A stretch of 64,000 bases of DNA from an uncultured Lachnospiraceae bacterium (GTDB taxonomy: Bacteria > Bacillota > Clostridia > Lachnospirales > Anaerotignaceae), in NCBI GenBank assembly GCA_944380405.1, contig CALWHO010000014.1, positions 1-64,000 of the forward strand, in the 5' to 3' direction. Below the pieces are notes generated by a model. It saw nothing but the letters and a program-made list of their open reading frames with translations, was not told where the DNA came from and searched no databases. Position numbers and translations under genes: made by a program. This document shows, in pieces, positions 1 to 64,000 of the stretch. Each line of letters opens with the position of its first letter. The stretch's first letter is position 1.

Positions 1-273
1 GCGGTACTAAGTTTCCCAACTGGAATCCGCAGGAAAGCACCCGACGAACAATGGCAGCGAAGCTGTTTTGCATAAGCACAGCAAAGAAGTGCTGACAGCG
101 AAGCTGGTTTTGCCTAAGCAAAATGCTGACAGAGCAAAATGCCGACGGAATTTATTTCCGACGAGGAAAAAAGAGAGTTTCAAAGCAATTTATTGCATTT
201 GGAACTCTCTTTTTATACATACAGTAAACTCGATAAAATTTCATTTTGTCGAAATGCCGATAGGCATTTTTTT
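1..273 (+). repeat. Hairpin-array intergenic repeat, copy A (5' end outside window)
   Basis: This stretch has no gene and belongs to a repeat family seen at least five more times in the window. It carries the family linkers GGAATCCGCAG (near 22-32) and CCGACGAGG (near 158-166). The H2 hairpin is CGGAA (146-150) with TTCCG (156-160). The H3 hairpin is AAGAGAGTT (171-179) with AACTCTCTT (203-211), containing an inner stem GCAAT (185-189) with ATTGC (192-196). The last hairpin is ATGCC (254-258) with GGCAT (263-267) followed by a T-run, so it can also act as a terminator. Between the linkers it has extra hairpins of the TTTTGC..GCAAAA and CAGCgaaGCTG type, shared with copies B and C. Function is unknown; short ORFs across it look spurious. 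Confidence 0.8.
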
Positions 274-1012
274 ATTTTATGTTTTCCAAAAACTCAACAG
301 TCTTTCTAAACACATCAAGTCTTCTGTCTGTAAGCACAACATTATGTGTACCTGTTTCAGGCATATAAAGCTCTTTTACTTCAGAAGAAATACTGTCATA
401 TATAATCTCACCGCTTTTTGGCACGCTTACAGCATCGTCTTTAGTCTGAACTATAAATGCAGGGCATTTTACCTGTTTTAAGAAATCATCTTTTTTAAGT
501 ATATCCATAAGGTCATAAAGTGCCTTAAATATTACAACAGGTATATCTTCATAATGCACATGATACTTTTTGGCTATGCCGTATTTTCCTTCCATACTTC
601 TATGGAAGTACACCATATCCTCAGGGTATTTTTGAGCTATAAAACAGTTTTCATCAAGGAAAAGCGGTGAAGAAATAGGTATTATGCCTGCTATTTCAGG
701 GTGCTTTGCCGCAAGGTAAAGGCTAAGGCAGCCGCCTGTTGAAAGACCGCCAACAAATACCGTATCATATTCCTTTTTAAGCTGACTATAATCATACTCG
801 GCTTTTTTAATAAACTCTCTGCAGCCTGTATGAAGCAAATCATCAGGATATGTGCCATGTCCTGCAAGATTTACACTATGCACGCTATAACCGTAATCAT
901 TTAAAAACTGTGCCATAGGCACCATCTGTGATGCACCGCTTGTTATGCCGTGAATTAAAAGCACAGCCTTACCATTTGTTCCTTCCAAAAAAAGCTGATT
1001 ATTATGCTTCAT
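272..1012 (-). CDS. Alpha/beta hydrolase (carboxylesterase / monoacylglycerol-lipase-like)
   Basis: A 246-residue cytosolic alpha/beta hydrolase. The oxyanion segment LLIHGITSG lies near residues 18-26. The nucleophile elbow is GLSTGG with Ser91, and the other likely triad members are Asp192 or Asp193 (TKDDAV) and His223 (TGTHNVV). The small cap and overall length resemble the Est30/YvaK carboxylesterase and lysophospholipase group, which hydrolyse short to medium acyl esters; the actual substrate cannot be read from sequence. It lies 21 bp downstream of the MATE exporter gene on the same strand and may be co-transcribed with it. Confidence 0.85.
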   Translation of the reverse strand: MKHNNQLFLEGTNGKAVLLIHGITSGASQMVPMAQFLNDYGYSVHSVNLAGHGTYPDDLLHTGCREFIKKAEYDYSQLKKEYDTVFVGGLSTGGCLSLYLAAKHPEIAGIIPISSPLFLDENCFIAQKYPEDMVYFHRSMEGKYGIAKKYHVHYEDIPVVIFKALYDLMDILKKDDFLKQVKCPAFIVQTKDDAVSVPKSGEIIYDSISSEVKELYMPETGTHNVVLTDRRLDVFRKTVEFLENIK

Positions 1013-1033
1013 ATATACACCCCTTTTTTTAAT

Positions 1034-2389
1034 TTAATTAATAAGAGCCTGTTTCTGCCATTTACCGCCTTTAAGACGGAATACATAAAATATAGCTCTT
1101 ACATACCAGTCAAGTATCATTGCCGTCCATACACCGAAAAGACCCATACCCATAAACTTGCCTAATACAAAGCTTGCGCCTATTCTTACTATCCACATGC
1201 TGGCTGCTGACACAATAAGTGTATATTTAACATCGGCACAGGCACGAAGGGCATTTGGTATATTAAATGAAAGTGACCATGAAATACAGCAGTTTATACC
1301 GTGCAGTATAAGTATCTGTTTTGCTAATTCTGCCGTTTCACTTGAGAGAGAATATATATTTGTAATCTCATTTAAAAATGGCATTATGCCTAAATTAAGC
1401 ACAAACATAAGGGCATAACAAATTACAATAAGTTTTCTTATGTAATATTTAACCTGTTCATAGTCATTAGCGCCTACGCACTGGCTTACAACAGCTGTAA
1501 GAGCATAGCTCATGGCAAGACCTGGCATACACTCTATTGAGGCAATATTATTTCCAACGGCATTTGCTGCTATTGAAACTGTGCCGAAAGAAGAAACAAG
1601 GCTTAAAACAAGTATTTTACCTAACTGGAACATACTGTTTTCAAGGCTGTTTGGCACGCCTATATAGAGCATTTTTTTAATCATATCACCGTTAAACTTA
1701 TATTTAAAAGGTCTTGTTAAATGCACAGTATATTTCTGGTTTAAAAGAAGCACAGTCATTATAACTGCTGCTGCAATTCTTGAAACAACAGTTGGTATAG
1801 CAACGCCTTCTACGCCTCTATGAAGACCATATATAAGTATTGCATTACCGCATACGTTTATGGCGTTCATTACAATTGATACTTTCATTGAAATAGATGA
1901 GTTGCCCATGGCTCTAAAAAGCGCTGCACCTGCGTTATAAATAGCTATAAACGGTATCGATGCTGTTACTATCATAAGATATGTAAAAGCTGCACTTCGT
2001 ACATCTGCCGTTATGGAGCCAAATACCTTATCAAGTATTATACCATGTATCAGATACATTATCACCATTACGCCAATAGAAATAACGCCCATAAACACAA
2101 AAAGCTGGTCTGCTGATTTACAAGCCTGATCATACTTTTTGCTGCCTATATACTGCCCTGCCACAACAGCACCACCTGTTGCCAAAGCAATAAATACGTT
2201 TATAAGAAGAATATTTACAGTATCAACAAGAGAAACACCTGATACTGCTGCCTCACCAACAGAAGATACCATAATTGTGTCTGCCATACCTACAAGGAGC
2301 GTAAGCATCTGCTCCATTACAAGAGGCAGTATAAGCTTAAAAAGCTGCTTATTAGTAAACAAATAACCCCTACTTTTAGCTGTTTCCAC
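1034..2389 (-). CDS. MATE family multidrug/toxin efflux transporter
   Basis: A 451-residue integral membrane protein with about twelve hydrophobic helices in two homologous halves, the MatE architecture. The N-terminal stretch LILPLVMEQMLTLLVGMADTIMVSSVGEAAVSGVSL (split here as LILPLVMEQM, then LLVGMADTIMV) is the usual first-helix signature. Such proteins export cationic drugs or metabolites using Na+ or H+ gradients. It starts at GTG preceded by a GAGGGTGAG ribosome site. It is distinct from the second MATE gene at 7634-8989 and has no adjacent regulator; the alpha/beta hydrolase follows closely. Confidence 0.9.
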   Translation of the reverse strand: METAKSRGYLFTNKQLFKLILPLVMEQMLTLLVGMADTIMVSSVGEAAVSGVSLVDTVNILLINVFIALATGGAVVAGQYIGSKKYDQACKSADQLFVFMGVISIGVMVIMYLIHGIILDKVFGSITADVRSAAFTYLMIVTASIPFIAIYNAGAALFRAMGNSSISMKVSIVMNAINVCGNAILIYGLHRGVEGVAIPTVVSRIAAAVIMTVLLLNQKYTVHLTRPFKYKFNGDMIKKMLYIGVPNSLENSMFQLGKILVLSLVSSFGTVSIAANAVGNNIASIECMPGLAMSYALTAVVSQCVGANDYEQVKYYIRKLIVICYALMFVLNLGIMPFLNEITNIYSLSSETAELAKQILILHGINCCISWSLSFNIPNALRACADVKYTLIVSAASMWIVRIGASFVLGKFMGMGLFGVWTAMILDWYVRAIFYVFRLKGGKWQKQALIN

Positions 2390-2521
2390 AGCCTCACCCT
2401 CTTTTCATAAATTTTACATATAAATCATAAGAAGAAATTATACTCCTTTATTTATGTATTAACAAGGCAAAATTTACAAAAATTAAATATTTTTAATTTT
2501 GTGTTCTTCGCATAAAAAAAC

Positions 2522-2549
2522 AGCCCTGCCAGAAAATTTTGGCAGAGCT
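2522..2549 (-). terminator. Terminator of the lactate/Etf operon
   Basis: Inverted repeat AGCCCTGCCA (2522-2531) with TGGCAGAGCT (2540-2549), one G.T-type mismatch. In the direction of etfA transcription it is followed by a run of seven T residues, giving an intrinsic terminator just after the etfA stop codon. Confidence 0.85.
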
Positions 2550-2570
2550 TATTTTTAATTTACAGCTTAA

Positions 2571-3524
2571 TTATGCTTTTGCTTTTTTAATTTCTTCTAT
2601 CATAAGAGGAATTACGTCAAGTACGTTGCCAACGATACCTACATTAGCAATATCGAAAATTGGAGCATCTTCATCTTTATTGATAGCTACAATATAGTCA
2701 GAACCGATCATACCTGAAACGTGCTGTGTTGCACCTGAAATACCACATGCGATATAAAGCTTTGGAGCAACGATTTTGCCTGACTGGCCAATCTGATGAG
2801 CTCTTGAAATCCAGCCTGATTCAATAGGAGCTCTTGTTGCACCTACAACGCCGCCTAAAAGGTCAGCAAGTTCATTTAAAAGAGCGAAGTTTTCAGCAGC
2901 ACCCATACCACGACCGCCTGATACTATTACTTCTGCTTCTTCAAGGTTTACTGTTTCGCTGATTTCTTTTACTGTTTCAGCAATCTTTGTTTTTAATTCT
3001 TCAGCAGGAACAGAAATTTCTTCTGCTACTACGTTAGCTGCTGCATCTAATGGGTCAGCTTTCTTGAAAGCGCCTGAACGGATAATAGCAACTGCAACAG
3101 GTGATTCAACTACCATGTCGTTAAGAACTGTACCACCGTATACTGGGCAAGTATAAACTACTTTACCATCTTCTTTTTTAGTGCCTACAACATCTGTTAC
3201 ACAGCCAGCGCCTAATTTTGCAGCAAGACGTGGAGCAAAGTCCTTACCGTCAAGTGTGCCGCCTACAAATACTGCTTCTGGGCTGTATTTTTCAACAAGT
3301 GCTTTAAATATATAGCAGTAAGCGTCTGTGTTATAGCCTTCGTAATTAACAGTTATAACTTCGTCTGCACCATAGCTTGCTGCCTGTTTTACAGCTTCAT
3401 CAGCTGCACCAACAACTACAGCTGCAACCTTATCTGTAAGAGCTTTAGCTGCGTTTATCATTTCAAGGCCTACATTTTTTGCCTTGCCTTCAGCTGTTTC
3501 AATATATACAAGTATCATTTTCAA
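2571..3524 (-). CDS. etfA: Electron transfer flavoprotein alpha subunit
   Basis: A 317-residue EtfA, the FAD-binding partner of EtfB. The C-terminal FAD domain shows SGGRGMG (202-208), GATRAPIESGW (228-238), GQSGKIVAPKLYIACGISG (246-264) and ANVGIVGN (293-300). It lacks the N-terminal ferredoxin-like cysteine domain found in the EtfA (LctC) of the Acetobacterium-type bifurcating lactate dehydrogenase, so it has the length of acyl-CoA-dehydrogenase-linked Etf. It is last in the ldh-acd-etfB-etfA operon, 9 bp after etfB. An AAGGAGGT site precedes both a TTG (the start used here) and an in-frame ATG two codons later; either could be used. Confidence 0.95.
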   Translation of the reverse strand: MKMILVYIETAEGKAKNVGLEMINAAKALTDKVAAVVVGAADEAVKQAASYGADEVITVNYEGYNTDAYCYIFKALVEKYSPEAVFVGGTLDGKDFAPRLAAKLGAGCVTDVVGTKKEDGKVVYTCPVYGGTVLNDMVVESPVAVAIIRSGAFKKADPLDAAANVVAEEISVPAEELKTKIAETVKEISETVNLEEAEVIVSGGRGMGAAENFALLNELADLLGGVVGATRAPIESGWISRAHQIGQSGKIVAPKLYIACGISGATQHVSGMIGSDYIVAINKDEDAPIFDIANVGIVGNVLDVIPLMIEEIKKAKA

Positions 3525-3533
3525 TTTACCTCC

Positions 3534-4337
3534 TTAAAACACCTTAGCGTCTGACATCATGGCAACAGCCTTTGCAACTGTTTCCTCAACTGTCTCTTCT
3601 TTAATCTTAACGCCGGCTTCTTTCTTAGCAGGCTCGAAAACTTTAACTACTTTGCATTTTGCGCCTGCTTCGCCCATAAGAGAAGCATCTGCACCCATAT
3701 CAGCAGCTGTAATATCAGGTATCTGAACCTTTCTTGCTGCCATTTTGCTCTTCATAGTTGGGTATCTTGGGTCGTAAGAAGGTTTTGTAACTGTAACAAC
3801 ACAAGGAGTTGCCACATCAACCATGTTGTAGCCTTCTTCTGTTTCCTGTTTAACGCTAAGACCGCCTTCTGCTGGGTCAAGAGCGATAATATTTGTAACC
3901 TGTGGGATGTCCATAATTTCTGCAAGCATTGGGCCTACCTGGCTTGATGTATAGTCTGTTGTTTCTTTACCGCAGAATATAATATCAAATTTTACGCCTT
4001 TTTCTGCTTCGATTTTTGCAACTGCTTTTGAAAGAGCATAAGCTGTGCCATATGTGTCGCTATTTTCGCAAGCTGCATCATTTACAAGGTAAGCTGCATT
4101 TGCACCAACTGAGCAGCAGTTTCTAAGTGTATCTCTTGCCTTTTCTGGGCCTACAGATACAACTGTGATGTTGCCGCCATGAGCTTCTTTAAATCTTGTT
4201 GCCATTTCAAGGGCATAGCCGTCAAAAGCATTTGTTATTACTGCCACTTTATCAAGGGCAGGCATTCCTGTTGATTTATCAAGTGTAATTTCAACTGAAT
4301 CATCTGGAACCTGTTTTACACAAACTAAAATTTCCAT
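3534..4337 (-). CDS. etfB: Electron transfer flavoprotein beta subunit
   Basis: A 267-residue EtfB. The nucleotide-binding signature CGKETTDYTSSQVGPMLAE spans residues 122-140. The N-terminal MEILVCVKQVPD is typical of clostridial EtfB, in which an AMP or a second FAD sits. With EtfA it forms the soluble heterodimer that takes or delivers electrons for flavin dehydrogenases. Two candidate partners, an acyl-CoA dehydrogenase and an FAD-linked lactate dehydrogenase, lie directly upstream in the same operon. A large perfect hairpin lies in the 94-bp gap upstream (4373-4398) and may uncouple Etf dosage from the dehydrogenases. Confidence 0.95.
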   Translation of the reverse strand: MEILVCVKQVPDDSVEITLDKSTGMPALDKVAVITNAFDGYALEMATRFKEAHGGNITVVSVGPEKARDTLRNCCSVGANAAYLVNDAACENSDTYGTAYALSKAVAKIEAEKGVKFDIIFCGKETTDYTSSQVGPMLAEIMDIPQVTNIIALDPAEGGLSVKQETEEGYNMVDVATPCVVTVTKPSYDPRYPTMKSKMAARKVQIPDITAADMGADASLMGEAGAKCKVVKVFEPAKKEAGVKIKEETVEETVAKAVAMMSDAKVF

Positions 4338-4372
4338 TTTTAAATTCCTCTCCTGTCTTTATTTACGCCAAA

Positions 4373-4398
4373 TGTGCAGTGAAACATATCACTGCACA
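4373..4398 (-). promoter_or_regulatory. Intercistronic hairpin between acd and etfB
   Basis: Perfect 10-bp inverted repeat TGTGCAGTGA (4373-4382) with TCACTGCACA (4389-4398), loop of 6 nt. A further outer pairing GCCAA (about 4367-4371) with TTGGC (about 4404-4408) flanks it. On the transcribed strand it is not followed by a T-run, so it is not an intrinsic terminator. It is more likely an mRNA processing or stabilising element giving separate control of etfBA. Confidence 0.6.
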
Positions 4399-4431
4399 AA
4401 GTATTGGCATTTTTTTTATTTTAATTTTCTA

Positions 4432-5565
4432 TTATCTAAGAAGGTTATTAGCAATAACTATTTTCTGGATTTCGTTTGTACCTTCGAAAATCTGGAAAAT
4501 CTTTGCATCTCTTAAAAGTTTTTCAACTGGATATTCTCTTGAGAAACCATATCCGCCGAAAATCTGAATAGCTTCTGAAGCACATTCCATAGCAACATCG
4601 CCAGCATAAGCTTTTGCTATTGAAGATTCCATAGAATACTTCTTGTCTGTTTCCTGAAGGCTAACTGCATGAGCAACCATCTGACGAGCTGTTTCACATT
4701 TAATCTGCATATCTGCAAGCTTAAACTGAAGACCCTGATTAGCTGCAATAGGTTTGCCAAACTGTACTCTTTCTTTCATGTAAGCAATTGCTTCGTCAAT
4801 AGCTCTCTGAGCAATACCAACTGCTACACAGCCCATGTATGGTCTTGCCATATCAAGAGTAATCATAGCAATTTTGTAGCCCTGACCTTCTTCACCAATA
4901 AGGTTTGAAGCAGGTATACGGCAGTCTTCAAATACTACGTCTGCTGTTGTTGAGCAGCGGATACCCATTTTATTTTCGTGGTTACCAACGCTTAAGCCTG
5001 GTGTGCCATCTTCAACGATAAATGCTGACATACCCTTTGTGCCTTTTGTTTTGTCTGTCATAGCTGTTACAACATAGAAGCCTGCAACGCCAGCGTTTGT
5101 AATGAAGCATTTTCTGCCGTTAAGTATGTATTCGTCGCCGTCTTTTACAGCTGTTGTTTTTGAGTTAGCAGCATCTGAACCAGCCATTGGCTCTGTAAGG
5201 CAGAAAGCAGCAAAGCCTGTTTCTGTAAGAATGTCTGCACATCTCTGTTTCTGTTCTTCGTTACCAGCTGCAAGAACTGCCTTATAAGCAAGACCTGTAG
5301 CTGCAAATGTTGTACCAAAGCCAGCATCTGCAATACCAATCTGTTCTATAAGGGCTGCAACTGTTACTTTATCAAGACCCATTCCGCCGTATTCTTCTGG
5401 GATTTCAAGTGTATGAAGACCCATTTCAATAGCTGCATCATATATTTCTTTTGGGAATTCTCCTGATACATCGTATTCTTTGCACTGTTCTTTAATTTCT
5501 TTCTGAGCAAATTCCCTTACAGTTTCAAGTAAGTCATAGTTTTCTTCTGGAATAGCGTAAGCCAT
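4432..5565 (-). CDS. Acyl-CoA dehydrogenase (short-chain, butyryl-/acryloyl-CoA type)
   Basis: A 377-residue acyl-CoA dehydrogenase, normal length for the short-chain group. FAD-contact segments FCLTEPMAGSD (121-131) and FITNAGVAGFYVV (from 154) are intact. The catalytic base is Glu361 in FEGTNEIQ, the position used by butyryl-CoA dehydrogenases. It is flanked by ldh upstream and etfBA downstream, so it presumably exchanges electrons with the EtfAB encoded with it. Whether it works on butyryl/crotonyl-CoA (butyrate formation) or acryloyl/propionyl-CoA (acrylate pathway) cannot be decided from sequence; the pairing with lactate dehydrogenase makes the lactate-to-propionate route worth testing. 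Confidence 0.93.
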   Translation of the reverse strand: MAYAIPEENYDLLETVREFAQKEIKEQCKEYDVSGEFPKEIYDAAIEMGLHTLEIPEEYGGMGLDKVTVAALIEQIGIADAGFGTTFAATGLAYKAVLAAGNEEQKQRCADILTETGFAAFCLTEPMAGSDAANSKTTAVKDGDEYILNGRKCFITNAGVAGFYVVTAMTDKTKGTKGMSAFIVEDGTPGLSVGNHENKMGIRCSTTADVVFEDCRIPASNLIGEEGQGYKIAMITLDMARPYMGCVAVGIAQRAIDEAIAYMKERVQFGKPIAANQGLQFKLADMQIKCETARQMVAHAVSLQETDKKYSMESSIAKAYAGDVAMECASEAIQIFGGYGFSREYPVEKLLRDAKIFQIFEGTNEIQKIVIANNLLR

Positions 5566-5605
5566 TTTAAAATTCCTCCTCTATTGTCCGTACTTATATT
5601 AATAA

Positions 5606-7024
5606 TTATAATTTGTAGCAAACCTTACCTGGGTTAAGTATAAGGTTAGGGTCAAATACTTTCTTAATTCCGTACATAAGGTCAATGCTGTCTTCTCCAA
5701 GAGATTTCTTAAGGTAGTCAAATTTGCTGTGACCGATACCGTGTTCACCTGAAACAAGACCGCCAAGTTCGTTAGCCTTGTCATACATTTTGCCAAGAGC
5801 GATTTCTGCCTTTTCAAGGAATTCTTCTCTTGGAAGGTCTTCTCTAAGAACGTAAACATGTACGTTACCGTCGCCTGCATGACCGAAGCTTCTGATCTTG
5901 ATGCCTACTTCGTCTTCAAGGCTGTTTACGTATTTAAGAAGTTCTGGAATTTTATCAATAGGAACTACAACGTCACATTCGTCAAGTTCTGTTGTAGCTG
6001 CACAGATTGCTTCATAGAAAGCATTTCTTGCACTCCAAGCCTTTGCTCTAAGGTCTGGTGTATCTGCTACAAGTACGTCAATAGCACCTTCTTCAAATAC
6101 AACTTCTGAAGCCTTTTCAATAATTGGATCAAGAGCGTCCATAGAATCGCCGTCAAATGTTGTAAGAAGGTATGCTTTAGCTTCTACGCCGTCAACAACA
6201 TGTGGGAAAACATCTCTTTCAAGATATTTTTCTGCCATGTATACGATTTCGCTTTCCATAAATTCAAGAGCCTGTGGTTTAAGGCCAGCCATGAAAATTT
6301 TTGGAACAGCACCGATACAAGCGTCAATGTCTTCAAAAGGAACAATAAGGCTTACTGTTTCTTTTGGCTGTGGAATAAGTTCAAGTGTAAGCTCTGTAAT
6401 AATAGCAAGTGTACCTTCTGAGCCGATTACAAGGTTAAGAAGGCTGTAGCCTGAGCTTGTTTTAGCTACGTTTGCACCAAGACGGATAATATCACCGTTT
6501 GCAAGACAAACTTCCATGCTTCTTACGTATCTTCTTGTTGTGCCATATTTAACAGCTCTCATACCGCCGGCATTTGTTGATACGTTACCGCCAAGAGTTG
6601 CAAACTTTTCACCTGGATCTGGTGGGTAAAGAAGACCCTGTTTTGCTGCGTCTTCTGCAAGTGTATTAAGAAGTACGCCTGGCTGAACTGTTACTGTGAA
6701 GTTAGCAAGGTCATAGCTTAAGATTTTGTTCATTCTTGTTGTTACAAGTGTAACACCGCCTGCAACTGGAGGGCATCCGCCTGCAAGACCTGTACCTGCA
6801 CCTCTGGCTGAAACAGGAATAAGGTTTTCATTACAAAGCTTCATTACTGCTGAAATTTCTTCTTTTGAAGCTACTTCTATTACTACATCTGGATCATATT
6901 TGCCGTAAATTGGCATTTCGTCATGTGTATAGTCCTCATTAATGTCTGCACCTGTAAATACTCTGCCTGGTGCGATTTCCTTGAACTTTTCAATAAGTTC
7001 AGGTGTAACTTTGTTATAGCCCAT
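5606..7024 (-). CDS. FAD-linked D-lactate dehydrogenase / glycolate oxidase GlcD-type
   Basis: A 472-residue FAD-linked oxidase. The PCMH-type FAD domain (about 50-225) shows GAGTGLAGG (76-83 region) and GGNVSTNAGG (145-154). The C-terminal FAD-oxidase domain has FGHAGDGNVH (His382-His389) and the signature GEHGIG (426-431). The family includes GlcD, Dld-like enzymes and the LctD subunit that couples lactate oxidation to EtfAB. As first gene of the ldh-acd-etfB-etfA operon it most likely oxidises lactate (or another 2-hydroxyacid) and passes electrons to EtfAB. It starts with ATG behind AAGGAGGAG. A perfect GntR-type palindrome lies about 90 bp upstream. Confidence 0.9.
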   Translation of the reverse strand: MGYNKVTPELIEKFKEIAPGRVFTGADINEDYTHDEMPIYGKYDPDVVIEVASKEEISAVMKLCNENLIPVSARGAGTGLAGGCPPVAGGVTLVTTRMNKILSYDLANFTVTVQPGVLLNTLAEDAAKQGLLYPPDPGEKFATLGGNVSTNAGGMRAVKYGTTRRYVRSMEVCLANGDIIRLGANVAKTSSGYSLLNLVIGSEGTLAIITELTLELIPQPKETVSLIVPFEDIDACIGAVPKIFMAGLKPQALEFMESEIVYMAEKYLERDVFPHVVDGVEAKAYLLTTFDGDSMDALDPIIEKASEVVFEEGAIDVLVADTPDLRAKAWSARNAFYEAICAATTELDECDVVVPIDKIPELLKYVNSLEDEVGIKIRSFGHAGDGNVHVYVLREDLPREEFLEKAEIALGKMYDKANELGGLVSGEHGIGHSKFDYLKKSLGEDSIDLMYGIKKVFDPNLILNPGKVCYKL

Positions 7025-7082
7025 TTTTATCTCCTCCTTGATATTAATTAAAAATTGGCTTAAATTTTGATTTTTTTAATAA

Positions 7083-7150
7083 CACAAAGTTTGTTAAACC
7101 TTTGTCGGTATGATGGTCTGACCAGTATTAAAATCCACCAAAACTTTGTG
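7083..7150. promoter_or_regulatory. Operator region of the lactate operon (TGGTC-T-GACCA within nested inverted repeats)
   Basis: TGGTCTGACCA at 7114-7124 is a perfect inverted repeat with a single central base. This TGGT...ACCA pattern is typical of FadR/LldR-type GntR regulators (established knowledge of the FCD subfamily). It is flanked by a second exact 10-bp inverted repeat, CACAAAGTTT (7083-7092) with AAACTTTGTG (7141-7150), almost concentric with it. It lies 90-126 bp upstream of ldh. The window itself encodes an FCD-type GntR protein at 15649-16341, a possible cognate regulator (inference). Confidence 0.65.
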
Positions 7151-7594
7151 CATTTTTACTTTTTTAAAATTGCTTTTTTATGTATTTAAATTGCTTATTT
7201 TTGTATTTTTAAGGCTTGTTTTAATATAAAACACTTATATTTTATATTATGGCAAATGCCACATACAAAATATAAAATTTATATACTTTAATTACAGAAT
7301 TTAAAAAGGTTTTAAAAACTTTTGTTTGTCCATATTTTCAAAGACTGTAATTATTTTCATGCCTTAATTTAATATGATTATAGTCCTGAAAAAAGGATTT
7401 ATCAACGGTATTTTTTTTATGAAAAAAAGCTCCAAAAGCCTTATTTTGTGCATATTTGAACATTTAATTGATATTATTTTAACAAATACTTTGCGTGCGA
7501 AATATTTGCCTGTAAAATATTTTTTTGCAGGGCATATTTTGTATATTTTTTAATATATAACAAAAATAATTTCTATATTTACAAAACAAAAAAA
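7151..7594. other. AT-rich intergenic region without recognisable gene
   Basis: Together with the operator this is a gap of about 600 bp between ldh and the second MATE gene. It is very AT-rich and holds no plausible coding sequence. The only internal symmetry noted is TGGCA-AA-TGCCA at 7250-7261, which resembles a small operator but has no assigned regulator. Confidence 0.5.
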
Positions 7595-7595
7595 T

Positions 7596-7621
7596 GGATT
7601 AAAACAAACATGTTTTAATCC
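7596..7621 (-). terminator. Terminator after MATE gene
   Basis: Perfect 11-bp inverted repeat GGATTAAAACA (7596-7606) with TGTTTTAATCC (7611-7621), loop of 4 nt. It is followed on the minus strand by a run of seven T. It lies 13 bp past the stop of the MATE gene at 7634-8989. Confidence 0.9.
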
Positions 7622-7633
7622 GTTTTTGTTTTT

Positions 7634-8989
7634 TTATTCTACGTCACCGTATTTTTTATGTGCTGCAGAAATAATCTGAATAAACATTACAAGAGCTATT
7701 AATATAGACACAATATCGGCTACTGGCTGAGCAAATACTATACCATCAAGACCGAATAATTTATTAGCTATAATTACAACTGGAAGGAATACAAAACCCT
7801 GACGGCTTATTGAAAGTATAAGTGACTGTATTGCCTTACCCATTGCCTGGAATGAAAATGAGAATACGAACATAATACCAATAACAGGACCTGAAAGCAT
7901 AAGAACTTTAAGCATATTAGCACCATATTCAACAACCTGCTGGTCCTGAATGAATATTTTTACAATGCTGTCTGCACTGAAGAAATAGCAAATAGTAATA
8001 ACAGTACCTATTATTACGTTACAAAGCATTGAAAACTTCATAACGCCTTTAAGTCTTTTAATATTTTTACTGCCGTAACAATAACCAATAAGAGGCTGAA
8101 CACCCATACCAAGACCCATCTGTATAAATACAACAAGCATGTTAGCCTTCATAGCTACACCCATAGCAGCAACAGGGTTATTACCATAGCTTACAAGAAG
8201 GTTATTAAGTATTATGTTTGAAAAGCTCATAAGCACACTGTTAAGAGAAGCAGGTATACCTATTGAAACTACGTTTCTTACAATTCTTGATGTAATTTTA
8301 AGGTGATGTCTGTTTATTGAAAGTATTGTGTTACCTTTTTTGATATATATTATATAAAATACTGTTGAGCTGATGTTACCGATTATTGTAGCTATGGCAG
8401 CACCTGCAACACCCATGTTAAGAGAAAGTATCATAATTGGGTCAAGAACTATATTTACAATAGTACCTATCATCATACCTGTCATAGATACCTTTGCAGC
8501 ACCTTCTGCACGAACAATATTACCAAAAGCTGTTGAAATAACTATAAATACAGAACCAAGGGCAATATAAAAAAGATATTCCTTTGCAAAATCAAATGTA
8601 TTTGCATCTGCACCTATAAGTTTTAAAACTAAATTCATTGCCAAAAGGAAAAATACCATTACCACAAGACCTGCTGCTATGCCTATATAAAAACAAAAAG
8701 CAGATGTCTTTTTTACTTCTTCAAGCTTGCCTTCACCAAGGCTTCTTGATATGTAAGAGCTACCGCCTACACCGAATATATTACCAACTGCCATTATAAG
8801 TATAAATACTGGCATGGCAAGGGATACGGCTGCAACCTGATTTGGGTCACCTGTCTGACCTACGAAGAATGTATCAGCCATGTTATAAAATATTGTTACA
8901 AGCATACTAAGCATTGTTGGCAAAGCCAATGTAGCTACTGCCTTTGGTATAGGAGCATTTTCAAATATGTCCTTATTTTTGATACTCAT
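7634..8989 (-). CDS. MATE family efflux transporter
   Basis: A 451-residue polytopic protein with about twelve transmembrane segments and the MatE layout. The first helix contains LALPTMLSMLVTIFYNMADT, including the YNMADTFFVG motif common in the NorM/DinF-like bacterial group. It probably exports drugs or toxic metabolites. The start overlaps the end of the upstream marR-type gene by 17 bp, so the two are translationally coupled; a MarR repressor adjacent to an exporter suggests substrate-induced control. Confidence 0.92.
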   Translation of the reverse strand: MSIKNKDIFENAPIPKAVATLALPTMLSMLVTIFYNMADTFFVGQTGDPNQVAAVSLAMPVFILIMAVGNIFGVGGSSYISRSLGEGKLEEVKKTSAFCFYIGIAAGLVVMVFFLLAMNLVLKLIGADANTFDFAKEYLFYIALGSVFIVISTAFGNIVRAEGAAKVSMTGMMIGTIVNIVLDPIMILSLNMGVAGAAIATIIGNISSTVFYIIYIKKGNTILSINRHHLKITSRIVRNVVSIGIPASLNSVLMSFSNIILNNLLVSYGNNPVAAMGVAMKANMLVVFIQMGLGMGVQPLIGYCYGSKNIKRLKGVMKFSMLCNVIIGTVITICYFFSADSIVKIFIQDQQVVEYGANMLKVLMLSGPVIGIMFVFSFSFQAMGKAIQSLILSISRQGFVFLPVVIIANKLFGLDGIVFAQPVADIVSILIALVMFIQIISAAHKKYGDVE

Positions 8990-9422
8990 TTTCCATTACC
9001 TCCATACATATATTGTTTTTTACTTTACTTAATAAGTCATAAAGTGTTTCCTGTTCTTTTTCAGTCATGTTTTTTGTAATAAGCATATCCATATGCTTTT
9101 TTTGACCTTCCATAATGTTTTTAGCCTCATAAGACTTCTGTGTAAGGCGAATTACCCTGCATCTTTTATCACATTCATCTGGAAGATACTCTATAAAGCC
9201 TTTAGCATCCAGCCTTTGAAGTATGCCTATAAGAGTTGACCTTTGTATGTTCATTTTATTTTCCAACTTTTTAAAACTGCACTTTTCGTCTAAAAAAAGT
9301 TCATTTAGTACAGCCATCTGAGATATTGTTAAATCTTCTTTTTTAAGGTTGCTGTTAAGAAGTCTACATACGTTGTTATGTATTTGCTTTAACAAAAAAC
9401 CTACTGATTTTTCTTCATCCAT
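8973..9422 (-). CDS. MarR family transcriptional regulator
   Basis: A 149-residue winged-helix regulator of normal MarR length. The recognition region reads LTISQMAVLNELFLDE then NIQRSTLIGILQRLDAKGFIEYLPDE, with the wing followed by CRVIRLTQKS. The start is placed at the ATG encoding MDEEKSVG because TTTTGGAGGT lies immediately before it; a longer frame upstream lacks a ribosome site. It precedes and overlaps the MATE gene, so it probably represses its own operon and releases on ligand binding. It is divergent from dinB across a 180-bp gap. Confidence 0.88.
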   Translation of the reverse strand: MDEEKSVGFLLKQIHNNVCRLLNSNLKKEDLTISQMAVLNELFLDEKCSFKKLENKMNIQRSTLIGILQRLDAKGFIEYLPDECDKRCRVIRLTQKSYEAKNIMEGQKKHMDMLITKNMTEKEQETLYDLLSKVKNNICMEVMENEYQK

Positions 9423-9601
9423 TTTTACCTCCAAAAAGTATATACGTAGCGTGCTACATATTTTATCATCAATAAAATTTAATGTCAATATGAATATATT
9501 TATTTCATTAAATCGTCACATTTATTTTACATTGACTATTTTTAAATATGGAAATTAGCAATATATTCAATTAAAATATACATTAAGGAGGTGTTTTATA
9601 T

Positions 9602-10819
9602 ATGGAAAGAACAATACTCCACTGCGACTGCAACAACTTTTTCGCCTCTGTTGAGGAGCTTTTAGACCCAAGCCTTAAAGAAATTCCCATGGCTGTTGGC
9701 GGCGATGAAAAAAGCAGGCGAGGCATAATACTTGCCAAAAACGAAAAAGCCAAAAAATACGGCATTAAAACAGCAGAAACTATTTGGCAGGCAAAAAAGA
9801 AATGCCCATCCCTTAAGGTTGTGCCGCCGCACTTTAAAGAATATTCTGAAATTTCAAAAAAAATAAATAAAATATACGAAAGCTATACAGACCTTGTGGA
9901 GCCTTTCAGCATAGACGAAAGCTATCTTGACGTTACAGGCAGCCAAAGGCTTTTTGGCACAGGCAAGGAAATTGCCGACACATTAAGAAAACGCATAAAA
10001 AACGAAATAGGCATTACAATATCTGTAGGGGTGTCTTTTAACAAGGTATTTGCAAAGCTGGGCAGTGACTACAAAAAGCCAGATGCCACAACTGTTATAA
10101 CAAGGGAAAACTACAAGGAAATACTTTTTCCTCTTTCTGCCGACAATCTTATGTTTGTAGGTCACGCATCTTTTGAAGTACTTAAAAAATTAGGCATACA
10201 CACCATAGGCGATATTGCCACATGTCCAAGGGAAGTTTTGGAGCAAAAACTTGGAAAATCAGGCACTATGCTTTATATTTACGCCAATGGTCTTGATAAT
10301 GAGCCTGTAAAAAGCATTTACGAAAAGCATGAATCAAAATCCATAGGCAACAGCATGACTTTTTCAAGAAACATAACTTCAAAAGAAGACATACTTACTG
10401 CCGTATCTGCCATAAGCCAAATGGTTTCAAGGCGAATGAGGCACGAGGGCGTAAAGGGCAGCACAATACAAATAGGCATTAAATACAGCGACTTTAAATA
10501 TATATCAAGGCAGAAAACACTTATAAACCCAACAAACATATCAAAGGAAATAGAGGATAACGCCTTTGAGCTTATATGCGAAAACATGGCAAAAAATAAG
10601 CCTATACGCCTTTTAAGCATACAGCTTTCTTCTCTTACATCAGAAGACACATCACCTCACCAGATTTCACTTTTTGCCGAAGAAAAGACATACGAAAAAC
10701 AGGAAAAGCTTGATGAGGCACTGGACAAAATACGCCTTAAGTTTGGAAAAGATGCCGTTACAACAGGCAGCATAATGACAAACACAATGGGCATAAGACC
10801 ATACAACAAGGGGGAATAA
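9602..10819 (+). CDS. dinB: DNA polymerase IV (Y-family translesion polymerase)
   Basis: A 405-residue Y-family polymerase. The first catalytic aspartate is Asp9 (HCDCNNFF), and the palm motif SIDES supplies Asp105 and Glu106. The little-finger domain follows at about 235-345, then a C-terminal tail ending in MGIRPYNKGE. It performs error-prone bypass of damaged templates in the cytosol. The start ATG follows TTAAGGAGGTG. No obvious LexA box was recognised upstream. A CAT-like acetyltransferase starts 3 bp after its stop codon, so the two are expected to be co-expressed. Confidence 0.95.
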   Translation: MERTILHCDCNNFFASVEELLDPSLKEIPMAVGGDEKSRRGIILAKNEKAKKYGIKTAETIWQAKKKCPSLKVVPPHFKEYSEISKKINKIYESYTDLVEPFSIDESYLDVTGSQRLFGTGKEIADTLRKRIKNEIGITISVGVSFNKVFAKLGSDYKKPDATTVITRENYKEILFPLSADNLMFVGHASFEVLKKLGIHTIGDIATCPREVLEQKLGKSGTMLYIYANGLDNEPVKSIYEKHESKSIGNSMTFSRNITSKEDILTAVSAISQMVSRRMRHEGVKGSTIQIGIKYSDFKYISRQKTLINPTNISKEIEDNAFELICENMAKNKPIRLLSIQLSSLTSEDTSPHQISLFAEEKTYEKQEKLDEALDKIRLKFGKDAVTTGSIMTNTMGIRPYNKGE

Positions 10820-10822
10820 TTA

Positions 10823-11470
10823 ATGACAGCATATAAAAAAATTGATTTTGAAAACTGGGAAAGAAAAGACCATTTTTTATACTACACAGAAAAGCTTAAA
10901 GTAGGCTACAGCATGACTGTTAGTTTAGACGTTACAAACATAGTCAATAAATGCAAAGAAAACAAAATTAAATTTTACCCTGCATTTATATACTGTGTTT
11001 CCAGCGTAATAAACGAAACATATTATATGCGACTTTTTAAAAACAGTGAAAATGAGCTTTGTTACTGGGATTACGTCGTACCAAACTACACCATATTCCA
11101 TGATGACGACAAAACATTTTCTGACATGTGGACAGACTACTCACCTGATTTTAAAAAGTTTTATAATGACATGACAGAAGACATTAAAAAATACAGTGAC
11201 AAAAAAGGCGTTAAAATAAAAGATAATCAGCCGCCTAACTTCTACTGCATATCATGCGTGCCTTGGATTTCATTTACTGGCTACTGTCCATACACAGCAG
11301 GAGGAACTCCGTCACTTTTCCCAATAATAACATTTGGGAAATATACAAATGAAAATAACCGCATTTCAATGCCTTTTAATATCACCATTTCTCATGCAGC
11401 CTGTGACGGATACCACACAGGAAAGTTTTTTGAAGACGTACAGAAAAAAATAGACTCATTTGAGCCATAA
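10823..11470 (+). CDS. Chloramphenicol acetyltransferase-like protein (CAT fold)
   Basis: A 215-residue protein matching the trimeric CAT family in length and layout. The catalytic His191 lies in the family motif HxxxDG (SHAACDGYH, 191-198), and the C-terminal helix KFFEDVQKKI is typical. Classical enzymes have HHAVCDG; here the first His is Ser, while the catalytic His is kept. N-terminal YKKIDFENWERKDHF is also characteristic. It may transfer acetyl from acetyl-CoA to chloramphenicol or to an unknown substrate; many chromosomal clostridial members have not been shown to give resistance. It forms a tight pair with dinB. Confidence 0.88.
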   Translation: MTAYKKIDFENWERKDHFLYYTEKLKVGYSMTVSLDVTNIVNKCKENKIKFYPAFIYCVSSVINETYYMRLFKNSENELCYWDYVVPNYTIFHDDDKTFSDMWTDYSPDFKKFYNDMTEDIKKYSDKKGVKIKDNQPPNFYCISCVPWISFTGYCPYTAGGTPSLFPIITFGKYTNENNRISMPFNITISHAACDGYHTGKFFEDVQKKIDSFEP

Positions 11471-11474
11471 ACAA

Positions 11475-11514
11475 AAAAAGCCTTTCGCCAAAATTAATTG
11501 ACGAAAGGCTTTTT
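11475..11514. terminator. Bidirectional terminator between the CAT-like gene and ribU
   Basis: A 13-bp perfect stem AAAAAGCCTTTCG (11475-11487) with CGAAAGGCTTTTT (11502-11514). It has A- and T-runs on the outside so that it can stop transcription from both convergent genes. Confidence 0.93.
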
Positions 11515-11517
11515 ATA

Positions 11518-12117
11518 TTAGTGTGTACCCTTAATAATGTGGGATATTCTTTTGTAAATAAGGAATGTAAGTGCCGCATCAAGTATGCCTTTAAAAAATG
11601 TAAACGGCATATTAAACACCACAAGACATTCCAAAAGTCCATTTACAGAAGGCACTATAGCCTGATACATGCTTATTATGGCATCTATCGGCATAATTTT
11701 TGCATATATAGGATATGTAACAAAATAGTTTATAGGCACGCTTAAAACAGCCATTATTACTGCACCTAATATACTGCCCAAAAGAGCACCCTGCCTTGTT
11801 TTAAGCCTTTTATAAATAACACCTGCCGGAAATACAAAACATGCACCCAAAACAAAGTTTGAAAATTCACCTACACCGCCTGTTGTTGTTCTGAAAAGGT
11901 TTATAAGATTTTTAATTAAGCACACAGCTACGCCAGAAACAGGTCCAAGGCTAAATGAAGCTACAAGAGCCGGAAGCTCTGAAACATCAAGCTTTATAAA
12001 TGCAGGCATAATTGGTATGCTGAAATCCACAAACATAAGTATGGCAGATATAGCAGAAAGCATTGCTGTAACAACAATTTTTCTTGTACTGCCCATACCG
12101 CTTGTTGTATTAATCAT
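11518..12117 (-). CDS. ribU: ECF transporter S component, riboflavin-type (RibU)
   Basis: A 199-residue hydrophobic protein with about six transmembrane helices. It shows RibU-like stretches PAFIKLDVSELPALVASF, GVGEFSNFVLGACFVFPAG and NYFVTYPIYAKI. RibU binds riboflavin and docks with the shared EcfA/EcfA'/EcfT energising module, which is not encoded in this window. Only about 70 bp separate its start from the upstream gene, and no FMN riboswitch was recognised there. The substrate call rests on motif similarity to RibU and could be another flavin-like compound. Confidence 0.82.
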   Translation of the reverse strand: MINTTSGMGSTRKIVVTAMLSAISAILMFVDFSIPIMPAFIKLDVSELPALVASFSLGPVSGVAVCLIKNLINLFRTTTGGVGEFSNFVLGACFVFPAGVIYKRLKTRQGALLGSILGAVIMAVLSVPINYFVTYPIYAKIMPIDAIISMYQAIVPSVNGLLECLVVFNMPFTFFKGILDAALTFLIYKRISHIIKGTH

Positions 12118-12187
12118 TTATATTCACACTCCTTTTTAATTGCTCACAGTTGATAATACAATTAAATGGATATTTTGTAAATATATT

Positions 12188-14221
12188 TTAATACTCAAAA
12201 AAGTCTTCAGGCATATTTTCGTTATCAAAAAGGTTATTATACTGGAGATATTCATACTCCTCTATAAGGTCTTTATACTTCTGGTCAAGGTCATCTGTAT
12301 ATTCATACTCGAAATACTCGCCCTCTTTTGTTTTATATCCAACTCTGTTTATAATAGGCAGTTCTTCCTTTAAGTCATAAAGGAATGTCTGATACTCTGT
12401 AAAAGGAATACCTGCTCTTTCAAGAACCTCTAAAAGAAGATAGTTAAGGCTTATTTCAACATTTTCCTCAGATGGCATTTCATAATTTGTCCATATGAAA
12501 AACGGTGTTTCATACTGTGTCATAACCTCTTCTGCTGTTCTTGAGTCAAGCTCTTTTCCATAAAGATCTGCATAAAAATCATTTGGAAGTGGTGGCTGGT
12601 GGTCACCAAAAAATACTATCATTGTTTTTTCATCAAGGGCTGAATAATAATCTATAAGCTCTCTTAAAGCGTTATCACTGGCTCTTACAAGAGAAAGATA
12701 CTGATTTACCTGTGATGTATAACTCTTGTTATCAAACTTACCCTCTGCATAAACAGGGTCTTCTATATTATTCCATACTGTTGTATAGCCAGCATGATTT
12801 TGCATAGTTACATTAAACATAAAAAGAGGCCCATCAGTTTCTTCTGTTACTTTATAAATTTCTTTATAGTCGCTGGAGTCGCTTATATATGTTCTTAATA
12901 TTTCGCTTTGGCTCATGTCGTCTCTGAATATTTTCTGGTCAAAGCCCATAAATTCATAAACAAGAGGTCTGTTCCAGCCAGAAGCTATATATGGATGAAA
13001 TGCAACTGTTTCATATTCCAGTTCATTAAACTGGTCTACAACAGAAGGTGTATTTTCGTTAAAATACAGCTGATAAGCAACTGTGCTTTGAGGCAGGAAT
13101 GTAAGAGTATTGCCTGTTAAAAACTCAAACTCTGAGTTTGCAGTACCGCCGCCTGCTATTGAAACATATGTATAACCCTTTACTGTATTATCCTTAAGTG
13201 AATGATAAAAAGGTGTTGGATCTTCAGAGCTTTCAAAGCTGTCATATACAGTAAAGTCTGTAAATGACTCGTTCATAATTACAATTACGTTTTCAGGTCT
13301 TTGGGCTGCTGCTGCAACAGGAGCAGTTCCACTATCCTCAACATTTTCGGCTATATCGTCTACTTCTTCAAGTGTATAGCCTTCCGGGTCTTTAACAATT
13401 GAATACTTGGCAGCTGCTGTAAAGTTAAGCAAAAAGCCGTTTGCCTGTGTTTTCCACTGCTGAGCATATATACCAATTGTGCTGAGCATATTTGTATGGA
13501 AAAATACAAACACATAGCACACACACAAAGCACCTATTGATAATGCCATTTTTTTATTTATATTGTCTTTTTTAAATTCTTTGCACCAGAAAACATGGTA
13601 AAATAAAACAAGAAGCACCAGAATAAATACATACTGTATCTGTTCATCAGGCACCATATTTACATTACCTATTACGTTTACTGCTGTGCCTGTTGAAAAT
13701 ATGTCACATGGGAAAAGTACAGTACCTCTTAACACAAGCACATAGTGGTTTGCAGCACCTATAAGGGCACTTATAAACACACAAACCATAGCTGCTGGTG
13801 TTTTTCTTCTTATGATTACATAGCATACAAAAAGCAGCATACTGTACCACACCATATTAAGTATAAATTGCACCAATGTAAGGTCTTCAACTATTTTGTT
13901 ACCGTTTAAAATTTCAACAAAATAAAACCCTACCAAAGGCGATATGGCAAAAAATACCCTTCTTATAATAAGAGATATTTTTTTATCTTCCTTAAGCCTT
14001 ATGGCACAAGGCACAAAAAACAGTATAGAAAGTGCTAAACTTATATGTGCTTCCTTCTCCAGATGTACATAAGAAATTATAAAACATAATACGGCAGCAA
14101 AAGCACCTATTAAAATACCTTTCTTATTTACATAAAAAGTATTTCTGGACGCTTTTTCTTCCAGAATTTCTTCTGAAGGAAGTGAACTATTATTTTCATA
14201 TTCCATGTTACGGGTATCCAT
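12188..14221 (-). CDS. LTA synthase family membrane sulfatase-fold protein
   Basis: A 677-residue membrane protein: about five N-terminal transmembrane helices (roughly 36-245), then an extracellular alkaline-phosphatase/sulfatase domain. Metal and catalytic residues typical of LtaS-like phosphoglycerol transferases are visible: Glu318 in VIMNESFTD, Thr360 in GGGTANSEFEF as nucleophile, and Asp-His in FFGDHQPPL. Such enzymes transfer glycerol-phosphate from phosphatidylglycerol onto lipoteichoic acid or glycolipids, or modify other glycans. It is a stand-alone gene divergent from the AEC permease; whether it is the primary LTA synthase or a paralogue is not clear. Confidence 0.87.
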   Translation of the reverse strand: MDTRNMEYENNSSLPSEEILEEKASRNTFYVNKKGILIGAFAAVLCFIISYVHLEKEAHISLALSILFFVPCAIRLKEDKKISLIIRRVFFAISPLVGFYFVEILNGNKIVEDLTLVQFILNMVWYSMLLFVCYVIIRRKTPAAMVCVFISALIGAANHYVLVLRGTVLFPCDIFSTGTAVNVIGNVNMVPDEQIQYVFILVLLVLFYHVFWCKEFKKDNINKKMALSIGALCVCYVFVFFHTNMLSTIGIYAQQWKTQANGFLLNFTAAAKYSIVKDPEGYTLEEVDDIAENVEDSGTAPVAAAAQRPENVIVIMNESFTDFTVYDSFESSEDPTPFYHSLKDNTVKGYTYVSIAGGGTANSEFEFLTGNTLTFLPQSTVAYQLYFNENTPSVVDQFNELEYETVAFHPYIASGWNRPLVYEFMGFDQKIFRDDMSQSEILRTYISDSSDYKEIYKVTEETDGPLFMFNVTMQNHAGYTTVWNNIEDPVYAEGKFDNKSYTSQVNQYLSLVRASDNALRELIDYYSALDEKTMIVFFGDHQPPLPNDFYADLYGKELDSRTAEEVMTQYETPFFIWTNYEMPSEENVEISLNYLLLEVLERAGIPFTEYQTFLYDLKEELPIINRVGYKTKEGEYFEYEYTDDLDQKYKDLIEEYEYLQYNNLFDNENMPEDFFEY

Positions 14222-14384
14222 AAAAACGCCTCTTTTTCAAAAAATTATACTTATTTTAATATCAAAAAATGCTTTTGTAAATACAATTAAAAAATTTTTA
14301 ATTTATTATTGTATATTAATTTTTAATATTATAATATTACATAAAGCGTCAAAAATACATACCTTTTTTGGAGGAAAAATAAAA

Positions 14385-15323
14385 TTGGAAAACTTTATAA
14401 TTTGTGTCAATGCTGTTGCTCCTCTTGCAGGATACATAATAATAGGAATACTTATAAGCCACTTTAAATTAGCAGAAGAAGAAGTACTTTCAAAAATGAA
14501 TAATCTTCTTTTTAAAGTCTTTTTCCCTGTTGTTATGTTTTCAAACATATATAAAACTGACTTTACACAGTCAGCGGACAAAGGTCTTATTTTATTTTGT
14601 CTTACCTTTATAATATCACTTGTTGTTATACTTTCATTAATAGTCCCAAAAATAATAAAAACTCCTACTACATGTGGTTCTTTCATACAGTGCTGTTACA
14701 GAAGCAATCTTATACTTTTTGGCATACCACTTACAGCGTCAATATTTTCTGCTGACAAAACAGGGGCAATGAGCGTTGTATGTTCTTTTGTTGTACCTCT
14801 TTATAATGTTTTGGCAGTTATAGTTCTTGAAACATTTAGAGGCGAAAAGCCATCACCAAATGTTATATTTAAAAACATAATTAAAAACCCACTTATACAT
14901 GGTGCTGTTATAGGTGCAATTTATAACTTACTTAAACTTCCTGCACCTACATTTTTACAGACTATGGTTTCAAACGTGTCATCTGGCACAACTGTTTTTG
15001 CCCTTATTATATTAGGCGCATCCCTTAAATTTTCATCTCTTAAATCAAACTTTAAATATATTATTTCCGGCATAGCTGCAAGGCTTATTATAGTTCCTGT
15101 TATTGCAACTTCAATAGCATATTTAATTGGCTTTAGAGATATGCAGATATTTGTTGTGCTTATTGTAACTTCAACACCTGTTGCTGCCTCTGCATATACC
15201 ATGGCTTACACAATGGAAAGCGACCATGTACTTACAGCCCAGTATGTAGCATTAAGCACTGTATTTTCTGTTTTCACAATATTTGGTTTTTTGATGACAT
15301 TTATGACACTTGGTTTATTTTAA
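14385..15323 (+). CDS. AEC family permease (auxin-efflux-carrier-type)
   Basis: A 312-residue protein of about ten transmembrane helices with the Mem_trans/AEC fold: N-terminal VAPLAGYIIIGILISHF, and near the C-terminus VTSTPVAASAYTMAYTM, a motif typical of the family. The start is taken as TTG at 14385 because GGAGG lies ten bases upstream; longer upstream frames have no ribosome site. AEC proteins in anaerobes often carry malate, lactate or other carboxylates; the substrate here is unknown. It is divergent from the LTA-synthase-like gene and convergent with the candidate RNA at 15329-15577. Confidence 0.88.
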   Translation: MENFIICVNAVAPLAGYIIIGILISHFKLAEEEVLSKMNNLLFKVFFPVVMFSNIYKTDFTQSADKGLILFCLTFIISLVVILSLIVPKIIKTPTTCGSFIQCCYRSNLILFGIPLTASIFSADKTGAMSVVCSFVVPLYNVLAVIVLETFRGEKPSPNVIFKNIIKNPLIHGAVIGAIYNLLKLPAPTFLQTMVSNVSSGTTVFALIILGASLKFSSLKSNFKYIISGIAARLIIVPVIATSIAYLIGFRDMQIFVVLIVTSTPVAASAYTMAYTMESDHVLTAQYVALSTVFSVFTIFGFLMTFMTLGLF

Positions 15324-15328
15324 AGACA

Positions 15329-15577
15329 AAAAAATAAAGACCCACCTCCGACAACAAGGTCGAAAACAAGTCCTTATATCCTTCGCTTAAGACAACTTTA
15401 TTTAAGGCATGCTTTTTTGTATCTCTGCTAAAAATTATTTATATGGGGAGTAAATTTAAAAGCAGTAATCTAAAGGTGGTTATTTTTTAATACATGCCAC
15501 ATGCAAAAAAAATATAAATCAAGGAAAAACTTTAATTTGCATTACCTTAAATACCAACACTTTCTCAAGCACCATGA
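15329..15577 (-). ncRNA. Candidate structured non-coding RNA (about 250 nt), identity unresolved
   Basis: A perfect sigma-A promoter fires into this gene-free interval, and the transcript would end at GGTGGGTC followed by TTTATTTTTTT (15329-15341). Long-range pairings nest: 15565-15571 with 15386-15392 (7 bp, one wobble), and 15546-15554 with 15400-15408 (9 bp, perfect). Inside are hairpins 15502-15508/15537-15543 (7 bp) and 15426-15430/15462-15466. A further 6-bp match, 15475-15480 with 15343-15348, would form a pseudoknot or alternative fold. Length and long-range closure resemble 6S RNA, but I could not match conserved 6S positions; SRP RNA, tmRNA and RNase P signatures are absent. Confidence 0.5.
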
Positions 15578-15583
15578 GCTAGA

Positions 15584-15612
15584 TTATAATATATCACTTG
15601 TTCAGTGTCAAT
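15584..15612 (-). promoter_or_regulatory. Consensus sigma-A promoter for the candidate RNA
   Basis: On the minus strand TTGACA (15612-15607) is separated by exactly 17 bp from TATAAT (15589-15584), a full consensus match. The predicted start is near 15577. No coding sequence follows before the AEC gene's 3' end, so the promoter most likely serves an RNA. An inverted repeat TTGTTCA (15599-15605) with TGAACAA (15621-15627) overlaps the -35 side and could be an operator. Confidence 0.85.
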
Positions 15613-15648
15613 AGGTTGATGAACAAATAATTATGTATTTTTTTACAA

Positions 15649-16341
15649 TCATTTTTTCTCTACTCTTTCTGTCATAAGGCTTAAAGCATGTACCATATGA
15701 AGACGCATAGCTGCCTTTGCTCCTTCTGCATCACGCCTTTTCATAAAGTCCATTATAAGGCGGTGGTCACGTATAGTTTCTGTACGTAATTCCTCAAAAG
15801 AGCTTGTAACAGTTACTGCCTTATCCATGTCCTTTATTAGTATTGGCATTATTTTATTTATATATTCATTATGAGTAGCTTTTGCTATTGCTTTATGAAA
15901 TTCCTTTTCTTCATTTTGCCTGTCTTCATTGGAATAAAGCTTTTCTTCAAGCCTTTCGCCTATTTCAAGTATGTAGTTTATTTCTTTTTCTGTGCCTCTT
16001 TTTGTGGCAAGAAAAGCCGCCTCTGGCTCTATGGCTATTCTAAGCTCATATAAATCCCTTACACTTGATTCTATTTCCGGGTCAAAAAGTACACTTTCAT
16101 CACTGTCTATTTTGTTTGGGTCAAAGTCAGATCTTACAAAAGTACCCTTACCCCTTTGTATCTCCAAAACACCTCTTGTAACAAGTATTCTTACTGCCAT
16201 TCTAAGTGTTGCCCTGTTTACATTAAGCTCCTTTGAAAGATCTATTTCGTTTGGAAGCTTACTGCCAGGCTGAAACCTTTTGCCTGACGCTATAATGGCA
16301 TACAAATCATCGCTTATCATTTCCGAAAGTGCCTTTGGCAT
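15649..16341 (-). CDS. GntR family regulator, FadR/FCD subfamily
   Basis: A 230-residue regulator with an N-terminal winged helix (about 5-72, including NRATLRMAVRILVTRGVLE) and a C-terminal helical FCD ligand domain (about 95-225; EEKEFHKAIAKATHN, then RDHRLIMDF and MRLHMVHAL). FCD members usually sense carboxylic acids such as lactate, pyruvate or gluconate and bind TGGT-N-ACCA palindromes. A matching site lies before the lactate operon at 7114-7124, so this is a candidate lactate regulator (inference). It is last in a long minus-strand gene run, 16 bp after holA, whose product is unrelated. Confidence 0.88.
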   Translation of the reverse strand: MPKALSEMISDDLYAIIASGKRFQPGSKLPNEIDLSKELNVNRATLRMAVRILVTRGVLEIQRGKGTFVRSDFDPNKIDSDESVLFDPEIESSVRDLYELRIAIEPEAAFLATKRGTEKEINYILEIGERLEEKLYSNEDRQNEEKEFHKAIAKATHNEYINKIMPILIKDMDKAVTVTSSFEELRTETIRDHRLIMDFMKRRDAEGAKAAMRLHMVHALSLMTERVEKK

Positions 16342-16357
16342 ATAAAAACTCCCTTCA

Positions 16358-17347
16358 TTATGTGCTGTATTTTACTATTATAATCTCTACAGCAATTTCA
16401 TCGTCTATTTTCCCGCTTTTTATGTTATAGTCCGCTTCAAGACAGTCAATAATAGCTTTTTTAATTATTTCTGCCGTAAAGTTTCGGCTTTGAGCAGAAC
16501 ACTCCTTAACGCTGTAATACTTTTGCCCTGTTATATCTATTATTTCATTTATTGTTTTGCCTTCCTTTAAAAGGAGGTTGCACTGATACATTATTCTAAA
16601 CTGTCTTGCTATTAAAAACAGTATTTTTATAGGTGCTTCGTTATACATCAAAAGGTTTCTGTATATCTCAACTGCCTTTGATGGATTTCTCTCACCAACT
16701 GCTGTCACAAGGTCAAATACCTTTGCCTCTACTGTTTTTGTACATATCAAATCAATTATTTCTTTTGTTACGGTGCCTTCCTGGCCTATATAAGATATTA
16801 ATTTTTTAACCTCTTTTTCAAGGCTTTCCATTGATGTTCCTACGCAGTGTATTATATAAAGAGCGTCTTCCTGTGAGCAGCTTATTTTTTCTCTTTTAAA
16901 TATAGATACTATATCCTTTGCTGCCTCTATATCTTTTTTCTCTGCATACTCCTGCACAAAGCCTATTTTCTGTATAGCTTTATAAATACGGCTTCTTTTG
17001 TCTACGTTTTTTTCTTCAAATATAAGGCATGTGCTTTCTGGTATATCTGAAAGAAACTCTGTCATTTTCTCGCTGTCGTTTTTTCTGCCTTCTTTAAAAA
17101 GACCGCTATCCTTTACAACAACTACTCTTTTTTCACTGAAAAATGGCATTGTTTCGCAGGAGTCTATTATAGTGCCTATGTCTGCCATGCCTTCAAAAAC
17201 GGTTTTGTTCATTACTTCGTCACTGCCGTCTAAAACTGCCTTTTCCAGTTCTTTTGCGCCTTTAGTCATTAAAAAGTTTTCTTCTCCAAAAAGGAGGTAA
17301 CATTTTTCAAACTTTTTTTGTTTTATATGGTCTTTTATTGATGCCAA
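16358..17347 (-). CDS. holA: DNA polymerase III delta subunit
   Basis: A 329-residue HolA. The N-terminal domain begins MASIKDHIKQKKFEKCYLLFGEE, equivalent to the YLLxGxE motif of clamp-loader delta subunits, followed by AAA+-like and collar domains. It opens the beta sliding clamp as part of the clamp loader. One base separates it from comEC, the order comEC-holA being common in Firmicutes. Confidence 0.92.
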   Translation of the reverse strand: MASIKDHIKQKKFEKCYLLFGEENFLMTKGAKELEKAVLDGSDEVMNKTVFEGMADIGTIIDSCETMPFFSEKRVVVVKDSGLFKEGRKNDSEKMTEFLSDIPESTCLIFEEKNVDKRSRIYKAIQKIGFVQEYAEKKDIEAAKDIVSIFKREKISCSQEDALYIIHCVGTSMESLEKEVKKLISYIGQEGTVTKEIIDLICTKTVEAKVFDLVTAVGERNPSKAVEIYRNLLMYNEAPIKILFLIARQFRIMYQCNLLLKEGKTINEIIDITGQKYYSVKECSAQSRNFTAEIIKKAIIDCLEADYNIKSGKIDDEIAVEIIIVKYST

Positions 17348-17348
17348 T

Positions 17349-19646
17349 TTATGTTTCCTCCTCTATTGCAGTATAAATTTCGTAATCTCTGCCGTCTGTT
17401 TTTACAGTAACAGTGCCATTTTTGGCAGTATTATATATTTTTGTACCATTTAAGCTTAAATTTTCAATTACTTCATCACTTGGGTGACCGTAAATATTAT
17501 TTTTGCCGCTGGATATTACGGCATATTCAGGGTCTATATATTTTACAAACTCAGCGCTTGTGGAATACTTTGAGCCATGATGTGCTACTTTAAGTATATC
17601 ACAGTACATATTACTATTTGCAATCATAAGTAAATTTTCAACATCAATATCCACATCACCTGTAAAAAGCACAGATACACTGCCGCATGTAAGCTTTAAA
17701 ACAAGTGAGCCTTTATTTGTGTCAATTTCATCAAAAACAGGTGTTTTTAATGGATAAAGACAGTCTATATTTATGCCGCCTGAAAGTAAAGCACTGTCAC
17801 CTGCTTTTATTTTTGAAACAGGTATATTTTTATTTTGGGCAGATGAAATTATTTCGTTATAAATAGCGTTATCACCATAATCGAAATCTGCCACAAAAAT
17901 ATTACCGATATCTATATTTTCAATAAGCTCCAAAGCGCCATATGAATGGTCCATATCAGGATGTGATATAAAAAGAGCCGTTATACTGTTTATTCCGTAG
18001 TAATTAAGATATGGAATAATTGTTCCAAGACCTGTATTTTCAGTATTTTCTTTTTCCGTATAAAATCCGCCTGTATCAAATACGTAAGTTCCACCGTCAT
18101 ATGTCCGAACTATTGTACACTCACCCTGACCTACATCTATAAAGTCTATATAGTTTTCTTTAAACAAAAATCTATTTGACGTAAGCACAAACATCATAGA
18201 CATAAAAACTGCCACAGATGACACAATTACTTTACGTGAATGCAAATTACCCTTTACCAAAAGCATTATAAGTATATAGTAAAGGCATATAAATATCAAA
18301 CCTAAATTTCCCGTTGTTATATTTGCCAAAAATGTACCTGAAAAATACGTACACAAAACATCTATTAATTTTAATATTACATATATTCCGCCAGACACAA
18401 ATATTCCCAAAGGAGCAGAAACAAATGTAACTATTCCCCCAATTATAGCCAGCACCAAAAGAGGCGTCATAAGAGGAATAGCAACTATATTAACAAATAT
18501 GCCAGCAAATGACACATTATAAAAGAAGTATGAAATTACAGGCAGTGTAAATGCCGTTACCATAAAAGACTTTTTTATAATGGAAACTATTTTTTCAGTA
18601 ATACTTTCGCCATTACTAAAAACTACTGCCATAACGGCATATGTAGAGATAACACTCATTAAAAATCCCACATTATAAATTACATATGGATTAAATATAA
18701 CCATAATTGTAACAGCAGCACAAAGTGAATTAAGTCCGTCACTTCTCTTTTCCAGTACCATACCCAAAAGCATTATTTCAGTCATAATAGACGCTCTTAC
18801 AACAGAACTGGACATGCCTGTAAACACTGCATAAAATGCCACAAAGAAAATTGAAACAATATATGCTCTTTTTGTGCTTAATACTTTGCTTAAAACATAT
18901 ATTATAAATCCATACATAACAGAAACATGAAGACCTGAAACTGCCAGCATATGTGCTATACCGCCTGCTGAATAAACATCCCTTGTTTCATCAGTCAAAA
19001 GTGAGTCATAGCCCATTACAACTGCTGAAACTACAGATGCTTCCTTTTCAGGCAGTATGGAATAAAAATTACTTACAAGGCTATTTCTTATACTATCTAT
19101 ATAGTCTGTAATTTTTAATTTATCATGGTTTTTTAGATATATATTTTCTGCAAAAAATACAAAGTCCATGTTTTCGCATTTAAGGTAGTTTTCAAAATTA
19201 TACTTACCCTTTACAGTTGGTACAGAAGAGGATATAACGCCTTTTGAATATATAATATCTCCGCTTTTAACATAAGTATTTTCTGGAGTATACAAAAAGG
19301 CACTATAGTCACAGTTTTTTTCAGTATCTTCATACTTAATATGGTTTACTGTAACTTTAAGGCGCTGTTTATTGTTATCTGTAAACTCTGTACTTTCTAC
19401 CCTGCATTCTATATAAGCATCTAAAGTATTTGAAAAAGGCAAATCATAATTTGTTGCGTTTCGCAACATAAAGCCAAAAATAAACACAACAGGTAATATT
19501 AAAAATACATTTATACCTGTATTTTTATATTTATAAAAACAAAAACAAAACGCCAAAAAGGCAGCACAGGCAAAAACTTCCTTATGCTGCCACATTAAAA
19601 CTGATGTTATTAATGAAAGCACAATCCATAAAAATGGTCTTTTCAT
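17349..19646 (-). CDS. comEC: DNA internalisation competence protein ComEC/Rec2
   Basis: A 765-residue membrane protein with the full ComEC layout: N-terminal helices and a DUF4131 OB-like domain (about 1-160), the central competence channel domain (about 180-450, with GIAHMLAVSGLHVSVMYG), and a C-terminal metallo-beta-lactamase-like domain. The last has DVGQGECTIV and HPDMDHSYGAL as predicted nuclease residues. It would form the cytoplasmic-membrane channel and degrade the non-transported strand during DNA uptake. Its ATG overlaps the stop of the GerMN lipoprotein gene, indicating one operon with comEA further upstream. Confidence 0.94.
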   Translation of the reverse strand: MKRPFLWIVLSLITSVLMWQHKEVFACAAFLAFCFCFYKYKNTGINVFLILPVVFIFGFMLRNATNYDLPFSNTLDAYIECRVESTEFTDNNKQRLKVTVNHIKYEDTEKNCDYSAFLYTPENTYVKSGDIIYSKGVISSSVPTVKGKYNFENYLKCENMDFVFFAENIYLKNHDKLKITDYIDSIRNSLVSNFYSILPEKEASVVSAVVMGYDSLLTDETRDVYSAGGIAHMLAVSGLHVSVMYGFIIYVLSKVLSTKRAYIVSIFFVAFYAVFTGMSSSVVRASIMTEIMLLGMVLEKRSDGLNSLCAAVTIMVIFNPYVIYNVGFLMSVISTYAVMAVVFSNGESITEKIVSIIKKSFMVTAFTLPVISYFFYNVSFAGIFVNIVAIPLMTPLLVLAIIGGIVTFVSAPLGIFVSGGIYVILKLIDVLCTYFSGTFLANITTGNLGLIFICLYYILIMLLVKGNLHSRKVIVSSVAVFMSMMFVLTSNRFLFKENYIDFIDVGQGECTIVRTYDGGTYVFDTGGFYTEKENTENTGLGTIIPYLNYYGINSITALFISHPDMDHSYGALELIENIDIGNIFVADFDYGDNAIYNEIISSAQNKNIPVSKIKAGDSALLSGGINIDCLYPLKTPVFDEIDTNKGSLVLKLTCGSVSVLFTGDVDIDVENLLMIANSNMYCDILKVAHHGSKYSTSAEFVKYIDPEYAVISSGKNNIYGHPSDEVIENLSLNGTKIYNTAKNGTVTVKTDGRDYEIYTAIEEET

Positions 19647-20602
19647 TATTCATCTTCTCCAATTACCATAGGCTCAAATGGTTTTCCAAATTCCACATGG
19701 CCTTTAAACTCATCCTGTTTTTCTCCTTCTATAAGGAACTGTACTTTTTCAACATTTGAAAGCTCTGTAAGTGAGTTTACAATAGAATATATTGTAAGAA
19801 GCTCACCTGTTGTGCCGCCTGAATGTTTTGTTACAAATTCCTGACTTAAATCAACATAGCATATACCGTCTGCTGTTTCTATATTTCGTATCTTTGTTTC
19901 AGATGGAACTGTTGCTATATGTCCCTCTTCTTCTGGTCCAGCAATAAGGGCTTCCATTACATATTTTTCAAGGGACTCTATTGTATTAACCTCAATTCTG
20001 CGTTCTTCCTTAACAAGCTCTGTACCATCTTCTGAAGCAAAATACAATACTACTGTTCTTGAGGAATTTGTTGGCTCTGGGTCTATTTGAGCATCTATAA
20101 AAAGGTTATCCCTTGTCATAACGCCCATTTCGTTACCGCTTGAATTTTTAAGAGGCGTACCGTCTATCCAAATACTTACTCCATCAACAAAATAAAGTCC
20201 TGTAAGTGTCCACACAATAGCTGAGCGGCAGTACATTTCCTCTCCTGCTTTTAATGTGTAATAATCATTTGAAAGGTTTACTGTCACCTGTTTTTCATTA
20301 ACGGCAACACTTAATATTTCAACATTTTCAGGTATTGCAGATACTCTGTTTTCGCCCATTGGAGCTTCTTTCATTTTATTAAGGGCAGAAACAGCCATAT
20401 CATACACATCTACTCCGTCTATTTCGCAGTATTCAGACACCAGCTCCTGTGTTGATAAATCCATATAATACACATCTAAACCCATGTTTATATTATTTGA
20501 ACTGCTGGAAACCTGAGCCTCATCACTGCATGAAGTAAATACAAACACTGAAAAAAGCAAAACTGCCGATATTATTATATAAAGCAAATTAGTTTTTTTC
20601 AT
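19646..20602 (-). CDS. GerMN domain lipoprotein
   Basis: About 318 residues. A signal peptide ends in lipobox FTSC, predicting a membrane-anchored extracytoplasmic lipoprotein. Two repeats of the GerMN fold follow: first near 50-165, second near 185-300 (with GPEEEGHIATVPSETKIRN). GerM of Bacillus acts in spore germination and septation, but tandem GerMN lipoproteins also occur next to two-component systems, as with LpqB beside MtrAB in Actinobacteria. Here it directly follows a histidine kinase gene, so a signalling role is plausible (inference). Start is set at the ATG at 20602 because the in-frame GTG upstream lies inside the AGAGGTG ribosome site. Confidence 0.85.
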   Translation of the reverse strand: MKKTNLLYIIISAVLLFSVFVFTSCSDEAQVSSSSNNINMGLDVYYMDLSTQELVSEYCEIDGVDVYDMAVSALNKMKEAPMGENRVSAIPENVEILSVAVNEKQVTVNLSNDYYTLKAGEEMYCRSAIVWTLTGLYFVDGVSIWIDGTPLKNSSGNEMGVMTRDNLFIDAQIDPEPTNSSRTVVLYFASEDGTELVKEERRIEVNTIESLEKYVMEALIAGPEEEGHIATVPSETKIRNIETADGICYVDLSQEFVTKHSGGTTGELLTIYSIVNSLTELSNVEKVQFLIEGEKQDEFKGHVEFGKPFEPMVIGEDE

Positions 20603-20614
20603 ATCTATCACCTC

Positions 20615-22069
20615 TTATTTATTTGTACTGTTATGTATAAGAGGTATTCTTACAACAAATGTTGTACCCTCGTTTTCCCTGCTTGTAACCTTTATACTGC
20701 CGTCATGCATTAAAACTGTTGAATGTGTAATTGAAAGACCAAGACCTGTACCGCCTGTTTGTCTGTCCCTTGTTTTATCTATACGATAGAACCTCTGGAA
20801 TATTTTTGTAAGCTCTTTTTCTGCCATACCTATACCTGTATCGCTTACAGTTATAAATGCATTTTGATGGTCACAGTCAAGGTTTACCTTCACTTCTCCA
20901 CCATCGTCCGTATATTTTATACCGTTTTCAATTAAGTTTGATATGGCAAGTGTAAACTTAGTAGCATCTATATCGGCAGAAACTTCTTTTATTGGGTTAA
21001 ATATAAGAGTTATATTTTTGTCATCTGCCAGTGGCTGAAGCCTTTTAACTGTATCTCCTACAACTTTATTAAGGTTTTCTGCTTTAAAGTTTACAGGTAT
21101 CTCTTTCTGGTCAAGACGCACTAAAGTAAGCAGGTCATTTATAATTTCTGTCATTCTGTCTACTTCGCTGTTTATATCCCTCATAAACTCCTCATACATT
21201 TCCTTTGGAGTATCAGCATTCATAAGAAGTGACTCGCTTAATACCTTTATAGAACTTAAAGGCGTTTTAAGCTCATGGCTTACATTTGAAACAAATGTCT
21301 GTCTTGAGCTTTCTACCTGTTCAAGCTTTTGTGCCATATCATTTACTGCCTCTGAAACCTTTGCCATTTCCTCATAATTAAACTGATTTACAGGAAGGCG
21401 CTGTTCTAAGTGACCATCTGCTATTTTCTGTATAACAGCAACCATTTTATTAAGTGGGTCTACAATCATATGGGCAAATGCAAACACAATTATGGCTATG
21501 AAAAGTGTCATTGTAACCATAAGTATGTAAACAGTTTTCTTTATATTATCAACCTTTTCCAGTATATCGCTTGGCATGTCTGCTATAAGCACAGTACCAA
21601 CCTTATCCCCTGCTTCGTTTACAATACTGGCAACAGCGTATATACTGCCGTTTTCCTGCACATTTGCAACGTCTTTTTCATCAAGGGCTTCTATTATCTC
21701 TGGCAAAAGGTATGTTTTGCCTATTTCTGTTTTGTTTGAGTCATTTACAACAGTACCCATGGCGTCTGTTACTATTGTTCTAAAGCCGCCTCGTGAACTG
21801 GTGTTTTGTATATCTTCGTCAAACTCAAGTTTTTTATTTTCGTCATAAAGATAGTTTGAAATTGTAATATGACCTGAAAGTATATTAGCCTGATTAAGAA
21901 GCTCTTTTTTTCGCTCTTCTATATAATAATTTTCAGTTGCCTTAAATATAACAGTGCTGGAAAACAAAACAGGAACTATGCCAACAATTATATATGTGGC
22001 AAAAAGCATCCATTTTATACTCCAGCTTCTTTTCTTTTTATTTATATTTTTAGCCAAAATAGTATCCAA
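20615..22069 (-). CDS. Sensor histidine kinase
   Basis: About 484 residues: transmembrane helices near 21-43 and 180-200 bracket an extracytoplasmic sensor of about 135 residues, followed by a HAMP domain (200-255), HisKA with His265 in SNVSHELKTPL, and an HATPase domain (NLIENGIKYTDDGG, DTGIGM, GGTGLGLS). The layout resembles the WalK/PhoR/ResE group. It overlaps the response regulator gene by about 20 bp. Start is uncertain: TTG at 22069 abuts GGGGAG with no spacing, and a second in-frame TTG at 22057 is 12 nt away. Confidence 0.93.
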   Translation of the reverse strand: MDTILAKNINKKKRSWSIKWMLFATYIIVGIVPVLFSSTVIFKATENYYIEERKKELLNQANILSGHITISNYLYDENKKLEFDEDIQNTSSRGGFRTIVTDAMGTVVNDSNKTEIGKTYLLPEIIEALDEKDVANVQENGSIYAVASIVNEAGDKVGTVLIADMPSDILEKVDNIKKTVYILMVTMTLFIAIIVFAFAHMIVDPLNKMVAVIQKIADGHLEQRLPVNQFNYEEMAKVSEAVNDMAQKLEQVESSRQTFVSNVSHELKTPLSSIKVLSESLLMNADTPKEMYEEFMRDINSEVDRMTEIINDLLTLVRLDQKEIPVNFKAENLNKVVGDTVKRLQPLADDKNITLIFNPIKEVSADIDATKFTLAISNLIENGIKYTDDGGEVKVNLDCDHQNAFITVSDTGIGMAEKELTKIFQRFYRIDKTRDRQTGGTGLGLSITHSTVLMHDGSIKVTSRENEGTTFVVRIPLIHNSTNK

Positions 22070-22742
22070 CTCCCCATTTTGTGAAAATGTATTTTGGTTC
22101 GCTTGGGTTTTCTTCTATTTTTTCCCTAAGTCTACGGATATGCACATCCACTGTTCTTGCATCTCCTGGGTAGTCATAGCCCCAAACAGTATCAAGAAGG
22201 TTTTCACGGCTATATACTTTACCTTCGTTTTTCATTAAATGCTCAAGAAGGTCATATTCTTTTGCTGTAAGGTTTGTTTCTTTGCCATTTATAAATACTC
22301 TGCGGCTGTCAAGCTCAAGTTTTAAGCCCTTTCTTTCAAGGGTATTTGAAGCCTGTACTTCTTTTACTTCTACCTTTCTTACGCTTCTTCTTAAAATAGC
22401 TTTTATTCTTGCTTTAAGTTCAAGTATATTAAAAGGCTTTACAATATAGTCATCTGCACCATATTCAAGACCCATTATTTTATCCATGTCTTCGCCTTTA
22501 GCAGTAACCATTATAATTGGTATCTGTGAAAAGTCCCTTGTCTGCTGGCATACTTCAAGACCGTCCATTTTTGGCAGCATAACATCAAGCACTACAAGGT
22601 CAAAACGACCTTCTTTTATATAATTTAAAGCCTCTTCACCGTCATAGGCTGCTGTTACTTCAAAACCGTCCTGTTCAAGGCTGAATTTTATACCCTTTAC
22701 AATAAGCTTTTCGTCATCTACAACAAGTATTTTATAGGCCAT
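22050..22742 (-). CDS. OmpR/PhoB family response regulator
   Basis: A 230-residue two-domain regulator. The receiver domain (1-120) has acidic DD at 9-10, phospho-acceptor Asp53 in VLDVMLPKMDG and the conserved Lys in VKPF. The C-terminal winged helix (about 135-228) contains LTAKEYDLLEHLMKNEGKVYS and the recognition stretch DARTVDVHIRRLREKIE. It pairs with the adjacent overlapping histidine kinase. Its place between comEA and comEC is unusual and could mean that it controls competence or envelope genes. Confidence 0.94.
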   Translation of the reverse strand: MAYKILVVDDEKLIVKGIKFSLEQDGFEVTAAYDGEEALNYIKEGRFDLVVLDVMLPKMDGLEVCQQTRDFSQIPIIMVTAKGEDMDKIMGLEYGADDYIVKPFNILELKARIKAILRRSVRKVEVKEVQASNTLERKGLKLELDSRRVFINGKETNLTAKEYDLLEHLMKNEGKVYSRENLLDTVWGYDYPGDARTVDVHIRRLREKIEENPSEPKYIFTKWGVGYYFG

Positions 22743-22757
22743 AAATAATCACTCCTT

Positions 22758-23123
22758 TTATTCAGTAACTATATAATTTTTAATATTTTCAAATGTCTTT
22801 TCGCCTATGCCACTAACATTCATAATATCTTCTATTACTTCAAATTTTCCGTTTTCATTACGGTAAGAAATAATAGACATGGCTGTTTTTTCACCTATAC
22901 CTTCCAAAGTCATAAGCTTTTCAATGCCATCAGTATTAATGTTTACAATAGACGATTCATATAAAAATTTTTCAAAACTTGCTACTGTCTCTACATTATC
23001 ATAATATATTTTACCATTGTTTGCAAAGGTGATTTCGCCATTATAACACTTATTGCTGTATAATATTGATAAAATAACAACTACAACTGTGCCCAAAACC
23101 CATAAAAATCTTTCATTTTTCAT
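22758..23123 (-). CDS. comEA: ComEA-like helix-hairpin-helix DNA receptor
   Basis: A 121-residue protein with an N-terminal membrane anchor (about 6-25), a short linker and a C-terminal double helix-hairpin-helix DNA-binding domain: LMTLEGIGEKTAMSIISYR and IMNVSGIGEKTFENIKNYI. It lacks the longer SLBB segment of Bacillus ComEA and is a minimal version. It would hold exogenous duplex DNA on the cell surface for ComEC. Start is the ATG behind AAAGGTG; the GTG inside that site is not used. It is the likely first gene of the comEA-to-gntR run. Confidence 0.88.
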   Translation of the reverse strand: MKNERFLWVLGTVVVVILSILYSNKCYNGEITFANNGKIYYDNVETVASFEKFLYESSIVNINTDGIEKLMTLEGIGEKTAMSIISYRNENGKFEVIEDIMNVSGIGEKTFENIKNYIVTE

Positions 23124-23215
23124 AATATTCACCTTTTATAGTAAATTACCTGTTTCTAACTTTATTTTTTTCTGCTATACTTAAATATAATACTTTTGGA
23201 ACCAAGGAGCAACAA

Positions 23216-24568
23216 ATGAAAAAAATAATTTCTTTATTTATTGTTTTGATATATATTTTTAATTTCACCTCAGTTTCTTTCGCAGCATTAAGCACAGATA
23301 AAACCACATCAGAAGCTCAAGCCCTTACCCTTGAAGCTCAAGCAGCAATACTTATGGATGCCACAACAGGCGAAATAATATACAGCAAAAACATAAATGA
23401 CAAACACTACCCAGCCAGCATAACAAAGCTTATGACTGTTCTTTTATGCCTTGAAAACTGCGAAAAAGACGAAATAGTTACTTTCTCAGACAACGCTGTT
23501 TATTCCATAGAGCCAGGCAGCAGCCACATAGCAATTATGCCTGACGAAGTTCTTACAGTTGAGCAGTGTTTATACGGTATAATGCTTCAGTCAGCAAACG
23601 AGGTTTCAAATGCCATAGCTGAGCATGTAGACGGCACAGTAGAAAAATTTTGTGAGCATATGACCCAAAGATCAAAAGAATTAGGTGCTCAAAACACAAA
23701 CTTTGTTAATCCCAACGGTCTTCATAACGAAAACCATTACACATCTGCTTATGACATGGCTCTTATAGCAAAAGAGCTTTTAAAATATCCATACTTTAAA
23801 GAGATTATGGCTTCAACATATTACGAAATACCGCCTACTAATCTCCAAAGTGAAATACGTTATCTTCACGGACAAAACCAGCTTTTAAAATCCTCCAGCA
23901 TATTCTATTATGAATACTGCGAAGGCGGCAAAACAGGCTTTACAAACGAAGCCGGCAACACACTTGTGGCTTATGCCAAAAAAGGCGATACAGAGCTTAT
24001 TTCTGTTGTACTTCAGTCAACAGGCTATGGCGAATACACAGACACAATAGCTCTTTTTGATTACGGCTTTAACAACTATGAAACTAAGCTTATTTCAGCA
24101 GAAAACACACTTTTAGGCACTGTAAACGTACTTGAAAAGGAAGATGACAAAGAAGCTCTTGATACAGTTAATGGCGTAACAAAAGAAAACGTATATGCAA
24201 CTATTCCTGTTGAATATGCATCTATGCCTATTGAAACAAGTGTTAACTTAAAGGACAGTTTTGTTGGGAACCTTGCAAAGGGTGCTTCATTAGGAACTGC
24301 TGAATATTCCATAAACGGCACATCAATTGCACAGGCAGAGATTGTTTCAGACAAAACAGTTACAATGCCTGAAAAAACACACCTTACAGACATACTTCCT
24401 GTAAACATAAAAATAATAGTTATTATACTTATACTGATACTTATTATTTTTATATCTGCATTATATATTTACAGAAAAATACAAAAGGCAAAAAGACGCA
24501 AAAGACGCCGTCAAAGACGTGCTCAAAGAATGAAAGAAAGCACAGCAAACCAGCTTAATTTACAGTAA
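23216..24568 (+). CDS. D-alanyl-D-alanine carboxypeptidase (DacF/PBP5-type)
   Basis: A 450-residue class-C low-molecular-weight PBP. It has a signal peptide (about 1-24) and three active-site motifs: SITK (Ser68-Lys71), SAN (126-128) and KTG (239-241). A C-terminal transmembrane helix (about 400-422) is followed by a strongly basic tail rich in Arg and Lys. It trims the terminal D-Ala of peptidoglycan peptides outside the membrane. A hydrophobic anchor with basic tail, rather than an amphipathic helix, is a feature of clostridial DacF-like proteins. Divergent from comEA; the start ATG follows AAGGAG. Confidence 0.94.
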   Translation: MKKIISLFIVLIYIFNFTSVSFAALSTDKTTSEAQALTLEAQAAILMDATTGEIIYSKNINDKHYPASITKLMTVLLCLENCEKDEIVTFSDNAVYSIEPGSSHIAIMPDEVLTVEQCLYGIMLQSANEVSNAIAEHVDGTVEKFCEHMTQRSKELGAQNTNFVNPNGLHNENHYTSAYDMALIAKELLKYPYFKEIMASTYYEIPPTNLQSEIRYLHGQNQLLKSSSIFYYEYCEGGKTGFTNEAGNTLVAYAKKGDTELISVVLQSTGYGEYTDTIALFDYGFNNYETKLISAENTLLGTVNVLEKEDDKEALDTVNGVTKENVYATIPVEYASMPIETSVNLKDSFVGNLAKGASLGTAEYSINGTSIAQAEIVSDKTVTMPEKTHLTDILPVNIKIIVIILILILIIFISALYIYRKIQKAKRRKRRRQRRAQRMKESTANQLNLQ

Positions 24569-24575
24569 AAAAGCA

Positions 24576-24612
24576 AAAAGGTATATTGATTAAAATAATC
24601 AATATACCTTTT
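24576..24612. terminator. Bidirectional terminator after dacF-like gene
   Basis: A 16-bp perfect stem AAAAGGTATATTGATT (24576-24591) with AATCAATATACCTTTT (24597-24612), five-base loop. It separates the convergent carboxypeptidase and small membrane-protein genes. Confidence 0.92.
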
Positions 24613-24636
24613 ATTTTTGTCTGCTCTTTTTTTGTA

Positions 24637-24906
24637 TTAGTTAATAGGGCCACCTGCAATAAGTGCGTTATAAACTATTTCGATGCCGTATACTATACAA
24701 AAAATTGTAATCATCCACCATATAGCACTTTTAGGCTCTTTTTTTTCTGTCTGTCCAGCTGCTGTTTTCTTAGCTAAGTTTTCTCTATCTACTACTTTTT
24801 TGTTTAAAACAGAGGCTAAATTGCCAAGGGTCTTGTTTTTGTTTTGGCCATCACTAAACCTGTCCATATGGTTTCTTTGCATTGAATCATAGTCTTTATT
24901 GTTCAT
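24637..24906 (-). CDS. Small single-pass membrane protein of unknown function
   Basis: An 89-residue protein that I do not recognise. The N-terminal two thirds are hydrophilic and rich in Asn, Lys and Gln; one hydrophobic helix (about 62-84, IWWMITIFCIVYGIEIVYNAL) ends the protein near the C-terminus, suggesting a tail-anchored topology. It begins with ATG behind a GGGGGGAAAA-type ribosome site and is followed by the bidirectional terminator, so a real gene is likely. Confidence 0.7.
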   Translation of the reverse strand: MNNKDYDSMQRNHMDRFSDGQNKNKTLGNLASVLNKKVVDRENLAKKTAAGQTEKKEPKSAIWWMITIFCIVYGIEIVYNALIAGGPIN

Positions 24907-25051
24907 AGTTTTTCCCCCCTGCTATATACGTATCATTTTATAAAAAATATGTCCAAAAGTCAAAGACTTCAAATTAATATATTAAAAATATTTGTTCATA
25001 TAGAAAACAGCAACCCTATCTGATATAATCATAAAACAGGAGATGGTTAAA

Positions 25052-25927
25052 TTGAATAGCTTATTTGATTTTAACAAAAAAAGTGCCATGGTGGCTATGG
25101 CAATTGTTGGTATATGTTGGGGCTTTGCCAGTCTTTTTATAAAGCTTACGCCTTGGAGTTCTTTTCAGATAGTGGCTGTAAGAAGCTCAATGGCTGCCAT
25201 ATGCCTTAGTTTATATATACTTCTTATTGAAAAAAAGAAGCTTGTATTTAATAAAACAGTGCTTTTTGTTGGCTTTTTTGTTTGCTTTAAATATATATTT
25301 TATGTTTCCGCAAACAAGCTTACAACTGCCGCAAATGTTGTAGCACTGCATCAGACAAACATAATTTATATACTTATAGCTACCTGTATAATGAATAAAA
25401 CAAAGCCAAGAGGAAAAGACATACTTATTATAATTGCAACTATGGTTGGTATTTCGCTTTTCTTTTTTGGTAAATTTACATTTTCAGGCATGATTGGTAA
25501 CTTACTGGCAGCAGGTGCCGGTATTTGCACTGCCGTTTTATTTTTCATGTCATCTAAGTTTTCAGCATTTGAAGAAAACCTTACATCAATAATTTCGGGA
25601 AATATATTGGCGGCTATTATTTCGTTTATAATGAGCTCCGGTTCATCATTTGAAATAACACCGGTAGCCATAGGCTCAATACTTTTCCTTGGTCTTATAC
25701 AGCAGTCATTTGCATTTATTACATATACAAAGGCTGTAAGAATTATAAGCCCTTTTGCATGTGGAATACTTGTTTCAATAGAGCCTGTATTAAGCCCTAT
25801 TGTATGCTTCTTATTCCTTGGTGAAGCACCTGGAAAGTTTGCAGTATTAGGCACAATAGTAGTTATAGGTTCTATACTTATATGGTCATTAAGCGATGTT
25901 AAAAATACAAAAAAAGATAATCTATAA
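25052..25927 (+). CDS. EamA/DMT family transporter
   Basis: About 291 residues with ten predicted transmembrane helices in two EamA repeats. The first repeat begins VGICWGFASLFIKLTPWSSF, and the second ends with ISPFACGILVSIEPVLSPIVCFLFLGE, a typical DMT motif. Such proteins export metabolites or amino acids. AGGAGATGG precedes a TTG at 25052, taken as the start; the ATG at 25043 overlaps the ribosome site itself. coaBC follows 15 bp later. Confidence 0.87.
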   Translation: MNSLFDFNKKSAMVAMAIVGICWGFASLFIKLTPWSSFQIVAVRSSMAAICLSLYILLIEKKKLVFNKTVLFVGFFVCFKYIFYVSANKLTTAANVVALHQTNIIYILIATCIMNKTKPRGKDILIIIATMVGISLFFFGKFTFSGMIGNLLAAGAGICTAVLFFMSSKFSAFEENLTSIISGNILAAIISFIMSSGSSFEITPVAIGSILFLGLIQQSFAFITYTKAVRIISPFACGILVSIEPVLSPIVCFLFLGEAPGKFAVLGTIVVIGSILIWSLSDVKNTKKDNL

Positions 25928-25942
25928 AGGTGGTAATAAAAT

Positions 25943-27139
25943 ATGCTTCTTAAAGGAAAAACAGTTCTTGTTGGAGTTACAGGCGGCATAGCTGCATACA
26001 AAATGGCTAACTGCGTAAGTAAGCTTATAAAGCTTGGTGCTGACGTTCACGTTATAATGACAAAAAACGCCTGCAATTTCATAACTCCTATTACATTTGA
26101 AACACTTACAAACAACAAATGCATAGTAGACACATTTGACAGAAACTTTCAGTTTCATGTAGCCCATGTGTCCCTTGGCAAAAAAGCCGATATTTGTCTT
26201 GTATCACCTGCCACAGCAGACGTAATAGGCAAAATTGCAAACGGCATAGCAGACGATATGCTTACAACAACTGTTATGGCTTGCAGATGCAAAGTTTTAA
26301 TAGCTCCTGCCATGAACACAGCCATGTACAAAAACCCTATTGTTCAGGACAACATTGAAAAACTTAAACGCTTTGGATACGAAATTATAAAGCCTGACAG
26401 CGGATACCTTGCATGTGGTGACACAGGAGACGGCAAAATGCCTGACGAAGAAACTTTAATTGAACATATTTTATACCATGCAGCATATGCAAAAGACATG
26501 GCAGGCAAAAACGTAATAGTAAGTGCCGGTCCAACAATGGAAGCCCTTGACCCGGTCAGATACATCACTAACCATTCAACAGGCAAAATGGGCTATGAAA
26601 TAGCAAAGGCTGCCTCAAGACGTGGCGCTAATGTAACACTTGTAAGCGGCAAAACAAACCTTACGCCGCCTTTATTTGTAAACACAATAAACATAAAAAG
26701 CGCTCAGGATATGTTTGAAGCCTTTAGGGATAACTTCCTTGATAACGACATTATTATAAAGGCTGCTGCTGTTGCCGATTACAGACCAAAAACTGTTGCT
26801 GACAACAAAATTAAGAAAAAAGACGGCGACATGAAAATTGAGTTAGACAGAACCATAGACATAATTAAGTACATGGGCGAAAACAGACGTGAAGATCAGT
26901 TTATATGCGGTTTTTCAATGGAAACAGAAAACATGATTGAAAACAGCCGTGCTAAGCTGGACAAAAAGAAAATAGACATGATTGCTGCCAATAACCTTAA
27001 GCAGGAAGGTGCTGGCTTTGGCACAGACACAAACATAATTACTCTTATAACAAGAGAAGAAACAAAAGAGCTTGAACTTATGACAAAGGAAGAAGCAGCA
27101 AACGCTATACTTGACGAAATACTCAGCAAAATGAAATAA
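25943..27139 (+). CDS. coaBC: Bifunctional phosphopantothenoylcysteine decarboxylase/synthetase
   Basis: A 398-residue fused CoaBC (Dfp). The N-terminal flavodoxin-like CoaC domain (1-180) has GVTGGIAAYKM, the catalytic His in FHVAHVSLG, PAMNTAMY and the active-site Cys in LACGDTGDGKMP. The C-terminal CoaB domain (about 187-395) has SAGPTMEALDPVRYITNHSTGKMG and the flexible KIKK loop. The protein ligates cysteine to 4'-phosphopantothenate and decarboxylates the product, two steps of coenzyme A synthesis. Confidence 0.96.
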   Translation: MLLKGKTVLVGVTGGIAAYKMANCVSKLIKLGADVHVIMTKNACNFITPITFETLTNNKCIVDTFDRNFQFHVAHVSLGKKADICLVSPATADVIGKIANGIADDMLTTTVMACRCKVLIAPAMNTAMYKNPIVQDNIEKLKRFGYEIIKPDSGYLACGDTGDGKMPDEETLIEHILYHAAYAKDMAGKNVIVSAGPTMEALDPVRYITNHSTGKMGYEIAKAASRRGANVTLVSGKTNLTPPLFVNTINIKSAQDMFEAFRDNFLDNDIIIKAAAVADYRPKTVADNKIKKKDGDMKIELDRTIDIIKYMGENRREDQFICGFSMETENMIENSRAKLDKKKIDMIAANNLKQEGAGFGTDTNIITLITREETKELELMTKEEAANAILDEILSKMK

Positions 27140-27141
27140 TT

Positions 27142-27166
27142 AAAAGACCCTTTAAAAGGGTCTTTT
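27142..27166 (+). terminator. Terminator after coaBC
   Basis: Perfect stem AAAAGACCC (27142-27150) with GGGTCTTTT (27158-27166), seven-base loop, directly after the coaBC stop codon. It separates coaBC from the HAD phosphatase. Confidence 0.88.
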
Positions 27167-27195
27167 ATGTTACACAAAAAAAGGTGGTCTTTATT

Positions 27196-27858
27196 TTGAA
27201 TAAATATAAAAAATATAAATACGCAATATTCGACCTTGACGGTACACTTCTTAACACCCTTGAGGACTTAAAAAACTCAGTTAATTACAGTCTTAAGCAT
27301 TTTTCAATGCCCGAAAAAACAACAGAGGAAATACGTTTATTTTTAGGTAACGGTGCTGTAAGTCTTTTTGAACGCTCTGTACCAAATGGCAAGTATAATC
27401 CTCTTTTTAATGATGCTTTAAATCTTTTTAAAGAGCATTACAGCAAAAATAACGACATATTCACAAAGCCATATGACGGCATAGAGCATGTTTTAGAATG
27501 CCTCAAAGAAAAAAACGTAAAATCCGTAATAGTATCAAATAAGTTTGACGAAGCCGTAAAAATACTTGCGGATAAATATTTTAGCGGCTTAATTGATATT
27601 GCCATTGGCGAAAACGAAAAATGTGGCATAAAAAGAAAGCCACATCCTGACATGGTTCTTAAAGCCATAAATGATTTAAAAGCAGACAAAAATGACTGTG
27701 TATACATAGGCGACTCTGAAGTAGACATAGCAACAGCAAAGGCAAGCGGCATAAATTCAATAATAGTTTCATGGGGCTTTAGGGACAAAGAATATCTTTT
27801 AAAGTCAGGAGCAAAAACAATAATTTCAAAGCCTTTGGAACTTCTTGATTATTTTTAA
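27196..27858 (+). CDS. HAD family phosphatase (phosphoglycolate-phosphatase-like)
   Basis: About 220 residues. Motif I is FDLDGTLLNT (nucleophile and acid Asp), motif II is VIVSNK, the Lys/motif III region is GIKRKPHPD, and motif IV is YIGDSEVDIATA. The helical cap between motifs I and II is of the Gph/PgmB type. Such enzymes dephosphorylate phosphoglycolate or small sugar phosphates; the substrate is not determined. Start is TTG at 27196, eight bases after AAGGTGG; the GTG at 27184 lies in the ribosome site. Confidence 0.87.
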   Translation: MNKYKKYKYAIFDLDGTLLNTLEDLKNSVNYSLKHFSMPEKTTEEIRLFLGNGAVSLFERSVPNGKYNPLFNDALNLFKEHYSKNNDIFTKPYDGIEHVLECLKEKNVKSVIVSNKFDEAVKILADKYFSGLIDIAIGENEKCGIKRKPHPDMVLKAINDLKADKNDCVYIGDSEVDIATAKASGINSIIVSWGFRDKEYLLKSGAKTIISKPLELLDYF

Positions 27859-27861
27859 ATA

Positions 27862-27907
27862 AAAACTGCCATTGGACAAAACATAAATTTTCACCAATGG
27901 CAGTTTT
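27862..27907. terminator. Bidirectional terminator between HAD phosphatase and UDG
   Basis: A 14-bp perfect stem AAAACTGCCATTGG (27862-27875) with CCAATGGCAGTTTT (27894-27907), serving the two convergent genes. Confidence 0.92.
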
Positions 27908-27908
27908 A

Positions 27909-28469
27909 TTATTTATTTAAGTATTCTTTTAATTTAAGTACATCTTCTTTATATGTATCTGCAAGGCTTCTGTTATAAATTATTGATGCAGGGTGATAAA
28001 GTGGGAATATTTTTATACCGTTACATTCCAAAACACTTCCGTGGCAGTCGCCTATTGTTATTTTATTATTATCTGTTACCGCCTTTAAAGGCACATTACC
28101 AAGTGTTACAACAACTTTAGGGTTAACAGATGATATTTCTTCTTTCAAAAGTGGTTTAAAATCTTCTATTTCTTTGCTGTCAGGTGTTCTGTTTACAGGC
28201 TTACCTGTTTTTGGGCTAAGCTTTGTTGGTCTATACTTAACAACATTTGTTATATAGAGGTCTTTTCGCTCAAGACCAGCAAGAGTTATAAACTCATCAA
28301 GGTTTTTGCCTGCCTTACCCACAAAAGGCCTTCCCAATTTCTCTTCTTCGCCTCCTGGAGCTTCGCCAACAAGCAAAACCGTTGTATTTTCGTCACCTTC
28401 GCCAAAAACAAGCTTTTTATCAGCGTATTTTTTCTTATATTCTTCTTTAAGTTTATGCAAATTTTCCAT
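27909..28469 (-). CDS. Uracil-DNA glycosylase family 4-like protein
   Basis: A 186-residue UDG-superfamily protein. Motif A reads LLVGEAPGGEEEKLGRPFVG, followed by the DNA-contact region LYITNVVKYRP and motif B FPLYHPASIIYN. It would excise uracil from DNA in base-excision repair. Unlike classical family-4 enzymes it has no N-terminal CxxC pair, so the usual [4Fe-4S] cluster is probably absent. The segment KLVFGEGDENTTV replaces it. Several clostridial proteins of this length share that design from general knowledge, but activity is not assured. Confidence 0.83.
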   Translation of the reverse strand: MENLHKLKEEYKKKYADKKLVFGEGDENTTVLLVGEAPGGEEEKLGRPFVGKAGKNLDEFITLAGLERKDLYITNVVKYRPTKLSPKTGKPVNRTPDSKEIEDFKPLLKEEISSVNPKVVVTLGNVPLKAVTDNNKITIGDCHGSVLECNGIKIFPLYHPASIIYNRSLADTYKEDVLKLKEYLNK

Positions 28470-28490
28470 TGAAATCCTCCAAAATTTAAG

Positions 28491-28831
28491 TTATCCACAA
28501 GTTTTGCACATTATCCACAGTTTTAACATGTACTTTTCAACTTCTCCACAAAGTTATCCACATTATCACAGACAAAAAAGTACAAAATATTGTTTTTAAA
28601 TATGAAATAATACCTAAATATTGTTATGGCATTATTTTTTTCCACATATCAACATAATTATTGCATATTTTTAAAAAATTAACAATAAATATATTCACAT
28701 ATTTACCAACAAGTATATGTGTATATAATTTCAAAATGTGGATAAATGAAAAAAGCCTTAAAATCAACGGTTTCAAGGCTTTTTTGTTTACAAAAAATGT
28801 TATTAAATTAAAGTTATGCACATTATCCACA
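28491..28831. other. Cluster of DnaA boxes in a gene-free gap
   Basis: Six exact TTATNCACA boxes lie in 341 bp: TTATCCACA at 28491, 28511, 28554 and 28823, TTATGCACA at 28814, and the reverse form TGTGGATAA at 28737. Near matches include TTCTCCACA (28542) and TTTTCCACA (28638). The surrounding 28470-28878 gap is AT-rich and holds no gene. It is denser in boxes than either gap next to dnaA, which lies about 9 kb away. It could be a DnaA titration or regulatory site or an additional origin module. Confidence 0.85.
28749..28785. terminator. Terminator after the rhomboid gene
   Basis: Stem AAAAAAGCCTT (28749-28759) with AAGGCTTTTTT (28775-28785). It lies downstream of the rhomboid gene and inside the DnaA-box cluster, and is symmetrical enough to work both ways. 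Confidence 0.85.
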
Positions 28832-28878
28832 ATTAATATGTTGATAACTGTTAATAAGTATATGAACAAAGTTGTTAA

Positions 28879-29985
28879 TTAATCCCATTTATTATTATTT
28901 TTAATATGTTCATTAAAAAATAATACTGCATACTGAATTACGGCACCTGTTACAAAACCGCCTATATGGCCATAGTTATCAACACCAGAGCCTAAAAGAC
29001 CCATTGCCAAAACAAGTATGCTGTATATTACCATTGTAAAATAGCTTAAACCGCCTACATCTTTCTTTTCAACAGCACTTATAATAAGCACAGCACCCAT
29101 AAGACCACAAATAGCACCAGATGCACCTACTGCAAAGCCATCGCCAAAAACAGAGCTTAATAAACAGCCGCCTATGCCGGAAATAATATAAACAGCTATT
29201 GTATTTAATTTACCTGCAAACATTTCCATTCTGCTGCCGAAAATATATATTGAAAAGGCATTAAATATAATATGTGACCAGTCCACATGGAAAAACATTG
29301 GCGTAATAAGGCGATACCATTCACCTTCTGCCCATATTTTTTCACCATTACATGAAAAATCCATTAAAAAGTTATCTATATTGCCGCTGAAATATGTAAA
29401 TGCAAATATAAATGCATTAAAAAATATAAGGGCATATGTAAGAAGCATATCCCTGCTTTTTACTGGCAGAATACTTTTTTTATAGGCATCTTTTGAAATT
29501 TTATTAATATCAGTTGTATTAACATTTTCTTTTCCGAAGAATGTATCATCAATTATTTTTTCAATACCCATTAATTTTGACGGCTGTTTTTTACCTGTAT
29601 AAAGCAAGTTATTTTTTAAATCGGCAGTCCACCACACATTAGCTATTTTTTCGCCTGTTATTAATTCCTTTTCATCACAAAATGCCTTATTTTCACTACA
29701 AAGCACATCTGTTACAAGTAAATTTAAGCTTACAGCCGAAGAGCAGTACATTTTTTTAATGTTTTCTTCCAAGTCCTTATACATTTCCTTACTTTGTCTT
29801 TCAAAATTACCTGCAAGGTAAAAGTCGGCATTTATAACATTTACAAAATATACCACAGGGCTTATATTTTTCATCAAAACTATAACAGGTGTATAGTCTG
29901 TTATATCTGTTTTTTGAGAAATAACCTGAAAGCCATTTTCTATTAAGTTGTGACACAAAATTGCCGCATAATCTTTAAAATTCAT
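28879..29985 (-). CDS. Rhomboid family intramembrane serine protease
   Basis: A 368-residue protein. The first 175 residues form a soluble domain without recognised motif. A six-helix rhomboid core follows: FFHVDWSHIIFN (232-242), catalytic Ser289 in GASGA and catalytic His340 in NYGHIGG. It cleaves transmembrane helices or membrane proteins in the bilayer. Large N-terminal cytosolic domains are known in Firmicute rhomboids such as GluP. It is transcribed away from BofA and YaaL, which lie upstream on the same strand. Confidence 0.92.
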   Translation of the reverse strand: MNFKDYAAILCHNLIENGFQVISQKTDITDYTPVIVLMKNISPVVYFVNVINADFYLAGNFERQSKEMYKDLEENIKKMYCSSAVSLNLLVTDVLCSENKAFCDEKELITGEKIANVWWTADLKNNLLYTGKKQPSKLMGIEKIIDDTFFGKENVNTTDINKISKDAYKKSILPVKSRDMLLTYALIFFNAFIFAFTYFSGNIDNFLMDFSCNGEKIWAEGEWYRLITPMFFHVDWSHIIFNAFSIYIFGSRMEMFAGKLNTIAVYIISGIGGCLLSSVFGDGFAVGASGAICGLMGAVLIISAVEKKDVGGLSYFTMVIYSILVLAMGLLGSGVDNYGHIGGFVTGAVIQYAVLFFNEHIKNNNKWD

Positions 29986-30051
29986 GTTTTAATCTCCGTA
30001 ACATATTTTTTTTAAAATATACCACGGGCAAAAAAAAGTGTCAATTTACCT

Positions 30052-30291
30052 CTACAAAAACGACGATATAAGAGCCGAAACACCTAAGCCAGGAAGTCCC
30101 AAAAAACCGCCCATAAACACATTTAAGGCATTTAAGCCTATGGACATACCTATATTTTTTAGAAAAATAATGGCAAATGCCGTTACTGCGCATCTGAAAA
30201 CAAACTTAATTAAAGGCTTTATAAATGAAACTGCCACAAGCAAAAAAGAAAGCAAGCCTATAAATAAATATATAACCTCTCTTCCGTTCAT
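30052..30291 (-). CDS. bofA: BofA family pro-sigma-K processing inhibitor-like protein
   Basis: A 79-residue hydrophobic protein with two or three membrane helices. It ends with the BofA signature region IGLNALNVFMGGFLGLPGLG, matching the family pattern of NxxTxxxxGxLGxPG. In Bacillus, BofA holds the SpoIVFB protease inactive in the forespore outer membrane. Adjacency to YaaL, as in Bacillus, supports the call. It hints that the organism descends from a spore former. Confidence 0.85.
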   Translation of the reverse strand: MNGREVIYLFIGLLSFLLVAVSFIKPLIKFVFRCAVTAFAIIFLKNIGMSIGLNALNVFMGGFLGLPGLGVSALISSFL

Positions 30292-30320
30292 TATTTTTAA
30301 TTCCCCCCAAAATTAATTTT

Positions 30321-30545
30321 TCAGCTTATTTTTTCAAAGCCAAGAACGCCCTGCTCTCTTGCTTCAGTTAAATAATACTGAAATTCCTTATCAAGGGATT
30401 TAAGGCGGTATATAAGGCTATCAAGAAGAAAGTCATTTGTTGTCATATTAATTTCATTTTTAACTTTTGACATTTCGCATTTTATTCTGTCTATATTTTC
30501 TATAATTGTTTTATTTCGCTTATTTATAATGTTGTTTTTCCTCAT
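30321..30545 (-). CDS. yaaL: YaaL-like DUF2508 protein
   Basis: A 74-residue, mostly helical, charged protein (ENIDRIKCEMSKVKNEINMTTN, split as ENIDRIKCEM and then the rest, followed by LLDSLIYRLKSLDKEFQYYL) typical of DUF2508/YaaL, which is linked to bofA in Firmicutes. Function is unknown. The start is the ATG at 30545 behind AGGGAGGTG; the longer upstream frame reads through that site. The ribosome site sits in the descending arm of a strong hairpin (30554-30594). Confidence 0.78.
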   Translation of the reverse strand: MRKNNIINKRNKTIIENIDRIKCEMSKVKNEINMTTNDFLLDSLIYRLKSLDKEFQYYLTEAREQGVLGFEKIS

Positions 30546-30553
30546 AAAAAAAC

Positions 30554-30594
30554 ACCTCCCTGTAGATGTAATTATATTACGCATATAGGGAGGT
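30554..30594 (-). promoter_or_regulatory. Terminator-like hairpin that sequesters the yaaL ribosome binding site
   Basis: Arms 30584-30594 and 30554-30564 pair over 11 bp with one wobble, including CCTCCC against GGGAGG. The second arm is the Shine-Dalgarno of yaaL and is followed by seven T and then the ATG. The same element therefore ends ABC-F read-through and blocks yaaL translation. A TATAAT (30576-30571, minus) in the loop could start transcripts near 30564 that lack the blocking arm, although no good -35 is visible. Confidence 0.65.
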
Positions 30595-30618
30595 ATTTAT
30601 TCTTAATTTTAGTAAATA

Positions 30619-32175
30619 TTACAGCAAAACAGTTGTCCAGTCTTCACAGTTCCACACATCTGTTGCCACATCTTCATAAAATTCTCTTTCATGGCAAATA
30701 AGTAGTATACTTCCTTTATATGCCTTTAATGCTCTTTTAAGTTCTTCTTTTGCATCTACATCAAGGTGGTTTGTAGGCTCGTCAAGAAGAAGTACATTTG
30801 TTTCACGGTTTATAAGCTTACAAAGGCGTACCTTTGCCTGCTCGCCACCGCTTAAAACCTTAACCATGCTTTCTATATGTTTTGTTGTAAGGCCGCATTT
30901 TGCAAGGGCGCTTCGTACTTCATACTGTGTATATGACGGAAACTCTTTCCATATTTCGTCTATACAAGTTATATTTTCTGTATATTTCTTTTCCTGCTCA
31001 AAATAGCCTATATGAAGGTAATCGCCTAATTCTGTTGTGCCGCTTAAAGGCGGAATTAAGCCAAGTATGCTTTTTAAAAGTGTAGTTTTACCTATGCCGT
31101 TAGCACCTGTAAGGGCAATTTTCTGGCCTCTTTCCATAGTAAGTGTAAGAGGTCTTGAGAGCGGTTTATCATAGCCTATTACAAGGTCTTTTGTTTCAAA
31201 TATATATCTTCCGGCTGCTCTTGCTTCTTTAAAGTTAAACTCTGGCTTTGGCTTCTCCTTTGCAAGCTCTATTACTTCCATTTTATCAAGCTTTTTCTGG
31301 CGGCTCATAGCCATGTTTCTTGTGGCAACTCTCGCTTTATTTCTTGCCACAAAGTCCTTAAGCTCTTCAATTTCCTGCTTTTGCTTTCTATATGCAGCTT
31401 CAAGCTGAGCTTTTTTCATAGCGTATACTTCCTGGAATTTCTCATAGTTACCTACATATCTATCTATATGTGAATTTTCAACATGATATATAAGGTTTAC
31501 TACATCATTAAGGAATGGTATATCATGGGAAATAAGTATAAATGCGTTTTCGTAGTCAATAAGGTATCTTTTAAGCCACACAATATGCTTTTCATCAAGG
31601 TAGTTTGTAGGCTCGTCAAGGAGAAGTATATCAGGCTTTTCAAGTAAAAGCTTACCCATAAGTACCTTTGTTCTCTGACCACCGCTTAATTCTGTTACGT
31701 CTTTATCCATGCCTATTTCGTCAAGACCTAAGGCTCTGCCTATTTCTTCAACCTTAGCATCTATTGAATAAAAATCGTGGTGGTCCAAAAGCTCCTGTAT
31801 TGTGCCTGTTTCTTCCATAAGAAATGCCATTTTTTCATCATCAGCATCTGCCATTTCACCATAGTATTCATTCATTTTTGCTTCAAGGTCAAAAAGAAAT
31901 TCAAATGCACTTTGAAGTACGCTTCGTACAGTCATACCCTTATCAAGTACTGTATGCTGGTCAAGGTAGCCTACACGTACATTTTTTGACCATTCGATTT
32001 TACCCTCGTCAGGCATAAGAGAGCCTGTAATAATATTCATAAATGTGGATTTGCCTTCACCATTTGCTCCAACAAAGCCAACATGCTCGCCCTTTAAAAG
32101 GCGGAATGACACATCTGTAAATATGGCTCTGTCGCCAAAACCATGGCTTAAGTTTACTACATTTAAAATACTCAT
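30619..32175 (-). CDS. ABC-F family ATPase (YkpA/YbiT-like)
   Basis: A 518-residue protein with two ABC domains and no transmembrane segments. The first has GANGEGKSTF, LSGGQRTKVLMGKLL and LLLDEPTNYLD; the second has GANGIGKTTL, LSGGEQAKVRLCKL and LLLDEPTNHLD. The interdomain linker (about 235-300, QLEAAYRKQKQEIEELKDFV and following) is charged and helical as in ABC-F proteins that act in the ribosomal E site. It belongs to the translation-factor group rather than to a transporter; whether it gives antibiotic resistance is unknown. Confidence 0.93.
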   Translation of the reverse strand: MSILNVVNLSHGFGDRAIFTDVSFRLLKGEHVGFVGANGEGKSTFMNIITGSLMPDEGKIEWSKNVRVGYLDQHTVLDKGMTVRSVLQSAFEFLFDLEAKMNEYYGEMADADDEKMAFLMEETGTIQELLDHHDFYSIDAKVEEIGRALGLDEIGMDKDVTELSGGQRTKVLMGKLLLEKPDILLLDEPTNYLDEKHIVWLKRYLIDYENAFILISHDIPFLNDVVNLIYHVENSHIDRYVGNYEKFQEVYAMKKAQLEAAYRKQKQEIEELKDFVARNKARVATRNMAMSRQKKLDKMEVIELAKEKPKPEFNFKEARAAGRYIFETKDLVIGYDKPLSRPLTLTMERGQKIALTGANGIGKTTLLKSILGLIPPLSGTTELGDYLHIGYFEQEKKYTENITCIDEIWKEFPSYTQYEVRSALAKCGLTTKHIESMVKVLSGGEQAKVRLCKLINRETNVLLLDEPTNHLDVDAKEELKRALKAYKGSILLICHEREFYEDVATDVWNCEDWTTVLL

Positions 32176-33011
32176 TATATTTCTCCTTTTTCTGCTATTT
32201 GTTCTATTATTAATGCTGCGCCGTATTCATCGCAATCTTTAGTTATAATATCGGCAGCTTCTTTTATATGGTTATCGCCATTTTCCATGGCTATACCTGT
32301 GCCTGCAAAGACAATCATATCAAGGTCATTATCGCTGTCACCAAGTGCTGCCACGTTTTCTTTATCTATATTTAAAATGTCACAAAGCTCTTTTATGGCA
32401 TTTGCCTTTGTTGCCATTTTACTTGTTACCTCAACATTATTATGTGAAGATGTTGTTACAGAAGCAAAGTTTTCTTCTTTAAGGCGGTTCATTACATCAA
32501 CACGCACGTTATTATCAAAAAATATAAGATTTATATTTTCAAGTTTTTCATTATTTTCTTCTATTTTTTTGAATATATCATCAACTGGCGTTCTTGTTGT
32601 AATGACATATTCTGCAGAATGACCTGTTATACCGTATTTTTCAAGGTTATAATAAAACTTTTTATCGGTATAGGCTTTTCCTTCTGTAAATATTTCAATC
32701 ATCAAGTCTATATCTTTAACTATATTAAGCGTTTTGTCAACAGCTTCTTTTGTAAGGTAGTTTTCTGCTACTGTCTTTTTTTCTTTTGCGTCATATATAA
32801 CAGCACCGTTACTTGTAATTATATATTTCAAAAAAGGCATATTTTTTACATTTTTTGGCAGTGAATTATAAACCCTACCTGTGGCAGGCACAAAATAAAT
32901 ACCTTTCTGGGTTAATTTTTCAAGGGCATAAAAAAGACGCTCCGTTACCTCCTTTGAAGATGTAAGGAGTGTTCCGTCTAAGTCTGATGCCACAAGTTTT
33001 ATTTTTTTCAT
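32175..33011 (-). CDS. Cof-type HAD-IIB phosphatase
   Basis: A 278-residue HAD hydrolase with motif I ASDLDGTLL, an alpha/beta C2B cap in the middle, and C-terminal motif AALGDSDNDLDMIVFAG followed by GIAMENG. Cof/YidA-type enzymes hydrolyse sugar phosphates, FMN or other small phosphoesters. Start is ATG at 33011 behind AAAAGGCGGTGAT; an open frame continues upstream without a ribosome site. Its stop overlaps the ABC-F start, so the two are co-transcribed. Confidence 0.9.
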   Translation of the reverse strand: MKKIKLVASDLDGTLLTSSKEVTERLFYALEKLTQKGIYFVPATGRVYNSLPKNVKNMPFLKYIITSNGAVIYDAKEKKTVAENYLTKEAVDKTLNIVKDIDLMIEIFTEGKAYTDKKFYYNLEKYGITGHSAEYVITTRTPVDDIFKKIEENNEKLENINLIFFDNNVRVDVMNRLKEENFASVTTSSHNNVEVTSKMATKANAIKELCDILNIDKENVAALGDSDNDLDMIVFAGTGIAMENGDNHIKEAADIITKDCDEYGAALIIEQIAEKGEI

Positions 33012-33117
33012 TACTATCACCGCCTTTTCAAACCATTTTATCAAACAACAACATATTAAACAATAATTTCCCAATGAAAAAAATGAGTATATGGCAAATA
33101 ATAATGCCACATACTCA

Positions 33118-33486
33118 TTAATTTTGTTTTAAGCTTCTGCCTATTTCAATTCCATATTGAAAAGCTGCATTTGTTGAAATTATAAAAAGACTTATAATTC
33201 CATATCCAAAAAGAATACCTGTAATAAATCGCTTTATGTTATTGCTTTCGTATTTTGTAAGTGACTGTAAAAGTCCATCTACAACCATAGGTATAAGCAC
33301 AACAAAAGACATAATTAAATTAGGCTTTACAAATATACATAACACAAAGGCAAGTATTATTCCAAAAAGCTCCCCTGTGCATCTGGCACAGACAGGAAAT
33401 TTATTGCCTTTTATATGGAATGAGCGGCTATCCATGCAGTGGCAGCCAAATATTATAGGCAGCCATTTATACATCCACTTAACCAT
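33118..33486 (-). CDS. DUF2085 family membrane protein
   Basis: A 122-residue protein with three membrane helices. It shows the DUF2085 cysteine pattern GCHCMDSRSFHIKGNKFPVC followed by ARCTGELFG, a possible metal- or thiol-active site near the N-terminus. Function is unknown. The neighbouring zinc-ribbon gene ends 4 bp upstream on the same strand, suggesting a two-gene unit of cysteine-rich small membrane proteins. Confidence 0.8.
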   Translation of the reverse strand: MVKWMYKWLPIIFGCHCMDSRSFHIKGNKFPVCARCTGELFGIILAFVLCIFVKPNLIMSFVVLIPMVVDGLLQSLTKYESNNIKRFITGILFGYGIISLFIISTNAAFQYGIEIGRSLKQN

Positions 33487-33489
33487 AAA

Positions 33490-33783
33490 TTAATACATCA
33501 TATATGTCGCTGCACCTATAACAGCTGCTAATACATACCACAAAATACCTACTATAACAGCAATTAAAGCACCAATACCGGCAGCTTTTGCTGTTTTTGG
33601 TTTCTGGTCCTTCCATACCAAAAATAAAACTAAACCAACAATAGGTATACAAAATCCAAGTATACCCCAGCCTATTCCGCCATTATCTACAACAGCAGGA
33701 GATGTGTTTTGATTAGCGCCACAAAATGGGCAGATTATTGTTCTATCATCAACTTGTGCTCCACAATTTTTACAATATGCCAT
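33490..33783 (-). CDS. Zinc-ribbon domain small membrane protein
   Basis: A 97-residue protein. N-terminal zinc ribbon CKNCGAQVDDRTIICPFCG (Cys4 ligands) is followed by two transmembrane helices (about 37-55 and 66-92). This is the common zinc_ribbon_2 plus membrane-tail design. It has no assigned function. It sits directly upstream of the DUF2085 gene. Confidence 0.82.
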   Translation of the reverse strand: MAYCKNCGAQVDDRTIICPFCGANQNTSPAVVDNGGIGWGILGFCIPIVGLVLFLVWKDQKPKTAKAAGIGALIAVIVGILWYVLAAVIGAATYMMY

Positions 33784-33885
33784 AATTTATCATCCTTTCC
33801 TAAAATGATTACATACACATTATAACATATACAGACATATTATTATATAAATTAATGAAAAATTAATCATTTAATAAAAAAATAA

Positions 33886-33914
33886 TTGTTGCTTTATAAA
33901 AATTATTATATTAT
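33886..33914 (+). promoter_or_regulatory. Probable sigma-A promoter of the phosphatase gene
   Basis: TTGTTG (33886-33891) and TATTAT (33909-33914) are separated by 17 bp. The -10 lies 34 bp before the ATG at 33949. Confidence 0.6.
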
Positions 33915-33948
33915 ATATCTATATATCATAAGAAAGGACAGTAAACAC

Positions 33949-34410
33949 ATGATAAAAGTTTTATTTGTTTGCCACGGCAACATATGCCGTTCACCTATGG
34001 CAGAATTCATTTTTCGTGACATGATAAAAAAAGAAAACATCTCAGACAAAATAGAAATTGCATCTTGTGCCGTAAGCCGTGAAGAATTAGGCAATCCTGT
34101 ATACTATGCAGCAAAAGAAAAACTTAATGAAATGGGCATAAACTGTATGGGCAAAACTGCAAGAATTATCACAAAACGTGATTATAATGATTACGACTAT
34201 ATACTTGCCATGGAAGACAAAAACATAAATGGCATTACAAAAATTACAGGAGAAGACAAGGACAAAAAAGTATTTAAACTCCTTGATTTTGCTGGCGGTG
34301 GCAATATTTCCGATCCGTGGTATACAAGGGATTTTGATAGAACAGCCCAAGACATAATTAAGGGCTGTGAAGGATTTTTAAATTACTTAAAAGAAAATAA
34401 CAAGATATAA
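33949..34410 (+). CDS. Low-molecular-weight protein-tyrosine phosphatase
   Basis: A 153-residue LMW-PTP. The P-loop VCHGNICRS near the N-terminus carries nucleophile Cys8 and Arg14, and the general-acid Asp is in ISDPWYT near the C-terminus. It dephosphorylates tyrosine (or arginine) on proteins, often those of capsule or stress pathways. Start is ATG at 33949 after AAAGGA; upstream in-frame sequence lies in the promoter. It stands alone between convergent recF and divergent zinc-ribbon gene. Confidence 0.93.
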   Translation: MIKVLFVCHGNICRSPMAEFIFRDMIKKENISDKIEIASCAVSREELGNPVYYAAKEKLNEMGINCMGKTARIITKRDYNDYDYILAMEDKNINGITKITGEDKDKKVFKLLDFAGGGNISDPWYTRDFDRTAQDIIKGCEGFLNYLKENNKI

Positions 34411-34425
34411 AACTTCACGATATAT

Positions 34426-34458
34426 AAAAAACTCACCCTTATATCAGGTGAGTTTTTT
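34426..34458. terminator. Bidirectional terminator between PTP gene and recF
   Basis: A 12-bp stem AAAAAACTCACC (34426-34437) with GGTGAGTTTTTT (34447-34458). It overlaps the last codons of recF on the minus strand and serves both convergent genes. Confidence 0.9.
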
Positions 34459-35529
34459 TATTATTCCGTTTTCAACATTAAATATATAGCTTTTATCAGT
34501 ATATTTTTTTATGCTGTCCTCAATACCGGTACATGTAATTACGGTTTGTATATCTTTTATAGACTCCAAAAGATAATACTGGCGCTTTTCGTCCAGCTCT
34601 GAAAGTACATCATCAAGAAGAAGCACAGGTGTTTCGCCTTTTTCTTCTTTTATTATTTCTATTTCTGCCAGTTTAGCACTTAATGCTGCTGTTCTCTGCT
34701 GACCCTGAGAGCCGTATATTTTTACTTCACTATCATTAATTGTGAATGACACATCATCTTTATGTGGTCCTTTTGATGTACTGCCCAAAATTATATCTTT
34801 TTGCAGGTTTTCTTCAAGTTTCGACATAAATTCATCAGTTGTGACATTCGGCTTATACTCAATTACAAGATTTTCTTTGAAATTTGTAATTTCACTATGT
34901 TTTTTAGATGCAGCAATGTTTATTTTTTCAATAAATTCCTGTCTTTTTTCTATTATTTTAGTGCCATATTCCACAAGCTGACTATCCCAGACGAAAAGAG
35001 TATCTTTTAAAGCTGGGTTTTTATTTATGTTTTTCAAAAGGTTATTTCGCTGTTTCAAAACTTTATAATACTGCTGCAAATTATAATAATATACATTACT
35101 AAGCTGGCAAAGCTCAATATCCATAAATTTTCGTCTTTCACCAGGTGAGCTTTTTATAAGCTGTAAGTCCTCTGGCGAAAATATCACAGTATGCAACACC
35201 CCAAAAAGGTCGCCTACTTTTTTTAAAGGCACGCCATTTAAGGCAATGCCTTTTTTATCTTCTTTTTTAATATGGACATCAATTTTATCTATTGTGAAAT
35301 TTTTTTCAACAACTGCCCTTATATGGGCTTCTTTTTTATCAAAGTTTATAAGCTGGCTATCAAACTTTGTTCTATGGCTTCTGCCTGTAGCACAAATATA
35401 CAGTGACTCCAGAAAATTAGTCTTTCCCTGAGCATTTTGACCATAAAGTATATTTATGCCTTTTTTTAGCTCCACATCTGCTGAAGTTATGTTTCTGAAA
35501 TCACCTATTTTTAATGTGCTTACATACAT
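34444..35529 (-). CDS. recF: DNA replication and repair protein RecF
   Basis: A 361-residue SMC-like ATPase. It has Walker A GQNAQGKTN, ABC-type signature GSQGQQRTAALSAKLAE and Walker B LLLDDVLSELDE. RecF loads RecA at gapped DNA with RecO and RecR. Its start overlaps the yaaA stop codon by one base and it follows dnaN-yaaA, the conserved origin order. The usual gyrB does not follow; the neighbouring gene is a convergent phosphatase. Confidence 0.96.
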   Translation of the reverse strand: MYVSTLKIGDFRNITSADVELKKGINILYGQNAQGKTNFLESLYICATGRSHRTKFDSQLINFDKKEAHIRAVVEKNFTIDKIDVHIKKEDKKGIALNGVPLKKVGDLFGVLHTVIFSPEDLQLIKSSPGERRKFMDIELCQLSNVYYYNLQQYYKVLKQRNNLLKNINKNPALKDTLFVWDSQLVEYGTKIIEKRQEFIEKINIAASKKHSEITNFKENLVIEYKPNVTTDEFMSKLEENLQKDIILGSTSKGPHKDDVSFTINDSEVKIYGSQGQQRTAALSAKLAEIEIIKEEKGETPVLLLDDVLSELDEKRQYYLLESIKDIQTVITCTGIEDSIKKYTDKSYIFNVENGIIKKLT

Positions 35530-35756
35530 TACATATCACCGACTACTTTTACTGTTATGTCTTCTTCTTCGCCTTCTACTGAAACAACGTCGTTTTCTCG
35601 TATTTTTTTACCACGTTCTGTGGCTATTTCGCCATTTACTATAACCTTGCCTTCGTTTATAAGAAATTTGGCATCTGAGCCGTATCCAACTACATCGGCA
35701 AGTTTTAAAAGCTGCTGAAGTTTAATATATTCTGTGTGTATTTCAATTACTCTCAT
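35529..35756 (-). CDS. yaaA: S4 domain RNA-binding protein YaaA
   Basis: A 75-residue protein consisting of one S4 RNA-binding domain (LQQLLKLADVVGYGSDAKFL and then EGKVIVNGEIATERGKKIRE). It always sits between dnaN and recF in Firmicutes and is probably ribosome associated. It overlaps recF by one base and follows dnaN by 12 bp. Confidence 0.92.
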   Translation of the reverse strand: MRVIEIHTEYIKLQQLLKLADVVGYGSDAKFLINEGKVIVNGEIATERGKKIRENDVVSVEGEEEDITVKVVGDM

Positions 35757-35768
35757 ATTTATTCACCA

Positions 35769-36869
35769 TCACATTCTTAAAGGAAGTATAAGGTATTTAT
35801 AGTTATCATTTTCTTCAGGCTTTATGATACATGGGCTTAAGCTGCTGTTAAATGACACAGCTACCATATCATCATCACATGCCTTAAATGCATCAATTAA
35901 ATATCTTGGGTTAAATGCAATTTTAAGTTCATCGCCTATTGTTTCGCAGAATACTTCTTCGTACACATTACCTATATCTGTACGGCTTGTAATTACAACC
36001 TTACTTTTAAGTATTTCAAGCTTTACAGGTATTTTTCTTGAGTCCCTTGAAATAAGAGATGCTCTTTCAAGTGAAGAAATCATATCATGGCAGTTTACTA
36101 TTATTCTTGTTTTATAATCATCAGTAAATGTCTGCTCATATTTTATATATTCCCCTTCAATAAGACGGCTTACAATTATATTTCCGTTTAAGTCAAAAAG
36201 AATGTGCTTATCTGTGATATATATAACTGCTTCGTCATCTTCTTCGGAAGAAAGTATTTTTGTTATTTCTCTTAATGTCTTTCCAGGAACTACAACCTTT
36301 GCATCATTTGCGCCAGTAATTTCTGATTTTCTAAAAGAAATTCTATAGCCATCTACACCAACTACATTTATAACTCCGCCTTTTATTTCCATAAGCTCAC
36401 CTGTAAGTACAGGTTTTGATTCATCAGCAGCTATTGAAAATATTGTGCCGTTTATCATATCACGAATTTCTTTTTGCTTAATTTTATATGAATTTTCTTT
36501 TGAAACTACAGGTATAGCCGGGAATTCATCTGCATCACTTACAGCTATTGTAAATTCTGAGTTACCGCATGAAATTTTAGCTTCTTTATTATCAGTTGTT
36601 GATATTTTTACAGTATCACCGTTTACTCTTCTTATAATTTCTGAAAAAAGCTTTGCTTCTATGGCAATAGAGCCTTCTTCTGTTATATCACATTCAATAG
36701 GTGCTGTTTCTATACCAAGTTCAAGGTCATTGGCTGTAAGATTAAATGTGTCAGATTCACATTTAAGTAGTATACATTCAAGTATTGGGAGAGTTGTCCT
36801 GTTTGAAACTGCTTTTGATACTATGTTGATAGCATTTAAAAGAGATTCTCTGCTGCATGTTAAAAACAT
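35769..36869 (-). CDS. dnaN: DNA polymerase III beta sliding clamp
   Basis: A 366-residue beta clamp with three topologically equal domains and the C-terminal clamp end YKYLILPLRM, where ILPLRM is the usual closing motif. It tethers polymerase III to DNA. It lies downstream of dnaA, separated by an unusually long gap of about 600 bp that holds DnaA boxes and repeat copy B. Confidence 0.97.
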   Translation of the reverse strand: MFLTCSRESLLNAINIVSKAVSNRTTLPILECILLKCESDTFNLTANDLELGIETAPIECDITEEGSIAIEAKLFSEIIRRVNGDTVKISTTDNKEAKISCGNSEFTIAVSDADEFPAIPVVSKENSYKIKQKEIRDMINGTIFSIAADESKPVLTGELMEIKGGVINVVGVDGYRISFRKSEITGANDAKVVVPGKTLREITKILSSEEDDEAVIYITDKHILFDLNGNIIVSRLIEGEYIKYEQTFTDDYKTRIIVNCHDMISSLERASLISRDSRKIPVKLEILKSKVVITSRTDIGNVYEEVFCETIGDELKIAFNPRYLIDAFKACDDDMVAVSFNSSLSPCIIKPEENDNYKYLILPLRM

Positions 36870-36951
36870 TTTGTTAATAACTCCTTTCTGTTGACTTATG
36901 TATATAGTTTTTAGTTTTTTTTAGTAACAGTAGTAATAGAGGCTGTGAAAA

Positions 36952-37114
36952 TGTGGATAAGTTTTGAAAACCTTAAAAACAGTTAAAATTTTGATCTTGA
37001 TAACTGTGTACATAAGTTTTATGAATTTGTAAAAGTTATACACATTATAAACAGCTTAAAATTTGGTGTAATTTTATCAACAAAATATAAACACAAAATT
37101 TTGCCTTATCAACA
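36952..37114. other. DnaA boxes in the dnaN-dnaA gap (possible oriC subregion)
   Basis: The gap holds TGTGGATAA at 36952-36960, TTATACACA at 37036-37044 and two TTATCAACA (one mismatch from consensus) at 37074 and 37106. The whole stretch is AT-rich. In Bacillus-type bipartite origins both flanks of dnaA carry boxes, and this gap corresponds to the downstream part. The rest of the gap is repeat copy B. Confidence 0.7.
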
Positions 37115-37169
37115 TTATTTTGTTAATAAGTATTTAAATTACATTAATAAGGAAGTTTTTCATGAAAAA

Positions 37170-37464
37170 CCATGTTAATAATATCAACACTTTCGACAAA
37201 ATAATATTTTGTCGAGCTTACTTAAGGTATAAACAGACAAGTTCCATCAACATGAATGTTTCGAAACTTGCTGTTTTCCTCGTCGGAAGTGAATTCCGTC
37301 GGAATTTTGCTTGTGCAAAACAGCTACACTGCCCTTGTTCGTCGGGTTCTTTACTGCGGATTAAATTTGGAAAACTTAGTACCGCCAAGAAGAGCGGACA
37401 GCCACAAGTGGCTGGAGTTTGCTTTAGCAAACTTACTGACTAATTGTTTTCCAAACCTTTCAGC
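37170..37464 (-). repeat. Hairpin-array intergenic repeat, copy B, inside the dnaN-dnaA gap
   Basis: Reverse-oriented copy that starts right next to the dnaA stop codon. Its first 100 bp are about 90 percent identical to copy C (47443 onward), including GGTTTGGAAAAC paired with GTTTTCC, AGTTTGCTaaAGCAAACT and CAGCCAcTTgTGGCTG-type hairpins. It then has CCCGACGA, TTTTGC..GCAAAA, CGGAA..TTCCG and CCGACGAGG, and ends with CGACAAAAT..ATTTTGTCG at about 37196-37216. No gene is supported here. Confidence 0.8.
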
Positions 37465-37466
37465 TA

Positions 37467-38810
37467 TTAAATTCCTTTTATTCTCTTTTCAAGCTCTATT
37501 ACGTCTTTTTCAAGATTTTTATCTTTTTCAATATCTTTTTCTATTTTGTTGCAGGCATGAAGTACTGTTGTATGGTCTCTTCCGCCATAGTCTTCGCCTA
37601 TTTTTGAAAGTGATATATCAAGAAGTTTTCTTGAAAGATACATACCAATTTGTCTTGGATATGCTATTGTTTTAGGTTTTTTGCTGCTTTTTATATCGTC
37701 TACTGTTATTTTGTAAAAGTCAGCTACCATTTCCATAATGAACTGAGTTGTCATTTTGTTTTCTGTTTTTCTTTCGAATATATCCTTAAGGGCATCTTCT
37801 GCCAGTTCAACGGTAATGCTCTGGTTTGTGATTTTAGCTAATGCCACTATTCGTGTAAGTGCACCTTCAAGTTCTCTGATATTGGTTGTTATATATTTAG
37901 CAATGTGGTTCATAACACTGTCTGGCACATTAAGACCGTCATGGATTGCTTTTTTGCGGAGAATTGCAATTCTTGTTTCATAGTCTGGTGGCTGAATATC
38001 AGCAATAAGACCTGACTCGAAACGTGTTTTAAGTCTTTCTTCAAGTGTTTTGATTTCCTTTGGAGGACGGTCGGAAGAAAGTATAATCTGTTTGTTTGAG
38101 CCATGAAGAGCATTAAATGTATGGAAAAACTCTTCCTGTGTTCTTTCTTTTTGAGCTATAAACTGAATATCGTCAATAAGAAGAACGTCTATATTTCTGT
38201 ATTTATTTCTGAATTCTTCGTTTTTATTATTTGAAATGGAATTAATAAGCTCATTTGTAAATGTTTCACTTGTTACATAAAGTACCCTTGTATCAGGTTT
38301 TTTATTAAGTATGTAATGAGCTATGGAATGCATAAGATGGGTTTTACCTAAACCTGAGTTTCCATATATGAATAATGGGTTATACGCTCCTGCTGGTGCT
38401 TCCGCAACTGCAAGGCTGGCTGCATGTGCCATTCTGTTGGAGTTTCCAACTACGAATGATTCAAAAACATACTTTGGATTTAAGTTTGCCGCTATATCTG
38501 GTGAAACTTTTTTAGGTGTTTCAAATACTGTTGATACAGCTTCTTCTTTAACTATGTTATCCTGGCTTATAACCATTATGTTGTAGTCCTTCTGTGTTAC
38601 AAACTTTATGGCGTTTTTAACAAGAAGGAGGTATTTTGTTTCAAGTGTTTCTTTAAAAAAGTCATTTTCTACTTTTAAAATTATGTCGCTGCCTTCTATT
38701 TTGTATATGGATGCTGTGGCTATCCATGTTTCAAAAGACAGTGTGTCTATCTGGTTACTGTTTCTTATAAGCTCCAGAGCGTCAGACCAAATTTTTTCAG
38801 ACTGTTCCAT
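37467..38810 (-). CDS. dnaA: Chromosomal replication initiator DnaA
   Basis: A 447-residue DnaA with all four domains: N-terminal helicase-contact domain (1-80), linker, AAA+ domain with Walker A GNSGLGKT (150-157) and Walker B LLIDDIQF, and C-terminal box-binding domain with signature GGRDHTTVLHACNKI. It melts the origin and loads helicase. It faces away from rpmH across an AT-rich 615-bp gap. The start is ATG behind GGAGGAAAAA. Confidence 0.98.
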   Translation of the reverse strand: MEQSEKIWSDALELIRNSNQIDTLSFETWIATASIYKIEGSDIILKVENDFFKETLETKYLLLVKNAIKFVTQKDYNIMVISQDNIVKEEAVSTVFETPKKVSPDIAANLNPKYVFESFVVGNSNRMAHAASLAVAEAPAGAYNPLFIYGNSGLGKTHLMHSIAHYILNKKPDTRVLYVTSETFTNELINSISNNKNEEFRNKYRNIDVLLIDDIQFIAQKERTQEEFFHTFNALHGSNKQIILSSDRPPKEIKTLEERLKTRFESGLIADIQPPDYETRIAILRKKAIHDGLNVPDSVMNHIAKYITTNIRELEGALTRIVALAKITNQSITVELAEDALKDIFERKTENKMTTQFIMEMVADFYKITVDDIKSSKKPKTIAYPRQIGMYLSRKLLDISLSKIGEDYGGRDHTTVLHACNKIEKDIEKDKNLEKDVIELEKRIKGI

Positions 38811-39336
38811 TTTTTCCTCCTGTGTTAATAATTGTGAAAAACAAATGTTATCAACATAGTTGTGAACAACATGTTGATAACTTTTTTGGTTTTGTGTACT
38901 AAATTTGCCTTTTTACATTTAAAAATACACTGAATTTACAATTAATATATATTGTACATTAAAGTTATCCACAATTTCAACATTTATATTAAACAAAAAT
39001 CCACAACTTTAAAATGTTCTTAGTGGACAAAAAATATATAATTTATCCACTATAATATATCAAAAATAAATTTTCTAATCAATAAGAGTGAATTTAGATA
39101 TTTTATGGTGATTTTAAGTACATTTTTGTGTTTTTGTGATGGATATTTGTTTTTAGTTTGAAAATTTATTTCTCTTTTGCACATTATATAAATTGGTTTA
39201 ATTTTTTTAATAACAATATGATGTGTTTTTTTAAATTTTTAAAACTAAATATACTAATTACAGAATTATATATAAACTTTTTAAAATAAAGATATTGATA
39301 TTGCACAAAATCCTTGAAAAAATTGAGTTTTTTGCC
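38811..39336. other. oriC: Putative oriC region between dnaA and rpmH
   Basis: A gene-free, very AT-rich gap at the point where gene direction switches from leftward to rightward. It contains TTATCAACA at 38848, TGTTGATAA at 38872, the exact box TTATCCACA at 38965 and TTATCCACT at 39043. A long AT-only-like stretch (about 39053-39335) could be the unwinding element. Assignment as origin rests on dnaA linkage, boxes and strand switch; the unwinding site was not located precisely. Confidence 0.7.
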
Positions 39337-39365
39337 TTGACGTAAAACTTTTTTTTTAATATAAT
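39337..39365 (+). promoter_or_regulatory. Sigma-A promoter of the rpmH operon
   Basis: TTGACG (39337-39342) and TATAAT (39360-39365) are spaced by 17 bp, a near-perfect consensus expected for a ribosomal protein gene. The ATG of rpmH is 60 bp downstream. Confidence 0.9.
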
Positions 39366-39425
39366 GGTAGCAGTGCTTTTATGCAAGAATAGCAAATATA
39401 CGTACTTTAAGGAGGTGCTTGTAAT

Positions 39426-39560
39426 ATGAAGATGACATTCCAGCCTAAGAAAAGACAGAGAAGCAAAGTTCACGGCTTCAGAAAAAGAATGGCTACAGCT
39501 AACGGTAGAAAAGTATTAGCAGCAAGAAGAAGAAAAGGTAGAAAAGTATTAAGTGCTTAA
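39426..39560 (+). CDS. rpmH: 50S ribosomal protein L34
   Basis: A 44-residue, highly basic protein beginning [20 protein letters not shown] and ending [10 protein letters not shown], the standard L34 sequence of the large ribosomal subunit. The start follows AAGGAGGTGCTTGTAAT. First gene of the rightward rpmH-rnpA-yidD-yidC-jag operon. Confidence 0.98.
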
Positions 39561-39655
39561 TTAGAAAATACTTTTAAAATTTTAAGGCCGCTTAAATGTG
39601 GCCTTTTGTTTTTAATTTTTACTTAATTTTCCTATTGTTGAAAGAGGGTTTGTCT

Positions 39656-40021
39656 GTGATTTTTACTCAGTCGCTTAAAAAGAACTTTCAGTTTAGATTT
39701 GTATATAACAAAGGCAAGTCACTTGCCAACAAATACCTTGTTATGTATGTAATTAAAAATAAAAGATATACTGACACAAACAGATTAGGAATATCTGTAA
39801 GCAAAAAGGTTGGTAAAAGCGTTGTTAGAAGCCGAGTAACCAGGCTTATTAGGGAAAGCTACCGTCTTTCGGAAGAAAACATTTTAAGAGGCTATGACAT
39901 TGTTGTAATAGCCAGGGTAAGCTCAAGCGATGCTACATACCACGAAATAGACAGAGCCCTTTTAAATTTAATTAAAAAACACGGTTTATTGATTGAAAAA
40001 GAAAAAAAGAACGATAATTGA
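39656..40021 (+). CDS. rnpA: Ribonuclease P protein component
   Basis: A 121-residue basic protein with the RNase P signature RLGISVSKKVGKSVVRSRVTR (split: GISVSKKVGK and then VVRSRVTRLIRESYR). It helps the catalytic RNase P RNA mature tRNA 5' ends. Start is taken as GTG at 39656, seven bases after AGAGGG; upstream in-frame codons lie in the rpmH terminator-like spacer. Confidence 0.95.
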   Translation: MIFTQSLKKNFQFRFVYNKGKSLANKYLVMYVIKNKRYTDTNRLGISVSKKVGKSVVRSRVTRLIRESYRLSEENILRGYDIVVIARVSSSDATYHEIDRALLNLIKKHGLLIEKEKKNDN

Positions 40022-40081
40022 TTTTTATTTGCTTAGCTAATGGCACTAAAAGAAAAAGAATGATATAAGGTTTTGGTTCCT

Positions 40082-40312
40082 ATGGTTAAAAAAGTTGTTA
40101 TTTTACTTATAAAATTCTATCGTAATTGTATATCACCTTATAAAAGGCCGTGCTGTCGTTTTATACCTACTTGTTCGGCTTATGCCCTTGAGGCTGTTGA
40201 AAGGTACGGCATTTTTAGAGGTGGTTATCTGAGCATAAGACGTATTTTGAAATGTCATCCTTTTCATGAAGGTGGCTATGACCCTGTGCCAGATTTGAAA
40301 ATTAAAAAATAA
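40082..40312 (+). CDS. yidD: Membrane protein insertion efficiency factor YidD
   Basis: A 76-residue protein with the YidD core [34 protein letters not shown] and [19 protein letters not shown]-like ending ([18 protein letters not shown]). It is thought to assist YidC-dependent insertion at the membrane. The ATG at 40082 is used; a TTG three codons upstream is closer to the AAGG site than expected. Confidence 0.95.
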
Positions 40313-40338
40313 ACTATAAATTATACCAGGAGGCAAAA

Positions 40339-41349
40339 ATGTTATTAAACTTATGTTTACTTGAAGTAAGAACTCCCGGCGTTATAGTTGGCCCTATAGC
40401 TAGGGTGCTTGGGGAAGTGTATAACTGGATATTTAATATTATATACGGTTTAACACAGGCTAACGCTCTCGGTCTTGCTATTATAGCTTTCACACTTGTT
40501 GTAAAACTTGTTCTTACTCCTCTTATTGTTAAGCAGCAGAAGGCTACTTTTGAAATGCAAAAGCTTCAGCCTGAGATGAACAAGATTAAAAAGAAATACG
40601 AAAACAAAAAAGATGCAGAAAGCCAGCAGAAAATGGCTCTTGAAATGCAGAAGCTTCAGAAGGATAACAACGTAAGTATGTTTGGCGGCTGTCTTCCTCT
40701 TCTTATTCAGCTTCCAATTTTGTATGCACTTTTTTATATATTCCAGCAGGCGTACATGTATGTAGATGTTGTAGGTCAGAACTATGACGCTATTTCAAAT
40801 GTAATTTTAAGCATGCCTGTTGATTTAAGAATGGATGTATTTGGCGAAATAGCTGCTGTTCATGCAGGTAAGTCAACTCTTGATCTTGCAGTTATGGCAG
40901 ATGTTAAGACACTTGTTGGTCAGATTACACAGTCTGAATGGCAGACAATACTTGCCTCAGCTGGTAGCTATGCTGATGAGCTTACACCTCTTCTTACACA
41001 GAAAATGGGTATTGAATACTTCCTTGGCATAAGCATTGTTGATAATCCAGGTTTAGGTTTCCCTGAAATTATTATTCCTCTTCTTTCAGCAGGAACAACA
41101 TATCTTTCATCTAAGGTAATGATGAGTAAGTCTTCATCATCAGCTATGATGGACGATAATAACCCTGCTATGCAGAGCATGAAGATGATGAACTACATGA
41201 TGCCTATTATGATGGGTGTTATGACAGTTACTCTTCCAGCTGGTCTTGGTCTCTACTGGACAGTAAGCAACCTTTTCCAGGCAGGTCAGACAATAGTTAT
41301 TAATAAGTTTTTTGCTGCAAAAGAGCATCATAAACAGGCAGCAGCGTAA
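40339..41349 (+). CDS. yidC: Membrane protein insertase YidC/OxaI
   Basis: A 336-residue insertase. After an N-terminal helix, the first core helix is followed by the cytosolic coiled hairpin (QKATFEMQKLQPEMNKIKKK and onward), then FGGCLPLLIQLPILYALFYI and the last helices with MPIMMGVMTVTLPAGLGLYW. It catalyses insertion of small or multispanning proteins in the cytoplasmic membrane. Behind CCAGGAGG. Normal Gram-positive length with no obvious lipobox signal. Confidence 0.95.
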   Translation: MLLNLCLLEVRTPGVIVGPIARVLGEVYNWIFNIIYGLTQANALGLAIIAFTLVVKLVLTPLIVKQQKATFEMQKLQPEMNKIKKKYENKKDAESQQKMALEMQKLQKDNNVSMFGGCLPLLIQLPILYALFYIFQQAYMYVDVVGQNYDAISNVILSMPVDLRMDVFGEIAAVHAGKSTLDLAVMADVKTLVGQITQSEWQTILASAGSYADELTPLLTQKMGIEYFLGISIVDNPGLGFPEIIIPLLSAGTTYLSSKVMMSKSSSSAMMDDNNPAMQSMKMMNYMMPIMMGVMTVTLPAGLGLYWTVSNLFQAGQTIVINKFFAAKEHHKQAAA

Positions 41350-41367
41350 TTTAAGGAGGAAGTTTAA

Positions 41368-41982
41368 GTGCAGGAAATCAAAAAAACAGCTAAGACTGTT
41401 GATAAAGCTGTAGAAGAAGCTTTAGCTGAGCTTAAAGTTTCTAAAGAAGATGTTGAAATAGAAGTAGTTGAACAGGGTTCAAAAGGCTTCCTCGGCTTTG
41501 GCAGTAAAGACGCTGTAGTTATAGTTAAAGTAAAACATAACCCAGAAAAAATAGCTAAGGATTTCCTTAGAGAAATGTTCATAGCTATGGGTATTATTGT
41601 AAATATAGAAACAGAAATAAAGGATAAACACCTTTATATTAACCTTACAGGCGACGATATGGGTATACTTATTGGTAAGAGAGGTCAGACTCTTGACTCT
41701 ATTCAGTACCTTGTAAATCTTGTTGTAAATAAGGGTAATGCACCTTACATCAGCATTACTATTGATACAGAAAACTATCGTCAAAGAAGAAAAGAAACTC
41801 TTGAAGCCCTTGCTTATAACCTTGCTAAAAAGGTTAGACAGACAGGCAAAAAAGTTGTGCTTGAGCCTATGAATCCTTATGAAAGAAGAATTATTCATTC
41901 AAGCCTTCAAAATAACAAGTATGTTACTACATATTCAGAAGGTGAAGAACCTACAAGAAATGTTGTAATAGCATTAAAGTAA
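41368..41982 (+). CDS. jag: RNA-binding protein Jag/KhpB
   Basis: A 204-residue three-domain protein: Jag-N (1-50, with GSKGFLGFGSKDAVV), a KH domain with GILIGKRGQTLDSIQYL, and a C-terminal R3H domain with MNPYERRIIHSSLQ. With KhpA it binds small RNAs and mRNAs and affects cell elongation. Start is GTG behind AAGGAGGAAG. Last gene before a terminator. Confidence 0.95.
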   Translation: MQEIKKTAKTVDKAVEEALAELKVSKEDVEIEVVEQGSKGFLGFGSKDAVVIVKVKHNPEKIAKDFLREMFIAMGIIVNIETEIKDKHLYINLTGDDMGILIGKRGQTLDSIQYLVNLVVNKGNAPYISITIDTENYRQRRKETLEALAYNLAKKVRQTGKKVVLEPMNPYERRIIHSSLQNNKYVTTYSEGEEPTRNVVIALK

Positions 41983-41993
41983 GAAACAAAAGT

Positions 41994-42024
41994 GTACCTT
42001 GGGGGCAATTTGCCTTCAAGGTAC
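41994..42024 (+). terminator. Terminator after jag
   Basis: Outer stem GTACCTTG (41994-42001) with CAAGGTAC (42017-42024) and inner stem GGCAA (42004-42008) with TTGCC (42010-42014), followed by TTTTCG. It ends the rpmH-jag transcript before mnmE. Confidence 0.8.
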
Positions 42025-42073
42025 TTTTCGTAAAAAAGATTATTTTATTAAATAAGAAAGGAGCGCTGTAAAT

Positions 42074-43465
42074 ATGAAAGGAACAAGCCTTGATGATGTT
42101 ATAGCTGCCATTTCTACGCCTTCTGGCTTTGGCGGTATTGGCATAATTCGTTTAAGCGGTGAAGAAAGTATTAATGTTGCTGATAAAATATTTAAAGGTG
42201 CAAAATGTAAAAGCCTTAAAGATAAAAAAAGCCATACTATTACATTTGGCACAATAATAGACGAAAATGGCGAAACAGTTGACGAAGTTCTTGTAAGCAT
42301 AATGAAAGCGCCTAATTCATATACAAAAGAAAACGTAGTTGAAATAAACTGTCATGGCGGTATGATGGCAGTTAATAAGGTTTTGGAGCTTTGCGTTAGA
42401 AATGGCGCTCGTCATGCAGAGCCTGGTGAGTTTACAAAAAGGGCGTTTCTTAACGGCAGAATAGACTTAAGTCAGGCAGAAGCCGTAACTGATATTATAA
42501 ATGCCAAAACAGATTTAAGCCGTAAAAGTGCCGTTAAACAGCTGGAGGGCAGCCTTAAAATAAAAATGTCTCATATGCGTGATGTGCTTTTGACTGCCAT
42601 AGCTACTATTGAGGCAGCTATAGACTATCCAGAGCATGACATAGAAGAAGAAACTTATAAATCACTTTTTGATAAAACAACATACGTTATTGAAGAAACA
42701 GATAAGCTTATTGACTCTGCCGACAAAGGCAAAATAATAAGAGAGGGCATAAGCACTGTTATATTAGGTAAGCCAAACGTAGGCAAAAGCTCACTTCTTA
42801 ATACACTTTTGAAAGAAGAAAGAGCCATTGTAACAGATATTCCAGGAACTACAAGGGATACTGTTGAGGAGTTTGTAAATATAGGCGGTGTGCCTGTTAA
42901 AATTATAGATACTGCTGGTATAAGAGAAACAGATGATGTTGTTGAAAAAATAGGCGTTGAAAAAAGCCGTAAATCAGCAGAAGAAGCTGATCTTATACTT
43001 ATGCTTGCAGATTTAAGCCGTCCTTTTGAGGAAGAAGACAGGGAAATACTTTCATTTGTAAAGGACAAAAAGGCAATAGTTATACTTAATAAAACAGACC
43101 TCACACCTGTTCTTGACTGCAACGAAATATATGACGCTGTAGGCAAAGAAAACGTAATAAGCATTTCTGCCAAAACAGGTGAGGGCATTGAAGAACTTAC
43201 AAAGCGTTTAAAGGATATGTTCCTTGGTGGGCAGATAGAAATTGATAACTCCGTTGTAATAAGCAACGTAAGACATAAAAACTCACTTTATATGGCTAAG
43301 GATAACCTTTTAAATGCCCTTAATGCCATAGAAATGAAGATACCGGTAGATTTTATATCAATGGATTTAAAAGAGGCATACGACCATTTTGGAGAGATTA
43401 CAGGGGACAGCATAGAGGAAGATTTGCTGGACAAGATATTCTCTGAGTTCTGTCTTGGTAAGTAA
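42074..43465 (+). CDS. mnmE: tRNA uridine-5-carboxymethylaminomethyl modification GTPase MnmE
   Basis: A 463-residue protein with an N-terminal tetrahydrofolate-binding domain (1-118; IATPSGFGGIGIIRLSG-like start), a helical domain and an inserted G domain with GKPNVGKSS, DIPGTTRDT, DTAGIRE and NKTD. The C-terminal CLGK carries the catalytic-type cysteine (usually CIGK). With MnmG it modifies the wobble uridine of certain tRNAs. Followed 18 bp later by mnmG. Confidence 0.97.
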   Translation: MKGTSLDDVIAAISTPSGFGGIGIIRLSGEESINVADKIFKGAKCKSLKDKKSHTITFGTIIDENGETVDEVLVSIMKAPNSYTKENVVEINCHGGMMAVNKVLELCVRNGARHAEPGEFTKRAFLNGRIDLSQAEAVTDIINAKTDLSRKSAVKQLEGSLKIKMSHMRDVLLTAIATIEAAIDYPEHDIEEETYKSLFDKTTYVIEETDKLIDSADKGKIIREGISTVILGKPNVGKSSLLNTLLKEERAIVTDIPGTTRDTVEEFVNIGGVPVKIIDTAGIRETDDVVEKIGVEKSRKSAEEADLILMLADLSRPFEEEDREILSFVKDKKAIVILNKTDLTPVLDCNEIYDAVGKENVISISAKTGEGIEELTKRLKDMFLGGQIEIDNSVVISNVRHKNSLYMAKDNLLNALNAIEMKIPVDFISMDLKEAYDHFGEITGDSIEEDLLDKIFSEFCLGK

Positions 43466-43483
43466 AAGGAGAAATTTGAAATT

Positions 43484-45376
43484 ATGACAGATGAAAAAAA
43501 TATATATTTTGCCGATGAGGCAGACGTAGTTGTAATAGGTGCAGGTCATGCAGGCTGTGAAGCGGCTCTTGCTCCTGCAAGATTGGGATTTAAAACAGTT
43601 GTGTTTGCTGTTAACCTTGACAGCATAGCTATGATGCCATGTAACCCAAGTATAGGCGGCAGCAGCAAAGGTCACCTTGTAAGGGAAATTGACGCCCTTG
43701 GCGGTGAAATGGGCAAGAACATAGATAAAACATATATCCAGACTAAAATGCTTAACACAGGCAAAGGTCCTGCCGTATATTCACTTCGTGCTCAGGCAGA
43801 CAAAAACAGATACAAAGAAGAAATGAAAAAGACTTTGGAGGAAACTCCAAACCTTAAAATTAAGCAGGCAGAGGTTACAAAGATATGTGTTGAAAACGGG
43901 CAGGTAACAGGTGTTATTACTTCCAGTGGTGCTTTATTTAAGTGTAAAGCCGTTATAATAGCTGCCGGCACATACCTTAAGGCAAGATGCCTTTATGGTG
44001 AAACTATAATACACAGCGGCCCTAATGGTCTTATGGCGGCAAATGAACTTAGTCAGTGCCTTATTGACCTTGGTATTAAGCTTTACAGATTTAAGACAGG
44101 TACACCTGCCAGAATAGATGCCAAAACAGTTGATTTTTCAAAAATGGCACCTCAGTATGGCGATGAGAAAATAGTCCCTTTCTCATTTGAAAATAAGCCA
44201 GATGACATAGCAAGAGAGCAGGTGCCTTGCTACCTCACATATACAAACAAAGAGACTCATAAAATCATAATGGATAACCTCCATCGTTCACCTTTATACT
44301 CAGGTGTTATAGAGGGTACAGGCCCAAGATACTGTCCGTCTATTGAGGATAAGGTAGTTCGTTTTGCTGATAAAGAAAAACACCAGATATTTATAGAGCC
44401 TGAAGGCGAAAACACAAACGAGCTTTATGTTCAGGGTATGAGTTCATCACTTCCTGAAGATGTGCAGATAGCTCTCTACAGAACAGTTCCTGGTCTTGAA
44501 AACTGCGAGTTTATGCGTACAGCATATGCCATAGAGTATGACTGCATAGACGCCACACAGCTTAAATTAAGCCTTGAATTTAAGAACATAAAGGGTCTTT
44601 TTGGTGCTGGTCAGTTTAACGGTACAAGCGGCTATGAAGAGGCAGCGGCTCAGGGTCTTATTGCAGGTATTAATGCTGCAAGACTTCTTCAGGGCAAAGA
44701 ACCTGTTATACTTCACAGAAGCGATGCTTATATAGGCGTTCTTATAGACGATATTGTTACAAAGGGCAGCAAAGAACCATACAGAATGATGACAAGCCGT
44801 GCAGAATACCGTCTTCTTTTAAGACAGGATAATGCCGATGAAAGACTTACACCTATTGGTCACGAAGTTGGTCTTATAAGCGACGAAAGATATAATAAGT
44901 TCCTTGAAAAAGAAAAGGCTGTTGAAGCTGAAAAAGAAAGAATATATAATACAGTTGTTACACCTAAGGAAGAAGTGCAGTCTTTCCTTGAAAGAAATAA
45001 CTCAACACCTCTTAAAAGCGGTGTAAAATTAGCAGACCTTTTAAAACGTCCAGAGCTTAATTACGAGCTTATTGGTGAGATAGACACTGATAGACCTGTT
45101 CTTGACAGTGAAATATGGGAGCAGGCAGCTATTCAGATTAAGTACGAGGGCTATATTAAGCAGCAGATGAATCAGGTAAATCAGTTTAAAAAGCTTGAAA
45201 AAAGGTTATTGCCTGATAATATAGATTATAGTGAAATAAAAGGTCTTCGTCTTGAAGCAGCTCAAAAGCTGGGCGACATAAGACCTAACTCCATAGGTCA
45301 CGCTTCAAGAATAGCCGGTGTTTCACCTGCTGATATTTCTGTTCTGCTTATATATCTTGAACAGATGAAAGGATAA
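43484..45376 (+). CDS. mnmG: tRNA uridine-5-carboxymethylaminomethyl modification enzyme MnmG
   Basis: A 630-residue FAD/NAD-binding protein. The Rossmann start is [20 protein letters not shown], and [20 protein letters not shown] and [16 protein letters not shown] are family signatures. It ends with the helical MnmE-contact domain ([19 protein letters not shown]). It forms the MnmEG complex with the product of the preceding gene. Confidence 0.97.
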
Positions 45377-45385
45377 TACTTATAG

Positions 45386-45628
45386 ATGAAAAAATCATTT
45401 GTTTTTATTAAACTTAAAAATAAAAATGGTATTAGAAAAATTAAGCTTAAACCTGTTAAAAAAACAAGGGGCTTATTTGCTATTAAAAAAATAGACATTA
45501 GTGCCAAAACGCCATATTTTGTTGTGTCTGATTTCAAGATTAAAAAGGTTACAGGCAGACTTGAAAAAAATGACATAATTGAAAAGGGCGATAAAAAAAG
45601 TCTGAAAGGTGATATATATGGAAAATAA
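45386..45628 (+). CDS. Small lysine-rich protein between mnmG and rsmG (unknown)
   Basis: An 80-residue, strongly basic protein (many KK and KIK motifs, e.g. KLKPVKKTRGLFAIKKIDIS). I do not recognise it. It begins 9 bp after mnmG and its last four codons overlap the start of rsmG, which suggests translational coupling and a real gene. The alternating hydrophobic/basic pattern in the middle (YFVVSDFKIKKVTGRL) would fit a small beta-barrel nucleic-acid-binding fold, but this is only inference. The ribosome site is weak (AAAGGAT 13-14 bp upstream). Confidence 0.6.
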   Translation: MKKSFVFIKLKNKNGIRKIKLKPVKKTRGLFAIKKIDISAKTPYFVVSDFKIKKVTGRLEKNDIIEKGDKKSLKGDIYGK

Positions 45629-46334
45629 AGAGCTTTTAAAAAAATGTTGTTTAGATATGAATATAGACCTTTCAGATGAAAAGGCTGATAAATTTATGCG
45701 TTATAAAGACCTTCTTTTGGAATGGAACGAGAAAATAAACCTTACTGCCATTACAGAGGAGAAGGAGATAGTTATAAAGCATTTTGCTGACTGCATATCA
45801 ATAGGCAGCAAGTTTAAATTTGAAAAGGGTGCTTCAATAATTGACGTAGGCACAGGAGCTGGGTTTCCTGGTGTGCCTGTTAAGATAGTATTTGATGATG
45901 TTAAAATGACGCTCCTTGATAGTTTAAATAAAAGAATTACATTTCTGGAAGAAATTGTAAAAGAACTTTCTTTGGAAAATGTAATATGCATACACTCAAG
46001 AGCAGAGGACGGCGGTCAAAACCCTGATTTAAGAGAAAGCTTTGATTACTGTGTATCTCGTGCTGTGGCAAGAATTTCTGTTTTATGTGAGTATTGTCTG
46101 CCTTTTGTTAAAGTAGGTGGTACATTTATATCATTAAAAGGACCTGATGCTGAAAACGAAGTAAAAGACGGAGAAAACGCAATTAAAAAACTTGGTGGCA
46201 AGGTAGAGGATATTATAGATGTTAAAATACCATTTAGTGACCTTGACCACAAGCTTGTTATAATTAAAAAAGTTGCTTCAACGCCTAAGGCTTATCCACG
46301 TAAGGCAGGCACAGCATCAAAGAAGCCTTTATAA
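45618..46334 (+). CDS. rsmG: 16S rRNA (guanine-527-N7)-methyltransferase RsmG
   Basis: A 238-residue SAM-dependent methyltransferase (GidB). SAM motif IIDVGTGAGFPGVPVKI, then the family stretches EWNEKINLTAIT and CVSRAVARISVL. It methylates G527 of 16S rRNA; its loss gives low-level streptomycin resistance in other bacteria. Start is ATG at 45618 behind AAAGGTGATAT, inside the end of the small lysine-rich ORF. Confidence 0.96.
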   Translation: MENKELLKKCCLDMNIDLSDEKADKFMRYKDLLLEWNEKINLTAITEEKEIVIKHFADCISIGSKFKFEKGASIIDVGTGAGFPGVPVKIVFDDVKMTLLDSLNKRITFLEEIVKELSLENVICIHSRAEDGGQNPDLRESFDYCVSRAVARISVLCEYCLPFVKVGGTFISLKGPDAENEVKDGENAIKKLGGKVEDIIDVKIPFSDLDHKLVIIKKVASTPKAYPRKAGTASKKPL

Positions 46335-46335
46335 T

Positions 46336-46487
46336 TGTGGATAAAATATAGTTAAATTTAAATTAATGTGCAAAAAAGCTGGTTTTATATTATTAAAACC
46401 AGCTTTTTTTATCCTTAGATATAGTTTATATTAACTTTTTTTTATTTTTAAAGTTTTTTTATACACATTATATATTTTCTATCCACA
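46336..46487. other. DnaA boxes and terminator downstream of rsmG
   Basis: Exact boxes TGTGGATAA (46336-46344) and TTATACACA (46459-46467), plus CTATCCACA (46479-46487, one mismatch), flank the rsmG terminator in the convergent gap before the Gx transporter gene. Three boxes in 150 bp exceeds expectation for a spacer but is less striking than the 28.5-kb cluster. Confidence 0.6.
46372..46409 (+). terminator. Terminator after rsmG
   Basis: A 16-bp perfect stem AAAAAAGCTGGTTTTA (46372-46387) with TAAAACCAGCTTTTTT (46394-46409), six-base loop. It ends the mnmE-mnmG-rsmG transcript and can work in both directions. Confidence 0.93.
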
Positions 46488-46976
46488 CTACAGGTTTCTG
46501 TTTTGAAGGTATGATACAGTATATCTGCTTACAATACCTATAAGTACGCCTGTAACTACACCGCTTATCATAAGCACTGGCAGCAGATATATAACTATGT
46601 TTCTGCCAAGAAGTATTGCAGCAACTATTACCTGACCTATATTATGGAATACACCGCCTAATGCACTTACGCCTATTATGCTTACGCCTTTGCTTTTAAA
46701 AAGCACAGCCATTACAATAAAGCTTAACACAGCACCGGCAAGGCTGTACCACATACTTACAAAGCCTTTAAAAAGCAGTGCCGATATAAATATTCGTATT
46801 ATTGATATGAAAAAAGCTGATTTCAAATCCATAATATACATACAAAGTACAACAACTACGTTTGAAAGTCCAAGCTTTATTCCAGGAGGTAAGGGAAGGG
46901 GTATCATTGCCTCAACATAGCCCATTAATATGGCAAGAGAAGCAAATATGCCGTAATAGGCTACTCTTTTACTCAT
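46488..46976 (-). CDS. Gx transporter family protein (HepS component I-like)
   Basis: A 162-residue hydrophobic protein with five or six membrane helices and the Gx_transp/heptaprenyl-diphosphate-synthase-component-I pattern LGLSNVVVVLCMY and GVFHNIGQVIVAA. It resembles the S components of ECF transporters. The paired NusG-II gene lies 21 bp upstream. This couple is often found with flavin- or quinone-linked extracytoplasmic redox genes; the substrate is unknown. Confidence 0.82.
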   Translation of the reverse strand: MSKRVAYYGIFASLAILMGYVEAMIPLPLPPGIKLGLSNVVVVLCMYIMDLKSAFFISIIRIFISALLFKGFVSMWYSLAGAVLSFIVMAVLFKSKGVSIIGVSALGGVFHNIGQVIVAAILLGRNIVIYLLPVLMISGVVTGVLIGIVSRYTVSYLQNRNL

Positions 46977-46997
46977 TTTAAATAATCAACTCCATAT

Positions 46998-47363
46998 TTA
47001 CTGTGCCACTACATCAACATGGGATTTTTCACCGCCATGTATTTCAACTATAAGTTTATGAGGCAGGCAGGTTATGCTTTCGTTTTCTTTTGAAACTGCA
47101 CTGTGGTTTACACAAATCTGGTCTGGGCAGTCGGCAGAAATCATTTTAGCTTCGCCATTTTCTATTTTTAATGTATTAACGCCATTTTCTGTTTCAAATG
47201 TATATTCGCCGTCTTTTGAAAGGTCTATTGTTTCTTTTAACTGACCATCTACATAAACTTGAGCTTCTGCACCTTTACCTCCAGGGCTTAATATACCTGA
47301 AAAATAAAGAAGGGCAGCTGCTGCAAGCACAACAACAATTAGTATAATATCGCCTTTTTTCAT
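46998..47363 (-). CDS. NusG domain II-containing membrane-anchored protein
   Basis: A 121-residue protein with one N-terminal membrane anchor (5-24) and an extracytoplasmic beta domain of the NusG-II type. It contains a paired cysteine region SADCPDQICVNHS and then ITCLPHKLIVEI, typical of the family. It is co-transcribed with the Gx transporter. The three cysteines suggest a redox or metal role outside the cell (inference). Confidence 0.85.
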   Translation of the reverse strand: MKKGDIILIVVVLAAAALLYFSGILSPGGKGAEAQVYVDGQLKETIDLSKDGEYTFETENGVNTLKIENGEAKMISADCPDQICVNHSAVSKENESITCLPHKLIVEIHGGEKSHVDVVAQ

Positions 47364-47380
47364 TAAAAACCTCTTTTGAA

Positions 47381-47406
47381 AAAGCCCGTCTTTTTAGACA
47401 GGCTTT
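47381..47406. terminator. Terminator-like hairpin upstream of the NusG-II gene
   Basis: AAAGCCCGTCT (47381-47391) with AGACAGGCTTT (47396-47406), one mismatch. It separates repeat copy C and serS from the NusG-II gene. Confidence 0.65.
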
Positions 47407-47442
47407 AGTCTATAGATAAATCTATTTTTTAACTTTTATATA

Positions 47443-47749
47443 TTGCTGAAAGGTTTGGAAAACAATTAGTCAGTAAGTTTGCTAAAGCAAACTCCAGCCA
47501 TAAGTGGCTGTCCGCCATTCTTGGCGGTACTAAGTTTTCCAAATGGAATCCGCAGAGGTCATCAATTTCCGTCGATGAAAACCTAAGCACCCGACGAGAT
47601 AGGGCGGCAAAGCCGTTTTTCGAAGAAAAATGCCGACCAAGGGTTTCAAGGCATTTATGCCGATGGAACCTGTCTGTTTATTCCTCTATTATTTAACTCG
47701 TCAAAATCCTGATTTTGACGAAAGGGTGTCGGATTTTTTCGACACCCTA
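47443..47749 (+). repeat. Hairpin-array intergenic repeat, copy C (longest complete copy)
   Basis: A full copy of about 300 bp. H1 is TTTGGAAAAC (47454-47463) with GTTTTCCAAA (47534-47543), enclosing three hairpins: AGTTTGCT/AGCAAACT (47476-47493), CAGCCA/TGGCTG (47495-47510) and CCGCCA/TGGCGG (47512-47527). Then come GGAATCCGCAG, CCCGACGA, CGGCaaaGCCG, TTTTTC/GAAAAA, an H3 with inner GGCAT/ATGCC, H4 CGTCAAAAT/ATTTTGACG (about 47699-47720) and H5 GGGTGTCG/CGACACCC ending near 47748. The last hairpin lies just after serS and can terminate it. No gene is supported. Confidence 0.85.
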
Positions 47750-47754
47750 ATTTT

Positions 47755-49029
47755 TTATTTTGTAATTTTTTCAATTCCGCCCATGTATGGTCTAAGAACT
47801 TCAGGAATTATAATAGAACCGTCTTCCTGCTGGAAGTTTTCCATTATAGCTGCTGTTGTACGTCCTGCTGCAAGACCACTGCCATTAAGTGTATGAACAA
47901 ACTGAGCTTTATCTTTTACGTTATCTTTAAACTTAATGTTTGCTCTTCTTGCCTGGAAGCTTTCAAAGTTAGAGCAGCTTGAGATTTCAACGTATCTATT
48001 GTAGCTTGGCATCCAAACTTCTACGTCATATGTCATAGCTGAGCTGAAACCAAGGTCACCACCACAAAGACGAACTACTCTATATGGAAGACCAAGAAGT
48101 TTAAGTATATCTTCTGCATCGTTTGTAAGGCTTTCAAGCTCTTCATATGAGTTTTCAGGTTTTGCAAACTTAACCATTTCTACTTTATTAAACTGGTGCT
48201 GACGAATAATACCTCTTGTGTCACGACCTGCTGAGCCAGCTTCTGCACGGAAACATGCTGTATATGCACAGTGCTTAATTGTAAGGTCTTTACCGTCAAG
48301 TATCATATCTGCATACATATTTGTTACAGGTACTTCTGCTGTTGGTACAAGGAAGTAATCTGTACCGGCTACTTTAAATGCGTCTTCTTCAAATTTTGGA
48401 AGCTGACCTGTACCTGTCATACTCTTTCTGTTTACCATGAAAGGAGGGAATACTTCTGTATAGCCATGTTTTTCAACGTGTGTATCAAGCATGAAGTTAA
48501 TAATAGCTCTTTCAAGTCTTGCTCCAAGGCCTTTATAAACTGTAAATCTTGAGCCTGTGATTTTACCTGCTGTTTCTGGGTCAAGTATACCAAGGTCTTT
48601 ACCTAAATCCCAATGTGGTTTTGCTTCAAAGTCAAACTTTCTTGGCTCGCCCCATTTTCTCATTTCAAGGTTTTCTGTATCATCTACGCCGTCTGGAACA
48701 AGTTCATTTGGTGTATTTGGTATTGAAAGAAGGAAAGAATTAAGTTTATCGTCTACTTCTGATACCTTTGCATCAAGTTCTTTTATTTCATCGGAAAGCT
48801 TTTTCATTTCAGCCATAAGAGCTGTTGTGTCCTTGCCTTCTTTTTTAAGCTTTGGAATTTCTTTGCTGTCTGCATTTTGTTTGCTTTTTAATTCCTCAAC
48901 CTGCTGAATAAGTTCACGTCTTGTTTTGTCAAGGTCTGCAAATACATCAAGGTTATAGTCCTTATGTCTTTTAGCAAGAGCAGCCTTAACTCCTTCAAAA
49001 TCTGATCTTAATAATTTTACGTCTAACAT
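47755..49029 (-). CDS. serS: Seryl-tRNA synthetase
   Basis: A 424-residue class II synthetase: N-terminal coiled-coil arm (about 30-100, [20 protein letters not shown]) and catalytic core with motif 2 [22 protein letters not shown] and motif 3 [19 protein letters not shown]. It charges tRNA-Ser. The leader of about 190 bp shows no T-box core motif, so T-box control is not supported. Start ATG follows CGGAGG. Confidence 0.97.
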
Positions 49030-49179
49030 AACTAAGCCTCCGTTTTATTGCTTTGATATTATATTTTCCTGTATTTTATAGAAAAATTCATTTTCATGAA
49101 TAAAATATAGTTCTATTGTTAATAATGTTTTTGTACATTTAATTCTGGTATTTAAAAGTGCACCGATTAAAGACCACTG

Positions 49180-49215
49180 TTAAATGTTTGGGTCCGAAAA
49201 TCATTCCCCCCGATT
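49180..49215. terminator. Hairpin between the DUF4446 gene and serS
   Basis: TCCGAAAATC with GATTTTCGGA around a C-rich loop, centred near 49201. It lies 10-40 bp past the DUF4446 stop codon. The T-run is better on the plus strand, so it may act as a processing hairpin rather than a strong minus-strand terminator. Confidence 0.55.
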
Positions 49216-49223
49216 TTCGGACT

Positions 49224-49964
49224 TTAATTTTTTGCTGATGCGGCAGCTTTACTGTCTAAAGCAGAAAGTATTGATTTAAGTTCTTCTGAAATACCTTCGC
49301 AATCAGCATTTTCTGCTGTTTTCTCTGAAAGAAGGGCATCTTCTGTTTCCAAAGTTTCTTCTGGAGAAGTATTTTCTTCATGTGTTTTTTCTTCTGCTGC
49401 CATAGCTGAAAATGCTTCTTCTAAAGTATTTAATATGCTTTGTCTGTCTGCACCTGAATAGCTACTTGTAAGAGCTTCTTCAAGAGCCTGATTTTCTTCA
49501 TAAGAAAGTACATATTCACTTACTCCCAGTTCAACAGGTTTTGCATATGTAAATGAGCCTGAACGGCTATGTATTCCGTTAAGTATTACGCCGTTATTTT
49601 TTGAGTCAAGCATGGCAATAGCATAGCTAAGCTTTCCGCCAACTTCATCAAATGGGTTATAACGTATAACGCCAACTTTCTGAATACATTTTTCCATGTT
49701 TTTATCCATGTCTTTTACAACAGAAGCAAGTTTTTCATACTTTTCTTCTACTGATTTTGCAGTTTTATGATACTGTGCAAACTGTGTTTCAAGGTTATAT
49801 TCTGCATGCTTATTGCCGCCTGTAAACATTTTATAGCGTTTTTTAAGTTTTCTTACTTCAAGAAATGCCATTATGCTTACAATTAAAAGAAGCAGCACAA
49901 GCACCATTAATACAACAACTATACTGAGTATATTTTGGCTTAAGAAGTTGTTGATATCCAACAT
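49224..49964 (-). CDS. DUF4446 family protein
   Basis: A 246-residue protein with an N-terminal membrane helix (about 13-36), a coiled region (to about 95) and a conserved DUF4446 core VGVIRYNPFDEVGGKLSYAI followed by LDSKNNGVILNGIHSRSG. The C-terminal 75 residues are acidic and low complexity. Function is unknown, but it commonly sits next to parB in Clostridia, as here, so a link with chromosome segregation or the envelope is possible. Confidence 0.87.
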   Translation of the reverse strand: MLDINNFLSQNILSIVVVLMVLVLLLLIVSIMAFLEVRKLKKRYKMFTGGNKHAEYNLETQFAQYHKTAKSVEEKYEKLASVVKDMDKNMEKCIQKVGVIRYNPFDEVGGKLSYAIAMLDSKNNGVILNGIHSRSGSFTYAKPVELGVSEYVLSYEENQALEEALTSSYSGADRQSILNTLEEAFSAMAAEEKTHEENTSPEETLETEDALLSEKTAENADCEGISEELKSILSALDSKAAASAKN

Positions 49965-49997
49965 ATTATTTTAACACCTGCTTTTTTTATCAAATAT

Positions 49998-50891
49998 TTA
50001 GTTTATACGGTTAATAAGACTTATAATTCTGTCCAGGTCTTCATCGGAGTAAAACTCTATTTCAATTTTGCCTTTATTAAGCTTATTTGAAAGCTTAACC
50101 TTTGTGCCAAGTATATTTTTAAGGCTGTCTTCAATAGTAGGGAAGGCATCTGTTTTAAATTTAGATTTCTTTTCTTCCTTTTCGCCTCCATTATCAACAT
50201 GAAGGTTATGCTCCTTTACAATTGCCTCAACATTTCTAACGCTTAAATCGTTTTCAATTATTTTTTCTGCAAGGCTAAGCTGAAAATCACCGTCATCACT
50301 GGCAAGAAGAGCTCTTGCATGTCCGGAAGTTATTTTTCCTTCCTTAACAAGCTCTTGAACTCTTTCGTCCAGATTTAAAAGACGCATTGAATTTGCAACT
50401 GTGCTTCTGCTTTTGCCAACCTTTTTTGCTATTTCATCCTGATTGATACCAAATGTATCAGAAAGTCTTTTATATCCTGCTGCTTCTTCCATAGGGTTAA
50501 GGTCTTCCCTTTGAAGGTTTTCTATAAGGGCTATTTCAAATATTTTTTCATCATCATAGTCCTTTATAATGGCAGGAATTTGCTTTTGACCAGCTATTTT
50601 TGATGCTCTCCATCGTCTTTCGCCTGCTATAAGCTCATAATAATCGTCTTTTTCCTTAACAACTACAGGCTGAATAACGCCATATTCTTTTATGCTTTGT
50701 GCCAGCTCTTCAAGGGCTGATTCTTCAAAATGACGTCGTGGCTGAAGTTTATTAGGTTCAATTTTATTTATGTCTATCATTTGAACTGCATTTTTTGAGT
50801 ATTTGATAGAATTTGAAGCTTTTATTTCAGAGTCGAACAGTGCGTCCAAACCTTTGCCCTTTGGACCAAGACCGCCTTTTTTAACTGCCAT
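49998..50891 (-). CDS. parB: Chromosome partitioning protein ParB/Spo0J
   Basis: A 297-residue ParB. The CTP-binding N-terminal domain has GVIQPVVV and the box GERRWRASK and ENLQREDLNPMEEA. The helix-turn-helix DNA-binding domain has NQDEIAKKVGKSRSTVANSM, and a C-terminal dimer domain follows. It loads on parS and slides as a clamp. Three bases separate it from parA. Four parS palindromes lie just upstream of parA. Confidence 0.97.
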   Translation of the reverse strand: MAVKKGGLGPKGKGLDALFDSEIKASNSIKYSKNAVQMIDINKIEPNKLQPRRHFEESALEELAQSIKEYGVIQPVVVKEKDDYYELIAGERRWRASKIAGQKQIPAIIKDYDDEKIFEIALIENLQREDLNPMEEAAGYKRLSDTFGINQDEIAKKVGKSRSTVANSMRLLNLDERVQELVKEGKITSGHARALLASDDGDFQLSLAEKIIENDLSVRNVEAIVKEHNLHVDNGGEKEEKKSKFKTDAFPTIEDSLKNILGTKVKLSNKLNKGKIEIEFYSDEDLDRIISLINRIN

Positions 50892-50894
50892 AAA

Positions 50895-51668
50895 TTAGTT
50901 CCACTCCTTTTCAATAACTTCTTCCGCAAGAAGACGATAGCTTTCGGCACCTTTGGATTTTCCGTCATACATTGTAATAGGAAGTCCATGACTTGGTGCT
51001 TCTCCAAGACGAACGTTTCGCGGTATAACGCTTTTATACACATGTTGTCCCAAGCTGCGTTTTACTTCTTCCACAACCTCAAGTGAAAGGTTTGTTCTTG
51101 AGTCAAACATTGTAAACACAACGCCTTCAAGCTCAAGGCTGTCATTAAGACGTTCTTTTACAAGGTTTATTGTATGAAGAAGCTGTTCAAGACCTTCAAG
51201 GGCAAAGTATTCACACTGAATAGGCACAAGAACAGTATCTGCCGCTGTAAGGGCATTAATTGTAATTAAGTTTAATGATGGAGGACAATCTATAATTATA
51301 AAGTCATAATCCTTTCTTACCTTTTTAAGGGCACGGTTCAGTATGAACTCACGGTTTTCTGTTCCAATAAGCTCAATTTCTGCACCTGAAAGGTTTATGT
51401 TTGATGGTATAATTTTAAGATTATCCACGCAGCTTTTGTGTATAGCGTCATTAATTTTACACTCTCCTAAAAGTAGGTCGTAAACAGTGGGGCTTGAGTT
51501 CATTTTGTCAAGACCAAGACCGCTTGTGGTATTTCCCTGAGGGTCTGCGTCCACAACAAGCACATTTTTGCCGGCTTCAGCAAGACAGGCGGAAAGATTT
51601 ATTGATGTTGTTGTTTTACCAACACCGCCTTTTTGGTTGGCAATCGCTATTATTCTTACTTTAGCCAT
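50895..51668 (-). CDS. parA: Chromosome partitioning ATPase ParA/Soj
   Basis: A 257-residue deviant Walker ATPase: ANQKGGVGKTTTSINLSACL near the N-terminus, DADPQGNTT and IIDCPPSLN. It works with ParB in origin segregation and influences initiation through DnaA. Start is set at ATG 51668, preceded by GGAGATGA about ten bases away; a longer frame from a TTG has no ribosome site. Confidence 0.96.
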   Translation of the reverse strand: MAKVRIIAIANQKGGVGKTTTSINLSACLAEAGKNVLVVDADPQGNTTSGLGLDKMNSSPTVYDLLLGECKINDAIHKSCVDNLKIIPSNINLSGAEIELIGTENREFILNRALKKVRKDYDFIIIDCPPSLNLITINALTAADTVLVPIQCEYFALEGLEQLLHTINLVKERLNDSLELEGVVFTMFDSRTNLSLEVVEEVKRSLGQHVYKSVIPRNVRLGEAPSHGLPITMYDGKSKGAESYRLLAEEVIEKEWN

Positions 51669-51782
51669 AATTTTAATTTCATCTCCCGTCAAGCCTTTTA
51701 ATGTTTATAATAATGTATATTTTACCATATTGATATTAAAAAATAAATACGTATTGAAATAATTAAACAATATTTTTGAATT

Positions 51783-51911
51783 TGTTTCACGTGAAACAAT
51801 AAAAAGAGTGTGTTAAACAAATGGTTTTGTTTCACGTGAAACATTTATAATAAATTAAACATAAAAAAAGTTTCACGTGAAACATTTTGATTTTAAGTTT
51901 CACGTGAAACA
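51783..51911. other. parS: Cluster of four parS sites
   Basis: Four copies of the palindrome GTTTCACGTGAAAC lie at 51783-51798, 51828-51843, 51869-51884 and 51896-51911. The first two have the full 16-bp TGTTTCACGTGAAACA; the last two begin with A instead of T. This matches the Bacillus parS consensus (TGTTNCACGTGAAACA). The sites sit in the argS-parA gap and presumably load ParB about 12.5 kb from the dnaA-rpmH gap. Confidence 0.95.
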
Positions 51912-51921
51912 TTCTATAATT

Positions 51922-53619
51922 TTACATCTGTTCTGGTGCTTCAATGCCAAGAAGGGCAAGACCGCTCTTTAATACTGTGCTTACTGATTTAACAACTGCT
52001 AAACGTGCATTTCTTGTATTTTCATCATCGGCAAGTATTACGTTATCGTGATAAAATTTGTTAAATGCCTGAGCAAGGTCTACAAGGTATCTTGAAACAA
52101 TAGAAGGTTCATACTTGTCTGCTGCATCTTTAACTTTATCATTAAATGAAGCAAGAAGTTTTACAACCTCAACTGCTGCATCGTCTGTAAGATGAGAGTA
52201 GTCAACATCAGCACTTACTTCTGTTACGCCAGCTTTTTTAAGTACACTGCAAGCTCTTGCATTTGTGTACTGAACATATGGGCCAGTTTCACCTTCAAAG
52301 CTGAGCATTTTCTGCCAGCTAAATACTATGTCTTTAATTCTGCCGTTATAAAGGTCATCAAATATAACTGCACCTATACCAACCTGACGAGCAACTTCTT
52401 CTTTGTTTAGAAGGTCAGGGTTTTTCTCTTCAATAATTTCTGCTGTTTTTTTAACTGCTTCATTAAGAAGGTCTTCCATAAGAACTACGTTGCCTTTTCT
52501 TGTAGAAAGTTTACCACTTTCAAGGCTTACAAGACCGAATGGAACATGAACGAGGTCTTTTGACCAGTCATAACCCATTTTTTCAATTACCTTAAACCAC
52601 TGTGCAAAGTGAAGGTTCTGGTCGATAGCTGTTACATATATGTCTTTAACAAAGTCATATGTTTTCTTTCTGTAAATAGCTGCTGTAATATCTCTTGTTG
52701 CGTAAAGTGTACCGCCGTCTGTTCTTATAATAAGGCAAGGTGGCATTTTTGCATCTTCAAGGTCTACAATCATAGCACCGTTGCTTTCTTTAAGAAGGTT
52801 CTTTTCTTTAAGCTCATCAACAACTGCTGCCATTTTATCGTTGTAGAAGCTTTCGCCAGCGTATGAGTCAAATGTAACGCCAAGAGTTTTATATACTCTT
52901 TCAAATTCTTTAAGGCTTAAATCCTTGAACCATTTCCAAAGAGTAAGGGCTTCTTCATCGCCGTCCTGCATTTTTACAAACCATGCTCTTGCTGTGTCGT
53001 TAAGAGAGTCGTCTTTTTCAGCTTCTTCATGGAACTGAACATAAAGACGCATAAGCTCTGATATGCCTTCTTCTTCAACTTTTTTCTGGTCACCCCAAAG
53101 TTTGTATGCTGTTATAAGTTTACCAAACTGAGTACCCCAGTCACCAAGATGGTTTACGCCAACACATTTATATCCTAAAAATTCGTAAATTTTATAAATG
53201 GCATTACCAATAACTGTTGAACGAAGATGTCCTACGTGAAAAGGTTTTGCAATGTTAGGAGAAGAGTAGTCGATAACAACTGCTTTTTTGTCGCCTTCGT
53301 TGCTTTTGCCGTAGTTTTCTTTTTCACTAAGTACCTTTGTAATTATTTCTTTAGCGAAAAAGCTCTTATCTGTAAAGAAGTTAAGGTATGCACCTATAAC
53401 TTTTACTTCCTTTATAAATGCAGGTGCTTTGATTTTTTCTGCAATTTCTGTTGCAATTAAAGGTGGAGCTTTTCTTAATGTTTTTGCAAGACGAAAACAA
53501 GGGTATGCATAATCGCCCATTTCTGGGTTTGGTGGAATTTCCATTGCCCCAAGTATTTCATTTGTATCTAAAGAAACGGCTTCTGCTATGGAAGCTGCTA
53601 TTTCGGCTTTAAAGTCCAT
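51922..53619 (-). CDS. argS: Arginyl-tRNA synthetase
   Basis: A 565-residue class I synthetase. The N-terminal Add1 domain is followed by the HIGH-equivalent SPNIAKPFHVGHLRSTVIGN and the KMSK-equivalent LSTRKGNVV; the C-terminal anticodon-binding domain ends in LALLGIEAPEQM. It charges tRNA-Arg and needs tRNA for activation. The upstream gap is only 80 bp, leaving no room for a T-box. Confidence 0.97.
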   Translation of the reverse strand: MDFKAEIAASIAEAVSLDTNEILGAMEIPPNPEMGDYAYPCFRLAKTLRKAPPLIATEIAEKIKAPAFIKEVKVIGAYLNFFTDKSFFAKEIITKVLSEKENYGKSNEGDKKAVVIDYSSPNIAKPFHVGHLRSTVIGNAIYKIYEFLGYKCVGVNHLGDWGTQFGKLITAYKLWGDQKKVEEEGISELMRLYVQFHEEAEKDDSLNDTARAWFVKMQDGDEEALTLWKWFKDLSLKEFERVYKTLGVTFDSYAGESFYNDKMAAVVDELKEKNLLKESNGAMIVDLEDAKMPPCLIIRTDGGTLYATRDITAAIYRKKTYDFVKDIYVTAIDQNLHFAQWFKVIEKMGYDWSKDLVHVPFGLVSLESGKLSTRKGNVVLMEDLLNEAVKKTAEIIEEKNPDLLNKEEVARQVGIGAVIFDDLYNGRIKDIVFSWQKMLSFEGETGPYVQYTNARACSVLKKAGVTEVSADVDYSHLTDDAAVEVVKLLASFNDKVKDAADKYEPSIVSRYLVDLAQAFNKFYHDNVILADDENTRNARLAVVKSVSTVLKSGLALLGIEAPEQM

Positions 53620-53700
53620 TTATATCTCCCTTTCAGTTTAAAAAAATACACAAAAATTTACAACAAAGTTTATCATATAATAAGGTAAAAATCAATACGC

Positions 53701-54522
53701 TTAAATGTCTATTGACATACCTGATGATATGTATTTAACCTGATTTCCCATTGCTTCTTTAAGAACTTTGTAGCTTTCAATACCTGTGCAGTGGCATGTA
53801 TAATACTGTGAGCCAAATTTAATAAGGTCTTTTGCCACAGCCTTTACAAGGGCAGGGTCTTCGCTTTTATTTTCATCAGGTATCATAAGATGGAAGCCTG
53901 ATATAACAGTATGTATGTTTTTAATTCCCAGTTCATGGGCTTTTTCAATTATGTTTACTATGCCATTATGAGCACAGCCGCCTATAAGAACTTTTTTATC
54001 ACCTTCAGTTATAACAAGGCTCTGTTCATGAGTGAAATCGTCTAACTGAATTTCGTTATTTTTTTCAGCATAAAGCACGCCGTTTGATTTTGAAAAATGC
54101 TTTCTTCCCTTTACTGATGAAAATATAAAAAGCTCATCATCTATTTTTAATTTGTCGGTAGTAAATACAAACCTGTCAGAAGAAGAAAGGCTTTTATCAA
54201 GACCTATATTAACAAAACCATTGGTGTCTTTTCTAAGGTGAGTGCCAAATATGTCTTCTCTGACATATATTTTTGCATTTTTATTTATGTCCATAAAAAG
54301 AGATAATGCACCGCCATGGTCATTATGTCCATGTGAAATAATTGCTGTATCAACGTTTTCTAATTTTATTCCCAGTTTTTTTGCATTATCTATAAATGTG
54401 CTGTCTGGACCCATATCGAAAAGTATTTTATGATTTTTTGCTTCTATATAAAAAGAAAGACCGTGAACATGCTTAAATTCAGGAGAAAAACTTGTATTTT
54501 CAGTTAATGATGTTATTTTCAT
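53701..54522 (-). CDS. MBL-fold metallo-hydrolase (COG1237-like)
   Basis: A 273-residue metallo-beta-lactamase fold protein with ligands HGHNDHGG near 84-91, further metal contacts GGCAHNGIVN and ISGFHLMIP and a C-terminal CHCTG. This is the pattern of COG1237, which includes enzymes called dihydropterin-aminobenzene phosphate synthases, although substrates vary. Cytosolic and stand-alone. It is divergent from the alpha/beta hydrolase. Confidence 0.88.
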   Translation of the reverse strand: MKITSLTENTSFSPEFKHVHGLSFYIEAKNHKILFDMGPDSTFIDNAKKLGIKLENVDTAIISHGHNDHGGALSLFMDINKNAKIYVREDIFGTHLRKDTNGFVNIGLDKSLSSSDRFVFTTDKLKIDDELFIFSSVKGRKHFSKSNGVLYAEKNNEIQLDDFTHEQSLVITEGDKKVLIGGCAHNGIVNIIEKAHELGIKNIHTVISGFHLMIPDENKSEDPALVKAVAKDLIKFGSQYYTCHCTGIESYKVLKEAMGNQVKYISSGMSIDI

Positions 54523-54672
54523 TATTTCTGCCTCCTTTAAATAGGTGTTGTTATTTAAAGTATATCAGAAAATATGGCTTTTTGGTGGTTTTTATTTAAT
54601 ATTATTACTTTTCTTTTTTGCTTTTTTGTATCATAATATAATTACGATGGTATTGCCAAAAGGAGGGTTTTT

Positions 54673-55641
54673 ATGAAAAAGAAAAAAGTTCTTTCTGCAA
54701 TAGGTGCTGCAGCAGCTTCTATAGGAGGAGTTGTGCTTTCTATAAATATATTTAACACTTTTGTTTTTAAAAATGCAGTTAAAAAAGATGCTGCTTATGA
54801 AAAGGGCAGTTTCTATGACTGGGAATATGGTAAGGTACATTATAAGGCTTCAGGTAATGGTGAGCCTCTTATGCTTCTTCATAGCCTTAGTGTAGGGTCA
54901 AGCCACAGAGAATGGTCTCAGGTTATTGACGGTCTTTCAAAGAAATTTAGGGTATACGCCGTTGACCTTCCAGGCTATGGCTACAGCGACAAGCCTAAAA
55001 TGACATATACAGCATTTACATATGCTTTATTTGTTAAGGAATTTATTGATAATGTAATTAAAAGTGATACTGCCGTAATTGCTGCCAATGGTTCAGCTAT
55101 GTTTGCTGTTATAGCATCAAAACTTTTCCCTAAAAAAATAAATAATATGCTCCTTATTTCTCCAGGAGGCATAACAGATAAAATGGCAGAAAACAGCGAC
55201 TTTAAACGCCGCACATTTATGGAATTGCCTTTAAAGGGTACTTTTATGTATAACTTAAGAACAAGCAAAAAAGCTATCCGTGACTTTTTATGTGAATATG
55301 GTTTTTATGACGAAGAAAATGTAAAAGATGAATTTGTAGATGCTTTTTATTTTGCTGCCCATAGCGAAAGAGGTAACGCAAGATATGCTTATGCGTCATA
55401 TGTTACAAACTATATGAACATGGATATAAAAGGCTATCTTAAAGAAATGAATGTGCCTTTAACTATTGTCTGGGGCGAAGAAAATGATATGTTTAATACA
55501 TCTGCTGCCCAAATGGTTAAGGAAATTGTGCCTTGGGCTAAGTTTTATGTATTTGAAAAAACAAAGGCACTTCCTCATATGGAAAATCCAGAGGAATTTT
55601 TAAAGGTAGCATTTATAAATATGAAACAGGCGGAAATTTAA
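54673..55641 (+). CDS. Alpha/beta hydrolase with unusual nucleophile elbow
   Basis: A 322-residue protein with an N-terminal hydrophobic segment (about 8-33), probably a membrane anchor or uncleaved signal, then an alpha/beta hydrolase fold: LMLLHSLSVGSSHREW, VDLPGYGYSDKP and the C-terminal VVWGEEND-type (VWGEENDMF) and KALPHMENPEEF segments with the expected Asp and His. The expected GxSxG elbow is replaced by AANGSAMF, so a canonical serine nucleophile is not evident. It may be inactive or use a shifted Ser. A thioesterase gene follows 2 bp later. Confidence 0.82.
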   Translation: MKKKKVLSAIGAAAASIGGVVLSINIFNTFVFKNAVKKDAAYEKGSFYDWEYGKVHYKASGNGEPLMLLHSLSVGSSHREWSQVIDGLSKKFRVYAVDLPGYGYSDKPKMTYTAFTYALFVKEFIDNVIKSDTAVIAANGSAMFAVIASKLFPKKINNMLLISPGGITDKMAENSDFKRRTFMELPLKGTFMYNLRTSKKAIRDFLCEYGFYDEENVKDEFVDAFYFAAHSERGNARYAYASYVTNYMNMDIKGYLKEMNVPLTIVWGEENDMFNTSAAQMVKEIVPWAKFYVFEKTKALPHMENPEEFLKVAFINMKQAEI

Positions 55642-55643
55642 AC

Positions 55644-56099
55644 ATGGAAAATATAAATCAGTTAAATATGGAAGAGGAGATAGGCAAAATAGTTGAAACC
55701 CATTTTGACGACAAGGATAATCTTCTTTTAAATATGCTAAATCCTGTGTTTGTAAAGTGTGATTACGAAAATAAATCACTTACTGTTAAGTATAAATGTG
55801 AAAAATGGAACTTAAACACAGGTGGCAGTATGCATGGCGGTATAATAGGTACTGCTTTTGATAACTGCTTTGGTATGCTTGCCCACTATTTATGCAGTCA
55901 GATGGTAACTACAATAGATATAAATGTAAGGTTTTTAAAACCTGTGCTTTTGGGTGATGAGCTTATAATTACTGCAAAGGCAGACAGCGTTGGAAGAACA
56001 ATTATAAGTCTTTCGGCAGAAGCAAAGACAAAAAACGGCACTGTTACAGCAGCTGCCGCCAGTGCTTCCTTTATGGTTATAGGAGGTAAGAGGGTATAA
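55644..56099 (+). CDS. PaaI-type hotdog thioesterase
   Basis: A 151-residue single hotdog-domain protein with the PaaI pattern NTGGSMHGGIIGTAFDNCFG followed by TTIDINVRFLKPV. The Asp in the FDNCFG helix is the likely catalytic acid. It would hydrolyse small acyl- or aryl-CoA thioesters. Its stop overlaps the next gene's start region, and it follows the alpha/beta hydrolase by 2 bp, so the three genes form one transcript. Confidence 0.88.
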   Translation: MENINQLNMEEEIGKIVETHFDDKDNLLLNMLNPVFVKCDYENKSLTVKYKCEKWNLNTGGSMHGGIIGTAFDNCFGMLAHYLCSQMVTTIDINVRFLKPVLLGDELIITAKADSVGRTIISLSAEAKTKNGTVTAAAASASFMVIGGKRV

Positions 56100-57001
56100 T
56101 GGAAACTAAAAATAAAAGCTTAAAGGGCAACATTATGCTTATGCTTACGGCACTTATTTGGGGAACGGGTTTCGTTTCCCAATCTTTAGGTATGGAGTAT
56201 ATTGGACCTTTTACATTTAACGGGGTTAGAAATATTATTGCATCGTTATTTCTTATTCCATGTATATATTTTTTAAGATTTATAAATAAAGAAGAAAAAA
56301 AGAAAATGTCGCCACATGAGAAAAAGTATCTTTTAAAGGGCGGCATATACTGCGGAATAGTGCTTTTTTTTGCCAGCTCTTTTCAGCAGATGGGCATACA
56401 ATACACATCTGTGGGAAAGGCAGGTTTTATAACGGCTTTATATGTAATAATAGTGCCTGTTATGGGTATATTTTTGAATAAAAAAGTATCTGCAAAAATT
56501 TGGGTCAGTATGGCAGCAGCAGTATTTGGACTGTACCTGTTATGTATTAACGAAGGTTTTTCAATTAATAAAGGCGATATGCTTATACTTATATGTGCGT
56601 TTTTATTTTCAGTACATATACTTGTTATTGACAGCTTTTCGCCTAATACAGATGGAGTAAAGCTTAGCTGCATTCAGTTTATGGTATGCGGCATTATATC
56701 AATTTTGCCTTCTGCAATACTTGAAGCGCCTTTAATTTCAGACATTATTAAAAGTATGGGACCTATACTTTATGCAGCAGTATTTTCAAGCGGTATAGCA
56801 TATACACTTCAAATTGTAGGACAAAAATACACAAGTCCTGTTATAGCGTCTTTAATACTCAGCCTTGAAAGTGTGTTTTCTGCAATATTTGGGTGGATTA
56901 TACTTAGTCAAACATTAAGCACAAAAGAGATTATAGGCTGCATAATTGTTTTTGCAGCTATTATAAATGCTCAAATTCCAAAAAAAATTAAAACTAAATA
57001 A
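56099..57001 (+). CDS. EamA/DMT family transporter
   Basis: A 300-residue protein with ten predicted helices in two EamA repeats: first repeat LMLTALIWGTGFVSQSLGME, second repeat ending ASLILSLESVFSAIFGWIILSQ. This subgroup (YdcZ/RhaT-like EamA) exports metabolites of unknown type. It is last in the hydrolase-thioesterase-transporter unit; the combination could clear an acid or ester product (inference). Confidence 0.88.
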   Translation: METKNKSLKGNIMLMLTALIWGTGFVSQSLGMEYIGPFTFNGVRNIIASLFLIPCIYFLRFINKEEKKKMSPHEKKYLLKGGIYCGIVLFFASSFQQMGIQYTSVGKAGFITALYVIIVPVMGIFLNKKVSAKIWVSMAAAVFGLYLLCINEGFSINKGDMLILICAFLFSVHILVIDSFSPNTDGVKLSCIQFMVCGIISILPSAILEAPLISDIIKSMGPILYAAVFSSGIAYTLQIVGQKYTSPVIASLILSLESVFSAIFGWIILSQTLSTKEIIGCIIVFAAIINAQIPKKIKTK

Positions 57002-57063
57002 GGCTTAATTTTGTCATTAATAATGGAATGGTTTTCATATTAAAAAATTAAAAGGAGGACTAT

Positions 57064-58197
57064 ATGGAAGAAAACAATTTCACAAATGAAAACGAATTAA
57101 ATAACAATATTCCAAATGAAGCTGAAAATAACAATAACGCTCAAAAAGAAAATAATCAGCCAAACAAAACAGTAAATTATAACACAAATTACAACACAAA
57201 CTATTATAGAAAAGACAGCAAAAAAACAGGCTGCCTTGTGGCAGTAATAGCTGTTGTAGTTATAGTTGCTGCTTTAATTATAGGATTTTTCTCTATGATA
57301 GGAAGTATGTTTTCATCAGCTGTTTCATCTGTTTCATCAACAACAGGAAGCACATATACATATGTAGAAGGTGACTATGTTGAAACAATACCAATAGAGG
57401 GTGCGATTTCATCATCTCCTTCATATTATTCAGGTGGATATAATCATCAGTGGATACTTGAAGAAATAGACAGACTTAAAAATGATGAAAGCAACAAGGG
57501 TATTATACTTTATATTAATACTCCTGGTGGCGGTACATACGAAAGTGATGAAGTTTATAACGCCCTTAAGGACTACAAGGAAGCAACAGGAAACCCTGTT
57601 TATTCATACTATGCACAGACAGCAGCATCAGGGGGCGTATATCTTTCAATGGCGTCAGACGAAATTTATGCCAACAGAATGACTCTTACAGGCTCTATTG
57701 GTGTTATAATGAGCTATTATGATGCAAGTGGTCTTATGGAAAAGCTTGGCATTAAAGAAGACAATGTAGCCAGCGGCAGAAACAAAGCTATGGGCGGTTA
57801 CAGCGGTCTTAACGAAGAACAAAGAGCAATACTTCAGTCTATAGTTGACGAAACATACAATATTTTTGTTGATATAGTGGCAGAGGGCAGAAATATGCCA
57901 AGAGAAAAGGTGCTTGAACTGGCAGACGGCAGAGTTTACAGTGCTAAACAGGCTCTTGACCTTGGTCTTATTGACTATGTAATGGACTATGATGACTTTA
58001 TGACAGCTATGGAAAACAAAGAAGAATTTGCAGGATGTGAGTTTATTGAAAATACATATATTTCAAATTCATTCCTTGATAATTTCTTAGCTAAAACAGG
58101 CTTAGGAAATCAGAAAAGTCAGGAGGCTCAGCTTCTTGAAATGATTGAAAAAGCAAATCAAAATCCAGTTCAGTATTTATTTGACGGAGTATATTAA
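57064..58197 (+). CDS. sppA: Signal peptide peptidase SppA (S49 family)
   Basis: A 377-residue S49 protease. The cytosolic N-terminus (1-55) is Asn-rich with NYNTNYNTNYY-type repeats; a transmembrane helix (about 57-78) precedes the extracytoplasmic serine protease. Catalytic Ser is in LTGSIGVIMSYY and the Lys in SGRNKAMGG. INTPGGGTYESDEVY and the TAASGGVYLSMASDEI block are family signatures. It degrades released signal peptides at the membrane. Start ATG behind AAAAGGAGG. Confidence 0.93.
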   Translation: MEENNFTNENELNNNIPNEAENNNNAQKENNQPNKTVNYNTNYNTNYYRKDSKKTGCLVAVIAVVVIVAALIIGFFSMIGSMFSSAVSSVSSTTGSTYTYVEGDYVETIPIEGAISSSPSYYSGGYNHQWILEEIDRLKNDESNKGIILYINTPGGGTYESDEVYNALKDYKEATGNPVYSYYAQTAASGGVYLSMASDEIYANRMTLTGSIGVIMSYYDASGLMEKLGIKEDNVASGRNKAMGGYSGLNEEQRAILQSIVDETYNIFVDIVAEGRNMPREKVLELADGRVYSAKQALDLGLIDYVMDYDDFMTAMENKEEFAGCEFIENTYISNSFLDNFLAKTGLGNQKSQEAQLLEMIEKANQNPVQYLFDGVY

Positions 58198-58202
58198 TTA
58201 GA

Positions 58203-58303
58203 GGGTGCCGAAGGGCACCCTTTCGTCAATATCAGGATTTTGACGAGAAAAAATAAGCATAAAAATGGAGTTTCCAGGCAAAATTCCTTGAAACTCCATT
58301 TTT
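58203..58303 (-). repeat. Hairpin-array intergenic repeat, copy D (short form)
   Basis: Carries only the last three hairpins of the family in reverse orientation: H5 GGGTGCC (58203-58209) with GGCACCC (58214-58220), H4 CGTCAATAT (58224-58232) with ATTTTGACG (58237-58245, one mismatch), and H3 AAAAATGGAGTTT (58261-58273) with AAACTCCATTTTT (58291-58303). The last is a 13-bp stem flanked by A- and T-runs and should serve as bidirectional terminator for sppA and the convergent isomerase gene. Confidence 0.82.
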
Positions 58304-58338
58304 TTAGTTTTAAATACCTATATTATAGGTACGTTTTA

Positions 58339-59121
58339 TTATCCAAATACTTTCTTCATTACGCTATATGTAACAGGTGCAACTTTATCAAAATCAGGTG
58401 TATCGTTTGGCTCTATGCTGAATGTGCCGTCATAGCCACATTCTTCAACAGCCTTTTTAATTTTAATAAGGTTTTCTTCATCTTCAGGAATTATATATTC
58501 TCTGTCAAGAGAGCCTTCTGGTGTGTGGTTATAGTGAAGGTGTCTTACATAAGGCATAACGTCTTTAATGTCTGTAATGTCTTCACCCATTACTTCCATG
58601 TGGTAGAAGTCAAGAACTATTTTAAGGTTGTCTTTGTTTATGTCCTCTACAAGCTTAATGCCGTCTGCTGTATGGTTTGCAAAATCACAGCATTTATCAT
58701 GGAGAGCTTCAAAAAGTACGTTTATGCCGTACTTTGCGGCTTCGTCTGCTGTTATTTCAAGAAATCTCTTGCACTGGTTATATGCCTTATCCATGTCATA
58801 GCCAGCTGGAAGTTTTCTTGCCATAGGAGCACCTACGCCTATATTTTTAATGCCAAGCCTTGAGCCTCTTTTACACATTTTTTCCGCATAGACTCTGGCT
58901 TTTTCTTCTGTAAAATTATCACCTACAATAGGTGTTTTTTCGTTGCAGTATGCATTAAAGCCGGCAACAGGGTAGTTAAGAGCATCTCTTTTTTTGGCAA
59001 ATGCTTCAAATTCCTCATCAGTCATGGCAGCTATTTCGTTGCCTGCCACTTCTATGTAGTCATAGCCTATTTCTTTTACTTTTTCAATGTTTTTTGTAGG
59101 TGTGCATAAACCTATTTTCAT
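58339..59121 (-). CDS. Sugar phosphate isomerase/epimerase-like TIM-barrel protein
   Basis: A 260-residue member of the AP-endonuclease-2/xylose-isomerase-like TIM-barrel family. Metal-ligand candidates are Glu in VLFEALHDK, Asp and His in VLDFYHMEV, His in VRHLHYNHTPEG and Glu in FSIEPNDT. The substrate, a ketose or inositol-type sugar, cannot be specified. Stand-alone gene, divergent from fumA. Confidence 0.87.
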   Translation of the reverse strand: MKIGLCTPTKNIEKVKEIGYDYIEVAGNEIAAMTDEEFEAFAKKRDALNYPVAGFNAYCNEKTPIVGDNFTEEKARVYAEKMCKRGSRLGIKNIGVGAPMARKLPAGYDMDKAYNQCKRFLEITADEAAKYGINVLFEALHDKCCDFANHTADGIKLVEDINKDNLKIVLDFYHMEVMGEDITDIKDVMPYVRHLHYNHTPEGSLDREYIIPEDEENLIKIKKAVEECGYDGTFSIEPNDTPDFDKVAPVTYSVMKKVFG

Positions 59122-59303
59122 AATGATTTAACTCCTTTCAAATATGTTAAAAATTAAATCAAAACCCATATATAAAACCTCTGTAAAAATAATTATAGCA
59201 CATGAAAAGTTTTAATAAAACATAGAAAATGTTTAATATATATACAATTATATTTGGCAAAATAACTTTATTTACGACATTATTTTTATGTTGTATACTT
59301 TGT

Positions 59304-59311
59304 GGTATAAT
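59304..59311 (+). promoter_or_regulatory. Extended -10 promoter of the fumarase operon
   Basis: TGTGGTATAAT carries TG one base before TATAAT (59306-59311). The -35 region is poor, as expected for extended -10 promoters. The fumA ATG is 34 bp downstream. Confidence 0.6.
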
Positions 59312-59345
59312 TAATAGAAATAATTTATTTTTGGGGAGGATTACT

Positions 59346-60188
59346 ATGAGAGAAATAAGTGCAACACTTATAACAGAAGAAGTAAGCAAAATGTGTATAA
59401 GTGCCAATTATTTTTTAAATAAGGATATATACTGTGCTTTGGAAAATGCAAAAAAAGAGGAGGTTTCACCTGTAGGGCAGGAGATGCTTAGCCAGATTAT
59501 AAAAAATGCTGACATAGCTAAGGAAAACAACGTGCCTATCTGTCAGGATACAGGTCTTGCAGTTGTGTTTGTAACAATAGGTCAGGACGTGCATATAACA
59601 GGCGGTTCACTTAAAGATGCCATTAACGAAGGCGTAAGAAAAGGCTACACAGAAGGGTATTTAAGAAAATCTGTTGTGTCTGACCCATTTATAAGAGTAA
59701 ACACAAAGGATAACACACCTGCCATAATTCATTATGACATTGTGGAAGGTGACAAGCTTAAAATTGAAATAGCTCCAAAGGGTGCAGGCAGTGAAAACAT
59801 GAGCAAAATTTATATGATGAAGCCATCAGACGGCATAGAAGGTGCTAAAAAAGCAATACTTGACACAGTTGAGGCAGCAGGCCCTAACCCATGTCCGCCT
59901 ATGATAGTTGGTGTAGGCTGTGGCGGTAACTTTGAAACTGCTGCAATACTTGCCAAAAAAGCACTCCTTAGACCTGTTGGCTCTCACAGCGATAAAGAGC
60001 ATATCAGAGAAATGGAAGAGGAGCTTCTCGAGAAAATAAATTCTACAGGCATAGGTCCACAGGGTCTTGGTGGCAGAACAACAGCTCTTGCCGTAAATAT
60101 TGAGTCTTTTGCAACACATATTGCATGTATGCCAATAGCCATAAACATAAGCTGTCATGTTACAAGACATGCTGTATGTGAGCTTTAA
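59346..60188 (+). CDS. fumA: Fumarate hydratase class I, alpha subunit
   Basis: A 280-residue alpha subunit of the two-component, iron-sulfur fumarase (or L-tartrate dehydratase) family. Cluster-binding cysteines are likely in VPICQDTGLAV, VGVGCGGNFE and the C-terminal INISCHVTRHA. Together with the beta subunit it interconverts fumarate and malate. Start is ATG at 59346 behind GGGGAGGAT; an open upstream frame has no ribosome site. Confidence 0.93.
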   Translation: MREISATLITEEVSKMCISANYFLNKDIYCALENAKKEEVSPVGQEMLSQIIKNADIAKENNVPICQDTGLAVVFVTIGQDVHITGGSLKDAINEGVRKGYTEGYLRKSVVSDPFIRVNTKDNTPAIIHYDIVEGDKLKIEIAPKGAGSENMSKIYMMKPSDGIEGAKKAILDTVEAAGPNPCPPMIVGVGCGGNFETAAILAKKALLRPVGSHSDKEHIREMEEELLEKINSTGIGPQGLGGRTTALAVNIESFATHIACMPIAINISCHVTRHAVCEL

Positions 60189-60202
60189 GGAGGTTTTTTA
60201 GA

Positions 60203-60754
60203 ATGAACGTAAAAATAACAACGCCTTTTACAAAGGAAGAGGCTTCAAAGCTTAGAGCAGGTGACATTGTTTCTATTACAGGCACAATTTACACAGCAAG
60301 AGATGCCGCTCACAAAAGAATGCTTGAGGACTACGAAAAAACAGGTAAGTTCCCTTTTGATATTGAAAATGCAATTATATATTATGCAGGACCATCACCA
60401 GCAAAGCCAGGACAGGCTATAGGTTCGGCAGGGCCTACAACTTCATACCGTATGGACGCTTATGCTCCAAAGCTTCTTGACCTTGGTGAAACAGGCATGA
60501 TAGGTAAGGGAGCAAGAGGTAAAGAAGTTATTGACGCCATGATTAGAAATAAGGCTGTATATTTTGCAGCAACTGGCGGAGCTGCTGCACTTATAAGCAG
60601 TCATATTAAAAAAGCTGAGGTAATAGCATACGAGGACTTAGGTGCAGAGGCTATTCACAAGCTTTATGTTGAGGATTTTCCAGCTGTTGTTGTAAATGAC
60701 ACGGAGGGCAATAATTTATATGAAACTGAAAAAGCAAAGTACAGGACACTTTAA
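60203..60754 (+). CDS. fumB: Fumarate hydratase class I, beta subunit
   Basis: A 183-residue beta subunit with VSITGTIYTARDAAHKRM, GPTTSYRMDAYAPKLLDLG and GKGARGKEVIDAMIRNKAVY, all typical of the C-terminal fumarase domain. It assembles with the alpha subunit; in anaerobes this enzyme feeds malate/fumarate interconversion. It starts 14 bp after fumA behind AAGGAGG. Its end overlaps the CapA gene start by 35 bp. Confidence 0.93.
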   Translation: MNVKITTPFTKEEASKLRAGDIVSITGTIYTARDAAHKRMLEDYEKTGKFPFDIENAIIYYAGPSPAKPGQAIGSAGPTTSYRMDAYAPKLLDLGETGMIGKGARGKEVIDAMIRNKAVYFAATGGAAALISSHIKKAEVIAYEDLGAEAIHKLYVEDFPAVVVNDTEGNNLYETEKAKYRTL

Positions 60755-61967
60755 TTTAATTTTATTTTTTATAATATGTATTTCAATTTTATTTACTGCC
60801 TGCGGAAAAACAGAAGCAGTATTTAATGAGGAAGAAGAAAACAAAATAACTGCCACAGCAGGTGAGATGTATAAAAAAGAGCCTGAAATAAAAACTGCAA
60901 AGATAGCTGTAACAGGTGACATTATGGTTCATAGCTACCAGTATGAAGAAGCTTACGACAGCACCACAGGCACTTATGACTTTATGCATAACTTTACTGA
61001 TGTGCAGAAATATTTTGAGGCGGCTGATTATGCTATAGGCAATTTTGAAACTGTAACAGCAGGTGAAGATGTGGGAATTTCTGACTATCCATGTTTTAAT
61101 ACTCCTGACAGCTTCCTTGATAGCCTTAAATATTCAGGCATAGACTTTGTTACAACTGCCAATAACCACTGCATGGACAAAGGCACAGACGGTCTTTTAA
61201 GAACAATAGAAATGCTTGACCAGTACGGTTTTGACCACACAGGAACTTATGCCTCACAGGAAGAAAGGGATACAGTTTTTATTAAGGACATAAACGGCAT
61301 TAAGTTTGCATTTTTGTCTTATACATACGGCACAAATGGTATACCTGTTAAAAATTCTTATAATGTGAATTTAATGGACAGGGAGCTTATTAAAAGCGAC
61401 ATAGAAAAAGCAAAGGCACTTAATCCTGATTTTATTGTTGTTTTGCCACACATGGGCAACGAATACGAAACTTATGTAAGAGACGTTTTTGTTGATTGGG
61501 CAGATTATATGTTTGAATGTGGTGCTGACATAATACTTGCAAGCCACCCTCATGTTCTTCAGCCTATGGAAGTAAGAGAGCTTACAAAAGATGATGGCAC
61601 TACAAGAAATGGATATATTATTTATTCCCTTGGAAATTTTATATCATCACAGACAACACCGCCAAGAAATGCAGGCATAATTGTTAATCTTGATTTTGAA
61701 AAAGTGGACAACAACCCTGCCGAAATAACAAGGGTAAGCTTTATACCTATTTGGACTCAGTTTAGAAACGCACAGGACGTAAATCATTTTATGGTAAGAA
61801 GCGTATATGAAATGATTACACTGCCTGAAAGCGAAAGGTATAATGTTGTAAGACCTAAGGACTACAATAGGCTTATTGACATTCATTACGAAACAACAGG
61901 AATGTATTTTGATGAAGAGATACCAATAGAAAACATTCAGGACCAGTATGTTTTTTGGGAAAGATAA
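60720..61967 (+). CDS. CapA family lipoprotein (poly-gamma-glutamate-synthesis-like metallophosphatase)
   Basis: A 415-residue protein: signal peptide ending in lipobox LFTAC, then a CapA/PGA_cap metallophosphatase domain with VTGDIMVH, IGNFETV, TTANNHCMDKG, VVLPHMGNEY and ASHPHVLQPMEV. It would be anchored outside the membrane. Such proteins are linked to capsule or poly-glutamate export, but many act on unknown envelope phosphoesters. Start is ATG at 60720 behind GGAGGG, within the last codons of fumB; a frame from 60696 has no ribosome site. Confidence 0.88.
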   Translation: MKLKKQSTGHFNLILFFIICISILFTACGKTEAVFNEEEENKITATAGEMYKKEPEIKTAKIAVTGDIMVHSYQYEEAYDSTTGTYDFMHNFTDVQKYFEAADYAIGNFETVTAGEDVGISDYPCFNTPDSFLDSLKYSGIDFVTTANNHCMDKGTDGLLRTIEMLDQYGFDHTGTYASQEERDTVFIKDINGIKFAFLSYTYGTNGIPVKNSYNVNLMDRELIKSDIEKAKALNPDFIVVLPHMGNEYETYVRDVFVDWADYMFECGADIILASHPHVLQPMEVRELTKDDGTTRNGYIIYSLGNFISSQTTPPRNAGIIVNLDFEKVDNNPAEITRVSFIPIWTQFRNAQDVNHFMVRSVYEMITLPESERYNVVRPKDYNRLIDIHYETTGMYFDEEIPIENIQDQYVFWER

Positions 61968-61972
61968 ACTTT

Positions 61973-62124
61973 GACAAAAGGCTCATTTCATTCAAGCCTT
62001 TTGCCAGCAGACAGAAGTATAAAGCAGGAGTTCCGGCGGCATAAAAGCCTTGAAACTCCTGCTTTTCCTCGTGGGAAATAAATTCCCACTGCGGATTCCA
62101 GTTGGGGAACGAAACGTTCCCCAA
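61973..62124 (-). repeat. Hairpin-array intergenic repeat, copy E
   Basis: Reverse-oriented copy immediately after the CapA stop codon. It has H4 (61973-61983 with 61995-62005), H3 AGCAGGAGTT (62023-62032) with AACTCCTGCT (62054-62063), H2 GTGGGAA (62071-62077) with TTCCCAC (62083-62089) and H1 TTGGGGAACG (62102-62111) with CGTTCCCCAA (62115-62124). H5 is missing. H2 and H1 differ from copy F at paired positions with compensation on both arms. Confidence 0.85.
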
Positions 62125-62162
62125 ACCCCTTTCGTATTTTTAAAAAGTTATTTTTTATATTT

Positions 62163-62936
62163 TTATTTATCTATAATTTCCTTTGCCATTTCAGTAAGTC
62201 CGTCACTTCCAAGACTGCCGTTTTGAGTCATAAGAGAGTAGTTTAAGCCGTTATCTGACCATGAAACAGACTCAATAAATTCTTTTTCCACTTTGTCTGT
62301 GCCGTATGAAACAACTATATCGCCACTGGCTTCAAGAGCCTTTTCTTCTTCTGTAAGCTCGTATGTTGGAGGAACAAACAAAGCGTTATAGCTGAAATAT
62401 CCTATTTCAATACCGTTATAGTTTTCTGTTGAAGTATTTTCTGACATTGGCGGAAGTACGGAAGAAACTGACATCATTACGTCTTCACCGTCTTTATTTT
62501 CGTATGTAATTGAAATATCTGTCCACTGCGGTGAAGATGTGCCTGTTTCCTGGTCTTCGTAGTTGCCGTATACAGGCACTGCTGACTTAAATTCATAGCC
62601 GTTTGAGAATTTTTCAATATATTTTAAATCCATATTGGCTTTTTCGGTAATTTCTGCTACCTGCTCAAAAGACTTAACTTCTTCGTTAAGAAATGAATGG
62701 GCGACTGTCATTGTAAAGCCTGATGCTGCAACAGCTGTTATACTGCCAAGTATGCAAAGAGATGCAACAATAAGTGCTGTTTTTTTAAATCCTATTTTTT
62801 TCATATTTTCTGCCTCCTCAATATTATGAAGTACGTTTCTTTTTGTTATTTCCATATTGTTTTTGTTTACTTCTATTTTTGAAGCCGTAATATTTAATGT
62901 TTCTTTTATTTTATTATCAATAATATTTTTTCTCAT
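62163..62936 (-). CDS. Probable membrane-bound anti-sigma factor
   Basis: A 257-residue protein with an N-terminal cytosolic part (1-49), one transmembrane helix (about 51-72) and an extracytoplasmic domain of about 185 residues with no recognised motif. The gene starts within TAATG, where the stop of the ECF sigma gene overlaps its ATG. This arrangement and topology are typical of anti-sigma factors that hold an ECF sigma until an envelope signal arrives. No zinc-binding HxxxCxxC motif is visible. Confidence 0.78.
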   Translation of the reverse strand: MRKNIIDNKIKETLNITASKIEVNKNNMEITKRNVLHNIEEAENMKKIGFKKTALIVASLCILGSITAVAASGFTMTVAHSFLNEEVKSFEQVAEITEKANMDLKYIEKFSNGYEFKSAVPVYGNYEDQETGTSSPQWTDISITYENKDGEDVMMSVSSVLPPMSENTSTENYNGIEIGYFSYNALFVPPTYELTEEEKALEASGDIVVSYGTDKVEKEFIESVSWSDNGLNYSLMTQNGSLGSDGLTEMAKEIIDK

Positions 62937-63499
62937 TATATGGGCACCTCCTGTTTATATGAATTTTCTGATGATTCAATTATTTTTTTAATTGCTTTTC
63001 TTGCGTTATGAAGTCTTGATTTTACTGTGCCTTCAAAAGAGCCTGTAATTTGTGCAATTTCCTTTGTTGTAAGGCTATTATAGTAATAAAGCACAACAAC
63101 TGTTCTTTGCTTTATGGGAAGGCTCATAACGGCATTAAAAATTTCTTTATTTTCAATGGAATCAATAACGCTATCGGCAAGGGAAAAGGAGTCAGGAGTA
63201 TTTTCTTCAAAAACCTCCGGGGCTGGCTGTTCACGTTTTGCCTTTTTGGAGTAGGCCCATGCTTTACGGCTTATTATTTTATAGAGCCACCTTTCAAAAT
63301 ACTTAGGCTCTTTTATTTTTTTGCGGTTAATATAGCAGGAGGTGAAGGCTTCCTGAACAATATCTTCGCTGTCGGCATATTTGCCTGATATAAGAAATGC
63401 AAGGCGCATAGCCTTTGGATAGTAAATAGTCATTAAGTCATTAAAGGCATATTTATCGTCATTTATCATTTGCACAACTAAGTTTTCTATATCAGTCAA
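62936..63499 (-). CDS. ECF-type RNA polymerase sigma factor
   Basis: A 187-residue sigma-70 family ECF protein: region 2 with SEDIVQEAFTSCYINRKKI and FERWLYKIISRKAW, region 4 with LPIKQRTVVVLYYYNSLTTK followed by EIAQITGSFEGTVKSRLHNARKAI (here split). It directs RNA polymerase to a small regulon, probably with its adjacent anti-sigma. Start is TTG behind GAGAGGTG. A candidate self-recognised promoter lies about 50 bp upstream. Confidence 0.92.
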   Translation of the reverse strand: MTDIENLVVQMINDDKYAFNDLMTIYYPKAMRLAFLISGKYADSEDIVQEAFTSCYINRKKIKEPKYFERWLYKIISRKAWAYSKKAKREQPAPEVFEENTPDSFSLADSVIDSIENKEIFNAVMSLPIKQRTVVVLYYYNSLTTKEIAQITGSFEGTVKSRLHNARKAIKKIIESSENSYKQEVPI

Positions 63500-63550
63500 A
63501 ATATATCACCTCTCTTTTTTTGAACGTTCTTTATTGATGCATCTATAATA

Positions 63551-63578
63551 TAGAGGGGATATATGAAAAAAAGGTTCA
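63551..63578 (-). promoter_or_regulatory. Candidate ECF-type autoregulatory promoter
   Basis: On the minus strand TGAACC followed by T7 (63578-63566) is 17 bp from CTCTA (63555-63551). The GAAC-type -35 and short C-containing -10 are characteristic of ECF promoters, and the site precedes the sigma gene by about 50 bp. Confidence 0.5.
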
Positions 63579-63602
63579 CACTTTTTTAAAGAATTTATTA
63601 AG

Positions 63603-63782
63603 AGGGTGTCGAAAGAGTCGACACCCTTTCGTCAAAGGCTCATTTCATTCAAGCCTTTGACGAGTAGACATAAGTATAAAGCAGGAGTTCCAGCGGAATA
63701 AAATCCTTGAAACTCCTGCTTTTCCTCGTCGGAAATAAATTCCGACTGCGGATTCCAGTTGGAGAACGCTTCGTTCTCCAAA
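63603..63782 (-). repeat. Hairpin-array intergenic repeat, copy F
   Basis: Clean five-hairpin copy: H5 GGGTGTCGA (63604-63612) with TCGACACCC (63618-63626); H4 CGTCAAAGGCT (63630-63640) with AGCCTTTGACG (63652-63662); H3 AGCAGGAGTT (63680-63689) with AACTCCTGCT (63711-63720); H2 GTCGGAA (63728-63734) with TTCCGAC (63740-63746); H1 TTGGAGAACG (63759-63768) with CGTTCTCCAA (63772-63781). Linkers CCGACGAGG and GGAATCCGCAG are on the reverse strand. It fills most of the 63500-63866 gap; no gene seen. Confidence 0.88.
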
Positions 63783-63828
63783 CTTTTCCGCAATAATATG
63801 TTTTTAAAAAATAGTTTTTTTGCAGTCT

Positions 63829-63858
63829 AAAGCCCTATCAAAAAATGATAGGGCTTTT
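63829..63858. terminator. Hairpin after gyrA
   Basis: Perfect 12-bp stem AAAGCCCTATCA (63829-63840) with TGATAGGGCTTT (63847-63858), loop of six A. It lies 8 bp beyond the gyrA stop codon. The following T-run is short. Confidence 0.8.
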
Positions 63859-63866
63859 AAAAAAAT

Positions 63867-64000
63867 TATTCTGTTATTTCTTCTGAAGTTTCTTCTTCTT
63901 CGGCTTCTATCTGGTCTTCTGCAATTTTTGCAACACCTGCAACTGTTACACCTTCGTCAAGATTAATAAGTCTTACACCCTGGCTTGCTCTGCCGAATGT
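63867..64000 (-). CDS. gyrA: DNA gyrase subunit A, C-terminal end (partial)
   Basis: The window ends inside this gene; only the last 44 codons are present. They read TFGRASQGVRLINLDEG and end in an acidic tail, the usual last blade of the GyrA beta-pinwheel with the GRA-QGVR motif. Gyrase introduces negative supercoils. In most Firmicutes gyrB-gyrA follows recF; here gyrA lies about 28 kb from recF, on the far side of the parAB region. Confidence 0.9.

Follow-up and report, generated by a model that had tools for sequence, protein, structure and literature searches.

What kind of genetic unit are the intergenic multi-hairpin repeats of this locus, and what keeps their stems paired while their sequences change? 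The window (the whole stretch of DNA analysed, 64,000 nt) contains six copies, two of which, E and F, lie near its right edge and differ by paired changes in several stems. The first-pass annotation read these copies as a multi-copy family with a conserved DNA or RNA structure, and this reading was supported both by further copies and by covariation across them.

Copies and anatomy of the repeat

The paired stem differences listed by the first-pass annotation were all present in the sequence. Copies E and F have TTGGGGAACG/CGTTCCCCAA and TTGGAGAACG/CGTTCTCCAA, respectively, as H1, and the 37 kb and 47 kb copies share GGAAAAC/GTTTTCC there; for H2, copy E has GTGGGAA/TTCCCAC and copy F has GTCGGAA/TTCCGAC. 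Among the window copies, the outer stem of H3 occurs as AGAGA/TCTCT, AGCAGGA/TCCTGCT and AATGGA/TCCATT, and H4 as CGTCAAA/TTTGACG and CGACAAA/TTTGTCG. To search the window, we built a covariance model on 39 copies drawn from many genera, copies E and F among them. It recovered exactly the six copies already reported, at 80–262 (−), 37182–37358 (+), 47444–47731 (−), 58213–58365 (+), 61973–62136 (+) and 63630–63792 (+), and nothing else at E ≤ 1.6e-10. Their E values ranged from 3e-44 to 2e-10; the next match (E = 0.0013) overlapped a copy. In the genome (2.03 Mb, 209 contigs) the model gave 85 matches, slightly more than the number of loci owing to split copies, and copies were also found in most Anaerotignaceae genera.

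The window copies differ in preservation. The core of copy E (61973–62136, +; 162.9 bits) begins 6 nt past the stop codon of a gene ending at 61967. Copy D (58196–58365, +; 49.5 bits) has clear H5, H4 and H3 hairpins and a decayed right part. In the copy at 47442–47765 (−; 81.8 bits), H2/H3 hold additional modules and the H1 loop holds a cloverleaf module; the copy at 37182–37467 (+; 77.2 bits) carries modules in H2 and in the H1 loop. The copy at 1–262 (−; 74.5 bits) is truncated: position 1 of the window is also the first base of its contig and falls within this copy. Several other contigs likewise start within copies, as expected where an assembly breaks at repeats. The elements are about 150–360 nt long and contain no transposase gene. 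A comparison of the window with Rfam gave no match at gathering thresholds, and relaxed thresholds yielded only matches far below them. No published description of the family was found in literature searches, and a plasmid search gave no match to the repeat.

Copy F was used to describe the element. The element is longer than the first-pass annotation proposed and reaches to about 63830 in this copy. The whole element, bounded as 230 nt (63603–63830, +; core 186.8 bits), extends from the left end AGGGTGTCG to the right end TTTTTTGCAGTCTA. Read along the strand of copy F, the element runs H5, H4, a linker ending in AAGTATAAA, H3, the linker TTTTCCTC, H2, CTGCGGATT, H1 and CCCTTCCGC, followed by some 40 A+T-rich bases that terminate in TTTTTTGACAGTCTGA. 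H5 (GGGTGTCG..CGACACCC; 63604–63626, +) is a hairpin at the left end; the left terminal inverted repeat (TIR) is formed by its first half, and the same left end occurs in copies of several genera. H4 (CGTCAAAGGCT..AGCCTTTGACG; 63630–63662, +) has variants with other paired sequences. H3 (63680–63720, +) consists of the outer stem AGCAGGAGTT..AACTCCTGCT, a conserved internal loop and an inner hairpin, and showed covariation (helices 1–3). The unpaired linker TTTTCCTC (63720–63727, +) is near-invariant, with a mean identity of 0.97 across the 39 copies. H2 (GTCGGAA..TTCCGAC; 63728–63746, +) had compensatory changes at all seven pairs (helix 4), and H1 (TTGGAGAACG..CGTTCTCCAA; 63759–63781, +) showed covariation as well (helix 6). 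The right end (63816–63830, +) repeats the left end in imperfect inverted form and is abutted by a host terminator stem-loop (AAGCCCTATCA..TGATAGGGCTTT; 63830–63857), of which no left duplicate remains at copy F.

In many copies of the genome, modules of 55–80 nt are inserted in H3, H2 or the H1 loop, always at fixed points, and several of them form three hairpins enclosed by a closing stem. Besides the two window copies at 37182–37467 and 47442–47765, module-bearing copies were observed at loci L033, L037, L038 and L043–L050. No module was free-standing outside the repeats in the loci examined. The presence of cloverleaf-like modules at fixed helix points remains surprising. Divergent elements at L110, L174 and L262–L268 share the same or similar ends and the H2 core, with other hairpins replacing H1 or H3.

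Terminator targets and a probable IS1182-family partner

The copies sit mainly behind genes. At least one gene ended at the site in 118 of the 128 copies with clear neighbours; 54 of these 128 lay between convergent genes and 10 between divergent genes. Many copies were bracketed by one and the same intrinsic-terminator stem-loop on either side. Where both ends were defined, the flanking direct duplication exceeded the 99% control level in 28 of 44 copies, with a length of up to 33 nt that often covered the whole stem-loop; in a wider set, 38 of 149 copies passed the control level, with scores that rose to 38 where the controls reached no more than 13. The duplications around Anaerotignaceae copies were of stem-loops only, and none was of a gene end. 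The window copies are old and lack clear flanking duplications. Empty sites were found at the L192 locus, where the orthologous gene is followed by just one terminator in two genomes of related species (G040 and G043) and by terminator, element and terminator in a third (G019). The outer A-run was retained on the left only and the outer T-run on the right only. Each outer flank stays with one terminator copy, so a functional terminator would remain available to the host gene past the element, and transcription probably crosses the element first.

Chakrabartyella piscis (G053) has an autonomous IS1182-family element whose ends are matched by those of the repeat (TCAGGGTGTCGAAAAA ... TTTTTTGACAGTCTGA). 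The right ends are near-identical (TTTTTTGACAGTCTGA in the repeat, TTCTTTGACAGTCTGA in the IS), and the left ends show an imperfect likeness (TCAGGGTGTCGAAAAA and TTTCAGACTGTCAAAAAA, respectively). This IS, with ends CAGACTGTCAAAAAA/TTCTTTGACAGTCTG, is present in 11 full-length copies in G053 and, in the copies inspected, was flanked by duplicated terminator stem-loops, the same whole stem-loop duplication as that of the repeat. Its protein of 476 aa matched the NCBIfam IS1182 family transposase with 374.8 bits (cut-off 270). G053 also contains seven repeat cores. Matching ends, stem-loop targets and duplications, and the occurrence of repeat cores in the same genome as the IS together indicated that the repeat is very probably a short, non-autonomous mobile element of the MITE type, a partner of an IS1182-family IS. 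The IS1182-family transposase is predicted to bind the element ends in trans and would join them to both feet of the target stem-loop, and gap repair would then duplicate the stem-loop. The internal hairpins would be preserved by selection on a folded molecule, most likely a minus-strand RNA from near the right end.

Members of the IS1182 family target stem-loops, and duplication of the whole stem-loop has been drawn as a possible pathway for IS1272 (PMC5678879). The repeat would be a natural, high-copy case of what was drawn there only as a possibility. Unlike family members, it has no transposase gene and its interior is unrelated to the IS; in addition, the target stem-loop is reportedly replaced by IS1272 (PMC5678879), whereas it is duplicated here.

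Among 58 genomes of the family, an intact IS1182 transposase of the Chakrabartyella type was present in G053 only, with remnants or nothing elsewhere; we thus infer mobilisation in trans from the ends and the target. Other genomes may have lost the transposase, or fragmented assemblies may miss it; most of the genomes surveyed were metagenome-assembled, and multi-copy IS elements are often lost in such assemblies. PF13751 was rejected as a marker of the mobiliser: it gave a single hit, in G000, in an element with different ends. G000 has one IS1182-like transposase gene (L244, G000:C107), in an element whose ends (GGGCTGTTGCAAAATG) are different and terminator-like.

BOX elements are modular, as the repeat is, and REPINs are mobilised by a Y1 tyrosine transposase, whereas the ends and the target of the repeat point to a DDE enzyme of the IS1182 type. 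REPINs and REP/RAYT systems (PMC3116915) are like the repeat in being palindromic, present in high copy and mobile in trans. Bacterial MITEs are likewise short, non-autonomous and intergenic, with TIRs, target duplications and stable transcript folds (PMC10969869); the repeat differs from them in an interior of several helices with strong cross-genus covariation and nested module insertions. The BOX, RUP and SPRITE elements of Streptococcus pneumoniae are hairpin-rich, terminator-like or 3'-located repeats that nest within one another (PMC10969869). A SPRITE resembles a terminator through its own hairpin, whereas the repeat takes host terminators as its target; this comparison concerns organisation.

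Covariation and the molecule under selection

Covariation was measured in 39 distinct copies. Of the stem cells, 95.0% were paired, against 84.2% in shuffles; 20 pairs were changed on both sides (10.2 in shuffles), as were 143 cells (44.3 ± 4.6 in shuffles), and none of 500 shuffles reached the observed values. The covariation score was 0.301, compared with 0.112 in shuffles, and dropped to 0.088 or less when the partners were slid by one column. The significant covariation expected by the first-pass annotation thus exceeded all shuffled and slid controls, and it supported H1, H2, the H3 outer stem and the H3 tip. None of the five pairs of an apparent stem closing H1 (TGCGGA/TCCGCA) showed compensatory change, and this stem was therefore rejected as a helix and dropped from the covariance model. 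Conservation ran the other way: the identity of 0.97 in the linker TTTTCCTC compares with 0.38–0.56 at the variable positions of the H3 outer stem. Covariation together with conserved linkers is the signature that a folded RNA or DNA under selection would leave. Since the stems vary in pairs while the unpaired linkers and the internal loop stay fixed, we consider that the hairpins are kept by selection on the folded molecule.

The strand of this molecule was approached through one-sided mismatches. Selection on a plus-strand RNA predicts an excess of G.U, and selection on a minus-strand RNA predicts an excess of A.C as read on the plus strand. Among copies that are 88–94% identical, A.C occupied 128 cells of H1, H2 and the H3 tip, and G.U 22. 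The bias was reversed in the H1-closing stem (21 G.U and 6 A.C events), and the sum over all stems was not significant (48 vs 67, p = 0.09). The minus strand folded more stably in 44 of 45 copies, by a mean of 8.4 kcal/mol. The right end of many copies contains a promoter-like sequence, CAGACT-17-TATACT, which was weakly enriched (7.31 vs 6.86). The A.C excess in H1, H2 and the H3 tip and the lower folding energy are suggestive of a minus-strand RNA, which we consider likely despite the opposing bias of the closing stem and the non-significant total; such an RNA would start near the right end. As a guess, this putative RNA may act as a stable 3'-UTR or small RNA that guards or regulates the element or its host transcript.

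Paired changes could also arise without selection. If template switching during replication copied one arm of a quasi-palindrome onto the other, the hairpins of a dead MITE would stay perfect. Close copies (88–94% identical) already differ by 124 pair changes that are fully compensated, and many of these are transversions without a wobble intermediate. Between copies E and F, three pairs (one each in H1, H2 and the H3 tip) have changed on both sides and no pair in H1–H3 is broken. Both patterns are as such copying would produce. The duplicated terminators around the L023 copy (971–1263, −) also differ by a compensated pair (GGAGC/GCTCC vs GAAGC/GCTTC), so terminators too evolve in paired steps. 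However, template switching ought to erase the mismatched internal loop of H3, leaves unexplained why the unpaired linkers are the most conserved parts, and sits poorly with the strand bias of one-sided mismatches in H1, H2 and H3 and with the lack of any compensation in the apparent H1-closing helix; we consider it unlikely. It is similarly improbable that the repeat is an independently transcribed small RNA, for instance one that sponges CsrA. The folding and mismatch bias of the minus strand, its several unpaired GGA motifs and the promoter-like right end would fit such an RNA, but the promoter match is weak. The CsrA-sponge version was rejected, because CsrA is absent from the element-rich genomes G000, G040, G042, G043, G017, G003 and G053.

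The location behind genes, the very high stability of the hairpins and the start of some copies a few bases past a stop codon would all suit a cis-acting 3'-UTR or terminator element that stabilises or terminates host transcripts, with mobility being secondary. Yet the target preference of IS1182-type elements alone accounts for this location, and the orientation of the copies to the upstream gene was near random (+,+ in 36 and −,− in 28), which is unexpected for a strand-specific function in cis; this reading is possible but doubtful. Group IIC introns insert behind terminators, and in this respect the repeat resembles them. A degenerate retroelement, a group II intron or another catalogued RNA is nevertheless very hard to credit: Rfam gave no match on the window at gathering thresholds, the ends match those of a DDE-type IS, and stem-loop duplications are present, whereas group II introns are not known to duplicate their target. 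A MITE-type element with a selected interior is the reading that we prefer, and the evolution of a mini-transposon interior like a structured RNA makes function inside a MITE testable in existing isolates (Anaerotignum, Chakrabartyella).

Distribution and relatives in Oscillospiraceae

The repeat reached high copy numbers in many genera of one family. Its core motif was found in 27 of 58 Anaerotignaceae genomes and in 12 of 17 genera, and its copies numbered as many as 64; the family label rests on named relatives (Anaerotignum, Chakrabartyella, Metalachnospira) that share loci with the genomes surveyed. In a class-wide sample of 391 genomes, the motif occurred in 1 of about 388 outside Anaerotignaceae. 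Copy number varied widely within one genus, from 51 in G019 to 1 in G006. Copies were also observed on IMG/VR viral contigs (L179–L183; 65–89 bits), and L182, a contig of 8 kb, carries four of them. A new MITE family, belonging to an IS1182-type element that targets terminators, now accounts for most of the observation; what stays surprising is the conserved interior, the modules and a set of relatives in Oscillospiraceae.

A shorter core pattern also matched Flavonifractor, Pseudoflavonifractor, Intestinimonas and other Oscillospiraceae. Against the model these relatives reached only 19–26 bits, and in several the match covered just H2 and H1; the common core is the only link to the family of the window that was tested. 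Their loci gave no Rfam match either. The elements are 100–190 nt long and lie between direct repeats of 30–150 nt, which are the ends of conserved protein genes and often start at the start or stop codon. The targets, as named from their sequences, include the lepA start at seven loci (L071, L074, L141, L151, L154, L157, L173), the truB start at five (L072, L086, L134, L159, L166) and gene 3' ends at L082, L107, L130, L132 and L340; other targeted ends resemble argH, mutL, ychF and an araC-type gene in sequence. The two gene-end copies differed at 10 positions at L154 and at 9 at L173, all of them synonymous, and differences were mostly synonymous overall, as if each copy had once served as a functional gene end. 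A stretch of 7–10 nt just ahead of the right gene-end copy could often pair with the bases on the left side of the insertion: complementarity of ≥ 7 nt was present in 16 of 37 cases (control 8%).

These features allow a speculation that we hold to be rather improbable, namely that the core hairpin CCTCG-N-CGGAARTNAATTCCG-N'-CTGCGG marks a Clostridia superfamily of structured, non-coding mobile elements in which the fold is part of mobility. One branch would reach terminators via an IS1182-type transposase. The Oscillospiraceae branch would enter gene ends (the lepA and truB starts; the mutL, argH, araC-like and ychF ends) and bring a recoded gene-end copy that preserves the gene, together with a short stretch complementary to the target immediately left of the insertion point, as if base pairing selected the target. 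If true, the gene-end relatives with their recoded caps would represent a new mode of gene-preserving insertion. Tandem arrays, each unit consisting of a gene-end fragment and an element, were also observed in Oscillospiraceae (L134, L135, L158, L336, L348, L352).
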